In this document: positions 1 through 64,000 of the stretch, piece by piece
Layout: each line of letters begins with the position of its first letter
How positions within the stretch are numbered: position 1 is the stretch's first letter
Source: Viridothelium virens
Lineage: Eukaryota > Ascomycota > Dothideomycetes > Trypetheliales > Trypetheliaceae
Direction: 5' to 3'
Assembly: GCA_010094025.1 (NCBI GenBank)
Contig: ML991778.1
Coordinates: 124,001 to 188,000 of the forward strand
DNA: 64,000 nt
The notes under the pieces: model-generated
Database searches by the model: none
The model's input: only the letters and a program-made list of their open reading frames with translations
Told to the model about the DNA's origin: nothing
Made by a program: the position numbers and the translations under genes

Positions 1-2153
1 ATAGACGCCAGCCGAATGGATTGGAACCTTTGAGGATGGTCTGTGGGGAAATCTTGGCGATGATGGTGTATCCATAGACCAGGTACGATTCGGACTGGAC
101 CGTATACCATTAGTAAAGGCTGAAAAATCGGAAGATTCGATACTGTGCTGAGGATAAAAATGTCCAGGATCAGGCCCTCTGCTCCCCCGAGAATTTTCTG
201 CATCGATTTGTGCTCCTTCACGAGATGTTGCCCTGCTATCGATACCGGGACTGTTATGCCTGCCTCCATGCGCACTATGTATCTCATGAGGTTCGCTAAA
301 TGCAAATTGATTTTGTCCACTATAGGCAATGTTGTTAAAGGGGCGTCCGTAGGTCGCTGGGAAGGCCCCATTATCCGGGTTGCCCGGTCTCCCAAAAGGC
401 AGCTCTTGCGGCCAGGAGAGAACATGAGATGGTTGAAGATCAGCGTACTCCAGAGAGCTGTCAGATAAGGCACCTCCAGTCTCAGTCGTGCTCCCCGGAT
501 TTTGACTCATTATCACCCTAGAGCGCTGGTAGACTGTCCCAGCGGAAGGTCGAACATCTTCTCGCTCGAGCATATCCTTGATCAAGTCCAACATGGGCCC
601 GGTGATACTATCAAAATTAACTGTGTCGTCGTAGATGCCTTGATGCGCCTTCTTAACTGCTCGGAGAACGGTTGAGCCATTGTGAAAGCATCCGGTATCA
701 CGAAAGTCTTCTATCTCCTGTTGCTCTTCTTCGCGATCCTTTTCGTACCTTTTCACACCATGCTGACCATGGTACAGCCATTCAGCAGCTATACTGAATC
801 CGCAGCCAAGGCTCCATACATCCACCTCCTGTGATATTTTTCGAGTGCTTCTTTCGTCGAAATCGTCGAAACTGTAACACTCCGGGGCTCCTGGAACGTT
901 TCAATAAATTGTATTGAGTAGGTAGTTTCTTAATGTCTTACCAAATGTCTTGGTCCCCTTAGCATCTTTGTCCACCACTCTGTTCGATATCTTTGTCGTA
1001 AAATGACTGAGGCCAAGGTCAGCAAGTTTGAACTTGCAGTGGTAGGGATCTTCAGGATTGAATCCCGAGCACAATATGTTACTAAGGTTGATGTCTTGAT
1101 GCCATCTATACAAGTCAGCAGTTGTCTTCACGGATGACGTAGAAAAAAAAACTTGCCCACGGAGGACTGTTGTATCCTGCAATTCTTGTATATCCACCTG
1201 ATGTATCTCCTTCAGAGCCTTGGTCAATGGAAGTAGACTCTTCCAAAAATCTCGCCTTTGGCCGTGAGTAGTAGGTCGTGGAACCTTATCGAGGTATTCT
1301 TGGAGCGTTCCACCATCCGCGTACTCGAGAAGGATGTGGAATGTATTCCCTTGCACAAAACTTCCAAAGAACGTCACAAGCCCTGGAATCCTAGCTACCT
1401 TTTTTCGAAGCGTAGCAAATGCCCGTACCTCATTCTCGTAGTGCTGTTCTTCATATTTATGAAAAGTCTTCAACACGAAAATATTACTGTGCGGGCCCTG
1501 TTTGTGATTAGAGTCTTCTAGCTCGAGTCGCGGTTTTGGACTGCATAGATGCGTACCTCCTGTGATCGGACACTTCCATCTAAGCGGTTGTGGGAATGGT
1601 GCAGGCGAATCTTGTACGTTTCTGCACTACCTCCGTGACCTATCTTTTCGCTATGTACAATCGGAAGAATGCGATTCGGCTCCCAGTGCTGATTGATGTA
1701 GTATCGAAGTAGAGGTGCACAAAATATCCATTGTACCCTGGAAAATGCTTCGAAGCAATCGGTTTCGGTATTCGCGGAGTGAGGGAAATCATCTGGGCGC
1801 TGGCGGAAGGGTAGGTACGAATCTGTCAGAGCTGGATATTTGATGAACTCGGTGATCAGATTACTTTTCTTGATGCAAATAAGAATAGCGAAGACTTTGC
1901 GATAGCTCTCTTCCACGGCGTCGACCTCGACATAAACCTGAGGCCCAGGAGCGAAGACCTCTTTCAGTATTTTGCGTAGGCATTGATTGTCAAAATATGC
2001 CTTTAACTCATCAGAGGGTATGAATTTTGGTGGCTCCTCTTGCGATCCAATGGTATCGGCTCGACTACCGCAGACGAGATTTTCATCAAACCACTTATGA
2101 AAGGCCAAAATGGCGGGTGATTCGTCGGACTGAGGATGCGCCTGCCCGGGCAT
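1..2153 (-). CDS. Fungal protein-kinase-like gene, 3' end outside window
   Basis: Exons on the minus strand: 1557-2153, about 1157-1521, 942-1105 and 890 to beyond position 1; about 672 codons are visible. The N-terminal region (FIPSDELKAYF, then a helical part ending QWIFCAPLL) is typical of a fungal kinase family found in many copies in Pezizomycotina. The kinase core follows: glycine loop GHGGSAETYKI, Lys in FVLKTF, catalytic WHQDINLSNIL, LADLGLSHF (DLG instead of DFG), GAPECY for APE, and DVWSLGC. A Ser/Pro-rich tail runs off the window. Intron 1106-1156 is GC-AG (gcaagt donor) and intron 891-941 is GT-AG. Frame is kept between glycine loop and Lys only by removing 35 nt (1522-1556), so there is either a very short intron or a frameshift. 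The start at 2153 was chosen because family similarity begins just after it. Substrate unknown. Family assignment is confident, intactness less so. Confidence 0.75.
1106..1156 (-). other. GC-AG intron in kinase gene
   Basis: The donor reads gcaagt, the usual GC-AG donor; a gctgac branch sequence precedes the tatag acceptor. Removing these 51 nt joins LRG directly to WHQDINLSNIL, the expected catalytic-loop sequence. The intron is a multiple of three and has no in-frame stop. Confidence 0.7.
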
Positions 2154-2752
2154 GGCGTATGATGACCTAAAAATACTATGGAGAACTTCATCTATCCTAT
2201 AGAACTGGCGCGTAGAAGCAAGAAAGCAGACGAGGTTCAAGAGCACTCGCCAACCCGGACTGATAATCGACATGGGAAGCAACAAGCACCAGTCCCAGGC
2301 CCCAGTGATCAATCCACATCGGCCAGCGGAGCTATCAGCTTTCACCCCTCATTGCCTTGCTGCTTACTCGGAGAGATTGCCGCCCAACTCCACGGCCCGG
2401 CGCCTCGTCGATCGACTCAAGGTGCAAGGCTGAGTGACAGCCTTGCAGTATCAATATGTGGCGGCTGCACTAGTGGCTAGCGTTTTCGCTATTACATGCT
2501 CGTGTGCAGAACAGGATACCTGCGTAAGCCTTGCAGCTAACCCCTCAGCTCTTGTAATTTCCAGGTCAAGAATGCCTCAACGCTGATCAAGTGGGTGTGC
2601 TTAGGTGTGAGTAATGTCGCCCATGTTGAAATTCCAAGCCTGAACCGCCGGAGAAGGAGAGTACGACAAAGTATGACATAGGAAGGAATCTCAAATTGGG
2701 GCATAGAGCACTGGAAATAAGACTAGGGTCCCTTGAAGTCGAGCCGTCCACT

Positions 2753-4758
2753 CTAGACAATCATTTCATTTGTTTTACCCTCCTGCTCTTTATTCTTTCG
2801 CTTTCTGGTGACGTATCGATAAAATATAGCGCATATTACGAAAGTCATCGCCGTCAAAGGTAATGCAATTTCAAGAAATCGTTCAAAAGCAGGTAGGGAA
2901 AATGCTTCGATGGGTTTGCCCGCGTCTGAAGGCGTCAGCTGAAGCACTCCGGTACTCATGAGAGTCTGCCTTACTTAGCCACTCGTGTACAATCATCCGC
3001 AGAAGTAGTAGACCTACTGCAGTAAAAGTAGCAGGGAGGAATAGTAACGTAATCAACGTAACAATGGTCATAGACACCGTTCCCCGTTCCGTTCTCACTG
3101 CAATGATTCCCATCTCCTCCGTCATCTTTTCCATCTCTTCTGCCGAAAGTTGCGCCTTCATGGCGAGATAATTTGTGGCTTGTGAGTTCCAGAAGTCCAA
3201 CATTCCGTTCAACTAAATTTCGTGAGCAACAGAAGCAGCTTGAGTGATTGACATCATTGACCCACTTGAGCTTTTTTAGAGTTGAAGAGGCTCTGAAGAG
3301 TAACTAATCGGTATTGATGAACACGTAAGTCATCAATGATGGCGTCCATACGGTCATTAAATCTCCTGTATTCTGTACTGCATTGAGTCTTGAGGTCATT
3401 TTGAAAGAGCTCGGGACCTAGTATCGTGCGATAGTGTCCCTGCAATTCCGAGATAATTTTTTCATTAGATTTAATCACAAGAAGTGCTTCGTCGGCCTGT
3501 TCTGCGAGAAAGTGGATATGTTTGAGGTCCTCAAGACTGAAAGGTCTTCGTTGAGACCAGTGCGATATAGCAGCAGTGGAGTATCCAGCCTTCTTTATTG
3601 GTCGAGTCGAGTGCGCAGGTTCAGTCGTACTCTGTCTGGATTGCCAAGAGAGCATACGGATTCCATTTGTAGCAGAAGATCTCTGACTAAAGGTTCTTTT
3701 CATACCGCTCTGCCACGGTGGACTGTTTACTTCTGCGGTTTCCATTATATCATTGTCTTGTAGAGGATCGGGTGCACCTTCAACGGACTGGGATAGTACA
3801 TCCCTCGTTCTTTTCTGTAACTCGTCTTCAAGATAATTTATATACTCGCGCCAATTTTCTCCAGCCCATTGACACAAGAGCAGATGGATCTCTAGTGATG
3901 CGGCCAAAGCTCCAGGAACCGAGTCAAAAGCCTCCAGGGGAGGGGTTTTCTTAGCTGATAAAGCCTTTGATATACGATTTTTCATCAAAGGACCTGCTTT
4001 CACAATCGTCCAGGTTGTCTTGCCGGTCTCAATGTCGAATATATTACTGACGGCGGCCCTTCTGATGGACCAGGGTACGAGGGCATCTGAAGTCAACTCT
4101 ACGGATTGCAGACTATAACATGACTGGAATTTACGACCGAAATTATGAGTAGACCATTGGGAGTGGCAGTCAGATTCGGACAGGTCGATTTGACGGCGGA
4201 ACCCGCTATACAGAAAATCCTGCCGGTACCTTTGTTGGCCAAAAGAGAAGATGAAATCTAGAAACTGCGGCATTATGCGATGGAAGGCCAAAATCAGAGT
4301 AAGCATGTTCCGTGTGACCCTCAGAGTTTCGCGAGAATTGCGGGCATGTATAAATCTATAGACAGTGTTAGACGACTTTTGTGTGCCTAAAGCATCTACC
4401 TACATAATCCTAGAAACCGGCTCGTTGAAATCCAACGCGGAGAGGCGTCGTAAATGTCCTTTCAGTTCATCTACATTTCGTAGACAGAAAGGTTTGAATT
4501 CTGTAGATACCCAATGCTGGGAGGTAAGAACGAGAGCCAAAAACAAAGATAAGGGCATTCGTCTTAGCACTGACCTCGGGCGCCTTCAAGAAGCTCTAGC
4601 ACGTCTACAGATGCTTCGTCTGTGCAGCACAAATGCGATGCATCTCGTTCCAGCCTTCTGTGATAAGCATTGAGTTCGTGATGGAGAGTGTTCGGATCGT
4701 CCAAATCCTTCGGATACGACGCCGCAGCCTCTTCCATCCTGGCAAATTCAGACGACAT
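2753..4758 (-). CDS. CorA-like two-helix membrane protein
   Basis: Exons 4575-4758, 4404-4500, 3266-4355, 3018-3212 and 2753-2965 total 1,779 nt (592 aa). The large N-terminal cytosolic domain carries IHARNSRETLRVTRNM and an FLDFIFSFG segment, seen in fungal CorA-like proteins. A long helical stretch leads to the C-terminal hallmark: an acidic helix ending in the first membrane segment (TLITLLFLPATFTATL), a short loop, then a second membrane segment (ALPLTAMTFVICAIF) and a basic tail. Prokaryotic CorA magnesium channels have GMN before the second helix; here the loop reads LMSTGVLQ, so magnesium transport cannot be assumed. Removing the 52-nt intron 2966-3017 restores the continuous LPATFTATLMSTG stretch, which strongly supports the model. 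It lies downstream of, and on the same strand as, the kinase gene. Function unknown. Confidence 0.82.
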
Positions 4759-4763
4759 CTTGA

Positions 4764-5036
4764 TCAGGTGAGTTCAACGATTTCAGTGAAGAGTTGTGTA
4801 TAGATGTCTTGCTCTAAACGGAACAAGTCGAGATTAAATCCCTTTTCTTCAAGGCAGAAATGCTTAGTCCACGCAGTGTTGCGTAGCCAACGAAGGGTGG
4901 CGCCACGGGCATGCAGGGCTTTCCGCAATCGGGAGAGCTTGCCCCTTGCGACATGGCTTTTATCGCCATTCGCCTTTTGCAAGGTCTCAAACCTGGACAC
5001 GTACCAGTAAACAACATGTGTAGATGTGTACGACAT
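4764..5036 (-). CDS. Small unrecognised ORF upstream of CorA-like gene
   Basis: An ATG-initiated frame of 90 codons ends 6 nt before the CorA-like start. It is basic and helical (KLSRLRKALHARG, LFRLEQDIYTQLF). I do not recognise a family. It could be a short gene, a remnant of a larger accessory gene, or chance; the CorA-like model does not need it. Confidence 0.2.
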   Translation of the reverse strand: MSYTSTHVVYWYVSRFETLQKANGDKSHVARGKLSRLRKALHARGATLRWLRNTAWTKHFCLEEKGFNLDLFRLEQDIYTQLFTEIVELT

Positions 5037-5309
5037 GGACTAGGTCTATTTGATGGCTACTGTTGCATCCAATGAAGGATCGGAGCTGAACAATCCTATG
5101 CCTTCTAGTCTCTAACTAGGTAAAGTATCGTAGTTAGGCAATCATCTCGCTTTCGCCCCAACCGGTAATCCCCTTCCAATTCCACTTCTACATCAAAGTG
5201 CCTAAAGCTTTCCACTAAGATTCTGCCCCTCATCAACGTGGCCACTTCGTCCAAACGAGCAGACAATTCAGGGCTACTGTCCCTTGTATCACCCTACAAT
5301 GAGCAGCAC

Positions 5310-5640
5310 CTACTCATCCTCGTTCCTATGCGCTGCGCGTAACTTCTGAAGTTCTTTCTTATGTGTCTGAAAATATTGATCAATAATTAGCTGCGCACGG
5401 GAACATTCACACCCTTAGCTGAATCTGACCTCGCTTAACTTTTCTGGGATCGTAAAAACATAGTCGTCATTCCGGAACTACCCTAGTATCAGTGCTTGGT
5501 CCTAATGGGCTACATGAGGAAGCTGTTGAAACTTCATTACCTTGACTTCGAAGTCCTTTTTGCCAAATTGCTCCTCGAGAAACGCGATCATGACGGGCTT
5601 TGGTAGTTGATAACGCGGGAAAGTATCTTCAACCCACCCT
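5310..5640 (-). CDS. Small gene or gene remnant of unrecognised family
   Basis: Three minus-strand segments join cleanly through consensus splice sites: about 5541-5640 (WVEDTFPRYQLP, then FLEEQFGKKDFEVK), 5430-5477 (FRNDDYVFTIPEKLSE) and 5310-5390 (QYFQTHKKELQKLR, ending at TAG). Introns would be 5478-5540 (63 nt) and 5391-5429 (39 nt). The peptide has the composition of a real folded domain and recalls small uncharacterised fungal proteins, but I cannot name the family. A further possible upstream exon (YPSPYDYSALLRKS, near 5715-5815) runs into a stop without a clear donor, so the gene may be broken or its 5' end misread. Confidence 0.35.
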
Positions 5641-8600
5641 GCTGGCATACTTTGTTTCCGTGTATAGCGAGGCTGAATTGAATACTGAAGGTCCGGTTAA
5701 CGGCTATTGGGTCTTGGCAATGCACCACGGCTTATTGGGGTTGACGCGTTTTGCCAAGGACTTGCGGAGGAGGGCACTATAGTCGTAAGGGCTTGGATAC
5801 GCCCGACCGTGGTGCCGAACCTTTTCATGCTTTTATGTTTATCGCGCAAGGCTGTCATGCAGGCTCTTCTGAGGGCTCCCCTGTGCTAGCTTGCTAGAGT
5901 AGAGCCTCATTTTCAAGGTGTTGCCTTCCCGCCCAGCTGCCTTGGGCAAGGCGACAGTGGGGCCACCTCGCTGGCTACCAATCGTTATGAATCACTTTAT
6001 CAGTCATCATGGAATTCGCCTATCGGGCTGAATTAATTTGAGAGATCTTGATTTCCAATGCGAGAGTCGAGCCTGTTATGGCCACTGGGCATGTGAATGA
6101 GCCTTGCTGTTTTAGGACTAGGTCATGCACCCCAAACGATCAAGCTCACTGTTACGATATCATTTGAAGTACCGTACAGCATTGCTCAGATTGAGTGCTT
6201 AGCCTCTTTCACCAGTCCATTTCAATCCCCATTTCCACGGCTTCGTCAGTACTTCATCAAGAAGAACCACCTTTCTGGTGGGCTTTGGGTTATCAATTCC
6301 AGCAAGCCATGTTGCTGCTGTTTCATTTGTTCCTCCTTCCAACTCTCTTCACACATTCATTCAATTTGGGAGACCTGTCACCAATATCGTACATCTCACT
6401 TGATCTCACTTCTACTCTCGCTCTTCTACAGGCTGAATCGACTAGACCAATTCAAAGTTCCCGCGAGCTGAGCAAATATAACATGATATTACTTTCTAGA
6501 CCTCGTGGATGATTTGTCTATCATCTCAATCGTGGCAACTTATCTGAATGAAGTCGAGTAAGATGCAGGACATCGTGCGCGTATTTGTGACGTTGATGAC
6601 TTTGGGTAAGTAGTATCCTTGTGGGTCAATGACAATAGACTGCGCACGTCTTGGGAAACTTTTCTTGTAGGTGCCGGAGGTGAACTAGCCTCAGAGGTAT
6701 GTCCGTCTGTGCGAGATGTTGAGTCGGAATTGTTTGAACCTGCGGAGAAGCTTGCTTCTGACCTGCAATACGGATAGCTTTCGTTCACTGCTAATTTATG
6801 AACTTGCCTCGTGAACTTGCCATGTGAGCTTGTAGCTGCATTGGAGATTCGCTCTACTGTCAAGTTTTAAGCTACCCCCAAAAGCATAGCCACTGCAATG
6901 CTGGTTTAGATTTGCATACGCGAGGAGACTGCGTTCAAACTTTTGATGCTCAGTCTCACTCGCTGAAAAAAGCACTTTCTTGCTGCGAAGATGTCTTGTC
7001 TTCTAATATGATGGTAGCTTTCTGTAGCGCCAGTCGCGCCATAAACTTGAGCAACTCTTATCTCGGCGGGCTGACTCTCGAGAAATGCGATGTTCGGAAG
7101 GCGGACGTTAGAACTCGTAGCAATGACCTGTGCTTGCCGGCGCTGATGAAGTTTACCCATGCTCTGTCGATGAAGATTCTCTGACGAAAGAGAATTCCTT
7201 CCATGGCTGAGATTTTCGAGGGGCATTGCGGCATTGAGCAAGTACCGGAGTTCACTGCGCAGGTACATCGAGTCGAGCATTTTAGATGACAAAAAGAAAA
7301 GGGTTCGGTCAGCTCGAAACGTAGTCTTTTCACTGCTTGAAGATCTCGACTACTATAGCCAGATGTACGCTTTTGGTCACGCCGCCTGCATATGAGTGCC
7401 TTTAGCTATTTGTCATTGCGGTATCAGTCAAACATAGGAAAATCGACAAGAGGGAAAGATAATCATTTTCGTTAAACGAATGTGCAATGTTGCGCCAACC
7501 GATTGGTACCCGGGGGTATCCTCGCGAAAGGGGCAAGAAACTCTGGGTACGCGCAGGAATCTTTCGCAGCCATACCCTTGTACATGACTCGTTCATGGAT
7601 TTGTCGCATGATTTCGCCAAATCAGCATTCCCAATAGAACTGCTGACAAGTGATACATCAGTAGAACACCGGTAGTCGTTGCTGTTTCAAGCATAGCGAC
7701 TGCTCTTGGTCATATTTCTCGAGACTTCTTGCTAAATGGGAACTCATTGTAGAGGCAAGCGATGTAGACAATGACGGGGGTTTGCTGGATAGTTGTGGGG
7801 AGATTTAGGTGGAGGACAGGTCACCAGGTCTTGCTGCCAACCCCGCCCAGTACGCAGGCGCAGATTTCCTTAGAGGATGATTTGAACGAGTCAGGCTCTT
7901 GGCGTTTCTTTTCAAAGCACCAAGACCAAGACAAGTGGCCGTATTCCAAGAGACCCTGCACAGAGCGCCTGCTCGGTGCAGCCCAGCAAAGCAAACAAGG
8001 TCTAGAGTGCGATGCCCGCCCAAATTTCAAAACACAAATTATGGATGCACTGATGCAGTCGAATATATTCGTCGGGATTGCGTGACACAATCGCAATCGA
8101 CAATTGAGAGCGATAGTGAGGCTTAATCTCGTCATTTCACGTCCTGAGTCCGAAGTCTAGACTTTGGACGTCGATCACCGGGTTCTAGAACCGCTTGCTT
8201 GATCGGCGTCCTCAAGCTTCGGCAGCGGCCGGTCCCAGGGCTTGTGGCGAACGGGAATGGCGCGTAGCCTTTATCTTAGAAGTGGTGCGAAGGGTAGTTC
8301 CGCAGCTAAGAGATCAAACCCAACTGTGGATGTGGTTCTTTTTCACTGAGGTTGAGATGCAAGGTGACGGGATGAATGTAGCATTGCCGATCCGTTTTCA
8401 CCTCCAATTGTCCGTGCTGTTCCTCGTCTGACCAATAACATGTGTTCTGCAATCGGCAATGCGGAAGGAGCACATATCAGAAATAAAGACTTGATGGGCA
8501 TCAAAAATCGAGCATTACTTGAATTGGCCTAAAGATTCCAAAAGCGGACTCCCCAAGGACTCAGGCTATAAGTCCTCGGGTAGCGAAGCGATGCCAGAGT

Positions 8601-11600
8601 CCTCGGAAGCTAGAATGATGGGTCGTAGTCTCCAGCTCTGTGGCTGGCCGGTAGGAGTAGGAGCTTACGGTGATGATATGCTGCTTCGAGTAAGAGAGAC
8701 AGCTCAATGGAGTGCTTCAGATAGCGCACCCATTAGATGCAGATCAGAAGCATGCTTAAATGCAAGCTTAAATTCAAGCTGAAATAGAGGGGCATATTGG
8801 GAGGATCTCCATCGTCATTGTGCCCGATTTATGAGAATGACGAAAGAACATGTAAGATCTCGGGTTTGCCTTAATTACCTTGGTTTCCCCCCCAGTTGAC
8901 CGACTTGTGCAGCATTCTCTAGCAGAAACAAAACTTCAGGGATGGCCGTCGATCGGCCGCGAACCTGACAAATTCTTGAGATTATGTAGTATTGATGAAT
9001 TCATAGATACCAACCTCGCCCGACTGAGAAGGCGTCGCCCTGATTGTCATTATCGGGGCCATATAACTATTGGCTATATCTGAGAGATAGCCAGGGTATG
9101 CCGTGGTACAGATTAGGGGTACCTCGTGTAGACGCACCCGGCCTGCACCCAGAAATTTGCAAAGCGGCCTGGATACCGCATGCGCGGTGCAGAAAATGCA
9201 GTTGAGACGTATCGAACCCTCGGTCGCCTACTTTTCCCAGATTAGATGCTCCCAGTGTTCGCGTCTGGATACTCTTCTGGTCTGGGCAAATGCTAATTTG
9301 GCGGGGATGTAGGGAGCAGGCTATTCTTGTATCTCTAGCCGGCCTAGTCTGGGACTATTCGAGATGCAATTTCTTGTCATCGCCGAGCTAAGACCAAGAC
9401 GCCGGCGTTCGGTGATTATCAGTGCATCTCGAACCCCAGCGAGCTTGGCTTGGACATGGCTTCTGGCGAAGAACGTCCCCCTTGTCCATCGCGTGGCAGC
9501 CAAACCGCGGGAACCGAAAATCTTTTTCCCTCGTAAGCAAGGACAACACCTGCGGGTTGGCTTCCACCCTTCGGTCTGGTGGCATGGCTGCGGGATCCGA
9601 ATCAATGGGGCTGGCTCTTGAGCCAAGAGCTGGGCGACTTCGTCCCAATCCAGTTTGAGCCTCGCGCCATTCCGCTCCACGGATTACAATCAGATAGTAC
9701 TCTGCTAGGCGGGACATTTGGAGACGGACACATACTGCCGCTCGTTCGCGCCGGCCTCGTAAAGTTGACCAAGTGCTGAGCATGACGGTGCTATAGTTAG
9801 GAACGGAACAGTATCGATTTCTTCCAGGACCGATCTACTATCAAGGAGCATAGGGAGCGTGGTGCTCATGGGAGTTCCTTTTTCCACGCAAGAGAGTCAA
9901 AAGTACGATAGCGCGTCGCCATCGGAGGCACCTGCTTTGGCGCGCTGCACGGTGAAGGAGAAGGAGCATGGAAGAGGATTTAGGATGGCTAGTCGCGAGC
10001 GAGCTGGACACTATGACTTGAGAGGGAGAGTGGGGTCGCCAAAGTTGGTAGCGTCGCTCGAGCTCTCAGATAAGCTGGTGATTGGTGGAGCTAGACAGGG
10101 AGTCAGCATGTTACACGGGTCCAATAGTCCTGCAATTATCGCCTGAAATATCCTGAGCCAAGGGCAAGGTCAGAGTGCGGATGGAGGATGATTTGCAAAA
10201 GACGACATGCGCGTTCCTGGAGACGCCCGCTCTGCGATGCTCTCGTCCTGTCGCAAGTTGCATGTTGCACGTCGCACCAGATTCGCCCAGCAGCGCCATT
10301 GCCGATTGCGACAACGGACGGTGGCAGACAGCCTTTGTACCCGGCTCCTCGGTCGCTTCCGGGGGCAGATCCCCGTGCCGCATGGCAACAGGCATCAAGC
10401 TGGCCGCGGCTTCCAGCTGTCCACGGCGGTGGGAGGGAGTGTGCGTCGCGGTGCAGTGCTCTTGCAGGCTCTTGCAGGCCCTTAGCAGGTGGGGATGCGC
10501 TCCCAGCGGCTAGATCGACTCGCCGCTGTCCTGTTCCTCCTCGAGCACGGCGCCAAGCATCGCGCCAAACCGGGCAGTCGGTAATTTGATGTTATGCAGC
10601 ACTCGCGACGGCTGGGCTCGCGTCGACAATTCTCGTGATCCCTCATGAATGTCAAACCAGCGATGCGCTGCAGGGGGTACGCTAGCCAAGCTGGCTTCGA
10701 CGCATGCACATGGATATATGCATAGATCAAGAAATGAATCGCAATTATCCACGTGGCCGAGGAGGGGAAGCTCGGTCATTGGCGACAGCCCCGTCCGCCC
10801 AAGCAGCCCAAGCAACCCAAGCGACTCAAGCCAGCTTTACGTGCGTACAGAGAGGTATTCTATCTTGCATTCCTATTGCAAAATAGGAAAAACAAAGGAA
10901 CGAAAACAAACGTCAGACCCCCACACATTCCCCCCATCCCCTCTGACACCCCGACACCCTGACTACCGTATGCTGGAGCAGATGAAGGTGACGCACAAAA
11001 TGGTGTTCCTGACAATGGAACGCTCGCATTTCGAAACAGCAGAACGATCGGTACAGGACAGAGCTGCAACCCGAGCGGAGAACCGGCGAATGATCTGGGG
11101 CGATTTATTAGATGATGCCTGTTTAGTTGGGACATGCAGTCGTGCATCATCTAGCTCCACGGTTTGTCCACGGGTCACTCCCTCCCATTTTATCCCACGT
11201 ACTCCGTAGGTGCTATAGTTGCGCGGGCCAGGATCCCATCTCGACGCGGCTCCGTCTGGTTTTGGCCCCGTCTCATTTTACCTTGCGGGCGATCCTCGCA
11301 GAACTGGAGACATGGGAAGGATGGGCAGGATGGGCAGGATGGGAAGGGAAAGTTACGGTGATTACTGTGGCTAGGATGCCCTAGTGCTGCCGGGCAGACC
11401 CTTTCTGTCGCTGCGATCATGCCAGAGAGTTTCAACCCCCGCACAGTATCGTCGCGATCGAGAAGAGGCAGCGTGGTGGAAGATGCATCTGGCAAGGCAG
11501 AAGATCAGACGCCCGTCCCGTCGCCAGGCTCGACCAATGAGCTGGCGACTGGGTCGGGCTTTTTGTCAAAGCTGTCTCGGCGTGTGGAGGAGAGCATCTA

Positions 11601-12560
11601 GACCGCGGGCACGCACATGATCTGCACCAGGCCCAAACCGGAGGCTCGTCTCAACCCTCGGTGCCTCGACGGCGGACAAAGCAGACGAGGGCCGTCAGCA
11701 TTTGCTCGATTGGCATATTAACCGTCGGACATGTCCGCCCAAAAGGTCATATTTGCGCCGATTGTAAGAGACACGATCACGATGTCGGCCAGCTGGGGGA
11801 GAAGGTGAGAAGGTGAGAAGCGCTGACTATTGGCACTTGTCTCAAAGCAGGCCGGCCAATAAAGCGGTCATCGATATCGTGCCAGATCTGTATCCGTATT
11901 TTGCTCTCCCACCCACTGGCACCCAGCTGTTCTTTCAGCCAAGCAGCGGACCCGACGCATTAAGCGATGGGCCTCGCGCAAGCCGTCCCGCACGCCTCTG
12001 CGCCGTCTGCCACCTCCCCCGGCTCTTCATCACGCCTTGGGCTGCCGGACAGGGCAAAGGCTCCTGCACCGCTCGCCAGCTATTCGCCAGCCATTCGCCA
12101 ATCCACTTCCGCGCCCTCCCTGCAGCTGCACGAGACAGGCGCTCCCAGATCCTCAGCGGGAGCTGGCCAGAGCGCTGCCTGCTCGCCCATCTCATCATCG
12201 TGTTTGTCCACGGGCCATGCTTGTTTATTCTGGTCCTTGCTCCCCAATTGCTCTCCCATCTCTCCCCCTCCCCCCCTCCCCCCGCTGTACATACGGTGCA
12301 TACGGTAACTAGAACACTCCTCTCATTTGTTTTACGTATCGTCATGGCAAGACCAGCCTCCCGTCGCTCCTCGGCCCGACACTTGGCCGCCTATCGCGCT
12401 GGCTTTGCTTTTGTTGCAGGCCTCGTTTGATTTGGCTGCTTCCGTCCTGGTGCTCGCCATTCTCCCTAACCTTCTCCTGGCGCATGGGACCATTTTGGCT
12501 CCCCCGGCATCCCGGCTCGATCCAGATTCCCAGAGAGCGAGCTCGGACGGAAGCCTATCG
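5641..12560. other. Gene-poor stretch, no supported gene
   Basis: Open frames here are short, overlap on both strands and resemble no family I know. A Ser-rich minus-strand region around 6540-7292 has two adjacent frames (128 and 107 codons) that might be exons of a small protein, but no start, splice pair or domain supports this. GC-rich blocks near 9.4-10.5 and 11.8-12.5 kb give open frames in several phases at once, as expected from composition. A 9-bp unit is repeated three times at 11318-11344. Confidence 0.5.
11318..11344 (+). repeat. 9-bp tandem repeat, three copies
   Basis: The unit AGGATGGGC is present three times, the last copy ending in A instead of C. It is intergenic. Confidence 0.8.
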
Positions 12561-12564
12561 CATG

Positions 12565-12820
12565 GGTGCTGACCCTACCCGGCCCTGTCAGCCACGCGAA
12601 TCACATCCTCGCAATAGCAAGTTTGGTCTACATATACGTGAGAGCCACCACCTCTTTCACACACACAAAGGGAGTCCAGCTTGGGGCCGTGTCCAGCCCT
12701 TCCTGTCCGCCATCCGCTTCTAAAAGCGCCAGGTACCTGACCTGACAAAGAGCTTACCCTTCCAGATCCTTCCCCATCCGCTCTCCTCCGCAAAACACCT
12801 TTCGAAACAACACGCAGCAG

Positions 12821-12877
<57 letters not shown>

Positions 12878-13729
12878 ATCGCCTGCGCCGACAACAGCGT
12901 GACTTCAGTCGCTCCGCTACTGAAAACAAGCTGTTTTGTGGAGCTCGCTGACGGATCGTGTGTTCACCGGTTTCGAGTGAACGGCTCAAAACCCCAGCAA
13001 CCCCAGCTCCCCGGGATACGGGCGCCCGAGCGTGTTGATCCTTGGGCTCCTTTCCTGCTCCAGGTTATCAATCAACAGCTTCAGTGTCTGGTGTGTCCAG
13101 CACCATTTCATAAGGTTTAGACTTTTTTCGTACGACTTGCCTACGTCGCACAGTAACTGCGCAACCACATTTGGATCGCCTCGGCCCCTTTGTCTTATCC
13201 ATTGTCGGGAGTTGTGGCACTCATCGGCCTTCCGGCAGTCGACTACTGCACGCCAGTTTCCTTTGCCTTGGACTTGGGGACGCAGGCTCACTTCACTGCT
13301 CTGAGACGTCTGGATAGATTTCTGGTCCTTTCTGCATACCATCGTACCACTTGCTTCCAACTTGGCGCTGGTACTCTCCAGTGGACCTTGCTTGCCTTCC
13401 TAAAATATCAGCCCCCTCGGCCTTTGGACCAGCATCTACAAAGGTTGCAGAAGATCCAAGGATCCGATTCCCTTTTGCTAGAAACAAAGATCGTCATTCA
13501 TTCAATCTCGCCACAGTCTTTGATCTTTACCTGCCTCCCTGCTCTCCCACGCGTCCTTTCCGAGCATCCTCCCAGGACCCACCTCTCAATCTAAGACGGC
13601 CAATTTTTGCTCCAGTGCGGATTCTCTCAGTGATTGCTGTTCCCTCTAGCATTCTAAGGAAATTTGCCCTCAGGCAATAACCCGAGTCAAACCGCCAAGG
13701 TGGCTGCGGCAGTCGCCTCCCGATCATAT
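12565..13729 (+). promoter_or_regulatory. ATG-free leader/promoter of the C2H2 gene
   Basis: Reading the plus strand base by base, no ATG occurs from 12565 to 13729 (1,165 nt); the next ATG is the start codon used here. About 18 would be expected by chance. Such depletion marks transcribed 5' leader sequence under selection against upstream starts. The segment contains a (TC)n run at 12824-12873 and many pyrimidine tracts. A leader intron ending at the tgccctcag acceptor near 13672 is possible. Confidence 0.6.
12824..12873 (+). repeat. (TC)n microsatellite, about 25 units
   Basis: An uninterrupted TC dinucleotide run of about 49 nt lies inside the presumed promoter/leader of the C2H2 gene. 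Pyrimidine tracts are frequent near fungal transcription starts. Confidence 0.95.
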
Positions 13730-15115
13730 ATGCATCCGGGAGCGGATCCTATGGGTGCTCCCTCCAGCTTCACGGCCCGGAGGCCCAACGCTTCAAATCT
13801 GCCTAGCTTTGAGTTGCCACCTCCTCCTCTTTCAAGCTTACAGCAGAAATATCAATCATTTTCTATGTCAACACAGCCATCTCCGGTTCCAGGAAGTGTT
13901 GCCAGTGTTGGTAATCTTCTAACACCGCCAAGTGGGCTCCCAGGCGACGGAATGAGCCCTGTCTCTTCTGCTGTGACCAGTGGCAGCTCGGCCTCCACAC
14001 AAGGCGTTCCGCCATACACGCCAACCGGATACACTTGGCCGCCACCTGCGCAACAGCATGCGCCATATGGATTTCAATCCGGGTCAGCACCTCAATTCAT
14101 GCCTCCTCGCGGCGGCCTTTTCTCTCCTTCTTCTCTCCACGGCATCACGCGAAATAGCACAACTTCTCCTGGTACTGGTGAAGGGCTTCCGCCCCCACCG
14201 TATGACCTGAGCCTTCCCCCGTTCCCTTCGTCAATGACCATGTCTGCACCTCCAGCGCCTTCTGCGGCTTCCCATCAACAAATATCGAATGCCATGATGG
14301 GTGCTCAAACCCCTGTGTCAGCGGCCTCCACTCAACCATCTCCAGTACATACGCAGGAGGGGTTCCATGGTCAAAGGCCACCACCAACGCCGACTCATTA
14401 CGGCGGATCTCAGCCGGCTTCCACTCCCCACCAGCAGCATTTCCCTTACTCCTCGGGCCCTTCGCCCACGCTTCAGAGCCCAATGAGCGCAGGGGGGCCG
14501 ATGTCTCGCATGTCTCCACAGAATCCTCAAGGGCCTATTTCCTCCCTTCCCCCAGCGCCTCAGCAGTCACCACAGCCATACCAACGACCATTCAGCAGCT
14601 ATCCGCTACCGGGACCAGTGCTATCCAATATGAACAACCCAAACGGTCAACTGGCGCTTGTCGGGGGTATCCCAATGGGCATGAAACCTGGATTCAACAG
14701 CGGACACGCTGCTAGTATGCCGCATGTCTACGGAGCTCATTCTCAGCAGCCCACACCACCCAACGACCGACCATTCAAGTGTGATCAATGCCCTCAGAGT
14801 TTCAATCGTAATCACGATCTCAAGAGGCACAAAAGGATTCACCTGGCAGTCAAGCCTTTTCCCTGTGGCCACTGCGATAAGAGTTTCTCCCGCAAGGATG
14901 CGCTTAAGGTTTGTCTCCCCAATCGAAGCATACCAAAGATAAGCATTGCTAATTCTAATTCTCAGAGACATATTCTCGTTAAAGGCTGCGGCAAGGCTCA
15001 AGCTGCTGCTGAGGCTGAAAAACACGACGGATCGGCTTCACCTACTGCGAAGAGCGAGACCGTCAGTGACAGCGCAGAGAATGGTCCTGCGGTGCATGCC
15101 AGGCCCAGCAGCTAA
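13730..15115 (+). CDS. C2H2 zinc-finger transcription factor
   Basis: Exons 13730-14908 and 14966-15115 give 442 aa. The long N-terminal part is low-complexity, rich in Pro, Ser, Gln and Gly, like an activation domain. Two adjacent C2H2-type fingers lie near the C-terminus: one starts FKCDQCPQSFNRNHDLKRH, the other PFPCGHCDKSFSRKDALKRH and ends HILVKGC, a C2HC variant. A short Ala/Lys/Ser tail follows. The 57-nt intron 14909-14965 falls within finger 2 and is in frame without a stop. The first ATG after a 1.17-kb ATG-free leader is taken as the start. The frame stays open upstream to a stop at 13655 and an acceptor-like tgccctcag precedes it, so a 5' exon is possible. It resembles the factors annotated RfeC in Aspergillus, but I do not assign that name. 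Expected to be nuclear and DNA-binding; targets unknown. Confidence 0.85.
   Translation: MHPGADPMGAPSSFTARRPNASNLPSFELPPPPLSSLQQKYQSFSMSTQPSPVPGSVASVGNLLTPPSGLPGDGMSPVSSAVTSGSSASTQGVPPYTPTGYTWPPPAQQHAPYGFQSGSAPQFMPPRGGLFSPSSLHGITRNSTTSPGTGEGLPPPPYDLSLPPFPSSMTMSAPPAPSAASHQQISNAMMGAQTPVSAASTQPSPVHTQEGFHGQRPPPTPTHYGGSQPASTPHQQHFPYSSGPSPTLQSPMSAGGPMSRMSPQNPQGPISSLPPAPQQSPQPYQRPFSSYPLPGPVLSNMNNPNGQLALVGGIPMGMKPGFNSGHAASMPHVYGAHSQQPTPPNDRPFKCDQCPQSFNRNHDLKRHKRIHLAVKPFPCGHCDKSFSRKDALKVCLPNRSIPKISIANSNSQRHILVKGCGKAQAAAEAEKHDGSASPTAKSETVSDSAENGPAVHARPSS
14909..14965 (+). other. In-frame 57-nt intron splitting zinc finger 2
   Basis: The donor is gtttgt, the branch-like sequence gctaat, and the acceptor ttctcag. 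Removal joins KDALK to RHILVKGC. Retention would insert 19 residues between the Cys pair and the His/Cys pair of finger 2, with no stop codon. Confidence 0.85.
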
Positions 15116-16950
15116 TCGTCGTCACCAAAGTTGGAGGTCCAAAAGTTCGATCCAGTGCTATGTCATTCTGAGCCAAGCTGTTACAATGTCACGATGTTAA
15201 CCCGGGCGGCGTTTCTTTCAGGTGATGCGGGGGCTACGAGCATGGGAGACAAAAGGGAATCAAAGAGTACCCCCATCATGCCGGCGAGCTGATACGGCGG
15301 GCTCAGGCACCGGGTCTGGCGCTGGAAGAGTTATGTTTTTCTACTTGTGGCGATGTTTTGATGCCAACTTTGTGCTTGCAGGATACCTCTTCAGCTCATA
15401 GGCTTTTGTGCCTATTCTCCAGTTTTTGTTTTATTGCTCGTCTCTACCAATGTAACTCCTCTTTGGTTGCACCGTAAACAGTGCTTAGGGTTTATCATGT
15501 ATTCACGGGTGCCTGAACACAACAAGAGAGTGCATTACGTATGGAAGCTTCCAGGATTCTCCTCAAATGTACCTAATATGCAAGATGGGGCAATCAACTT
15601 GAAACCTTCTACTTCGAGCAGTATTTCAACAGTGACGATACTCTCGAAGACGCACGGACTAGTGTTAAATTATAATGTTTGAACCATTAGGTTTTCAGGG
15701 TTAGGCATGTGACGAACGTACAGGGAGGTATTTAGGTATTTCGATATCGCCCATCGCCATAGCACCATATGATGATATGGCGGATAGTTCGCATGGCCTT
15801 TCCTCAAGCAGTTCGGTGGGTTCGGTGCCCATCAAACCAGCCTAGCCGGGGCTTCCGTCTCCACTTCACTCCTTGACAGCTTCATCCTACATGCTGCACA
15901 GCGCAGAACGTGTCCAACCAACGGCCAGTGAGAGATAAGAAGCATCACCCTCGATTGCAAAGAAAATCACGTTCAGCAACGCGAAGTGCTGTGTGCTGTG
16001 TGCTGTGTCATGAATCATGCCAGGACGCGTTGGTGCTCTGAGCCTTTCTGCCCGTGCTCTGGCAGAGACGTCAACACGAACTGGCCAGCAGGTATTATTG
16101 AGTCGGTAAGAATATTTTTGCACGAGGGAATCCTCTTGCGCGACCTTGCTGTGATCTACTCGCGAGATCGCGACCTTTGGTTAGTGATGGGCTGGGATAC
16201 CTGATACGTGCTGAGTGGTCTCACCATTTAACACTGGATGACCCCAGTCAACCGACAATTGAGCACTCGGACGAGCATGATGCTTGATGAGCAACTCGCA
16301 GCTTTCGATGGGCGTGATGTGTGGTGATATTGTTCCCTGCACACGACCACAACTCATTCCACAACACCTCGCAACGCAGGCAAAACAAACAGCCACATTG
16401 GGCGACTGCACGAAGCTGATCCTGTTCCCCAACAATCTCGTCGTCTAGACCATATGTCCAGCTCCGCGCCTGCTCTGGTGTTCCATATCTGTAGCTTGCT
16501 CGCACCTACTGGCCCTGTCGAGCTTCACCTTCCTTGAAACATATCACGCGCAATGGCAAGCGCGTCTACCGGTTGACCGTGTCGCGTTTCGTTGCAGGTA
16601 AGCTCTGTGACTGCATCGACATCCAATTCCAATCTTGCATCCCACTTTTCCAGGAGCCGCAGCACGTAACCAAACCTGCATCTGGTACCCAGCTCCTATC
16701 TTTCGATTGTGTCTTTCGCTTCTTGTACAGACCAGAAAATTGTCTCACTGGGCTTCTCATCGGTTTGGAACATTAAACTTACACGTAAAACATAGCATCC
16801 CCGGGCCAATGACTACGCTTCGCTCTTGGCCCTTGGCGTTGGAATAGGCGACTCTCCAATATCCTAAGGCAGAAACGCGCACTTTGATCGAGAGCTTGAA
16901 CCTCAGCAGCTACAGAGCCCAGTCTTCTCACCCAAGCTTCGGGGAATGAG
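15116..16950. other. Intergenic: C2H2 3' side and kinase promoter
   Basis: No coding signal. The first several hundred bases are AT-richer and probably hold the 3' UTR of the C2H2 gene; the rest precedes the plus-strand Gin4/Hsl1-type kinase. ATG triplets are present, so there is no leader-type depletion here. Confidence 0.5.
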
Positions 16951-19900
16951 ATGGATCGGCAGCAGACAGTGCCACCTCGGCCGCCTACGCGTCGGAAGCC
17001 ACTCAGTGATGCCACATTGAGAGCAAACATTGTGTCTCCGGTCCCAAGAGCTGCGAAAGCCACTGCAGACTACTCATCCTCTGGTCCCTCACTACCCCAC
17101 AACGAGTCTCTCGTCCCCAATGGCACTTTGAGGATACGGAATAGATCCGAGTCGCCGGAAAATAAGCGTCTCTCAGCAGTATCGGGCGACCGCGATCTCC
17201 AATGGAAGCGCAACTCCGCAATATCGACATCTTCAACTAACGCGTCTGGTAGACAGAAGAAACGAAAGTCTCTCATCGGACCATGGCAACTTGGCAAAAC
17301 AATTGGACATGGTGGATGTTCACGAGTTCGACTGGTCAGACATTCCGTGAATACGAACTTGTACGGTGCTGCGAAGATCATATCCAAGGCAAATGCAGAG
17401 AAGGTCCGCGCCCTGAGTCTAGCCAACCTGATTGAGAGTGCGGAAAAGGGAGATCAAAACCTACTGGTCGACGGAAAGATAATCCCATTTGGACTCGATC
17501 GGGAGATCACCATCATGAAGCTCCTGGAGCACAAGAATATCGTCCGCCTCTATGACATTTGGGAAAACCGAAATGAACTGTTTGTGTTGGTCAACCCCTT
17601 GTTCAGCTGGTCGCTAACTGTATCACCCAGCTATCTGATCATGGAATACGTCAAAGGCGGTGAGCTCTTCACCCACATCGACGAAAACAGAGGCCTCGAT
17701 GAAGATGAAGCAGTCTGGCTATTTCGGCAGATCATTGCTGCTTTGCTCTATTGCCACCGCCTCAATATCCACCATCGGGACTTGAAGCCAGAGAACATTT
17801 TACTGGATGAAGAGACGCACACGATCAAATTGGTCGACTTCGGAATGGCAGCCTTGCAACCTCCGGGAAGATACCTCAGTACACCCTGTGGAAGTCCGCA
17901 CTATGCAGCACCTGAAGTTGTCAGCAAGAGCCCCTACGATGGCGGTCAAGCGGATGTCTGGAGCTGTGGTGTCATCCTCTACGTAATGCTCTCTGGCTAT
18001 ACCCCGTTTAATTACGACGGCGATCACAACATTCGACAAATGTTTCATGCCATCAAGAGAGCCGACTATTACATGCCGGAAACCTTTAGCAAAGAAGCCC
18101 AAGACCTTCTGCGAAGGATCTTTGTCCCTAATCCCAGGCACCGTATTACCATGGAAAGCATTTGGGCGCATCCTTTGTTGCATAAATATGATGCCGATTT
18201 CGGATTCGCGAGTCTTGCCGAAATGGTCGGGCCAATGCCCAAAATCGAAGAGTGGAAGGTCAAGACGAGACGAGACATTAATGGCGAGCTGCTGAGAAAT
18301 CTCCGATGCCTCTGGCACAGTGAGAAGGAGGACGTCCTCATAGAAAGGCTACTGAACAATGAGTTAGTACAGTCTCGCTGAGCTCACCTGTTCATGAAGG
18401 TCATCGTTGAAAAATTGACAAAATCATAGGCCGAATCAGGAAAAGTACTTTTACAACGCACTTGAGAAGCATCGCGACGAGCATTTGGAAAACTATGAGG
18501 GTCATGCAGGTGTTGCGTACTCAGCCAGCGACTACCATCATATCAAGGCCCCTCCAAGGCTAGATCATGAGCCACTTGTCTCACAGGAGGCTCGTCAAAG
18601 ATCCAAATCACAGTTTTCCATTCTGAACGATGAACATCTACATTCTCCAAGCCTGTATTACGACGCGCCAGCGTCAGACAAGAGTTATGATCCTTTCAGA
18701 GCATCGAAAACGCCTATAGTCGGGAGCAGTCATCCATACACCAACGTGACGGTACATCGAGCAGCGACTTCAAGCACTGGAGGGCGGCCCCGTGGGCAAT
18801 CATCTTTGAAGAATACCAATTCGCTCCGGGTGACAACATTGAAGAAAAACGGACAGCCAGGATCCATCATCTCAAGCACAAGCTCACCTAAGAAGAGTTC
18901 CTCGCCATCTACAACTTCCAGGCTTCCGCGAAAGGTCACCTCTCGTGGCAAGTCAGTCTCTCGAGCTTCGCTTCCACGGAGTTCGCTTTCGCGGTCTTCA
19001 ATGGGAACTGCGATGTGGCCGAGTAGCCCCCCAGGCGTTGTGCGGCCAAATAGCACGTACAAGCGTGGAGTTAGCTTTCACCACATGCGTCGAAGTTCGA
19101 CATCGAGTGCCATCACTTCAAAGCCAAAGCAGCACACTGGACAGCAAGTCACACCAGATTCACAAGAGAGTGCCCACTCTTCGCAACAGCATGCATTGTC
19201 GGAAATGCCTCTCCGCCTTTCCAACCCGTCAATGTGTACTCCTGACGTTCGCTCCAAGAAGGAAGCAAAGAGATTTTCCAAGACGCCCAAGATTCGCGTT
19301 CGAAGGCCTGTAGATGCATCTCAGGATGTTGACACTGAAGCTAGAAAGGTCAGTACCGAACTTGGGAAAGCTTGCGAAGAAGCATTCTTTCGTTCTTCAG
19401 TGGGTTCAAGTACACAAGCGTCGGAGACAGAGAAAATTACGGCCTATGAGACACCGCCGTCGTCATTCTTAACGCAGCGGTCTAAGCAGACCTTGCGATT
19501 CGCGGATCGTCCGTCAGGGCTTTGCAATGCTGATTCGGCCCAGACCCGTCCATTGCCATCCCTCCCAGAAACACCGAACTCTTTCTTGAAGCGAGAGCTG
19601 GTCGAGACTCGCAGACGTCTTGCGGCATATCGAGCGGCAGAGGGCGACGACGATACCACAGCAAACCTGAGCGAGGTTATGGCTCATATTGATGGATTGC
19701 TTCAGGGGGGTTCTATCACTGAAAGTCGGCCCGCGAGCGGGAGACAGGATGAGACAACCACTGATATTGCAAACTATTTGCCAAGTATCAACGAGGATGA
19801 CGAGGCGAGAGGGCGCCGGTTCAGAAGGATCGAGGAGCGCAGAGCAGCGACCGATCCAGTTCATATCCCCAGGCCTTTACCTTCTCCACGCAGATATACA

Positions 19901-21138
19901 GAGCAGTCGACGACCATCCGTGTCATTGAGCCTTCGTCACCTACAGCTATAACGCCCCGGCCGCTGAATATCCGCAAACGCAGTGGTGAGGCTCTGGTAG
20001 CGACACCCACTCACGATATCACCACAGCCTATGCGGGAACATCAACAGACCCATCATATTTACGCCCTCAAGAGCCACGGGATTGGCTATCTCGTTTCAA
20101 CGACAACGCCGTTACTGAGCCTTCGTCGTTGGTCTGTCAGACCGACATAACTACCGACAACGTTCATTCCCCTGCCAAAAAGAAGAGCAGCTGGTTCCGA
20201 CGTAGAGCTCCGGCCTCGGAGCCGACTGGTCATGTGAGGCCCATGCTTCCGACCTGGCAGGACGCCGAAGATCCGACTATTCGGAGCGGCAGAGCTGCGC
20301 TCAAACCAGGTGTAGAGCGGCCAGTTGCAAGTGCAGCGAGCAGCGAGTTCCCAATAAGAGAGAAGCGAGATGAAAAGCCAGGTCTAAGGGAAGGCTTTCT
20401 CAAGATTTTTAGCAAAAAGTCCGATAAGAAGATTCGTGGGAGTCGGTTTGATATTGGTGGTATGTAACCACCATTCTCCAAGCAATACATTGCTTCTCTG
20501 CTGATATGACTTCTCCCCAAGCGTCCACTGATTTCGACGACAACGAATCTTCGCATTCCACATCCTTCTCCAGTCGCCGAACTCCCTCTTCGGATCGTCA
20601 TGCCTCCGAACCCACCTCTTCCTCGTTTCAGCAAAACTGGCTTTCCCGCTTCCTCCACATCAAACCATATCGCCACGTCATGCTGATTCGACTTCCTCGC
20701 CCCACTGCCCGCCGTCGCCTTCTCAGCCTTATCCGCTCCTGGGAGCAACACGGCCTTGTCATCCTGCCTCCCCCTTCCACCCCAGAGCCTTCTTCTCGCG
20801 CTGGGGTTCGTCGTTCGCGCCAGTCATACCTGAATGGCGCGCAGGACCAGCACTCTGCAACGAGAAACCCAAACGCGATTTTCTGCTCGCTGTGCAAGCC
20901 AAATACGCTTGGATTGAAACCTGTCACTTTTTCGCTAGAGTTGTTCGTCGTCTTGAGGGATGGAATGCGGACGGGGGTAACAGTCTGTCGGGCGGCACAG
21001 CTGAGGGGCGCGGCGAGTAGTCTGAAGAGAGTGTGTAAGGAGCTGGAGGGGTGGATTGAGGGGAGGGGTTGGGGTCTGAGTGGAGAGGAGCAGGGCACAG
21101 AGGAGATTGAAGATTGGGTGACTGATGCGTTAGGCTGA
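16951..21138 (+). CDS. Gin4/Hsl1/Kcc4-type (Nim1-related) Ser/Thr protein kinase
   Basis: Exons 16951-17579, 17631-18362, 18430-20459 and 20522-21138 total 4,008 nt (1,335 aa). After a basic N-terminal region the kinase domain begins GPWQLGKTIGHGG and continues with AAKII, HHRDLKPENILL, VDFGMAAL, CGSPHYAAPE and DVWSCGVILY, complete in all catalytic motifs. A long Ser/Arg/Pro-rich middle part follows. The C-terminus (QNWLSRFLHIKPYR onward) looks like the KA1-like membrane/lipid-binding module of this family. In yeast, Gin4/Hsl1 kinases act at the septin collar and link morphogenesis to Wee1 control of mitotic entry; a septation role here is inference. The 51-nt intron 17580-17630 is in frame and stop-free and lies at the kinase hinge. 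Length matches the family (about 1,100-1,500 aa). Convergent with Nup53. Confidence 0.92.
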
Positions 21139-22220
21139 GCTCATACTGCAGTTGTGGATCCCCAGGGGTCCATCGAATGGGAAGCCTTAACGACAACTTT
21201 ACGATTACCGGCGCATCGATTATCAGCGGCTGTCCAACCATCCACGTGGCCTTCCAGGATAGATATCTAGGATACGGAAACTCAGGATAAAACCTCGTCT
21301 TGGCTTGGATAATCAAAGCATGCCCATCACAGTCACAGTTCTAAACAAGACTCTGGACGGAGGCTTGAATCTGGCGCCCCGCAATATGACAGCGGTCATC
21401 GCCCCAACACTACTGTTCGGATTATCAAGCATTTTCGGTTCGTTTGCCTTTAGAAATACACACAGGCATCATCTCGTAATTTCTGCCCTTAGAAGCATCA
21501 ATGTTTTCAGCATCCTGAGCGCCTATATTTTCGAGTCTTGCATCTTTGTCGCATCGGTCTTTACATGTAAAGCTAAGCTAAGCTCTTTCTTGATCATTGG
21601 CGAGTGACTCGCACATAATAGGAGGCCCCCCACTACTCTTAATTTTTATTTCGTTTGTTCTCTCGCTGTATCGGTTCTTGCGGATTCGAAAGTCGTAGAG
21701 TTATGGAGGCAAGCAGACGTGATGTAATTAGATGGACAGCAATAATGATGATTCAGATTTTGAGTGCTATGCTATTATAGTCTTGAAACCTGATCGCATA
21801 GAGTGTTACATATACTCGCACGTCGGCTGGGTTCGTCAGACTTCTAGTGAGAGGAGCGAGAGGGCAGAAAAGCTCATCCAAGTACCCATTAAGCGACCAG
21901 CACAGTACAGAGAAATGTTTCACACCGAACGAGGCAGTCCCAAGACGCGAAGTGCAGCCAGCGCAAGAGAAACGCAACTCCATGCCAGACTTTGACAGAG
22001 CGAGGCTTTAACGCTCCGAGAATACTCAAAGACAAAGGAAAAAAGACACTCATGATGCTTTTTCCGCACCACCGCAAAGACCCTGTTGATGATCCGATAC
22101 CCGCATCCAATGCCCTTTCAGAGTCACCCAGTCCCTTCTATCTATTAACCAGAACCTTGATTTCTCGTCCCCTAATTCATCACCATCGAACCCATCTCCT
22201 CCGATTGCGCGAGACTCAAG
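21139..22220. other. Convergent intergenic region
   Basis: This 1.1-kb stretch lies between the 3' ends of the Gin4/Hsl1-type kinase (plus) and Nup53 (minus). It presumably contains both 3' UTRs. No gene seen. Confidence 0.5.
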
Positions 22221-24086
22221 CTAATCATCCCCCCTCATCCCACACAAATCCGTCCCCAACCAACCATCTAGCCACCAGCACACCCGCCACCACACCCCGG
22301 CCCCTTCCCAATCAAATCCGCCATCCTCGCGACGCGGCACCTGGCTACCAATCACCTCCCACCTCCTTCCCGACGTCCCGTGACCGCTCGCGCCACCGCC
22401 CCCAGCTCCACCACTCTCCACCGCGTCGCTCGGAACCCCGAGCAGGATAGCGAAAAGCACGCCGACGAACGGCAGCGCGACGAGGAAGAGCCTCCAGCCT
22501 GGCTGTGTCGGGAGCACGGCGCTGGTGGCTGGGGCGAGGGTTACGGTGCGGGCGTTGCGGATTCGGAGACGTGGTGCTGCGGTCGGGGATTGGGCCTGGG
22601 GCTGGTGGGGCAACGGCGTGGCTGGTGGAGCAGAGGTAGGGGCAGTAGGAGAGACAGCAGTCGAGTCTGAGGCCGGTCCTGTGTCTGTGAGACCGGAATC
22701 TGGAGCCAAAGCAGAGGGATCCAGTTCGCGGGAGGGAGAGGGAGAGGGGGTGGACGAGTCGGGGGCGCGGTAAGGGGGGTTGATCCGGGTATGTGGTGGC
22801 ATGTTTCTGGCAGAGGGAGTGCCCTCAGGGTATATGTGATAGGTATCGAGTCTGGGTCTTGTAGGTCGCTGTTCCGGCGCCTCGGGGTCCTCGGATGCGT
22901 TTTGGGTTTGCATAAGGGGATGACGCCGGCGACCGCTGGTGGTACGGCGGAGGTTGGGGTATGTGACTTGCTCGGCGCCTCCAGCTGGAGCTGGCGGGGG
23001 AGCTGAAGCTGAAGATCCTGCTGCTGTCGCTGTGGCGGATGATGCTGTTGCTGATGACTCAGGGGAGTCAGGCAGACCACCAGACATGGTGTGGGTAGAT
23101 TGCGAATTTGGAGGCGATTGCGTCCCCATGACCTCTCCATTTGGCGTAGCAAAGATGGACACATCTTGATCCGGACCGACGCCACGGAAGCGTTCGGCAT
23201 ACACCATGTACCCACAAACCTTGTGGGGGCTGGTACGGCATGCGTTGTCTGCTGATTCTGGCGAGTCGAAGGTGACTTTGATCCAATGCTCCCCGCCGAC
23301 ATAGGTATTCTTCTTGCGCAAAGCGGCTTGAGAGAGGCGTGAAAGTGAGGCAGCACGGCTAGCGCTGTTAGCAAAGGTATGGTCGAAGCGACCAGTCGGA
23401 CCCATTCGATCGTAGTCTTCATAGACAATTCCCTGAGAGGCTCTCTCGTAGAAGGCAATGGCTGCCCATTGCTGCTCTGCACCAAAACCGTATAAGATGA
23501 CTTCTGTGGGCTCTTTTGCTACTGCGGTAGCTTGGGCATTAGGCGCCATGTTCGGATCTATCGCCGCGAGCGCATTATCTCTCAAGTCCTCCGCAGTCTT
23601 GTTTTTGTCCCTCACACTGGCCTTCCATTTCTTGACAACCTCATCTTCGGCGCGAATCTGGTCAAGCTTGGCTTGGTCTTCTTTGCGGGCGGGTGTGTAG
23701 GTCCTGCTCCTCGAAATGCTGCGGAGACTTGTAGATTTCCCGAATGGGCCCTTCTCTTCGGGATAGCGACGTTCAGAACTGGAGGGTGGGCATTAGTAGT
23801 GCATTCCAGTGGGAGAGGAATGAAGGTGAACTTACTCGGCGTAGGTATAGCCCCACGGCAACCGTCGCCCCGAGGAGTCGTAGGCTCGTTCATTTTCCGG
23901 GACAGCGTGCACCTGCACACCAGTGCGAATGGCGTTCATGTCGTCGCGAGTCCGGCCAACTCTCCAGCGGCGATGGATTTCCGGGTCGTAAACAATCGGG
24001 TGGACTGCGAACCCCGGAAGACCGGCGTAACCTTGGCGCGGCGAGCCATTAGGGTGGAAGGAAACTGGATCTGATGTCGACCACAT
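22221..24086 (-). CDS. nup53: Nucleoporin Nup53/Asm4 family
   Basis: Exons 23836-24086 and 22221-23778 give 602 aa. After a short N-terminal region rich in charged residues comes a coiled stretch (AKLDQIRAEDEVVKKW) and then the RRM-like MPPN fold characteristic of Nup53/Nup35 (EVILYGFGAEQQWAAIAFYE ... HWIKVTFDS ... GYMVYAERF, about residues 175-280). A Ser/Pro/Ala-rich linker leads to a hydrophobic segment (LFLVALPFVGVLFAILLG, near residue 520) and a Trp-rich C-terminus (VWWRVCWWLDGWLG) that could be an amphipathic membrane-binding helix, as known for Nup53 proteins. Role: inner-ring nuclear-pore component bridging membrane, Nup170/Nup155 and Nic96. Intron 23779-23835 is 57 nt but starts with a stop in frame. 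Another minus-strand frame stays open for 314 codons inside the gene; it is a shadow caused by Pro/Ser/Gln-rich composition. Confidence 0.87.
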
Positions 24087-24620
24087 AAGGGAGCGAACAA
24101 ACTCACGCCAACAATACTAGTCTTTCAGGCAGAACGCGAATTCGGACAAGGTTCTTCTCGAGATCAGAGCGAATCTATCTCGCTCGTTTGAAGGAGAGTA
24201 TTTGACTGCAATTCAAATGATGCAAGGGGGATGCCGGCAGGAGGTTAAGCAAGAAGCCGTACGCTGTTGGATACACAGAAAAGCTCTGGCACTGTCTAAT
24301 TCAAGGTATGGTGAAGTAAAGGATTTTTGGCTCTATTGTCGAGTAACAAGAGTGTCGCTGTACTGTTCTTCACCATCACTCTTGCTAGTCACATCATTAT
24401 ATTTGCTCTCTGTCATCTCACTACAATCCACGACATCTCCATTAAACCTCATGGACGAATGCGCTATCTCTATTAAAGACGGTGAACGTCGCCGGAATTG
24501 TAACAAAGGCAGACTCTTTACATCCATGCATCCGAGCATTCTTCTCACTTTTAACGTCATAATACAGAGATATCCGCATGCAGAACACAGAATTTTCTCT
24601 TCTCCCATTTCCCCTTTACC
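24087..24620. other. Intergenic between methyltransferase 3' end and Nup53 start
   Basis: Both flanking genes are on the minus strand, so this holds the Nup53 promoter and the methyltransferase 3' UTR. No gene seen. Confidence 0.5.
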
Positions 24621-25600
24621 TCACTCTTTCCGTACGCCTCTTGCGAAAAACAAGACCCTCTCCAAATCCTCGTCATTCTTTCCCTTCATCAACGCTTTCG
24701 ATGGGCATGTCTCCCACATGAACTCCTTCAGCCCTGCTCCGGCAAACATCTCTCGCATCTCCGCCTCTACGAACCCGTTGTGCTGCGGATGAATCGTATG
24801 CCCTGCTCCCTCGCTCCGGCGCGGGTGCTCCGGGCTGGGATTATCGTCTCCTTTCTCAACTTCTTTAACCATGTCGATGATGAGTAGGACCCCATTTCCT
24901 GGCTTTAGGAGATCGGTCAGTCGTTGGATCGCGAGGGAGGGAGACGAGAAGTGGTGCACCCCCATACAGATGGCGGCGATGTCGAAATCGGCGGCAGCGA
25001 GAGCAGGGTCAGAACGGAGGGAGGGCCAGGACGCATCGGAGAGGATGTCGCCTTCGATGGCGTGGACTGCAGTAGGCGGCAGACCAACTTCAGATACGCG
25101 CGAGTTGTAGCCGGCAACCATGGCCGGGGAAAGATCGACCCCAAGAATGTTGGTAACGGACGGCCCAAGGGCCTAAGAGATGGAGAGGATGTTAGTTCAG
25201 AATACTGGGATAAGGACCCAGGACGGGGAAGAGAAAGGCGAAGAAGAGATTTCAAGTGATGGTGAAGGAGGATTGAAGCACACTGATATATTAGATACTT
25301 ACCCTCGAAACCAATCCAGTGCCACATGCATAATCAAGCAGTTTGACCTTGTTGTTTTCTTGCTTATCTCTCCATTGTACTCCCAACCATCCAAGACGCT
25401 GACGAATTTCATCGGAAACTTGTTCGATAATCTTCTTCTGCCAGTCCTTTACGTCATAGCTAGAAGCCAATTCGCTGAGAAACCGTCAGTATTTTTCCAT
25501 CTTTGCATCATTTACCGAGCGGTCATAACCAGGAGATTTCACGGACGTACTCGAAGGCTTTTCGGTTTTGTTCAGTGAAATCAATAGGTATGGCCATCAT
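24621..25600 (-). CDS. Class I SAM-dependent methyltransferase
   Basis: Exons 25551-25600, 25303-25474 and 24621-25172 give 774 nt (257 aa). Motif I is LLDYACGTGLVSRAL (about residues 62-76), followed by ILGVDLSPAMV (acidic residue binding the ribose), EGDILS, FDIAAICMGVHHF (motif IV region) and LLKPGNGVLLIID (post-motif). This is the UbiE/Methyltransf-11/25-like small-molecule methyltransferase fold. A tandem ATG starts the frame at 25600; the second ATG could also serve. The first intron is 76 nt and the second 130 nt. No secondary-metabolite genes lie next to it, so the substrate is unknown. The protein is complete for the family; cytosolic, with no signal peptide. Confidence 0.9.
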
Positions 25601-27102
25601 CAGAAAAAGAGGGGAATATTCGGGGACCCTAAAACAGATCTGCTTCTGGTCTCACTTTAATAGCAAATACAATATTGGTAAAGGAGTATTGAAGTAAAGC
25701 GACAAACCATCTGGTTTCTTTTTTTCTTCCTAAGGGCCACGACGCATCCTTAAGTATTTCACTATCTTCGGATATTTACAGACTTATTGTTCATAGCCTC
25801 GGAAACATCTAGCATTCCGTACGGCTACTTTCAGTTGATCGCTCTACCGTGCGGCGCCTTTAGAAGACACTCGGCGACTTAGTAGGAATCATGATATCGT
25901 CACCATGTGCCCTCTAGACCTAATAATTCAGCCGCCAAAATACTTTAAAGGGGCCTAGACGGAGAACGATGAGACATGTACTCCGTAGTGGATTTCCCAT
26001 CCCGTGTCAAGTTACGATGATGTCCAGTAGAGCTTTGAACAAAGTTCCATAAGTATATTTAGAAACGCATTAGCTATGCCAGCATATCAGCTATCACAAG
26101 ACCACAATGACCAAGCATAACTTTCTGTATCAACCTCTGCCTGCTTGCAATACTAGATGCCTCGTTAAGGATATCTCCCTATAAACCATTGGCGGACCGG
26201 GACGTGATCGCCTTGATTCCTCCAGAGAAAAAGGAAGTGCTTTAATGTAATTCAGACAGCCGGCCCAGGACCTCAATGAAACGCGCCACATCTCAATCGA
26301 GAGAGTAGAGTGACCTAGGAGAGGAATAATCACAAAGTGTTTCGATTGGAAGAGGTTATGCCCACCCCATAAGCCACAAGATGCAACCGCTGCAGAATTC
26401 CTCCGACCGATCAACAGAAAAGCAAGAAAAGGAAAACAGCAGAAAAGGAAAACATGATGGGAAAAAAAGGCTCAATATGCGGGGTAACGACAGACATGCT
26501 TGCTGTATGGGGGAATTTCTCAATTTCAGATAGCCACCCAAAACCCAGAGATTTTTGCCACTTAAAAAAGATAAAGGAAATTGGACCCCGGTTCTGTCTG
26601 CGCCGGAGCGACGGGGAAGCATTACACATATGCAGCCTTGCCTGTCGTGTTGTTGCAGGCACCTTTCTTTTTTATTTTCGTATCCGAAAGGATCGTGCAC
26701 GCAAGCGCCAGGATGCATCGAGAACCAGACACATATTACAGCGCGCTGAGTGCAAAGAAACGAGAGACAAGGCGAAAAAAAAAAGAAAAAAAAAGGCAAG
26801 TGTACTAAAGTTAGGCTGGCTGAAATGACCGATTGTGGCCAAAGATCCGAACACATGACATTAGCCAGATGAGCGAAGAAAAAAAGAAAAAAGCAAAAAA
26901 AAAAAAAAGCAAAGAATAAAGTCGGTGAGAAAGATTGCCGCTCGACCGGAAGTTCTAGCCCAAGTCCAGCTCTGACGTCTGCTTCCGAGAAAAAGTGCTG
27001 TCCACTGCGCGACCTCCTTCCCCGTCTAACGCTCCACACTTCCTAACCGATGCCAGTGATTTATCGGGTTGCCTTCGTTTGCGTCAGTTTCGTAGGAAGG
27101 TT
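25601..27102. other. Intergenic, AT-rich, with purine runs
   Basis: Contains the 3' side of the Zn2Cys6 gene and the promoter of the methyltransferase. A-rich and AAAG-rich runs cluster at 26775-26920. One TACGGAGTA motif (reverse complement) lies at 25979-25987. Open frames here are low-complexity Phe/Leu translations of these runs and are not credible genes. Confidence 0.5.
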
Positions 27103-28468
27103 TCACGGCATCCCTCCCTTGTCCAGCATCCTCACCATGTCGTTGTCTGCTGCAGTCCTATTCCCCGAACCATCTCCACTCACAATGTCGCTGATGCTCA
27201 TGGCAGAGCGATTGTTGCTGCCACGCCCGTTTGCCGCCGCCGCCGCCTGTTGACCCTGCTGTTGAGGCGGTGGTGTCCGACCGTCGGTTGGCACGGGCAT
27301 GTTTTGGGGAGGTCTCAGATTCGGGTCGTTTGCATAGCTTCCTCCGCCGGGCGTGCTCGAATTGCCTTGGGTGCGCGGGCTGCTGCTCGTCCGGGAGGGA
27401 TCGTAGCTGTAGGCACTTTGGGGCGAAGAGCGTCGCGGCTGGGGCTGCGTGGTATAATATGGTGTCGTCTGTTGAGCTGGCGGACCCGGTTGTGCCGAAT
27501 GGTAGGACGCATTGGAGGATGCGGGCGAGACGGCAGCTGGCGGACCACCGGCAACAACTGTTGGGTCTGGGTAAGTGTACTGCGGTTCAGAGGTACTCGG
27601 CGTACGTTGCGGAAGATGTGAAGACGACGCGGGATTGGGTGGTGGCAGGGTCGGAGTGTGGGGCTCAGCCGCAGGACGCTTCCGTCCAGCGGCCGCAGAA
27701 CGGTCGTCGTACGCAGCGTACGGTGAACCGCTCGAAGCCGATTGTGGGCTAGGGAGTGCATAATTGGAGGGCGCTTGCTGACCTTGGCGGGGTGGTTGGG
27801 CATAAGGATCTTGTTGCTGGTGCTGGGGAGGAAGTGGTTGACCGTATGCGCCGTAGAGAGGAGGCTGTTGGCCATTACGCCAGACAGTATGAGCGGGAAC
27901 GAACGCTTGGGTTTGGGCAGACACGGGTGTGAAGATGCATTCTTGAGAGAAGCGCTGGCAATTGGTGCATCGACCGTCTTCGGATGACTCGAATCCCGAG
28001 CAACGAATCTGTCGATAAAGATTAGCCATGAAACTTCTTCAACCCCAATTCAGGATAGGTATTCACTTTGCGTCGACGGCAGTAACGGCAGGCGATGGCC
28101 GTCCGCTGTCGTGGAGCAGGCTGATGCTGTGGATATGGCATCTGTTGCGGAGGCGGTCGATATGGGTCGTGAGGCGGCGGCGGTCCACGATACATCTCAT
28201 GTGGCGCAGGGAGCCGGTATGGGTCTGGCTGATGGGGATATGTGGCGGTCATGTCGGGTCGCGGTGGTGGATACTGTGGGCCTGGAGGAGGCTGTGACAG
28301 CAGTATTTATGTTAGTGAATGCTCAGTGATCCCGTGATCGAGACGCAAGGCAGAAGGCAAACATACTGGAGCTTGTCGTGGCGGGTAAGTGCCGTTCGGA
28401 GGATGCGAGGTAGGGGAATGCTGTGGCGGGTTCCAGTGCTGACCGGGACCTGGAGGTTGATGGTACAT
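27103..28468 (-). CDS. Zn2Cys6 (Gal4-type) transcription regulator
   Basis: Exons 28367-28468, 28067-28291 and 27103-28008 total 1,233 nt (410 aa). The zinc cluster reads ACRYCRRRK, then after the 58-nt intron 28009-28066 IRCSGFESSEDGRCTNC and FSQECIF: six Cys in the spacing of fungal binuclear clusters, with the intron directly after the first basic stretch. The N-terminus is Pro/His/Tyr-rich and the C-terminus is a Gln/Ser/Pro/Ala-rich disordered tail (QQQGQQAAAAA). No fungal-specific middle homology domain is present, which is unusual for large regulators but fits a conserved short subfamily with the FTPVSAQTQAFVPAHTV motif. The start at 28468 is the first ATG within the exon. An acceptor-like attag precedes this exon, so a non-coding or short coding 5' exon is possible. 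Targets unknown. Confidence 0.85.
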
Positions 28469-28929
28469 TTGATGAGAGTGCTGCGCGTCGCCGTGCCGAG
28501 AATCCACCTAATGATTAGAATTCCCGGTCGTGGTTCATAGCCCCGGGGGAAGCAGTTCAAAGGGGGAAGTGAGGAGGCGAGCGTGATTGCCAAATCGGGT
28601 CTGTGACAGCAGGAGGACGACTTTTGTTTGGACCTCGCGTGGTAGAGTCGTACAGACTAGCGGGCCGGGCGGCAGGGCGGGAGGGCGTTTGATGTATCGT
28701 GCCAAATGTTCGAGTGACACGACGTGGAGTGGCCCGCCAAGCGCAGGAAGAGGCTGAGCGCAAGCGATCGATAGTCTTGTCTGACGGGAGACACAGCAGC
28801 GGACGAGAGGGGGCGCGAAGATGCGGACAGAGATCAGGAGGGAGGGTAGAATGCAGTCAGAGGATCACCGCAGCCGGATTTTCCGTGGGTGACGTGATGG
28901 GCGAGAAATCAGCCTGTTTAGGCGGTAGA
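28469..28929 (-). promoter_or_regulatory. ATG-poor leader of Zn2Cys6 gene with one 7-codon uORF
   Basis: On the minus strand only one ATG occurs in these 461 nt, at 28538. It opens a 7-codon frame (28515-28538) ending TAA. A ctaat branch-like sequence and attag acceptor overlap its end, so the ATG may lie in a leader intron. Depletion of other ATGs suggests transcribed leader. Confidence 0.45.
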
Positions 28930-29386
28930 CATGTCAGTGGCTCGTTCGACAGCAGCACCTCGGGAGGAATTGTCCAACCTTTGAGTAACTCGAGTGAGAT
29001 ATAGGCCAACAAGGAGGAAGGGGAGGGGGGTCTTCGAGGGTTGGGGTGGGAGAGTGAAGGCGGTCTGGGAGTGCGGAATGCGGGCGAGGGTGGTGAGGTC
29101 ACACGCACGAGGTTGAAAAAAGTCCCGGTGAGGAGGGAAGTTTAACTGCGACTCGCAGCAAACTAGTGAAGCACGCGTCAAGGAGGAAAGGGTGGATGGC
29201 AGAGAGAGGAGGTGAGGTTGGCCAGGGCAGCGCAACAGGAGTCGTAGGTAGAGTATGTTGTAGAAAGACGAGCAGGCCCTTGCCGAGTGACAGGCGCGCG
29301 AAATCCAGTGGAATGTTCTGAGCAAAGGCGTAGGACCCAGCGCTGGGGTTCATGGGTTTTTTAGATCCGCTGCTCGATGAACTAGG

Positions 29387-29434
29387 GACTGGGTACGGAG
29401 CTGGGTACGGGACTGGGTACGGGACTGGGTACGG
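29387..29434 (+). repeat. 12-bp tandem repeat, four copies
   Basis: Unit GACTGGGTACGG occurs four times head to tail; the second copy begins AG instead of GA. Intergenic. Confidence 0.9.
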
Positions 29435-30244
29435 TATCACGGTATAAAGGCGTGGGAGCCCCTTCAGGCCCTCACCGTTTCTCTCGCCTGCCAGCAGTCG
29501 TCATTCGCCCGGGCTGGCGATGCACCACCGCGATCCAGTCCCATCCGGTCGAAACGCTCGCTGGCTTATGCGCCTCGCTCGCCTCTCTGCCTCTATCCTT
29601 CGCTACCCATCACTACCCATCGCATCCACCCTCCCACGGCTCCACCGCATGGCAGCCCGGCCCGCCATGGCAGGGTTGGCCACGCTTTCACCCCCTTCCC
29701 GATGCTTCCCGGCCGAGTTGCAGCGCCGCTTATTTTAGATTGCAGCGGCAAGCGAACGCCTGAACTTCCCTGGCGTCGTGCTCTCATCCGTCCTATCGTG
29801 CTAGCCTCTTCTCACCCATTCCTGCCGGCCGGGCGGGAGACTTGGACCTCCTCGACCTTGGGCTCGACGCTGCTGTCAGCCCTCCCGTCTGGCGCCAAAC
29901 CTTCTCTTGGGCTCGGCCGCGGGCCCGTCCTGCTGCAATCCTGTCACCCATGTCACCCATGTTGCCCAGGTCTTTTCAGCTTGGCTAAGCTACAGGGATA
30001 CCCCATCTTCTTCATCTGCTCGTCACCGCACCGCGCTCGCTGCACACCCCGCTCCCTGCCAGTTCCAGGTACGGAGTCTCATGCCGTCAGCCAGACGGGC
30101 TTTCTCTGGCTGGACTAACTAACGGATGACAGCTTGCAGACCCTCCAACTCACTAACTCTCTCTGTCTCTCGTGAGGCGGACGTATGCGACGATGACAGG
30201 AGGCTCTAATCCTGGCTCACCCTCTCTTCCTCTCCTCCTCTCCG

Positions 30245-30272
30245 CCTCCTCCTCCTCCTCCTCCTCCTCCTC
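30245..30272 (+). repeat. (CCT)n microsatellite
   Basis: Nine CCT units within a longer pyrimidine-rich stretch (about 30219-30280). Intergenic. Confidence 0.9.
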
Positions 30273-33200
30273 TCTCACACCCATATTCTGCGCCTAGCAG
30301 TACGTCAAGAGTCAGAACTGCCTTAAAAGTACAGAGTACGTGGGTCGATAACTATCCAGAGTGCAACCTTTTCAGCCCAGGCGTGTTGGTTGCCAGCGGT
30401 TGCCGTGAGCCTAGCCAGTCAGGCCGTCGTTTGCTGATCCGCGTCTGGGGAGTGCTGCCTACTCCCTGTCTTTCACACCCCTGCCACAGCGTGCCAGGTT
30501 TGCCACGCGACGGCACAGGCAAGCGACGTGAAGATGATCTCAATTCTTGCCCGTCTCGCTCTCGTTTGTCGACCCGGACCGCCGACGGCCATGTGCAACA
30601 TCTTGCATACTGTAGTATGTACTCCCGTACCCCTCAGCGTTTGCCTTCTCGCCTTCTGCAAGATGAAATCATGAAGCAACGCAGGTGAATCGAGCTAATT
30701 AAGGTACAGCAATATAGCAACACCAACAGTCCAATCTCAACCTTCCATTCTTAGCTTTTTGTAGTGATGCACGTAAGGAACCTTAAACAACCCGAATCAA
30801 GGATGGTTTATGTAGGCAGAGCTGCGGAAGGGGTATGGAAACTTTCTAGTGTCTGTGATACCTGCCTGGTCAATCATTGATTGCATTATTGCGAGTCGAT
30901 TCTCCGAGACCGGCTATGGTCTGGCGCCGGGGACCCGGGCTCATTTTGAGACGATATCCCTGACGGAGCAGCTACTGTACCTAGGAATACATTAGGTAGT
31001 TTATGACAGGATCGAGCTGTCTGACGGAGGTCTCAGCAACACCAAGAGATGATTATGCTGCTTTTTTTTTTCGGCCCCTAAACCTTCAGCTGAGGCAAGT
31101 CTGCACCACCGTGTAATTTACGTTGCAAACATGGCAATCCCAGGAATAGCCAGTGGCCCGTTCCGCGATCGCGATATCAAGGGTTCAAGGAGGGAGAAGA
31201 AGCATCAGCAGCGTGGATGCCGCGTGCGTTGCGTGCGTGTGTGTGTGCGGTCCGATCGCGCCTTGCATGATGGGCGATTGAACGACCAACCAAAAGCCCA
31301 ACATCTTCTTCGCCCTCCTGTCTACCCTTCCTCTGCCATCCATCTGCCATGATGCTAAGGTACTCTAAGCTTGGACAGCGTGTGTGACTGCTCCAGACAC
31401 TTGTTCGGTGTGTTGGTCCTGGATCCTGACTCGCATCTTGCCGTTTCGGCCCAGCTTGATTCATCCTGAAGCTTAGAAACGGGACTGAAACATCCGCATT
31501 GGTCGCCCACCAAATCTTATCCTGATGATTGACATTGCAATCCCCCGCCAGAGTCTTGTCCTGTTGCTGGGGTGTTATTACTTGGCCGTCGATGATGCGC
31601 GATCCGTAGCATTTCTACATGTAACTGCAGCTGAACTGACTGGCAGCTCTTCCCAACGCCCTTCTGCAATTTGTGCTATACTCGGGCTCACACAGCTGGA
31701 ACGTCTCTGACGCTGGTCATGTTTTCATCAGCCCGCTAGCGCCGGTCTTTGATCCGTGAGCGTGAGACGGTGCCATCAGGGTACTGCCCGAGTCAAGAAT
31801 CACGACTCGGGGACTCGATAGACCAAAGAACACGACTCGTACTGATGCAAGAGCGTCTACCTATTTTCTGGTCCGAGCCTTAGGTCGTACAAGACGGGCC
31901 GTGCCACTCGCGGGCAGGATCTCTATCCCCGCTCCTCGTTCCTCGGTTGCAGCATGGACGAAACAGCTGTCGACCGGCCTTACTCACATAAACCAAGGAC
32001 CACGAGACGTGCGGTGCATGGTTCCTCAACAACCGCGACTCCCGCACCAAATCATCAAATTGCGCCGCTCAGAGGCATAGCGCGAATGGAAACAAGAAGT
32101 CCCCAGCCGCGGGTGTGCATATTATTGGCTTATCTTGGGCCAGCTGACGCGCTGGAAGCCAAGGCTAAATTACTCGGCGCGCGGGACCAAAGAGACGGAG
32201 CCTGCTCAAGCCATCGCCCCAGTCAGACGAACAGGGCGGGACGACCGTATCACCGGCTGCGACTTGGCAACGCACAGCCTCGCACGTCATGTTAACATGG
32301 CATTTGCCGCATCGAGCGTGCTGCACTGCGTGTGCGAGATGCGACGCTGGCGGGCCTGAGAAAAAGAAAAGCGACAAGAAAAAGGGAGAGTAAAGAAAGA
32401 AGTAAGAAGCAAGAAGCAAGAAGGAAAGCCAAAAAGGGGTTACACAATCGCGAAACCCAACGACTACCTAAGCCGGTTTAATGGCTTGCGAGTTCTGGGG
32501 CAAAGAGGATGCAACCGCATCAGGGCGCACTAAAGCGGGAACGCCCGATAGCGCAGGTGTTACGGACCGATTGTTTGGAGCCAGCGGCGAGGTAAAACAT
32601 TGACAAACAGCATTGCATGAGTTATTGGACCTTGCTGCGCGAGGGAGCGAGGGGGCAAAAGCTTCGACGCCCAGCTTACACGATGCGTGCGCCTCTGACT
32701 GTGGCCAATGTCCTTCTCCAGTGCGTCCGGTGTAGCGTGGGCTGACGGGGCGACTTGTGCTACGTTTGGCAGCGATCGCCCCGTCAACTAACCACCTTAA
32801 CCCAGCTCTTCACCCGTCTGACGAGGGTCGGCACGCTGCATGGGACTATGCACGCATTGCACGCAAAAGCCAGGATGTTTAGCCTCGCTGCGCTGCTCCC
32901 GCGGCCAAAGCAAATACCTTATTAGCTCTTCTTCTACCCGTCATCGCCTCGATTGGCTGTTGGAATACTGCCAACTGCGCAACCACCACACTTCTGCAAC
33001 GCGGGAAAAGCAGCTTGGGAGGTAAGGCAGGGTGACTGCAATCGGCAGAGGGTGCGACCTGGATTGTACGACTTTTGCGCATCGTTCAATACTCGGCTCA
33101 GCATGAGATTGCTGGCTACCGGCACCCCTCGGCACGACGTTGACGCACAATTGGGCAAGCCTGCATTGACGCCAACGCAGCATACTCTACATGCAGACAG

Positions 33201-36200
33201 TGAAGGTCTTGTGACTGCAACTGCAGTACGGAATGAGTAGCAATCCCCCTTTTTGGTGGGCGATCGCGGGAGGATCGGCATACGATGGCCCTCCACAATT
33301 CATCCCGGCAGGCGTGAGAGATGGCCTTTCATGGCTTTGTTTTTGTAGCCGTTCAACGGTACCGATGATAGAAGATGTCGCCTGACGCTAGTAGAGAAAA
33401 TTCAAGAATACCAGGGCAGCAGGAATACCCGCCACTATCGCCGTCCTGGTGTGCAACAACCTCCAAAAAAAAAAAAAGGCCGACCGCTCAATGGCGATGA
33501 TTGATCAGTACTCGTTACAGCATGTAGCAGAACGATTACACGATGACGCAAGCGACGGCAACTCTAATTTTCGCAGGCCGAGGCCGAGGCCGAGGCACAT
33601 GAGATCAGATGGCAATTAGAGAGACGGCGCTAGAACCAGGGGTTTTAAGGTTGCACGTGCGCATTTGGCCTTGGTGTACGGAGTAAGCTTTGAACGGACG
33701 AACAAGTTGAATGTGGGTATGGAACGTCTGACTAAAGATCACGTCTTTCAGATGAGTTGACCGGCCACTGGGCAAGGCTAATTCTCCTGTCTGCCCACGA
33801 CAATGATGACAACAAGGACAGCCGCGGGATGCGCCTATGGTCGATCAAGTGGCCCATCGAGGATCTCCTGCCTTCTCCTCGCCTCTGTGCGTCTCCGCTT
33901 TCTTAGCGACTCTCGGCGAGAGCAGCGGGCCGCCCCGTTTAGTCGGGGGGTAGATAGGCAGTAGGTATCTCCTCTGTACCCAGTACTGTGTTACAAAGTC
34001 ACCGCCGACACCACGAATACTGAGCTCACGATTTGCTCGATTGGGTCTGGGCTCGCATGTCTCTGATGCATCAAAGCGACGGCAAACTAGTCCGGAAACA
34101 GATGCGGCAACACGTGCCCTATCCACTCCATAATAAATCGCTGACACCCGTCTCAAACCGTTGTACGAGGCAGACCGGTCGCTCTCAGATTTTAGGAATC
34201 CTACCTCGTATGCTCGATGCTTTCGTGCTTTCGTGACAACAGATCGCCGTGATCTGCACCACCAATGGTGGGTAACTACTATTTCTCCAGCCTCCAAGGT
34301 ATGGGATTCTTGGGGGGAATTGCCGATGAAACGTTTGGAAACTAGAAAAGGCAGTCCGATGCGGGAACCTGAGACGGTCTGGAAGAATTTCCCACCGCTC
34401 CCGTTCCCATCGCCCGAGCTGGTCCTTGGAGGCACCCCGTTCCTAAAGATGAATGGTACTGTGGGTAATGAGCTGAATGTTGAGAGCCAGCCTGAGTACC
34501 GTTCGAAACAGCGGCCGAAGCCGTTGTTCCATCCAGGATGATTAATTCCGACCTGCACCAAGTGGTACCGCCAAGCTGGGTACTTACCAACCGTGAGGCC
34601 CTTTCCGCCGTTGCAAAACCTTTTCCTCCCTCTTGGCCCTGCCCAAAGGAGATTAAGCGCGTCGGCTACAACCGCCCGTCTCTAACCCCTCGCCCAGCTC
34701 GCCGCTTTTACCTTTCCGTTGACGCCAAGCACCCACGGCACCCCAAGGCTACGCGTCTTGCTCCAGCTTCCCCTGCCGCGCCACGTAGCTCAGCCATCCT
34801 TTCCACCCTTTCCGTGTCTGCACCTTAACTTCACACGGGCATAGACGAGTCACATGCCCATCTAGCGCCGCAGTGTTCCGCACCTGGCCGTCATCGTTGA
34901 CCCACCCAACCGGGCCGATTTGCTATGGTGCCACCGTGCTATGGACCCAGCTGGACGAGGCGACCGAAAGGCGAGACGGGAACGGGCCTGCCCTTGTTTT
35001 CACCTTCCCCCGCAATTTTCTTTGCTTTTTCCCTCAGACAGCTTTACAGGCATTGCGGAATTTTGAGGAGAGAGAGCAGACCAGAAATGAGGCGGAGCTG
35101 GACTCGATCTGTTCATTCTTCTTGACCATCTCCACCATCTCGACTCATCTGCTCACCCAGTGACGGCTGAGTACCTGGCACAGCCCACACTCTTACTTAC
35201 CTCACCAGACCGCCTTGAGAAGATTTTTGGGACCCGCTGTGACCAAGCGCAAAACTAGAAGTCGTGTTTCTAGGGCCCGGAATTTCGATAAAGCGACGAG
35301 TCTAGACGGATCGTGTAGATAATAGCGATACCGGAAGTGCCAGTGGAGCACCCCGCCAAGTCGCTGACGTATGCTCTCAAGTCTTTCGAATTTTCGCAAA
35401 GACTGATCGAGCTATGAGCCGGTGAAGGAAAGAAGCAACATCTCTTGCCTAGTTGATTCACCGACATGCACTTGCGTACAGGCGGATTGCGCAAAGTAGC
35501 CCGTAGACGCCCGATAACTTATTGACCATAGAACGACTGCCCCCCACCCACAAAATCGCAGTAGGGAAGGTACTTAGTTGCATGTACATGTATGTAAGTA
35601 GCATCCATATCGAGACCCGCACGGCATTGTACCCCACTAAACTTTGGTCTACTGCTAGAAGGATGAGATTGCTGGCTCTTCCTGCGAGAGCAATAGTGTG
35701 AGATGGCGGTGTGCACACTCGACAGACGAGTCGTTCTTCTGATTCGTCAGCTGGCGTGAGGGGGCGACCATGGGCATACCTTGGCCCGGAGGCAACAGAT
35801 GGATGGGACGAGTGCTCTCGCTTATAGTCGGCCCTCTCGACACTGGATGCGGCTGTCACTAGGCCTGGCAGAGCTTCTAAACAGTGGAAGGCTAAGGTAC
35901 AAGTGTACGTACCTAATTCTTCGCCCCTGGATCTTGCCGGGGCTTATGAAGTATGCACGGAATAGGAACGAGGATAATAGTGTGATAGGTAGAATGTCAA
36001 TGATGACAGGACGCGGGAGCATCGCAACCCTTATTACCTCATCATTCGGTTTCGGGATCCATTCTAAGTGCATTGGTTGACTAGTAGCTCGGAACAATAA
36101 TTTGCTCAGGTCAAGGTACCTACCCTGCTAAGAATTCGGAGCCATTACGGCAATAGTGGCCTGGAGGCTCCATATCATCCGCTAAGTCACGGTGGGAATT

Positions 36201-36505
36201 AACCCGAAGACGGGAGGTATCAGAGGTTTGTACTCTGTGAGTCTGTAACATCCAGGCTGACGCAAGGACTGTTGAATAGCCTAAGGAATCTGACTACTCC
36301 GTGCCTAGGTACCTATTCTTATCTGGGATCGATGTCTCACGTGTTGCGTGAACGAGTTACTGCATTCGGACATTCGATTTTGATATATACCTATGTGACA
36401 ATTTTGAAAATCTCAACAGAAGTACTACATGCTCAAGTAGATGTACCATGACGTGAACCTTTCCATGAGCCTGCCCAGGTAAGTAAGGTACGTAATGAAA
36501 TCAAA

Positions 36506-39500
36506 TCAGTCGCTATCACCACCAGTCTCGTTGCCTCCTTCTGCGTCACTAATTGCACCCTCGGCTTCCTCTGCGTCTTCGTCTTCATCATCGCTTCCCG
36601 AAGAGGGATCATCCGGCATGACAACGTTGTTGAGGTATGTGATCTATCGAGATACACGTCAGTTCATCGATCCCTCTATCATGCTTGGTCATGAGTTTGC
36701 GTTAGAATAATTGGGCTTTGGTCGCATCAGCAGTATGCACACCATTTGCCGGCGCACGCTACCTGCTGCATCTTGCACATCCAGGCCTCTTCGTGGAAGG
36801 TCTAAACGCCCGAAGTCGCATTGCAGGACGAGGCGTATTAATCAAATCGACGGAGAAGGACCTCCCAGAAGCTGGTACACTAAGAGACAGAGCCAATGCA
36901 CGGCATCGGCGCGGCCCATCGGTGTACTCCGTTGGCCAACTGCAAGCGCCCAGAAGGAAGCCTTCTCCTGAGAGATGCTCCGTTCCAGAGGTGACACGTT
37001 CTCGATCATAAGTATGGCTTGACCACACCAAGCAGCCCCCGCAATCTGCATGCACCTCGCCGTACGATGGCGCAAAATGGTACAGTATGCGAGTGCAATG
37101 CGCGGATCCGCTTCCCAAGCCACTCAAGGCGGAAGATGAGTGAGATGCGAATGACTCGAGAGGCTACGGCGACGGTGGGTGATATGTGATGGTGGCACAA
37201 GGTAGGGAGGGATGATGGGCAAAGCACTAAGAAGGGGAGTGGAGGCACTACGGGAGGATTACTTACGAAGGGTACCATGCATGAAACTATGTCCGCAATG
37301 CGTTGTAAACCCTGAGGGCCAACCACCTCCTCGTCCGGTAGCTTCCTCCCTACCGTAAAGTTCTTTAATTTGAGCAGCTCAATGTTGGGGTGATCGGCTT
37401 CGTATCCCTGAAACGAGAGCACGAAGGGTTAGTAAAAAAAAACCTCTGAACGCCAAAGGGTTCGAATTTGAAAGTTTTGAAAAAACTAGAGTGAGTCGAG
37501 AGAAAAGCTGGGAGGTGGGCTATTCCTTCGGTGGGGAGGGATCCGGGAAGGCACAAGGCCGGCTTGTTTTGACCAAGCGGCAGAGCATAGGGACGCTGTC
37601 GACTCAATCAAACGCCAACCACCATGCTCGGGTTGGCGTCCAAATTGGATGGTCAGCATTCGAACTGTGGCGTGTGAGGCATCATGCCCATCCAAGGTGA
37701 CTCTGATGGGAACCACGGCTTGCTTCATGCAGCACCATGGACTTGTTGTGTTGTAGGTAGCTCGTCCTCGGTTCCAAACTCTTAGCCTCTTCGGGGGGCT
37801 AGCATCCCGTCAACACTGCACCTTCGTCCCTCGCCATCCTCTTTCCAAGGACGGAGACTGGCAGAGCGACTCAAAGGCAAGGGAGCATTCATCATCACAT
37901 CCAGAAGAGTGGTATTGCATCCGGATCGCTGGCCTCGAGCAACGTCGTGCAACAGCCAACAGCGCTTACTCAAGCCTCATCCGATTTTGTCCATGAGCAG
38001 GATGGAAAATCCGGCTGTGCGACTGGATAATCCATGGGCACGCTATACTTACCGCGTATCGCACTTCCTACTATTTGTGGTTGCTGATGAATGAAAATCA
38101 AGTGTAGGCTTACCTTCGGCTTCGTCTTCAAAGCATTCCCCGAATTGAGTCCTGCAAACGCGTGCACTGCCTTCTTCTCGTCCTTGCCGATGCCTCCCAA
38201 GAACTCTTTGCGCATACCTGCATCACTCAAGACGGCTTTGATGCGATGTGGTTTCCGATCGATGTCGCGGCGAAGGGCTGCCAGGGGACCTGCCTCTGGC
38301 ATCCACAACCCGCCCCCTGTGATCCGAAAGCCTACGTCAGTCCCAATTCGAACGATCTTTGGAATACGGCCATCATGTGTCGCGGCTGGACGCCTCATAG
38401 GGTGCTGAGATCGAGATTATAAGAGTGTGTGTGCTTGACGTGCAGATTGCGACCGCGTGGTAATCACACGCCTGAGGAAGAAGGCCAACTGAACGCTCGT
38501 TACACCATTGCACGCCCAAATCACTGTGCTTCCCTCGAGCTATGTAGCCGCTTGCCGTGGACTGGCGCAGTAGATGGTTGCAGCACGGCTCCTGCTGACA
38601 GTGACTGAGACTTCAGTCAAAACCCAGCAGGGGTACTCGTAGGCAAAGCATTATCCATGGTGACCCGAATCATGATGCACTTGAAGATAATGCTATCTAA
38701 AAGCGCGTACGTGATGGCTCTACGATCTTATGCTGATGGAAAGAAACAGCTTTCGAAGACACCTTCTCCTCTCTCCCGTCCCAAATTTCCAGGCATTATA
38801 GTCAGCCTGAAGTACTAAGGAATATCGATCAATTCAAAGAGGAGGCGAACAATAGTGATTGAAAAGTCTTCTTGGCTGGCAGGCGTGAGTGCGGCGAGCC
38901 TATGATTCCTCACCGTCGGCCTGACCTGAATACTGTTTCTTGGTGTAGGGAGCAGAAAAGGTCTGAACGCTTATAAATCTAGCAATCCATAGCTCCAGGT
39001 TAGGGAAGCCATCCTCGTATTCTGCGAAGATATCGACTATCGCGTACAGAGGGTACCCTAAGATAATAGTACCCACTGCTGGAAGGCCATGGTAGATCAG
39101 GCAGTCGATATACGGAGAGTCTTGCGATAAGGGGGACAAGTCGGGAGGGGGGCAAGTAAGCTAGGGAAGATCGTCTTACCTACGAAGCTATCTCCAGGGG
39201 CAATTTGTACGTAGTAGGCAGCGTATGGACCTTTGCGACCGGTCCTTGACCTTCCTAGTGTTAGCTAATTTCATGCGTCCAGAACGCAACAATCTTACCA
39301 CGCTGCCGAGAAATGTGTCTTTCAGAGACTGCTATCAGCAAAAGTTTCATTCTTCCTGGCCAGACTAGTGAATGCGGCATACCTTGTAAGGGGTAGGGTC
39401 CGGACTGAAGCGGATATCACGGTATATTCGAAATACCTGGTCTGATTAGGAAGGGAGCGTTCTGGCTAGGGTAGCAGAAGCTCTTTCAACTCACGATATC

Positions 39501-40193
39501 CTTGAAGGGCAGCTCAGGAACAGTTTCATCAGCTTCACTGATTTTGGGGGAGAGCGCCTCCGCAAAACTCTTGAAATCTCGTTCTGCTTGGCGAAATTCA
39601 GGGTCGTTCATTTTAAGCCACTCCCGGTCATTGTTCTCCTTCAGATCCTTCAAAAAGAGCAACGTGTTTGGATGAATGCTGTCGTCCGTATACGGGGTAT
39701 CTCCAGCCTGTCTTGGTTTGGGCTTCTTTATAACGACTTGATTGCCAGGACCCAAGCCTGCTTTGACTCCTTGCCTCCATAACTCCTTGCCATTTGCGCC
39801 TTTGGGGGCTCCACCTAGCTGATTCTTTTGACCTCTTCCTTTCGCCCGCTTCTTAGTCTTCGTATCGTCGCTAGTAGAGTAATCTTCATCGACGTCATCC
39901 GAGTCAGATGGAGAGGGGATGACACTCTCGTCCTCATCCTCGTATCCAGATCCCTCCTCCGCAACAGAAGTCTCAGGCTCAGAAAGCTCATCCTCTGCAG
40001 TCACTTCGTCCTGCTCCTCATGTTGAAAGTGTTGGCTCTTCTTAGGCGTCACTTTGACCTTGGGAGTCTGATCGCTAGCTTTCGCACGCTTTGACTGGCG
40101 GATCGGAGTAGAAGTGGCTCCCGAAGCTCTTTTGCGAGACGAGGTGGGTGGTGTCGTGTTAGCGGATGCTTTTCGTGGTCTCCCTCGAGGCAT
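36506..40193 (-). CDS. DUF2461-family protein with three very long introns
   Basis: Exons 39495-40193, 39383-39436, 39299-39318, 39180-39250, 38114-38316, 37267-37407 and 36506-36643 total 1,326 nt (441 aa). The N-terminus starts with an AT-hook-like PRGRPRK, followed by a Lys/Glu/Ser/Asp-rich region (nuclear-like). DUF2461 begins near residue 180: LFLKDLKENNDREWLK, then FRIYRDIRFSPDPTPYK, HFSAAW, GPYAAYYVQIAPG, FVGGGLWMPE, FTVGRKLPDEEV. An acidic tail ends the protein. The family is widespread in bacteria and fungi with no established activity. Three introns are 48-64 nt, but the other three are 863 (38317-39179), 706 (37408-38113) and 623 nt (36644-37266), exceptional for this genome. All have normal GT donors and AG acceptors, and the conserved domain is continuous across them. 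Divergent from TYW3. Confidence 0.88.
36644..37266 (-). other. 623-nt intron in DUF2461 gene
   Basis: Donor gtaagt, acceptor tcgatag. Splicing joins MVPF to ITYLNNVVMPDD, continuing the family's C-terminus. Confidence 0.78.
37408..38113 (-). other. 706-nt intron in DUF2461 gene
   Basis: Donor gtaagc, acceptor gtttcag after a pyrimidine tract. An internal gtaagt occurs about 60 nt after the donor. No coding signal. Confidence 0.8.
38317..39179 (-). other. 863-nt intron in DUF2461 gene
   Basis: Donor gtaaga, acceptor ggatcacag with actgac branch-like sequence about 20 nt upstream. A 79-codon frame on the same strand (38900-39139) lies inside, without a recognisable domain. No transposon ends seen by eye. 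Confidence 0.8.
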
Positions 40194-40431
40194 TTCGTAT
40201 ATGCAATTGCTGTGAATTGGGCAAAAATTAGATCTGATGAGTCTCTTGAAGTCCCGTAAAATTCCAGCCAAGCGGATAGCAGCAGATCTCACGCGTTCGT
40301 GGGGGTGCGGACTGCACCCAACAGCCTGGTCGTGGCTGAAACTCGATCGGACATGTCTCCGATCTCTCTTCTCCATCCTTCACCCACCGTGCCACCTTGG
40401 GGTTAAACTTGGGAGAACACACTCACAAACC
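40194..40431. promoter_or_regulatory. Bidirectional promoter, DUF2461 gene / TYW3
   Basis: The two start codons are 238 bp apart and head-to-head, so both promoters must lie here. No obvious TATA box was picked out. Confidence 0.6.
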
Positions 40432-41474
40432 ATGTCAAGGCCACGCGCCTTTGCAACCAGAAAGAACCAAATCATGCACAAGCTTGGGGTGGATAGTTCT
40501 AGTTACTCGGACAAGTCACCCAAAGGTAGTGTGGATGAGCAAATCGTCGACCTCATCCAAGACATAAATGCCATTGATGGCCTTGTTACAACCAGCAGCT
40601 GCGCGGGGAGGATCAGTGTCTTCTTGGACAGTCTTAATCGCATGCAAAGTGCCCAAAAGCCTCAAAAAGATGCACATGAAAATAGCATAGAAGACATCAA
40701 CCAGGAACGTGGACGATGGCTTTTCTCATCTCATACACCTCTTGATATACAACATGCGCCAACAGAAACCCCTGAAATCATGACACTGTTTAGCCTCCAC
40801 CGGCTGGAGCAAAAAGGCGAAAATGATAATATTCTTTCAAGCGCCGAGTCGATCTCTCGTCGTCGGTGTATCCATTTTAAATTCGAACCAATGGTACAAA
40901 AGCTCCAATCCAAGAACTTCGACATCAAGGATTCGCCTGGCACTAACGCCTTTAAATACAGATCCTTCACATTGCCACAGCATCTTTGGAGGATACACAG
41001 AAAGTTCTGACTACAGCAATCAGTGCCGGGTTCCGTGAAAGTGGAGCTGTCAATTTCGACTTGGGACCAGATGGAACGATCGCGCCAATGGTTGCCGTAA
41101 GATCAACAGGACTGGCATCTGATACCGTCATAGGCTATCAAGATTCTTCAGGACTTCCTTTGAGCATAGTAGACGAAAGTTATTTACGCGCCTTGGTGAG
41201 CGTTGCCAATGATCGCTTTCTTGTGAATCAAGAGCGAATAGACAGATTCAGATCCGCTCTAAAGGACAAATACAACGATTCGGCCCATGGGACCAAACGG
41301 TCCTCCAATCGGGAGAATCGTGCATTAAGAAAGGATATGAAACGCGCTGAAGGCCTTCGGCGACAAATGATGGAGCGTAGAACGAGAGCACACGAAGCAA
41401 CTGGCTTCCAGACTAATGCTATAGACAAAGAGGAATACTCTTCTCTCGAATATGGCCTTGGCTTGCCCGAATGA
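40432..41474 (+). CDS. tyw3: tRNA wybutosine-synthesizing protein 3 (TYW3)
   Basis: Exons 40432-40893 and 40962-41474 give 324 aa. Family hallmarks: SPKGSVDEQI near the N-terminus, the conserved TTSSCAGRISVF stretch, then RCIHFKFEPMILHIATASL spanning the intron, and SAGFRESGA. TYW3 methylates the N4 position of the wybutosine precursor (yW-86) at G37 of tRNA-Phe using SAM, a step of the wyosine pathway after TYW1 and TYW2; cytosolic. The 68-nt intron 40894-40961 is phase 0 and removing it restores KFEPMILH. The C-terminal part is Lys/Arg/Glu-rich and helical, common in fungal versions. Shares its promoter region with the DUF2461 gene. Confidence 0.93.
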
Positions 41475-41549
41475 GCTCGAGCACGACTCTTATGGCGAGT
41501 AGTTCCGGTGAATAGTTCTATTCAAATATACCGGACCTATGGATCCTGT

Positions 41550-43758
41550 CTACGCGTCTAATCTTAGGCCTCCTAGCAGTTTATCTATTTTGCCTAGCAG
41601 GATCGAATAGTTGACCGCATCCTGCGCAAACTCATCGCCGGCAATCTCACCGTCTAAAGTTCTGACAGCGCCCCCTCCGAGTTCAGGAGCGTAGAGCTGG
41701 TCATCCTCGCTTGCCCGCGCAGTATTGGACGTTGCTACGTCGATACCTTCGTTCGCGGCTGGAAGCTGCCCAAGCTCGGCCATGGGCTTGACGTCCCCCA
41801 GTCCAAAATCAATGCCCTGCTCGTTTTCACGGGTGGCTATAGCAAGTTCTTCGCTTTCATCCATCATCTCCTCGATACCGGCGTCTTCGAAACGCAGACG
41901 AAAGCGTTCAGAGAGATAGTAACGAATGCTACAAAAGCGTCAGCGAGTCCTTGTCCCTCAGCTTGGATCGAATCATACTCGTCAATTAATTCGACGGTGT
42001 CCGTCTCTTGTCGTGCCTTCACCCTGTTTGCACTTTCCTTTACCAAATCCGCGAATTCCTCCTTGTCAATATACCTCTCCAATCTATACGCTATATACCT
42101 TGCACCGAATTCTTCTAGCCTTTGTACTCTAGTATCCCAACCAGCGCGGACAACATCATAAATGTCTATTATATCCTCTAGATCCGTCTCTCCTCTCGGA
42201 TTCTCTGACTCGACTATACTTGCGGCGCCATTGCCGAGTGTGCTGACAATCTGAGCCGCTCTCTGCTTGAGTTTCTCGATAAGCAACATATCTGCAGCGA
42301 ATAAGACGTCGATGGCTATTTCCAGGGGAAAATCGGCGCGCTCGGCGTACAGAAAGCGCAGAACCACTTCAAGAACGCTAGGCGGGCAATCTATGGGCAC
42401 TATTTGTAGGTGAAGAGTCTCCTGGGCCTCGCGGAACTCAGAGGAGAACATGGTAGAGAAGTACTCAGAGCGAAGTAGCATGGCACGATGAACTGGGAAA
42501 AGGACAGATTTTCGAGACTTCCGGGATCGCGAGGGTGAACGCGATCCATTAGAGGTAGGCCCAATTGGAATTCCATTGACTGGACCTAGCGTGTTTCGTA
42601 TCGTAGGTTCCGACGTTTGCTCTGTCTGCTCTTCTACGTCCTCATCGGCACGTAACAGAACATCCGCGAATATTCCGTTCTCCCTGTCCCATCTGACTTC
42701 ATCCGCTTTCCTTGTATCGATGTCGACCTTGTGTTTCAGTACATTGTCATTGAACCATATCTCAAGCTGGTTTCTACCACGGTTGACTTCATCCATTCTC
42801 CGTTGACGTGCGAGTCTTCGATCGCCGCCTTCCATGATGCCCTCAAACAGCCTCTCGATTTCTAACTGCTGGCTCAGCTTTCCTATCCCCGAAAGTATCG
42901 CCTGCTCTTCTTCGCCATCACCTAGATCCGCAGATACTTCTCCTAGATAGAGGTACCGTATTGCCACGTCAAATGATTGTGTTGGAACACTATTTGACAA
43001 TCTCCACGATGTCGATTCGGGCGCAGTAGAGAGCTTCTTCGCAAAGTATGGCGATCGTGCCGAAAGGATAAATTTATGTAGACGAAACGAATGATCCGCG
43101 GTGAGTAAGGTGATGTCCGAAGTGAGAGGATGCTCACGAGCGAGTAAGGACGTCACATGGCCTGCCAGCGGCTGGAGAGGATCGGAGGTCTTGGAATAGT
43201 CGTAAGACAGCAATAGATTTCGTATTCGGTCGTTCAGCGCATTATACAAACATCGCTCTCCTTGGAAAGTGTCTCTTTCGCAGAGCGCGCCAGACTCCAA
43301 GAGCAATTGTACGACCTCATAGTGGCCACAGAGGCTAGCCTTGGAGTACAACAGTCAGCGATTATTGGAAACGGGTCGACCGAGTTCTCACGCAAATAAG
43401 AACGCGTGGTACTCACCAATATCAAAGGTGTGTAATTGAAACGGTCACTGGCGTTGATATTCACACCTTCAATGATCTTTTCTTGGCAGACCTTCAAGTC
43501 TCCTCTTCTGCATGCTTCACAAAATACTCGGAAACTTTCGCTGACGTCAAGAGGATTCTCTTCTTTAAGACGGCCAGCACTTATCTCCTGTCTTTCGACA
43601 TGGAGGGCTTTTTCGATCTCATGCTTTCCCACTACCATGCTCTGCACGAAGTCAAGGCTCAATCGAACTTGACGACAGTGGACGGGAAAGGGAAACACGT
43701 CTCTGTCAATTACAATTGATGACTCGGGAGTGGCGTCGGCGTGAGTGCCGGAGGTCAT
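41550..43758 (-). CDS. Ankyrin-repeat and double BTB/POZ domain protein
   Basis: Exons 43417-43758, 41979-43339 and 41550-41928 total 2,082 nt (693 aa). Two ankyrin repeats lie near the N-terminus (FCEACRRGDLKVCQEKI; TPLILASLCGHYEVVQLLLE). A first BTB domain follows (SDITLLTADHSFRLHKFIL) and a second starts around FPVHRAMLLRSEYFSTMF with an insertion before it (EEQTEQTSEPT). This ankyrin-BTB-BTB order matches ABTB1/Btb3-type proteins, which act as Cul3 ubiquitin-ligase adaptors; the adaptor role is family knowledge, the substrate unknown. The 50-nt intron 41929-41978 (gtatga donor, gctgac branch) restores the frame into IRYYLSERFRLRF. The start ATG at 43758 is the first in the exon. Divergent from nimA, 288 bp between start codons. 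Confidence 0.88.
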
Positions 43759-44046
43759 GTCCGATGTGATCTTATCAGATTGAGCAGGGTCACTCAATCG
43801 TTGCTGGGCAACCAGCCACAATCACAAACGCTCGTATCCCGATGCGCGCATTTCACCACCTCATTGCACTAATAGCCATTCGTAAAATGCCTAACCACCC
43901 TCCAAGTACCTGATACCGCACGCCTCTTTGTACACAACGATGTATCGTTGCTAATATAGCCCCCTCTTATCATACCTTTTCCCACCACCGATTACACCTC
44001 GAATCTATCTACTCGGCAGAACTTGCGCTTTCAGATCAGATTTATC
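43759..44046. promoter_or_regulatory. Bidirectional promoter, ankyrin-BTB gene / nimA
   Basis: 288 bp between head-to-head start codons. It contains the promoters of both the BTB adaptor gene and nimA. Confidence 0.6.
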
Positions 44047-46745
44047 ATGGCTTCCGATGAGGAGAGGTATCAGCTTAAGGAGATAATAGGTTTGCAAATG
44101 GCACATTGACTTGATGAGGACTGCGCTGACTTGGGCTCAGGGCATGGCTCCTTCGGCATCATTCGAAAGTGTTTGAGAGTAGCTGACAGCAAGGTATAAC
44201 ACCTCGACCTGCTTGCAAAGGATCCAGCGAGGAAGACTGACTGTCACTGTCCAGATAATATGTCGCAAAGAAATCAATTATTCCAAGATGTCTCAAAAGG
44301 AAAAGGAACAGCTCCAAGCGGAGCTATCTATCCTCAGGGGATTGCATCATCCGAACATTGTGGAATACTTCGAGCGAGAGCATAAGAAAGAAACGGCAGA
44401 CTTGAACATCTATATGGAATACTGTGGCAATGGCGACCTCGGGAAGCACATTAAAAACCTCAAGCTTAGGAACCAGTATGCCCCTGAGGAGTTTGTTTGG
44501 AGTATATTCTCTCAGCTAGTCGACGCTTTGTACCGCTGCCACTACGGTGAGAACCCGCCAGAGGCCGGTACAAACTTGATGGGACTTGGTGAAGATGCCA
44601 AACCGAAAATAAAAAGCAAGCAGCAACCGTATATGATCTTGCATCGTGACTTGAAGCCAGAAAATGGTAGGCGACTTGATTCCAGACTTACCTATCATAT
44701 GTGATACCGCCATGGCTGACTCGATCATAGTCTTCCTTGGTGCAGACAACAGTGTCAAGCTTGGAGACTTTGGCCTTTCCAAGATCATGTCGTCGCATGA
44801 CTTCGCCTCCACCTATGTTGGCACCCCCTTCTACATGTCGCCTGAGATCTGCGCATCCGAGCGCTATACACTTTTTTCAGATATCTGGGGTCTAGGCTGC
44901 ATAATGTACGAGCTCTGTACCAAGGAGCCCCCTTTCAATGCCCGCTCACATTTGGAGCTCATCCAGAAAATTAAATTGGGGAAGTTCACTCCCCTACCAA
45001 GCTTCTACAGTCAAGAACTGCAGAATGTTATCAGCAGTTGTTTGAAGGTGAACCCCAATCACCGTCCAGATACGGCACATTTGCTGAATTTGCCCATCGT
45101 AAAATTGATGAGGAAAGCTCAGGAAGTCACAAGAATAGGGTCAAAGGCCGTGCTAGAGAAAGAAGAAGCAATTAAGACATTGGAAGAAATAAAGACAAAG
45201 ATGTTGGAAATAGAGGAGAATAAGACCAAGTTGCACGACGAGATGGACGGTGCTTTGAGGAGGCGATGGGAAGTCAAGGCTCATCTGGAAATTGACCGAC
45301 GCGTCGCCCTTGCGCTTCAAGAATTGCGAAAGGGTTTTGACGAGGAGGTTAACAAGCGAGTGGCTAGGGAGCTCGAGCGCAGACTCGCATCAACAGAGCA
45401 GAAGGAACAGGATTCCAGCAATCCGTCCTGGAGGATTGGAGACAGCAGCAACACAGCGCCATCATCCAGCCCACTCTCCTCAACGCCAGAGCTTAAAACT
45501 CATATCAGCCACCCTACCGTATCCCAAGGCACAGCAGCGTCAGCGGATGATGACTTCCCCTCCTCCACTGACATATCATCATTATCCCTCGACTCACCAA
45601 TCCAGTCGAAAGCGAGTTCCTCGGCGACATCGAACCCTACAAATCTTCAAGCGTGCAGGCCGACCAAACGATCGAGCCGCACACCTCTGACACGGGCGCA
45701 AACGATGATTGAAGCGCCTTCAGGACTTGCCGCCTTCCCCTCGCCTGCTGATATTGAAATGGCCGAGCCAAGCCCAATGTCCATCGAGGGTCTTAGTCTC
45801 TCTCCACGTCGCACCGGTGTGGTGGGCATCCTCCCAGCACCCGAGCCACCCAAACGCCATGGCAACATCTTCAGCAAAGCAGCCGCAGCATCTCGCCATC
45901 TCGAACCAATCTCCGCCGATTCGGATTCGGACGACTCGGACGCAGCCCTGAGTCCCACTCCAGCGAATGCGTCCCGCCCGTCCAGTTCTGCGAAGGGCAG
46001 CATCCGCAACGACCACACCACTGACATCTCCTCCGACGAAGAAGAGCACGACGGCCTCTCCGACATCCTTACTCCCTCTCGCCCCGCGGCAGGCCCCACG
46101 ACAAACCTCGCCCGTACTCATCTCACATCGGTGCTTCCCCCCTCAACTGCGACCTCTGGCGACCCCTTCAAGCCAGTCTCGCGTTCGCGTCCTGGTCTCA
46201 TAAGGCAGAGGACAATCGCTGCACCGCAGCGCACCACCGCCGGCAACGCGCCGGGCATTTTTGAGGCGGCCCCTTCTAAGGCAGCCGCGACGCGTCCCGT
46301 ATCGGGTGTGCCTGTGGTTGCGACCAGTCCATCGAGGCCGAGGACATTGGCGGCTGGCGCAGGAAGCAGTGACCATGGCAGTCCGATGCGCCGTGCTGGG
46401 AATCAACAGCCAGTGCAGCAGCAGCAGCAGCACCCGCAGCAAGGGAAGAAGAAGCACCAGCAGGATACGGAGGAGCTGGTGCGGCGCGTTCACCGGCATA
46501 ATCTGCATGGGAGGACGCTGGTGGAGTTGGCGCAGGAGAGAGTGGCGCCGACTGCGAAAACAGCAGCGAGCAAGGAACGGGAGAAGGAGAAGGAGGACCA
46601 GCAGCGCCCGACCGGGCCATTGATAGAGGAGAAGAAGCCGCATTTGCCGGCTGTATGGGATCCGGAGCGAGATGAAATGCCAAGTCCCTTCCTCGTTCGT
46701 GGACAGAAACCAGTGATGGCGATTGGGAAAGCGGCGTGGCGGTGA
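44047..46745 (+). CDS. nimA: Mitotic Ser/Thr kinase NIMA
   Basis: Exons 44047-44089, 44141-44193, 44255-44666 and 44731-46745 total 2,523 nt (840 aa). N-terminal kinase domain: IGHGSFG (residues 14-20), Lys37 in CRKEI, ILHRDLKPEN ending at residue 169, LGDFGLSKI, VGTPFYMSPE and DIWGLGCIMYE. A coiled coil follows (KTLEEIKTKMLEIEENKTKL) and then a long Ser/Pro/Thr-rich regulatory tail with a Gln run (QQQQQHPQQGKK). NIMA promotes mitotic entry and chromatin condensation and is degraded for mitotic exit; the tail normally carries the degradation signals. The protein is longer than Aspergillus nidulans NIMA (699 aa) because of the tail. All three introns are 51-64 nt. A 276-codon antisense frame over the last exon reflects base composition. 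Confidence 0.94.
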
Positions 46746-47330
46746 ATTAGTGGAGGCCTTTCCTGCTTCGGCCTTGAGCCTTGTCTCTGGGATCTTTTTT
46801 TTTTTTTTTTTTGGCTTTGCGTTTCTGGATAAAGCTACACGTGAGCTTTTGGACTTTGGATAGCGTAACTTGGACGGCATGGCGCCAGGGCGTAGTAGGG
46901 GTTGATGCCTACCCATCTTATGCATAGCGAGCGTGATGAACGATGCTGTTGGTGAAGCTGCATGTCTCTGCATTTGTTTCCAATTAAGTCCAGCGACTTG
47001 GCCGGTTTATCACTGCATATTGACTCTCTTCTCGATTGTAAATAGTAGAAAGCGCGAAGCGAAGGGGTATCACCTTACTTCTCAGTCAGAACGCGTAGTG
47101 CAATGCATCATCTTCATCACACCTACGCCTGGTAGCCCCACCTTGGCGATAATTCGCAGTGCAGCCATCTTTCCATCACAGACCTGGCGGCTATATAATG
47201 AGCCTGGATCCTCTTCCAGTTCTACCTCTCCATGATTAAGCGCTAAGTATCTGCAAGCGCCCAGAGAGGACCGCGGTCTTCTCCCCCTCACAGGATAAGT
47301 ACATCCTGTTCAAGAGCCAGTGATGGCAGT
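46746..47330. other. Intergenic, nimA 3' side
   Basis: Starts with the nimA 3' UTR and a T run of about 18-20 at 46794-46812. The rest has no gene. Confidence 0.5.
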
Positions 47331-47339
47331 TTGCTAATC

Positions 47340-49640
47340 TTGTGTGCAGAGAAGCAGACTATAAGCACGCGCAAAGCGAAACCACCCGAAGTCCGTAGAA
47401 GTGCGCGCCTGAAAGTATCCTCACAACTTAAGGGTAGGAGCAGAAGAAAGCGACCGGAAATGGCTTATCATCGGCCAATAAAGCTTTGCGGGATTAAGTG
47501 GTAGGTATCTCTCTGGTTATGCTGGCTACCTACTGATTATGACTATGTTCCAGCAATCCAGTACTTCCATTAAGTCTTCCTTAAAACAAAAAAGAGGCCA
47601 AGAGGCTTCTTATCTCTCCCTTCCAGCCCAAGATTCACTACCTTTAAAGCGGCCTTCAAGGTCGACTCGACACATGGCAGAGGGACGACTATAAAAGACT
47701 GAAAAGCATATTGGCATAAGTGTTGACAACCTGCTTTAGAGCTGGGTACAGAACAGGACGTGGCCTCCTGAGTACTTTGAAGCAGATGACCGCGCGCGAG
47801 AAGAGCTTCTGGAACACAATAGCTGGCTAGAAGAGATTATGGCACAGCCACCTATTCCGGACGTCTAATATATGGAAAGAAATGGATTTAGATATCCACT
47901 GCCTATTAAAAAGGCTCGCGTATCGCTTTGTTAAAAGCAATCAGATTTGACTCTGACCGGATTTAGTGACTAGGAGAGGGAAAGCAAGAGCGCGCCATAT
48001 CAAGATTTACGTTATACTATGATGCTTGAAACCAAAGGCAGTTTCTTACGTGACTTCAACCACAAAATCCCTTAGGCTATCACAGACATGTGTCACCAGC
48101 TGCTTGATAAAGACCAGATTGTGCCTCAGAACTCCTTGTTCCGCGATGACCTTTTCGGCAGACTTTGCTGGAAAATACAAGAAAGGAACGAAGCGATGAT
48201 CATTCAAGACGTCAGTCGCTTAATTGTTCTGTCGGCGATGAATTTAGCAATTTACGGTGACACACATCTTGATATTTTGACAGAGAGTGTTAATAAAGCC
48301 TGGATAAGTAGCATTCCAGTGGAGGGTCCTAGGCCACAACCGGACTTTACCGTCGGGTTCAACCAATCCTTATTCATGATGGAACAGCTGAAAAAGCTCG
48401 ATCCACTTACTGACAGTGTCTTTGATACCTCGTTTTTTGTTGCAACCTACCGGATGTATTTTCCGTTTCTCACCTGCGAAGTTAAGTGCGGCACTGTGGC
48501 GCTTGATGTTGCCAACCGACAGAATGCCCATAGCATGATAATTGCTGTGAGAAGCATTGTTGAGCTCTACAAAGCCGTAAAGCGAGAAAAAGAGCTTAAC
48601 CAAGGGATCCTCGCCTTTTCTGTCTCGCATGATTACTGATTAGTTTGTATCTACAGTCACTATCCTGTTATTGATAGAGAAAAAGTCACATTCTACCGGC
48701 ATTTAATTCATAAATTCAGCTTTGATGAAATAAATGGAAAAAAGAAATGGACAACTTTTAAGTTCATCAAAAACGTCTATAATATTTGGATGCCGACTCA
48801 CCTCAAACAAATGTGCTAAGCTGTTGAGCAACTACTACTAAACCTTGACTTTCAAGTCTCTGAAAGGTCTGAAGTGCAATCTGAGGCGGCAACTGGTCCA
48901 TCACAAGACATGGAGAGCCTTTTTTCGGACCCAAATAATATCGACCTTGTTTCGCAGGCAGATGATAAGCTGAATCATATTCCGCAAACAGCTACCCCAG
49001 ACACCTTGGTTTCCAAAGGAGTGGGCCAAGGGGCAGCCAAAAGGGCGAAGAAACCCCGACTCACGAAGTAGCGGATGGTTTGTTGCACAGAATATCTTCA
49101 GCCCTCAAGGAGTTCTGGGTCGGAAGTGACAGTGGCAAAGATGAATGGACATCCTATCAATTCACGCTGAATTTCTGTCAGATGTTTGCCTTACCACTCG
49201 TCGAACGCCTCAAGGCTGTGATTAACGAGTTATCTGATCCAATTTCTCAATCATCGGAGCTGGCCGCCACCTTCGACGACGTTAGTGTGCAAGGCTCGTA
49301 GGATGATTTAAGCATACCGGCATTTTAGGATGAGAACTTTAAGAAGCCACGCAACGTCAGGGGTCTAAACGCGGAGCTGCGAAACACGATACAGATGTTG
49401 CAGCGACAAGTGGAGCGTCAGGCCGAGGATGCAGATTGACAGCAACACGAGGCGAAAGAGAGACACTGTTATTGGCGCAACTCGAGCAGCAACAGAAGAA
49501 GTCAGAGCAGCAGCTGAACAAGCTCGTGGGAATGCCGAAAGACTAAGGAGAGGAAATCAAAGGGCAAAGAGCACAAATCGAAGGACTCTTGCCAAGAGCA
49601 CACTCCGCGCAACAGGGTACCAATTCGAATATAGCTGATC
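47340..49640 (+). pseudogene. DUF7924-family gene, decayed
   Basis: One reading frame can be followed for 1.5 kb through many stops: TAG at about 47501 just before an intron (about 47504-47553), then PSRSTRHMAEGRL, HIGISVDNLL, WPPEYFEADDRARE, SWLEEIMAQPPIP, FRYPLPIKKARVSL, LETKGSFLRDF, an open stretch with VPQNSLFRDDLFG, YRMYFPFLTCEVKCG, RQNAHSMIIAVRS and KREKELNQGILAFS, then YSHYPVID and KNVYNIWMPTHL. At least nine in-frame stops occur, most where Gln or Arg is expected (CAG to TAG, CAA to TAA, CGA to TGA). The frame changes near 49060-49080 and again after 49430. The tail (SALKEFWVGSDSGKDEW, then a Gln/Glu coiled coil) matches the usual C-terminus. The C-to-T bias suggests repeat-induced point mutation. 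DUF7924 proteins are multi-copy fungal proteins of unknown function. Confidence 0.85.
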
Positions 49641-51161
49641 GTTAGTTATAAGCCGAAGAGCCAGATCGTGGCGAAATGTAGCCTAGAGCCTCTTAAGTCC
49701 TTTAAGTAATCATCAGCGCAAAAGAATAGGCATACTTGCTTTATAAAGACATTTCTTTAACAGCCTAACAGTCAGCCAGTTGTCAAGGGATAAGATAACA
49801 AAGCGATTTCCTCCAACAATAATTGCGCTAGTGCCTAATGCTCTAGAATTTGGGCGCAAAAGACCAAGAACTTTCACTCAACCAAGAGCACGATTATGCA
49901 GCTGCGAAGTCAACTGCAACTCATCTTAGGTACAAGTAGCTTATTTACCCACTCACCAACATCAAATAGCAATACTCTATCCGCCCATATTGTCTTTCCT
50001 ACCGCAGTGTCGTTGCATGGTCTCGGAGGGTTCCCGTTTCGGCACCCCTAAGTCCCAAAACTGGACACCCTCACAAGCCATCTAAAGTTGGCCAAAGTAA
50101 TACAACAGAACTCAGCGCTCACAAACCATCGCCATTAACTCATCAGGGAGATGCAGGCGAAGGTGCCTAAGCTAAGGGTAAACGGGTTGAAGGGGGCGTG
50201 AAGAGTGGGTGAATAATACCTACACTAGGGCGGCAAGGGCGACTAACCGAAACGGGCATATCAAAAAAAGATGTTGTCTCCGAATACCTAGGTAGGTAGG
50301 TATTCATAGGTGGGTAGGTACCTTATCTATCCATCATTCAGTCCTTGCTTTCATGGCTCGTGACAATCGAGCTTTTGGAATACAACCTTATATCTCGACT
50401 TAGTCTAACGGGGCAGAGATGTACAGTCTTGTACACAGAGTATCTGTCACCACTATTATGACAGACGAGGCACACGGGTATGTCTCTACGAGATCTCGTT
50501 ATCCGCTAGTGCTAGACTGCGTATCATTAGGTGATAGCAGTGAAGTCTAGACTAGCTAGAGTCATCACGGTTTAGCCTGTGCCCCGAACATCGTCCGGAC
50601 CTCATGCATGCCTGCCAGGTCAGAAGGGGCGCGTTCATCGTGGAGAAAACAAAGGAAAACGTGCTGATGTGTGCTGGGGCAATAGAGAAGACAAAGCCCA
50701 TCCACCATACCCTCCGGACTTCGGCTAAGTCAAGCCGTGAATGAGGGCCTCCTCCATATCTCATGTGGTGTTGCACCGCCTTGTTGTATCAAATCAAGAA
50801 ACCTAGTAAAGAAAAGAAAAGAAAAGCAAAGCAGAGGGGGTCAAATGAGTGTGGATGGGTCGGTTCAATTTCCAGCTTGTGTCAGATCACCCAAGTCTCA
50901 TGTGTCAATACATGTTCTTGTCCCCGACGCTCTTTAGTCGATAGATCATCGTCTAGAATGGCTTCTCTCAATAGCTCGTGAAGACCTGAGTCACCACATT
51001 CATCCTTGTTCCGTGTATCATAGCATCATTAATTCGTGTCCATCATGCTCCAGTCAGACGTGCAGTCATTCTGAATTGTAGAACAGATTGTGTGGATCAG
51101 TTTCCGAGGACGCTGAGGCATCACACCCGATCTTGACATTCTGTCGTAAACGTTCTGCCAT
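49641..51161. other. Intergenic, AT-richer
   Basis: No gene. Possibly part of the mutated unit on its left. Contains a TAGG-rich stretch at 50288-50325 with one AGGTACCT palindrome. Confidence 0.45.
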
Positions 51162-54100
51162 CTAGTGGTCAGGGAGAAGTCCAGCAACAGAAGTGCCACT
51201 GGAACGACGAGACGCAGGGCAAATGCGGCGCAGGAAGCTTTCAATAGTAGCCCATTCAATATGAGCAGCATCTGCCATCGTAGTATGATCGAAATCATTG
51301 TCGAATTCAGGCTCGCATTTCCCAAAAGGAGAGGCTCTGCCTTGCTGAATGGCTAGGACAGCTGAGCGATGTTCGGCAAGGGAAAGGAAGTCGGTGGAGG
51401 TGCTCGCGTCAAACAGAAGCCTAACGAAGTACTGGTGGGCATTAGCATTACTGGAATCAATAATGCTCACTCTGTCAGTGTCCTCAACTTACAGTCAACA
51501 TGTCTTCTCCCACACCCTCCCTCCTGCCCAGAGTCTGGAAGATCCAGGTAGGAGCATATTGGGTCAAACCCCACCAAGTATCGCGACCTGGAGCTTCCTC
51601 ATAATGGTTGACAGCAGTCTTGAGAATCATGTATTTCTGACGCTCGCTAAACCCAGGACAGTTCAGACCGGCAAACACAAGCTCTTGGTGAAGTTGGAGG
51701 GTGAGCTGTTGGGGGTTCGTAGGCACGTGGCGAAATCGATGGGAATAGAGAGCCTTGATGAGGGTGATTGTCGCATGATGGAGGCGGTCGCGCTCTCCCA
51801 GCGTGTAATTCTGAACAGACCACCAAGGGAACTAAAATGACCATAGTGTCAGTTGATCAGACAGTCTGGAAATGCCACGCTTTCGTCAGAACGGAGACGT
51901 ACCTTGTACAGCAAAGTAATCATGGACTCGTAGGTGCGTTGATAGCATTTGTGCGAGAATGGAGACTGAGCGTGATTAGTACAGCTCAATAGAAAGAATG
52001 AAGAGACACATACTCGCTGTGGGGTTTCGGCGTGTTTGATTGTAACGACCATCTCTTCGCTTGTAGTGAAACCTTTGAATCCTGAATTGTAGGGCTCGGT
52101 CGACTCATATATGTGAGGATCTTGTCCCTCCCAGCGTACACATTTGGCACGTGGGAACACTTCTTTCATAAGTGCAGCCTGACTAGATATGGTAACGTCG
52201 ACGTGTCTGTCACCAATGCGGGGATGGCGATGGTTTGCACACTGGCGCTTGAAGCGATCCACAGCATGATCCGCGTCCTTGTGTGTCTCGAATTCCACAT
52301 AGCAGTCCATAGTTTTTGCCGTAGAGCGTTCCATGATAATGTGAATGGCGAACCATGGGGAACCTTGCGGTTGCTGGACCAGTCGAGCGTTGCGACCAAC
52401 AAAAGCCACGATCTCTGGCTTAGTTGTACCATACGGGATCTGTGGAGATCAGTCAGATAACAGATGACGAGGCAAGTGCGGAGACGTTGGTACATACATT
52501 GGTGATCCTGATAACTCCCCAGTTCTTTGGCTTCGCCATCCGTGCCTTCTCAACAAATGGAATCAGATTGAACGCGTCGTTCAGAGATAGTTGCCCGCCA
52601 CTCTTCTGTAGGTGTTCGAAAAAGTCCGTCGATTCGGTGGTAGACACATGATACGCTAGATCGACGAAAGTGGGAGTAAATTGGACTGCGTTACTGGTGT
52701 TTTGGTCACGCTGGCGTGGGACAACCGCCATATGGGAAGAACGGTCATCATCCGGAGTTAGCACGCCGCTCTTAATCAAATCCACAAGGCGACGCTTCTC
52801 GGCACGAGCCTTGTCTTGAGGGGTTGGCGTGATGCTCTGTTCTACCTCACCCGAAAAAGGCACCGTGTTGAGAGCAGCACCTGTATATGATTTCTGACGA
52901 CCGACGTCGTTATTTGGTGTCGTAAAGGCAGAGCTGTTCCGGCGGCTGGTAGTGAGCGGAGATTCTGAGCTGAAAGATCCTTGACGAATAGAGAGCTGGG
53001 GGATCCGAGCATTGATTTCGTCAATAATATCGGGGCTTGGAAAATCAGTCGCTTTTGCTTTCCCTTTGTGCTGAGATGACGTGGATTCACTGGGCTGCGG
53101 GAAAACGTCCTCATCGGGAGACTCAGTGATCGGACTTGGTGTAATACGTGGAGTTAGGTTGTAACTTGTAGACTGATTATTCCACATCGATGTTCCACGC
53201 ATAGACGTTGTGGAGGGGCAGTTCCCAAGCTCAGCCATGTTCGGTGTAGATTTCGAGTGAGAAACGTGACCGAGATGAGACTGCTGTGGGGACTGGCTTG
53301 TCTGCGTGATCATGGCAGTAGAGCCCTCTGAAGAACGGCGCGGGCCTACCGGCTCAAACATGGCGACTTGGTTAGAGAACCAAGGTTTTCGGGGAGATGG
53401 CTCTTGAACTAAGAAGGGTTGAGAAGATGATGATTCAAGTGACTCTGGACGAGCGCCTGCGGTTGCCGCAGGTGAAGTCATACTTGATTGTGTGGGTTCC
53501 AGGCCAAAGTGAGATTTCTCAAGTGAATGGAAGAGTGAAGTCAAGGGAGAGGGTTCGGTTGGAGGCTTGCTTTGGCGACGAGATATCTTGAGAGGTAGGT
53601 TGAAGCTGACTGATTTGGAGGGACACTCCTTTTGAGCTTTGGAGTTGGCAGCTCGGTCAGCAAGGTTCAAGAAGCCTTGAGAAGTTGATGTCGCCAGTTC
53701 CAACTGAGACTTTGTAGGCGCACTCAAATGAGAGGCGTCTGATAGAAGAATTCCGCTAACAGTGCGCTGTGGTGTGGGAGCAAAACCTGTTAGCCACTAT
53801 TTGCATATTGTGATTGGCATTTGACCTACCTTCCAGCAATTACCACAAACCGCCTCTACACAGTAGAGATGCTCAAGAATTGGAGCGGGGATGGATTTAT
53901 GGTGATTGGCACAAATCGTGTGACCGCACGGGGCCAAGAGGTACGCCGGGGTACTTGTGCAGGACCCACAATCGGCTGCACCAAGGACCCAGTCACGGTG
54001 TTTTGTGCGGTTCGAAGTTGGATCAGAGCTAGGTGGAAGGTGTTGCTCAACTTCAGCAGTAAGGCCGCTTGATGGGGTTGCAGGCCTTGTCGGGGTGCCT

Positions 54101-54297
54101 GCTTGAGGTTGCTCATAAAAAAAAGCGGCGCGAGCGAGGTCAGCACTCTGAATTCCACCCTGGATTTCACCGTTAACATTTGTAGTATCGGGAGGAGTCC
54201 AGATGCTCACCACAGAGCTGTCGCTAAAGAAACGACGGCGGTCCGAAGGAGAACCGCCGTCGATTCTGAACGATGCTACATCAGTAGGTACCTCCAT
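51162..54297 (-). CDS. RRM protein with N-terminal zinc-binding motif
   Basis: Exons 53830-54297, 52498-53766, 52014-52439, 51903-51965, 51493-51831 and 51162-51431 total 2,835 nt (944 aa). The N-terminal region has Cys/His in a RING- or B-box-like pattern (C110-x2-C113, C124, H126, C129, C146, C151-x2-C154; core APCGHTICANHH). A long Ser/Thr/Pro-rich linker follows. An RRM starts near residue 570 (WGVIRITNIPYGTTKPEIVAF ... MDCYVEFETHKDADHAV ... RHVDVTISS) and a second conserved helical/RRM-like part includes GFTTSEEMVVTIKHAETPQR and WWGLTQYAPTWIF. It is probably an RNA-binding protein conserved in Pezizomycotina; I cannot give its process. All five introns are phase 0. Intron 51966-52013 (48 nt) is in frame and stop-free. 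A zinc-ligase role is only a possibility. Confidence 0.87.
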
Positions 54298-55400
54298 CTA
54301 GCTAGGGAAGTACTGAAGAAGCATACATTCAAGGCTCTGTTAGGGTGTAGATTCAGATAGCAACCTGAAGTCCTCGTCGAGGGACCTCTAGTCCGAGACA
54401 GTGACTGCGAATCTCAAGGAGAGATAACAACAGATCACTCTATGGATAGGGTTGCAATGTGCAGTGTAGAGAGGTATCGCAAATGTAGAGCTTTGAAAAA
54501 TCAAATCTCCGTCGTAAAACAGTTCGGACAGTTATCCTCTGGAAGTTTAGAAAGCTTCAAGGTAGCGGAGTTGGTGAAGCAATCGATAGGTGGTAAAGGG
54601 GATCGGGCAGAGTGAGTGGCGGAAGAAAGAAGTCCCAAGTGAAGAGGAATGAACCAGTGAAGCCAGGCCTGCGTACAGGGTGGCAGGCAGAACAGCTGTG
54701 TGCTTTCAACACAACACACGCCTAGGCCAGGTACACTAACACAATATCTCCACAGTTTCTTTGACTTTCCTTGAACGGTTAGGTCCATTGTGCAGGAGAA
54801 GATCATGCGGCATCTGTGCATGATCCCAAGAACACACTTATAGCCATTCCCAGCGAGTTGTGTGTCTTTGCTAGCATCTCAAACGGCTATGACGTCGCAG
54901 TAACAATTGTCGTAATTTAATGAAGTATTGTACAAGACTAAAGACGGCCGACGCTATTCGTCGGCTCAAGTGAAGGCCTGAGTGCATGGAATATATTGCT
55001 TCGACAGCGCGGTCATCACACGCTCGCAGGAACCGCGGAGATATGTTTATTGTGGCGTAGCATGGGTATGTCGGGCATTATGACAAGTGAGTCTCCAGCG
55101 TCATGAGGCCTTATCGACCAGGGCTCAACTTGTTTGCCATTCTCTAGAGTGTGTCTCTGAAAGGTACCCTTTTTGCAAATCGAATAGCGCTCCGAATTGC
55201 ATCCCCAGAAACCCGGTAGGAAGCACAGCAGGGGGCCAACGAAATAACGAGTTCTTCAGCTATTGCCTTGAGTCCTCACCAACACGTCCGCGTCAGGAGG
55301 TAGGAGAGGACTTTGCGCTCGGGAGCAAATCCTCGTTCTTCCAAGGTGAATCGCAATATCGCCGAATGTCCGGGAAGGCTAGTCATCTTGTCCACCACAC
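54298..55400. other. Intergenic: RRM gene promoter side
   Basis: Holds the promoter of the RRM gene on the left (AGGTACCT at 54286 overlaps its start region) and the 3' side of the small membrane-protein gene on the right. No gene seen. Confidence 0.5.
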
Positions 55401-55789
55401 TCAGGTGTTCTTATCTTGTCCAAGTCCCTTCTGTCTCAGTTTGCGCTCCTCTAAAACACTGATCTTGTCCTCTAAGGCAAGCTTCCTAGAAACAAGTGCT
55501 TCTCTCATGGTCTTAAGTTGGATAACTTGTTCATCCGGTGTCGTATCGTACCGTATCTGTTTCTTTTGCTACTCTTGCTGATTAGCGTTCAACAGACTTC
55601 TAGGCAAGACAATTTCCATTCATAAGCGAAATTGCCGCATCACAAATAGCGCGCTTGATTGAAAAAGAAGCACACCTCTTCTATTTGGTGTTGTGTCTTC
55701 AGCCCAGCCCCATACCACGATCCCAATGCCACAATTGCAGCAATACTGCCAGATAGGACATAGCTACGTATCTGTCCTGTGGTGGACAT
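55401..55789 (-). CDS. Small single-pass membrane, coiled-coil protein (93 aa)
   Basis: Exons 55676-55789 and 55401-55568 give 282 nt (93 aa). Starts MSTTGQIRSYVLSGSIAA: a short polar N-terminus followed by one hydrophobic segment (SYVLSGSIAAIVALGSWYGAGL, residues 9-30), then a charged coiled coil (DEQVIQLKTMREALVSRKL ... ALEDKISVLEERKLRQKG). The 107-nt intron 55569-55675 (gtgtgc donor, gagtag acceptor) joins QHQIEE to QKKQIRYDT in frame. The layout is that of small mitochondrial inner-membrane or ER assembly factors, but I do not recognise the family. Its short exons make it easy to miss in automated annotation. Confidence 0.7.
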
Positions 55790-56974
55790 AGTGGCTCGAC
55801 ATCCACTTCGCATTGACTGCCTGACACGACAATTCAAAGCATCCACTTCCTACGTGTTAGGAAGACGCGAAGTTGAATGTGGAAGATTGATGTTCCGCTC
55901 CGACTCCAACACTCGCCCTCGCCTTCCAGCCGTGTCAGGGCCAGGGTACGCGTGTGCACACGCGCACGACGCGGTGCAGCGGCAAGCGGCCTCTTCCGGC
56001 ATCAGATGCGGTACGGAGTATTCTCAATGTTCTCGATTTTATCTACAGATCCCAGGAGGCTTTCAGCACATCAGCAGTCTATTATGCTTACCCAATTCAA
56101 GTGTATGTATACCACAAGTAGCGTTGGGTCAAACGGCGACCAGTACGTGATATCCCTGTGAGTACAGCTTCTTCTCCTTGCAGCATGGCGAATTCATCCA
56201 ATGAAGGAAACGAAATTTGAGCATCGTATCAGGATGCCCAACCGATTGATTTACATTCGATTGGTCCACATGCAAACGATACACTGGTCGGATTGTCAAC
56301 ATTCTTCGTCGATGCGACAGTCTTTTGCAGAATGATATGTTCTTTACGTTAGTAAATTTGAGGTTCTTTGAAAACTTCACTAGGACCAGATCATGGAGAC
56401 CCTGCTCTCTTTTTTGCCAACGAGTCTTTTTATTGGAGACAAGACACCACGTGGACATCCTGCGATCGTCTGGTTAGGGAAGTACTCCATCTGATGGGGA
56501 CAGCAGGCGCACTTTATGCCAACGCAGTATGGGTGTTCCGTCATATCATCACTGGAAGTTCCAGCACCAGAGACAGAGAATCCAAGGAAATTGTGCTAGA
56601 GCATCGCTGCGGAACTAGACAATTGTAATGCCTAAATGTAAAGTAGTGCTAAGGTTCAAGAAGCTAGAGCCTAATTTGCAATGCGAATTTCACTCATTAG
56701 GAAGAGACGAATGAATCAAGAAACCATTTGCATAGCAAAGGTAACGTCTACATAGGATGAGTTATAATACGTTGAAAGTGCGACGATTGCTAGCCATGTA
56801 AATGCGCGCCAACGCGTAGGGTCAACAAACAAGCCCACTACGGGGCGTAGTGCCAGTCCACATCCCTCTATTCTGCTATCCGCGCATTGCTCCGTGGTCA
56901 ATTCAACGCATACGTTCTCCGCCCCGAATTCTGCAGCTCTGAGGTCCGCCTGACTCGACCTTACAACTGTAAAA
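55790..56974. other. Divergent intergenic region
   Basis: 1.2 kb between the start of the small membrane-protein gene (minus) and HSK3 (plus). One TACGGAGTA at 56012-56020. No gene seen. Confidence 0.5.
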
Positions 56975-57467
56975 ATGTCCACGAATCCTCCTCCCCGTAC
57001 TCCAGCCGCCCGTACCACAACCGCACCTCGTCTTTCAACCGTTCCTCCAACCACTATCTCCACCATTTCCTCGTCACAGAAACCACGTCAGCTCTCTCAC
57101 CTTCATGCCCAGCTCGCGCAACTAACAGCGCATGTGGCGGATCTTGAGAACCTCCTCCGGATGACGGCAGTGCAGGTCGAGAGTGTGCGTGGTTTGGGAG
57201 GCTATGCCGGAGGAATGTGAGTTCCATTCTCTCTTTAATTATCACTTGATGTTGTGGCGAAGAAGCGGGATGGGGCGAATCATTGATGTGCATAATGGAG
57301 TGAAGGGGTCTATGCGACTTTGGCTGATACGCCGTCCGTACAGGTTCATGGCAGCGAGCAAAGTTTTGGGTGAAGAAACTGTGACGGGGGCTGGATTGGG
57401 TAGCAATGCAATGGCGGATTCCAACTCGCAAAAGAGGGAAGAGCGGGAAAGAAGCACCGGGACTTGA
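56975..57467 (+). CDS. hsk3: DASH/Dam1 complex subunit Hsk3
   Basis: Exons 56975-57216 and 57344-57467 total 366 nt (121 aa). A Thr/Pro/Ser-rich leader precedes the conserved helical core: RQLSHLHAQLAQLTAHVADL, ENLLRMTAVQVESVRGLG, and, after the 127-nt intron 57217-57343, MFMAASKVLGEE. This two-helix signature with the final FMAASKV block is typical of Hsk3. Hsk3 is the smallest subunit of the DASH/Dam1 ring that couples kinetochores to spindle microtubule ends. The tail is charged (SQKREERERS). The intron phase is confirmed by restoring GGMFMAASK across the junction. Confidence 0.88.
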
Positions 57468-58702
57468 CACTACATACTGGTTCGAAAAAAGAGATGGACA
57501 CTTACGATCCAGCTATCTGGTCAAGTCAGCGACGAATATGCTGCTGTCTGATCTGGCCGAGGCGTCGGAGATAGCTAAAAGACAGTAGCTATAGTGGCTG
57601 CATGTTTCGGGGACCCGACACATAGTGTGTCTGTGGCATGGGCATCAGTGGCATGGAAGGTCTCGTACCGATAGGAAGGGATGAGATAGTTATTCGAAAG
57701 TCTGAGACGACTAACGCATGTGAGAGTTCCGGGAGAGGGTTGAGGACTGATAGATGGAATACCTTTGGAGAACAGTAAATAGAAATGGAGCTCGTATGAG
57801 GTATACCTTTTCTGCTTCCTTCAGGGAAAGCCGTGACATTAATTATCTAATTGTGAAAGCCCAGGTGGGCAGGTAACTTGCTTTCCGCACCTGCGTAATT
57901 TGATACATGAGTTCTTTATATTCACTATGTGCAAGAACGCTATCTATTTCTCGTGCATAGCCGTGCCGGAGACCCCGTTCGTTCTTCGTCCCCAGCTGAT
58001 CTCCAGTGTTAGATCAAACACGGGCTGCGCCGCCGCAATTATTCCTTCGAACTAAGGCAGGCAAGCTAACAAACAACCGATCAGTGGAGGACCACCAAGA
58101 ATGGCTCTAGACGTATCCATGTTACCGACAATAAGAACACAGAATCGATCTAAAGGGACCCGTGAGACGTAGCCGAGGAAACCAAAGAAAACAGGGAATG
58201 ATCATTTCGTGCCTCTGAGACGTTAAATGGCGACAAAGGGTTAGATGGTAAAAGAATTTAGACAGGAACAATGGCTATGCACAAAAGATCAATGGAGAGC
58301 CTCCGATGCAGGCCAGGTATCATGGTCATCAACAAATCAAAGGAGAGCTGAACAGAGGACGTTACTCAAGAACGGCGAAAAACAGGAAAGAAGCGACAAT
58401 GAAACCAGATCCAGCAAATATCTGAGTCTTAAAAGGTAAAAGACGGCGAAAGTTAATGCGAGACGGCACCAGCAATTAAGAGAAACTGCCCACATGCCCG
58501 CTAGCGCATGAATCCTATTACACCCCCCTTCCCAAGAGAAGCAAAACCATGGGGTATCAGCATCCGAATCCCGTAATTCCATTGTCGTACCAGAGTTGCA
58601 CATGCGACGTGTCCCATTAGCCAAGTTGGCATCCGCGACCTCCGCACCTACTTTCCTGGTCCGCCGATTAAGGTCATCATGGTAAGATCGTTCAGCGTGG
58701 GT
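57468..58702. other. Convergent intergenic: hsk3 and areA 3' sides
   Basis: 1.2 kb between the ends of hsk3 (plus) and areA (minus). In Aspergillus nidulans the areA 3' UTR controls mRNA stability with nitrogen status, so the right part is a candidate regulatory UTR; nothing in the sequence was matched directly. Confidence 0.45.
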
Positions 58703-61700
58703 TCAAAGACTCATAGTCAACCACTCCCACTCCTGACTTCCCGCTTTCGACCCAGCTGCTCCCCCTACACCCCCGCCTGGGCCAGGCATGCCTCCCATAC
58801 CCATTCCCATCCCCATCCCCATCGCCATTCCTGGCGCGGGTCCCTGCCCGCCCGAACCAGAGGCAGCGCCATGTTCCTTCTTCCCCCGTGCCACCATCGG
58901 TCGGATACCACTTGTATCATCCGCGTCTCCCATGTCTGCATCTCCTACGCCGACTCCAGCTTTACTCGCACGTCGAAGCCGCTTCGGTCCCACCGCTGCG
59001 ACGGGGCGCGTCTGCACGCTGTTGCTCACAGCCGATCCCGGAGCAGCTGCAGCAGCTGCTGCTGGATGCATGGCGAGGGGTGAAGCGGTCATCGCAGCGT
59101 TCTTGGGGGGTCCAGGCGCGATGGGCACATTGCCACCCTTGACGGCCGCCGAGGAGCCACCACTACCGCTCCCTCCACCAGCACCACCTCCGCCACCGGT
59201 TGTTGAGGCGCTACCGGTGCTACTCGGTGCGCCAGCAACGCTGCCAGTCGTGCTGCGAGGGCTTTCGCTGTCGCCTGCTACGCTGCCAGCTTTGGCGCTT
59301 GTTGGAGTGGTTGCAGCTGTTGAGGCTGCAGTCGTGCCCGCAGCAATGGAGGAAGAAGCAGCAGCATTAGGGTTCATGACAGAGGAAGCACTGCCTACAC
59401 CGCTGGTGCTATTTTTTCGGCCTTTCTTGCCACCGGCGCGAGTCGAGGTGCCGACGCCGCCTTGGACCACAGCATTGCCAGAGCCGCGGTTGCGTTTCTT
59501 GATGACGTCGGTCTTGAGGCTCAAGGGACGCACCACGCCGTGGAGCTTGAGGAAGAGACCACAAGCATTACAGAGGGGATGGCCTTCGGGGTTGCGCCGC
59601 CAGAGAGGTGTCGTCTGGGTGAAACAATTCGTACAGGTTGTGGGAGCACCGCTGTTCTCTCCAACTTGCCCTTGAGCCTGGCCGGAGCTTTGCCTGGTAC
59701 CCCCAGGGGAGTCAGGACGTGAAGGTGCAGCAGAGGAAAATGAGGATTCATGTGGGGAAGAGGGAGATGACTGGGCATGAGGGTTAAATGGCACCGGTTG
59801 GACGAGACCCACGGTGTTGGGCGTCGAACTTGTCCGAGGTATCTTCTTCACCCTTGTGTCAGGACCTCGATTTCGAATCTCTGAAACCGAAGCTGCAGAA
59901 CCCTGAGTGCGACCTAGGGTGTTGCCTCCATTCCAATCATGATTGGAGGACATGGTTTCCGTGGAACCTATGGTAACCTGCTTTCGTGGCGGACCGGCAG
60001 GATACCGGGCAGCAGCGGCAGGGTTATAATGAGAGTTGGAAAGATTGCTGGGCTCCCAGTGATAACTTTGCGGCAGGTCTAGAGTTGGGTCATCCAAGGG
60101 TGAGAACTCGTGGTGCATCATCATACTGCCTACGGCTTCGTCATCGTCTTGATCAGAGTCCGCCCCGAAAGTGAACATGCCGTCCTGTCGTGACATTCCC
60201 GATCCGGTGTTCTGAAACTCTGTCTGCAAAACTTGAGAAGGGTTAATGTGATTCTGAGCATTGAAGGAGGCTTGCGTAAAAGCTTGAGAGTGCGTGGCGG
60301 TGGTGACAGCACTGAACATTTCATTACCATTCGGATTAAAGACGTATTGAGGCTGAAGAGTGCTTGACAGGCTCTGGGGTTGGCGAGCGCCATAGCCCTG
60401 TGTCTGCCGCTGATGTCTGCGATCAAAAGAGGAGGGATCGAAGAAGCCATGTTCTCCTTCAGCCATAGGTTGAGGGGTCGAAACTGTGGAGGGACGGCCA
60501 GAACCAGGCGGCGAGTAATAGTCGGTGGAGGTGAGGGAAGAGTTCATTGGGGCGGGGTGATACATGGAGGGATAGTTTCCGGTGGTGGCAATTGGAGAGG
60601 GGACTGGGGAGAAGGAAAAGCTCTGCTGGAAAGGGCCTGCAGAGTGTAGAATGGGGTCATTATCAAGATTGTAGGTGTTTAGATTGAAGGGAATTGGGTT
60701 ATGATTCTGAGCTCCCGTGGCAAACATGGGAGGCTGAGACGAGTGATCGAGTGAATAGCTGTTCAGTGCGGCATCGGAGTCTGGATCATGAGGTATCGTG
60801 ATATTGTTGACGGCGGGAACGTGTGGAGAGTTTTCTGCTCGCCGTTTGGGAGGCTATCTCAAGTTAGCACTAATAGCCACTAGGAACTGGACCTAATATC
60901 TCACCCTTCTCTCGTCGATGCTTGTTTTCCGCACATGTTTTTGCACGTAACCGAATTCGTTCTTGCCTCTGTTGTCCGTTGGCGGCATGGAGGGGGCAGA
61001 AGCACGTGAAAGTTGTAGATCCTGATCCCGGATTTCCCGTTGCTTCTTGATGGGAATGGCGGAAGCTGTTGTGATTGGGTTCGGTAATGATTCATGGGCG
61101 GGAGATGGCGAGAGTCCAGCGGGAGAAGCAATGTTTGATGGGAAGATGAAATCATCCAGATTCATGGGTTCGGGCTGGGAGCCAGCGTTCTGGTCGGCCG
61201 ACTTCCTCAACTGCGCGATGCCGCTAGGAGCAGTGCTCGGTTTCGGTCGTGGCTGGGGGTGGGAACTGAGGGTGGAGCTTGTTAGGACATGTTGAATCGC
61301 GAAATTGGATCGTGAAATGGCGTCAAGGTACGATGTTGCACCCACCCTTTTGGTTCCTGGTTCCGCGTCTTCTTAAGCTGCATTGCCATCATCCGCCAAG
61401 TCAAATTCTCCATGCGCTCGCGGTTGGGCAGCTGGGACCTGGTCCGGCTATACAATCGCCATATCTGGGTGGCCAGCGGGTCTTCCTTTTGCATTGCCTC
61501 CGGACTCTCTGGCTCGAGGCCTCCGGTGTCGTCCTTCCAGATGGGAAAGACGGACTCATCCAAGACACCGGTCCGAGTCGCAGTGTCGGTGGTGGAGGAG
61601 AAATCCAGCTTGCTCTCCAGGGTGCTGGCGGAGGTGAGGGACTGGATGGCGGAGGAGGAACCGCTGGAGTAATCGTAATGGCCTGCGGGCTTCCGGACGT

Positions 61701-61794
61701 GCCTGGGCGAAGAGGAAGAGTGGAGAGGGAGCGAATCGGGCCCAATGATGACAGCCTCCAGCTCTTGTGAAAGGGTCGATGCCCCCACGTCCAT
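58703..61794 (-). CDS. areA: GATA-type nitrogen regulator AreA/NIT2
   Basis: Exons 61346-61794, 60905-61265 and 58703-60853 total 2,961 nt (986 aa). Conserved N-terminal blocks: [39 protein letters not shown], then [44 protein letters not shown]. The GATA finger (C677-x2-C680-x17-C698-x2-C701) reads [20 protein letters not shown], with Leu in TPLW and the basic tail [11 protein letters not shown]. The protein ends EWEWLTMSL, the conserved C-terminus recognised by the co-repressor NmrA. Between finger and C-terminus lies a long Ala/Gly/Ser/Thr linker. AreA activates nitrogen-catabolic genes when ammonium and glutamine are low. Introns: 61266-61345 (80 nt) and 60854-60904 (51 nt). The start at 61794 is the first ATG after a 370-nt ATG-free stretch; an additional upstream exon, as in some AreA genes, is not excluded. 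Confidence 0.95.
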
Positions 61795-62164
61795 TGTGCG
61801 GGGGCCCGCGCTTCAGTCTGGCTCAGACACAATGGCCGTTATCGTTGTTTCCTTCCCAGATTCGATGCCCGGCTCCAATTATAACAGGGTCGTCTCGTGT
61901 AGGAGAGTTGCGCAATTCGGGGAGGCCGCGCACGGGTGGAGAGGGAGTCGATGTTCTGCGCTCGGGATAGGTAGAGAGTGAGTAAAGCTCGGGGGCAGAT
62001 GAGTGGATCTGAGGACGGGCTCTGGCCAAATTGAGCGACGAGGGCCCGCTGCACGCTCTGGAGGTAGGTGAGGAAGCACCAGGGCCGGGCTGGTAGGTTT
62101 AGAAGTGGGCGAGGAGGCTACAGGGGCGCGCCAGGCGAGTGACGCGCTGTGAGAGGGCAGCGAG
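61795..62164 (-). promoter_or_regulatory. ATG-free leader of areA
   Basis: No minus-strand ATG in 370 nt directly upstream of the areA start codon (about six expected by chance), consistent with a transcribed 5' leader. Confidence 0.5.
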
Positions 62165-64000
62165 CATGGACGAGTGGGGGGCATGCAGGCAGGCGACCGG
62201 CGCATCCCAGTCCGAGGGAGTGGAGGGGGGGGGAATTGGGGGATTTTTAGGGATTTTAGGGATTTTAGGGTGGTGTGGCTTGCCGACTCGCGACCGTGCA
62301 GGCCCTTTGCACCTTCTTTGCCTTTTTCGCCTCCGACTGCTCCCCCAGACCACCTGTATGTATACCGAGCAGTACCTACCTTACGGAGTACTCTGACTGC
62401 TGCCATTGTGCGCTCGGCCCTGCCTCCCAATCTCGCGCCTCTCATTGTTCATTGTGCAGGATTTGTCTTCGTCGTCGTTCCAGACAGTCGGCCACCCTCC
62501 TGGTCTCTGCAAGCTCGTCAAACAAGGAGCAGGGAATCTTCCCATTGCTCGTGACATTGACAGGTCGAGTCCGATGACGACTTCATGCAGGGAGCCGCAG
62601 GAGGGACCCCGCGACGACGGCAATTCTCCCTGATCGGGCATGCTACTTTGCCTGGCGAACCTGTACATAAACCAATTGGCCCGCCCTGCCATTGCTTTGC
62701 AAATTCCGATTCTGTACGTGCCATGATCTGACGCGGGAGAGTGTGCGTGCAGCGGCTTAACTAGCTTTGCTGTCGCTTCGACTGCACCTCAACTACCTGC
62801 GGAGTACCTGTAGTTGCGTACCTAAGCTCAGCAGCATCCCTGGCATGTGAACTGTCTGGACCCTCGCCAACCGCCAAACCTGTCGACATGCCCTGCCTTC
62901 CCCCCCCCCAAAAAAACCCCCAAGGAAATACATCGACGTGGCTCCTGCTCACCACCGAGCCAGAGACTGGACTCGTGCCGTTCAATCTGACTGAAACAAC
63001 TGGTCTATACGCGCAGACTCTCAAGCTCTCGGGCGCATTTGCCGGAGTCAACTCCGAATTCAATCCGAGTTGTTTTCGAAATCTTAAGAGTGCATCCCGT
63101 TCTCTGCCGCTGGTGCTTGCGCCGTGACATTTAGCCGCGCACCAGCTTCGCACCACACTCCCACCACCCTCCCACGGCTCTCCCACGCTTCTCAATCCTG
63201 GTACCGATGCGGAAACGTGAAAATTTCGCTGGGCCGTCATTTTATCCAGGGCGCAGTATTGGTTTTCACCACTTCTGACTCGCTACCGGCGCATATTGTC
63301 ACTGGATTTTAAGCTTTTGTCCAGCTGGAACTGATTTCATTTCGCCTCCAAATATACAAGACGAATGCGTGAGCATTTTCTCCCATTCGTCACACTCGCT
63401 CTTCCGGCAACATTGTCCGCAGAGTAGTTATCCCCCGTCACGGCCTAATCTGAACCTCGAAAATGAGGCTGCTCCGCCAATCACGACCAAGGTAAAAATG
63501 CCATATTCTGGCCTCTCTCTCCAATGCACACCATTCAAGGTACCTGTTCTAGATCCGTTAACTTGGCAACATCGCGGAATCCGTAATTACGTCGAAGTTC
63601 TTAATGTTGGTACCAAGATACCTTTGCGGTGAAGAGACCCACGGTCGACTTTAGCCAAAAGTGTGTGCTCATCCATTCGGCGTCCTGCCAGATACGACGG
63701 ATTGCCACAGATTGAAAGAGATCGCGGGCTTGAAGTGAGATGAAATCGAAAATTCGTGGCGATACGCTGATTATTCCTGCCGATCAAGTCGATCCGAATC
63801 GATGGTCTCAACTGACTAATATTCCATACCTGTAGGTAGGCAAGGTTCGAGAGAGAGACGTGGCGCTTCCTTGCTTGAATTGCTGAATGCATTTTCGCCG
63901 TAATTATGCTATAGACTTTAGTCAGTGGTTGTCCTTAGCTACCGACTCATAATCGTCCATGCAAGCTATTGGAGCATATTGTACTCGATGCGTAAGCGAT
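62165..64000. other. Right-hand flank, no supported gene
   Basis: Left part is the areA upstream region, with a TACGGAGTA motif at 62382-62390 and the 62241-62270 repeat. A C9/A7/C5 run lies near 62900. At 63369-63632 (plus) and 63587-63892 (minus) frames of 87 and 101 codons exist; the minus one may be an exon of a gene continuing beyond the window, but I recognise no domain. Confidence 0.4.
62241..62270 (+). repeat. GGATTTTAG tandem repeat, three copies
   Basis: Three near-identical units of 9-10 bp, each giving TTTTAGGG at the junction, lie about 450 bp upstream of the areA start. They resemble but do not equal the fungal telomere repeat TTAGGG. Confidence 0.85.

Follow-up and report, generated by a model that had tools for sequence, protein, structure and literature searches.

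Why one small conserved gene should carry three consecutive introns of 623–863 nt is the question raised by the DUF2461 gene in the window, by which we mean the whole 64,000-nt stretch of DNA that was analyzed. Rebuilt independently from the sequence, this gene lies on the minus strand (40193..36506) and consists of seven exons with 441 codons plus a stop. The rebuild reproduces the gene described in an earlier note on this DNA, in which 442 codons had been counted with the stop included: the intron lengths given there (58, 64, 48, 863, 706, and 623 nt) are all exact, and the interval that it had singled out, 36644–39179, is the exact span of the last three introns. The parts of the gene, and one window within intron 4 that is discussed further below, are as follows.

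39495..40193, minus strand: exon 1, 699 nt, with the start codon and a low-complexity N-terminal part, and in which DUF2461 begins
39494–39437, minus strand: intron 1, 58 nt
39383..39436, minus strand: exon 2, 54 nt
39382–39319, minus strand: intron 2, 64 nt
39299..39318, minus strand: exon 3, 20 nt
39298–39251, minus strand: intron 3, 48 nt
39180..39250, minus strand: exon 4, 71 nt
38317..39179, minus strand: intron 4, 863 nt, phase 1, with donor GTAAGA, branch motif CTGAC, and acceptor CAG
38114..38316, minus strand: exon 5, 203 nt
37408..38113, minus strand: intron 5, 706 nt, phase 0, with donor GTAAGC, branch motif CTAAC, and acceptor CAG
37267..37407, minus strand: exon 6, 141 nt
36644..37266, minus strand: intron 6, 623 nt, phase 0, with donor GTAAGT, branch motif CTGAC, and acceptor TAG
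36506..36643, minus strand: exon 7, 138 nt, encoding ITYLNNVVMP and an acidic tail, with the stop codon
38587..38706, both strands: best-folding 120-nt window, in intron 4 (against shuffles, z is −3.9 for the gene strand and −4.5 for the opposite one)

Introns 4–6 show the features of U2-type spliceosomal introns: GT..AG borders, a branch motif (CTRAC) near the acceptor, which starts 24, 25, and 19 nt from the end of introns 4, 5, and 6, respectively, and coding sequence that is contiguous across the join. Divergent from the DUF2461 gene lies a gene for TYW3 (wybutosine synthesis), with ~240 bp between the start codons (40193–40432, where the TYW3 start is a candidate), and the two genes may share a promoter region. 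Farther away in the window, we observe a perfect TC dinucleotide run of 24.5 copies at 12824–12872 and a DUF7924 gene at 48076–48639 (E 1.5e-66). DUF7924 is a family of filamentous ascomycetes, and together with the style of the introns, this gene suggests that the DNA comes from such a fungus.

The joins can be judged from the protein. When the genome (30.7 Mb, 175 contigs) is searched in six frames with PF09365, all four matches fall at this locus, the best of them at 56.8 bits, and this is the one DUF2461 locus in the genome. Once the exons are joined (250 of the 441 residues), the same model gives one match of 250.1 bits that covers positions 1–208 of 208. A scan of prokaryote genomes with this 250-residue part yields 20 related bacterial loci, nine of which were taken into the alignment to the fungal protein. 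In 9/9 of these homologues, the three long joins are free of gaps, with sequences of SFV/GGGLWMP at intron 4, KPK/GYEADHP at intron 5, and VPF/ITYLNNVVMP at intron 6. The last join needed extra care because it falls at the final positions of the Pfam model. Across it, the bacterial locus L036 reads MVPFVEYLNTVLLPP and the fungal model reads MVPFITYLNNVVMPD, and exon 7 is supported by this match. The claim of the earlier note that DUF2461 coding sequence is contiguous on both sides of the long introns is thus borne out by nine gapless homologues and by the full span of PF09365. No DUF2461 homologue was found in a scan of viral contigs and no solved structure at E≤0.1, while the DUF2461 literature that we found, insofar as it was accessible, consists of bacterial and phage work.

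For a view of intron lengths in this genome, we used 59 exon-to-exon gaps from three family searches, with rows chosen by eye (64/139 kinase, 30/45 Ras, and 18/23 proteasome) and gaps taken between neighbors on the same contig and strand. The 34 gaps that change frame, which we take as introns, have a median estimated length of 61 nt and a maximum of 286 nt, the latter including 14 unmatched model positions. Only one of them is longer than 250 nt and none is longer than 600 nt, a count of 0/34 that is compatible with several percent of long introns in a sample biased to conserved domains. The remaining 25/59 gaps keep to a single open frame, as either stop-free introns or coding inserts might; the three largest of these (321, 498, and 627) are taken as coding inserts. 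Six frame-changing neighbors of ~55–110 nt in a fourth family were read by eye and stand outside the scripted count, and also left out are PF00083 (two neighboring pairs with gaps of 51 and 48 nt in the same open frame), PF00270 (one pair with a gap of 156 nt in the same open frame), and PF00106 (none). Because the frame-changing gaps in this genome have a median of 61 nt and a maximum of 286 nt, three introns of more than 600 nt in one gene are unusual, and the contention of the earlier note that they are far longer than usual for the genome holds against all 34 frame-changing gaps. In the accessible part of a study of 226 Fusarium core genes, intron lengths span 42–529 nt around a median of 57 nt, with a greater average length for first introns (PMC5677156). 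Long introns are normal in some fungi, with means of 469 bp in Candida glabrata and 426 bp in Pseudozyma hubeiensis according to the portion of another study that was available (PMC8476143).

A home-made gene finder was also tried as a source of an intron-length distribution and rejected. Its first version merged whole regions into single genes, and over the window together with 200 kb of contig C1, the share of introns longer than 500 nt is 16/99, 8/64, or 28/78 by penalty setting. At least one of its long introns (1470 nt) is false and skips exon 6 of the DUF2461 gene. We do not base the rarity claim on its output; against the 48–130 nt that the earlier note gives for almost every other intron in the window, this crude finder places, at one setting, 14/19 window introns at 130 nt or less. 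The middle setting predicts introns of 939 and 412 nt in two other genes (22221–25597 and 27103–28468); these may be joins of neighboring genes, or the window may contain further long introns.

The interiors of the long introns appear to be non-coding. Coding scores of introns 4–6 are negative in all frames on both strands, while exons 1, 5, 6, and 7 (the only ones scored) all have positive values when read in their own frame (45.1, 9.1, 3.5, and 5.7, respectively). Ten intron open reading frames of 69–134 aa have no match in Pfam except for one at E 0.032, which is under its cut-off, and a coding or antisense gene within the introns is rejected on these negative scores and the absence of an accepted Pfam match. 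An 86-aa open stretch at 39160–38903 on the gene strand, which looked protein-like by eye, was likewise set aside (no Pfam match, best 90-nt score of 3.5). The best 90-nt score in any of the introns is 4.6 (intron 6, gene strand) versus 4.1 in an intergenic control, and real 90-nt windows of exon 1 score 2.3–11.4; because 4.6 falls within this range, short exons inside the introns are compatible with the coding score alone. A tRNA search found none. In composition, introns 4–6 have a G+C content of 0.50–0.55 and a CpG ratio of 0.79–0.90, close to the values of 0.52 and 0.89 for the window. In the non-coding DNA downstream of the gene (35500–36500), several short GGTACCTA-like palindromes can be seen by eye.

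Our preferred reading, to which we give a probability of roughly 0.72, is that these are three ordinary U2-type introns of a conserved gene that have been swollen by unrecognizable single-copy non-coding DNA. By every sequence test made, introns 4–6 are genuine and long for this genome, with no cause of the length detected, and the reading rests directly on exact motif borders, contiguous protein, non-coding interiors, and no second copy found in the genome. The case is real and uncommon, yet most likely ordinary. Each long intron would be excised as a single unit in one splicing reaction, and the swelling probably reflects DNA that accumulated neutrally or insertions that have decayed. Splicing of the long introns is probably less efficient than that of the usual introns of ~60 nt, an expectation that follows from fungi recognizing splice sites mainly across the intron; intron definition is described as the main fungal mode in the accessible portions of two studies (PMC2397502, PMC12403724). 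Two observations go against this reading: rare long introns swelling independently would not readily occur three in a row, so that something specific to this gene may be at work, and there are signs of folding, in that intron 5 folds better than 20/20 shuffles and the window at 38587–38706 reaches z of −3.9/−4.5.

The extra DNA may have come from mobile elements that entered short introns long ago and have since lost similarity to their source. The size of the introns and their clustering in a single gene would fit such decayed transposon or introner-like insertions, and the absence of copies is compatible with decay. Against it, introns 4, 5, and 6 each match only themselves in the 30.7-Mb genome, and the stretch 34700–39180 gives self-matches only, even at E≤10, in a similarity search that ignores very common words and scores only the best candidates. 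The transposon or introner cause proposed in the earlier note finds no support in this whole-genome search. Direct and inverted repeats inside the gene are short (12–24 nt), among the repeats listed, none forms a terminal inverted pair close to an intron end, and the two longest inverted pairs listed (22–24 nt) are merely 73–75% complementary. The ten intron reading frames without an accepted Pfam match also count against this origin. The TA/AT ratio points both ways: intron 4 stands at 0.84 versus 0.67 for the window, although the downstream DNA is at 0.93, and introns 5 and 6 are at just 0.53 and 0.61. We hold decayed insertions to be possible but doubtful; this origin overlaps with our preferred reading, in which the extra DNA may have any source, and our estimates for the two are not mutually exclusive. 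The length could instead be maintained by a structured or guide RNA hosted in at least one intron, and 45/55 C/D snoRNA genes of Neurospora are intron-encoded, whereas just 2/20 of its H/ACA genes are intronic (PMC2780460, from the part of the study at hand). In the window, however, nothing matches Rfam over the gathering score, and a loose search of 35400–40400 gives four weak matches only (E 0.22–7.8), all far under gathering, including one to the snR40 model (16.9 bits, gathering 50) that overlaps exon 5 and the start of intron 5. The earlier note had seen no C/D-box motifs, and indeed a strict box C/D pair is absent from both strands of introns 4–6, while a relaxed scan of the six intron strands has no match on the gene strand and a lone match on the antisense strand of intron 4, which 26/200 shuffles equal. 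On the gene strand of intron 5, two overlapping C-like boxes occur with no D box at a suitable distance, and a loose H/ACA box pattern has 0–9 matches per intron strand, counted without a control. Folding is more favorable to a hosted RNA: at z of −3.9/−4.5, the window at 38587–38706 is extreme relative to random windows of contig C1 (among 700, a single one was as low as −3.9 and none as low as −4.4) and to 114 windows taken downstream of the gene (lowest −3.1). It is one strong place and modest evidence because 124 intron windows were scanned, and no hinge or ACA box is seen in it by eye. For whole introns, the folding z is −0.59, −1.96, and +0.37 in introns 4, 5, and 6, with 8/20, 0/20, and 12/20 shuffles folding as well, such that intron 5 alone speaks for structure. 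Given the Rfam result and the lack of a strict C/D pair, a hosted RNA, which the earlier note had named as a possible cause, strikes us as improbable.

Two further alternatives concern how the introns are removed. In nested or stepwise splicing, internal introns would leave first and the outer sites would then be brought together. Donor splits were tested at five places per intron, and 0/15 produce a canonical internal donor, while 1/15 produces a bare GT (GTAATC in intron 6); a donor-split stwintron is thus impossible in introns 4 and 5 and would require a weak donor in intron 6. Together with outer branch and acceptor motifs that are intact (by reading of the gene model rather than by script), this tells against the nested or twin introns that had been suggested as a cause. 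An internal GTAAGT in the 706-nt intron, which had been thought to fit recursive or nested splicing, is real. It lies at 38052, 61 nt downstream of the real donor, and is no ratchet point because it is preceded by CG rather than AG. There is no AG/GTRAG ratchet site in introns 4–6, and on the gene strand of introns 5 and 6, no internal acceptor with a branch motif occurs by the criteria applied (shuffle means of 2.4 and 2.0), so that the motif stands but its proposed role finds no support. The 38052 site could act as an alternative donor, with which 61 nt would be added and the frame shifted, the frame being open through the site. Most favorable to nested splicing is intron 4, whose gene strand has five internal acceptors with a branch motif, four candidate internal introns (shuffle mean 1.4), and four candidate cassette exons (shuffle mean 2.5), but these last two counts are reached by 42 and 82 of 300 shuffles, respectively, and the antisense control has eight candidate introns, more than the gene strand. 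We judge nested or stepwise splicing to be very improbable. Structure-assisted splicing would have a long-range helix on the branch-to-acceptor segment join the ends of each long intron. In predicted folds, this segment does lie in a long-range helix in 3/3 long introns, with 12 pairs to nucleotides 8–24 in intron 4, 14 pairs in intron 5, and 15 pairs in intron 6, at pair probabilities of about 0.72–0.98. Shuffles do nearly as well, and the helices are not significant against them: the long-range pairs are reached by 19, 15, and 6 of 80 dinucleotide shuffles with fixed ends (introns 4, 5, and 6), and the donor-to-branch distance in the fold is at or below the observed one in 33, 50, and 47 of 80. 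Duplex strength against shuffled upstream sequence has p of 0.40, 0.03, and 0.07, and 36%, 6%, and 55% of other segments of the same intron are equally strong. In intron 6, the helix covers the branch motif too (4 of its 15 pairs). A 12-bp end-to-end helix is predicted in intron 4, which 4/80 shuffles reach, and introns 5 and 6 have none; end-to-end structure was striking at first and was dropped, as shuffles are nearly equal. We therefore see little chance that such helices explain the long introns. It is also unlikely, in our estimation, that the length of all three introns is maintained by a single gene-specific cause, namely control through slow or structure-dependent removal by a spliceosome tuned to introns of ~60 nt.

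Whichever cause applies, reading from the preceding exon into a retained intron reaches a stop after 27, 47, and 86 codons for introns 4, 5, and 6, respectively, as read from the sequence. The DUF2461 domain would be cut short if intron 4 or 5 were retained, whereas retention of intron 6 would keep the domain nearly whole and replace the acidic tail with 86 other residues. Only intron 6 could be retained with the domain nearly spared because the match already extends to model position 206/208 by the end of exon 6. If gene-specific control were true, retention of the last intron would lead to a stable isoform in which the DUF2461 domain is nearly intact and the tail is a different one of 86 residues. 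With ordinary swollen introns, as we prefer, the locus has other uses: a gene with introns of 623–863 nt beside introns of 48–64 nt is a natural test of how fungal splicing handles length, and gene finders that expect fungal introns to be short would split it. Beyond this length test and the warning for annotation, we see no pointer to a new kind of element.

When compared to known systems, the long DUF2461 introns resemble the stwintrons of ascomycetes in being long intervening sequences in an apparent ascomycete, but unlike stwintrons, they have no canonical split donor or split acceptor and their branch motif is intact. Published sister stwintrons are sequence-similar copies, one set being 185 nt in length (PMC12403724, as far as the source was available), whereas the DUF2461 introns are single-copy and longer. 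With introners, they share unexplained intron DNA, yet introners copy themselves into many genes, according to the accessible part of the source (PMC9860276), and the long introns here are single-copy. The host genes of intronic snoRNAs in Neurospora are similar in having several introns per gene that are able to hold RNAs, judging from the available part of that study (PMC2780460), but the gene strand of DUF2461 has no C/D pair and no Rfam family at gathering score. Feature by feature, they can also be likened to the long U2-type introns of filamentous ascomycetes. At 623–863 nt, the DUF2461 introns are past the 42–529 nt range of the Fusarium core genes, and they are the last three of six, whereas in Fusarium, it is the first introns that are longer on average (PMC5677156, same portion as above). 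What they have in common with such introns is the GTRNGN donor, the CTRAY branch motif, the YAG acceptor, and a protein that is contiguous across the join.
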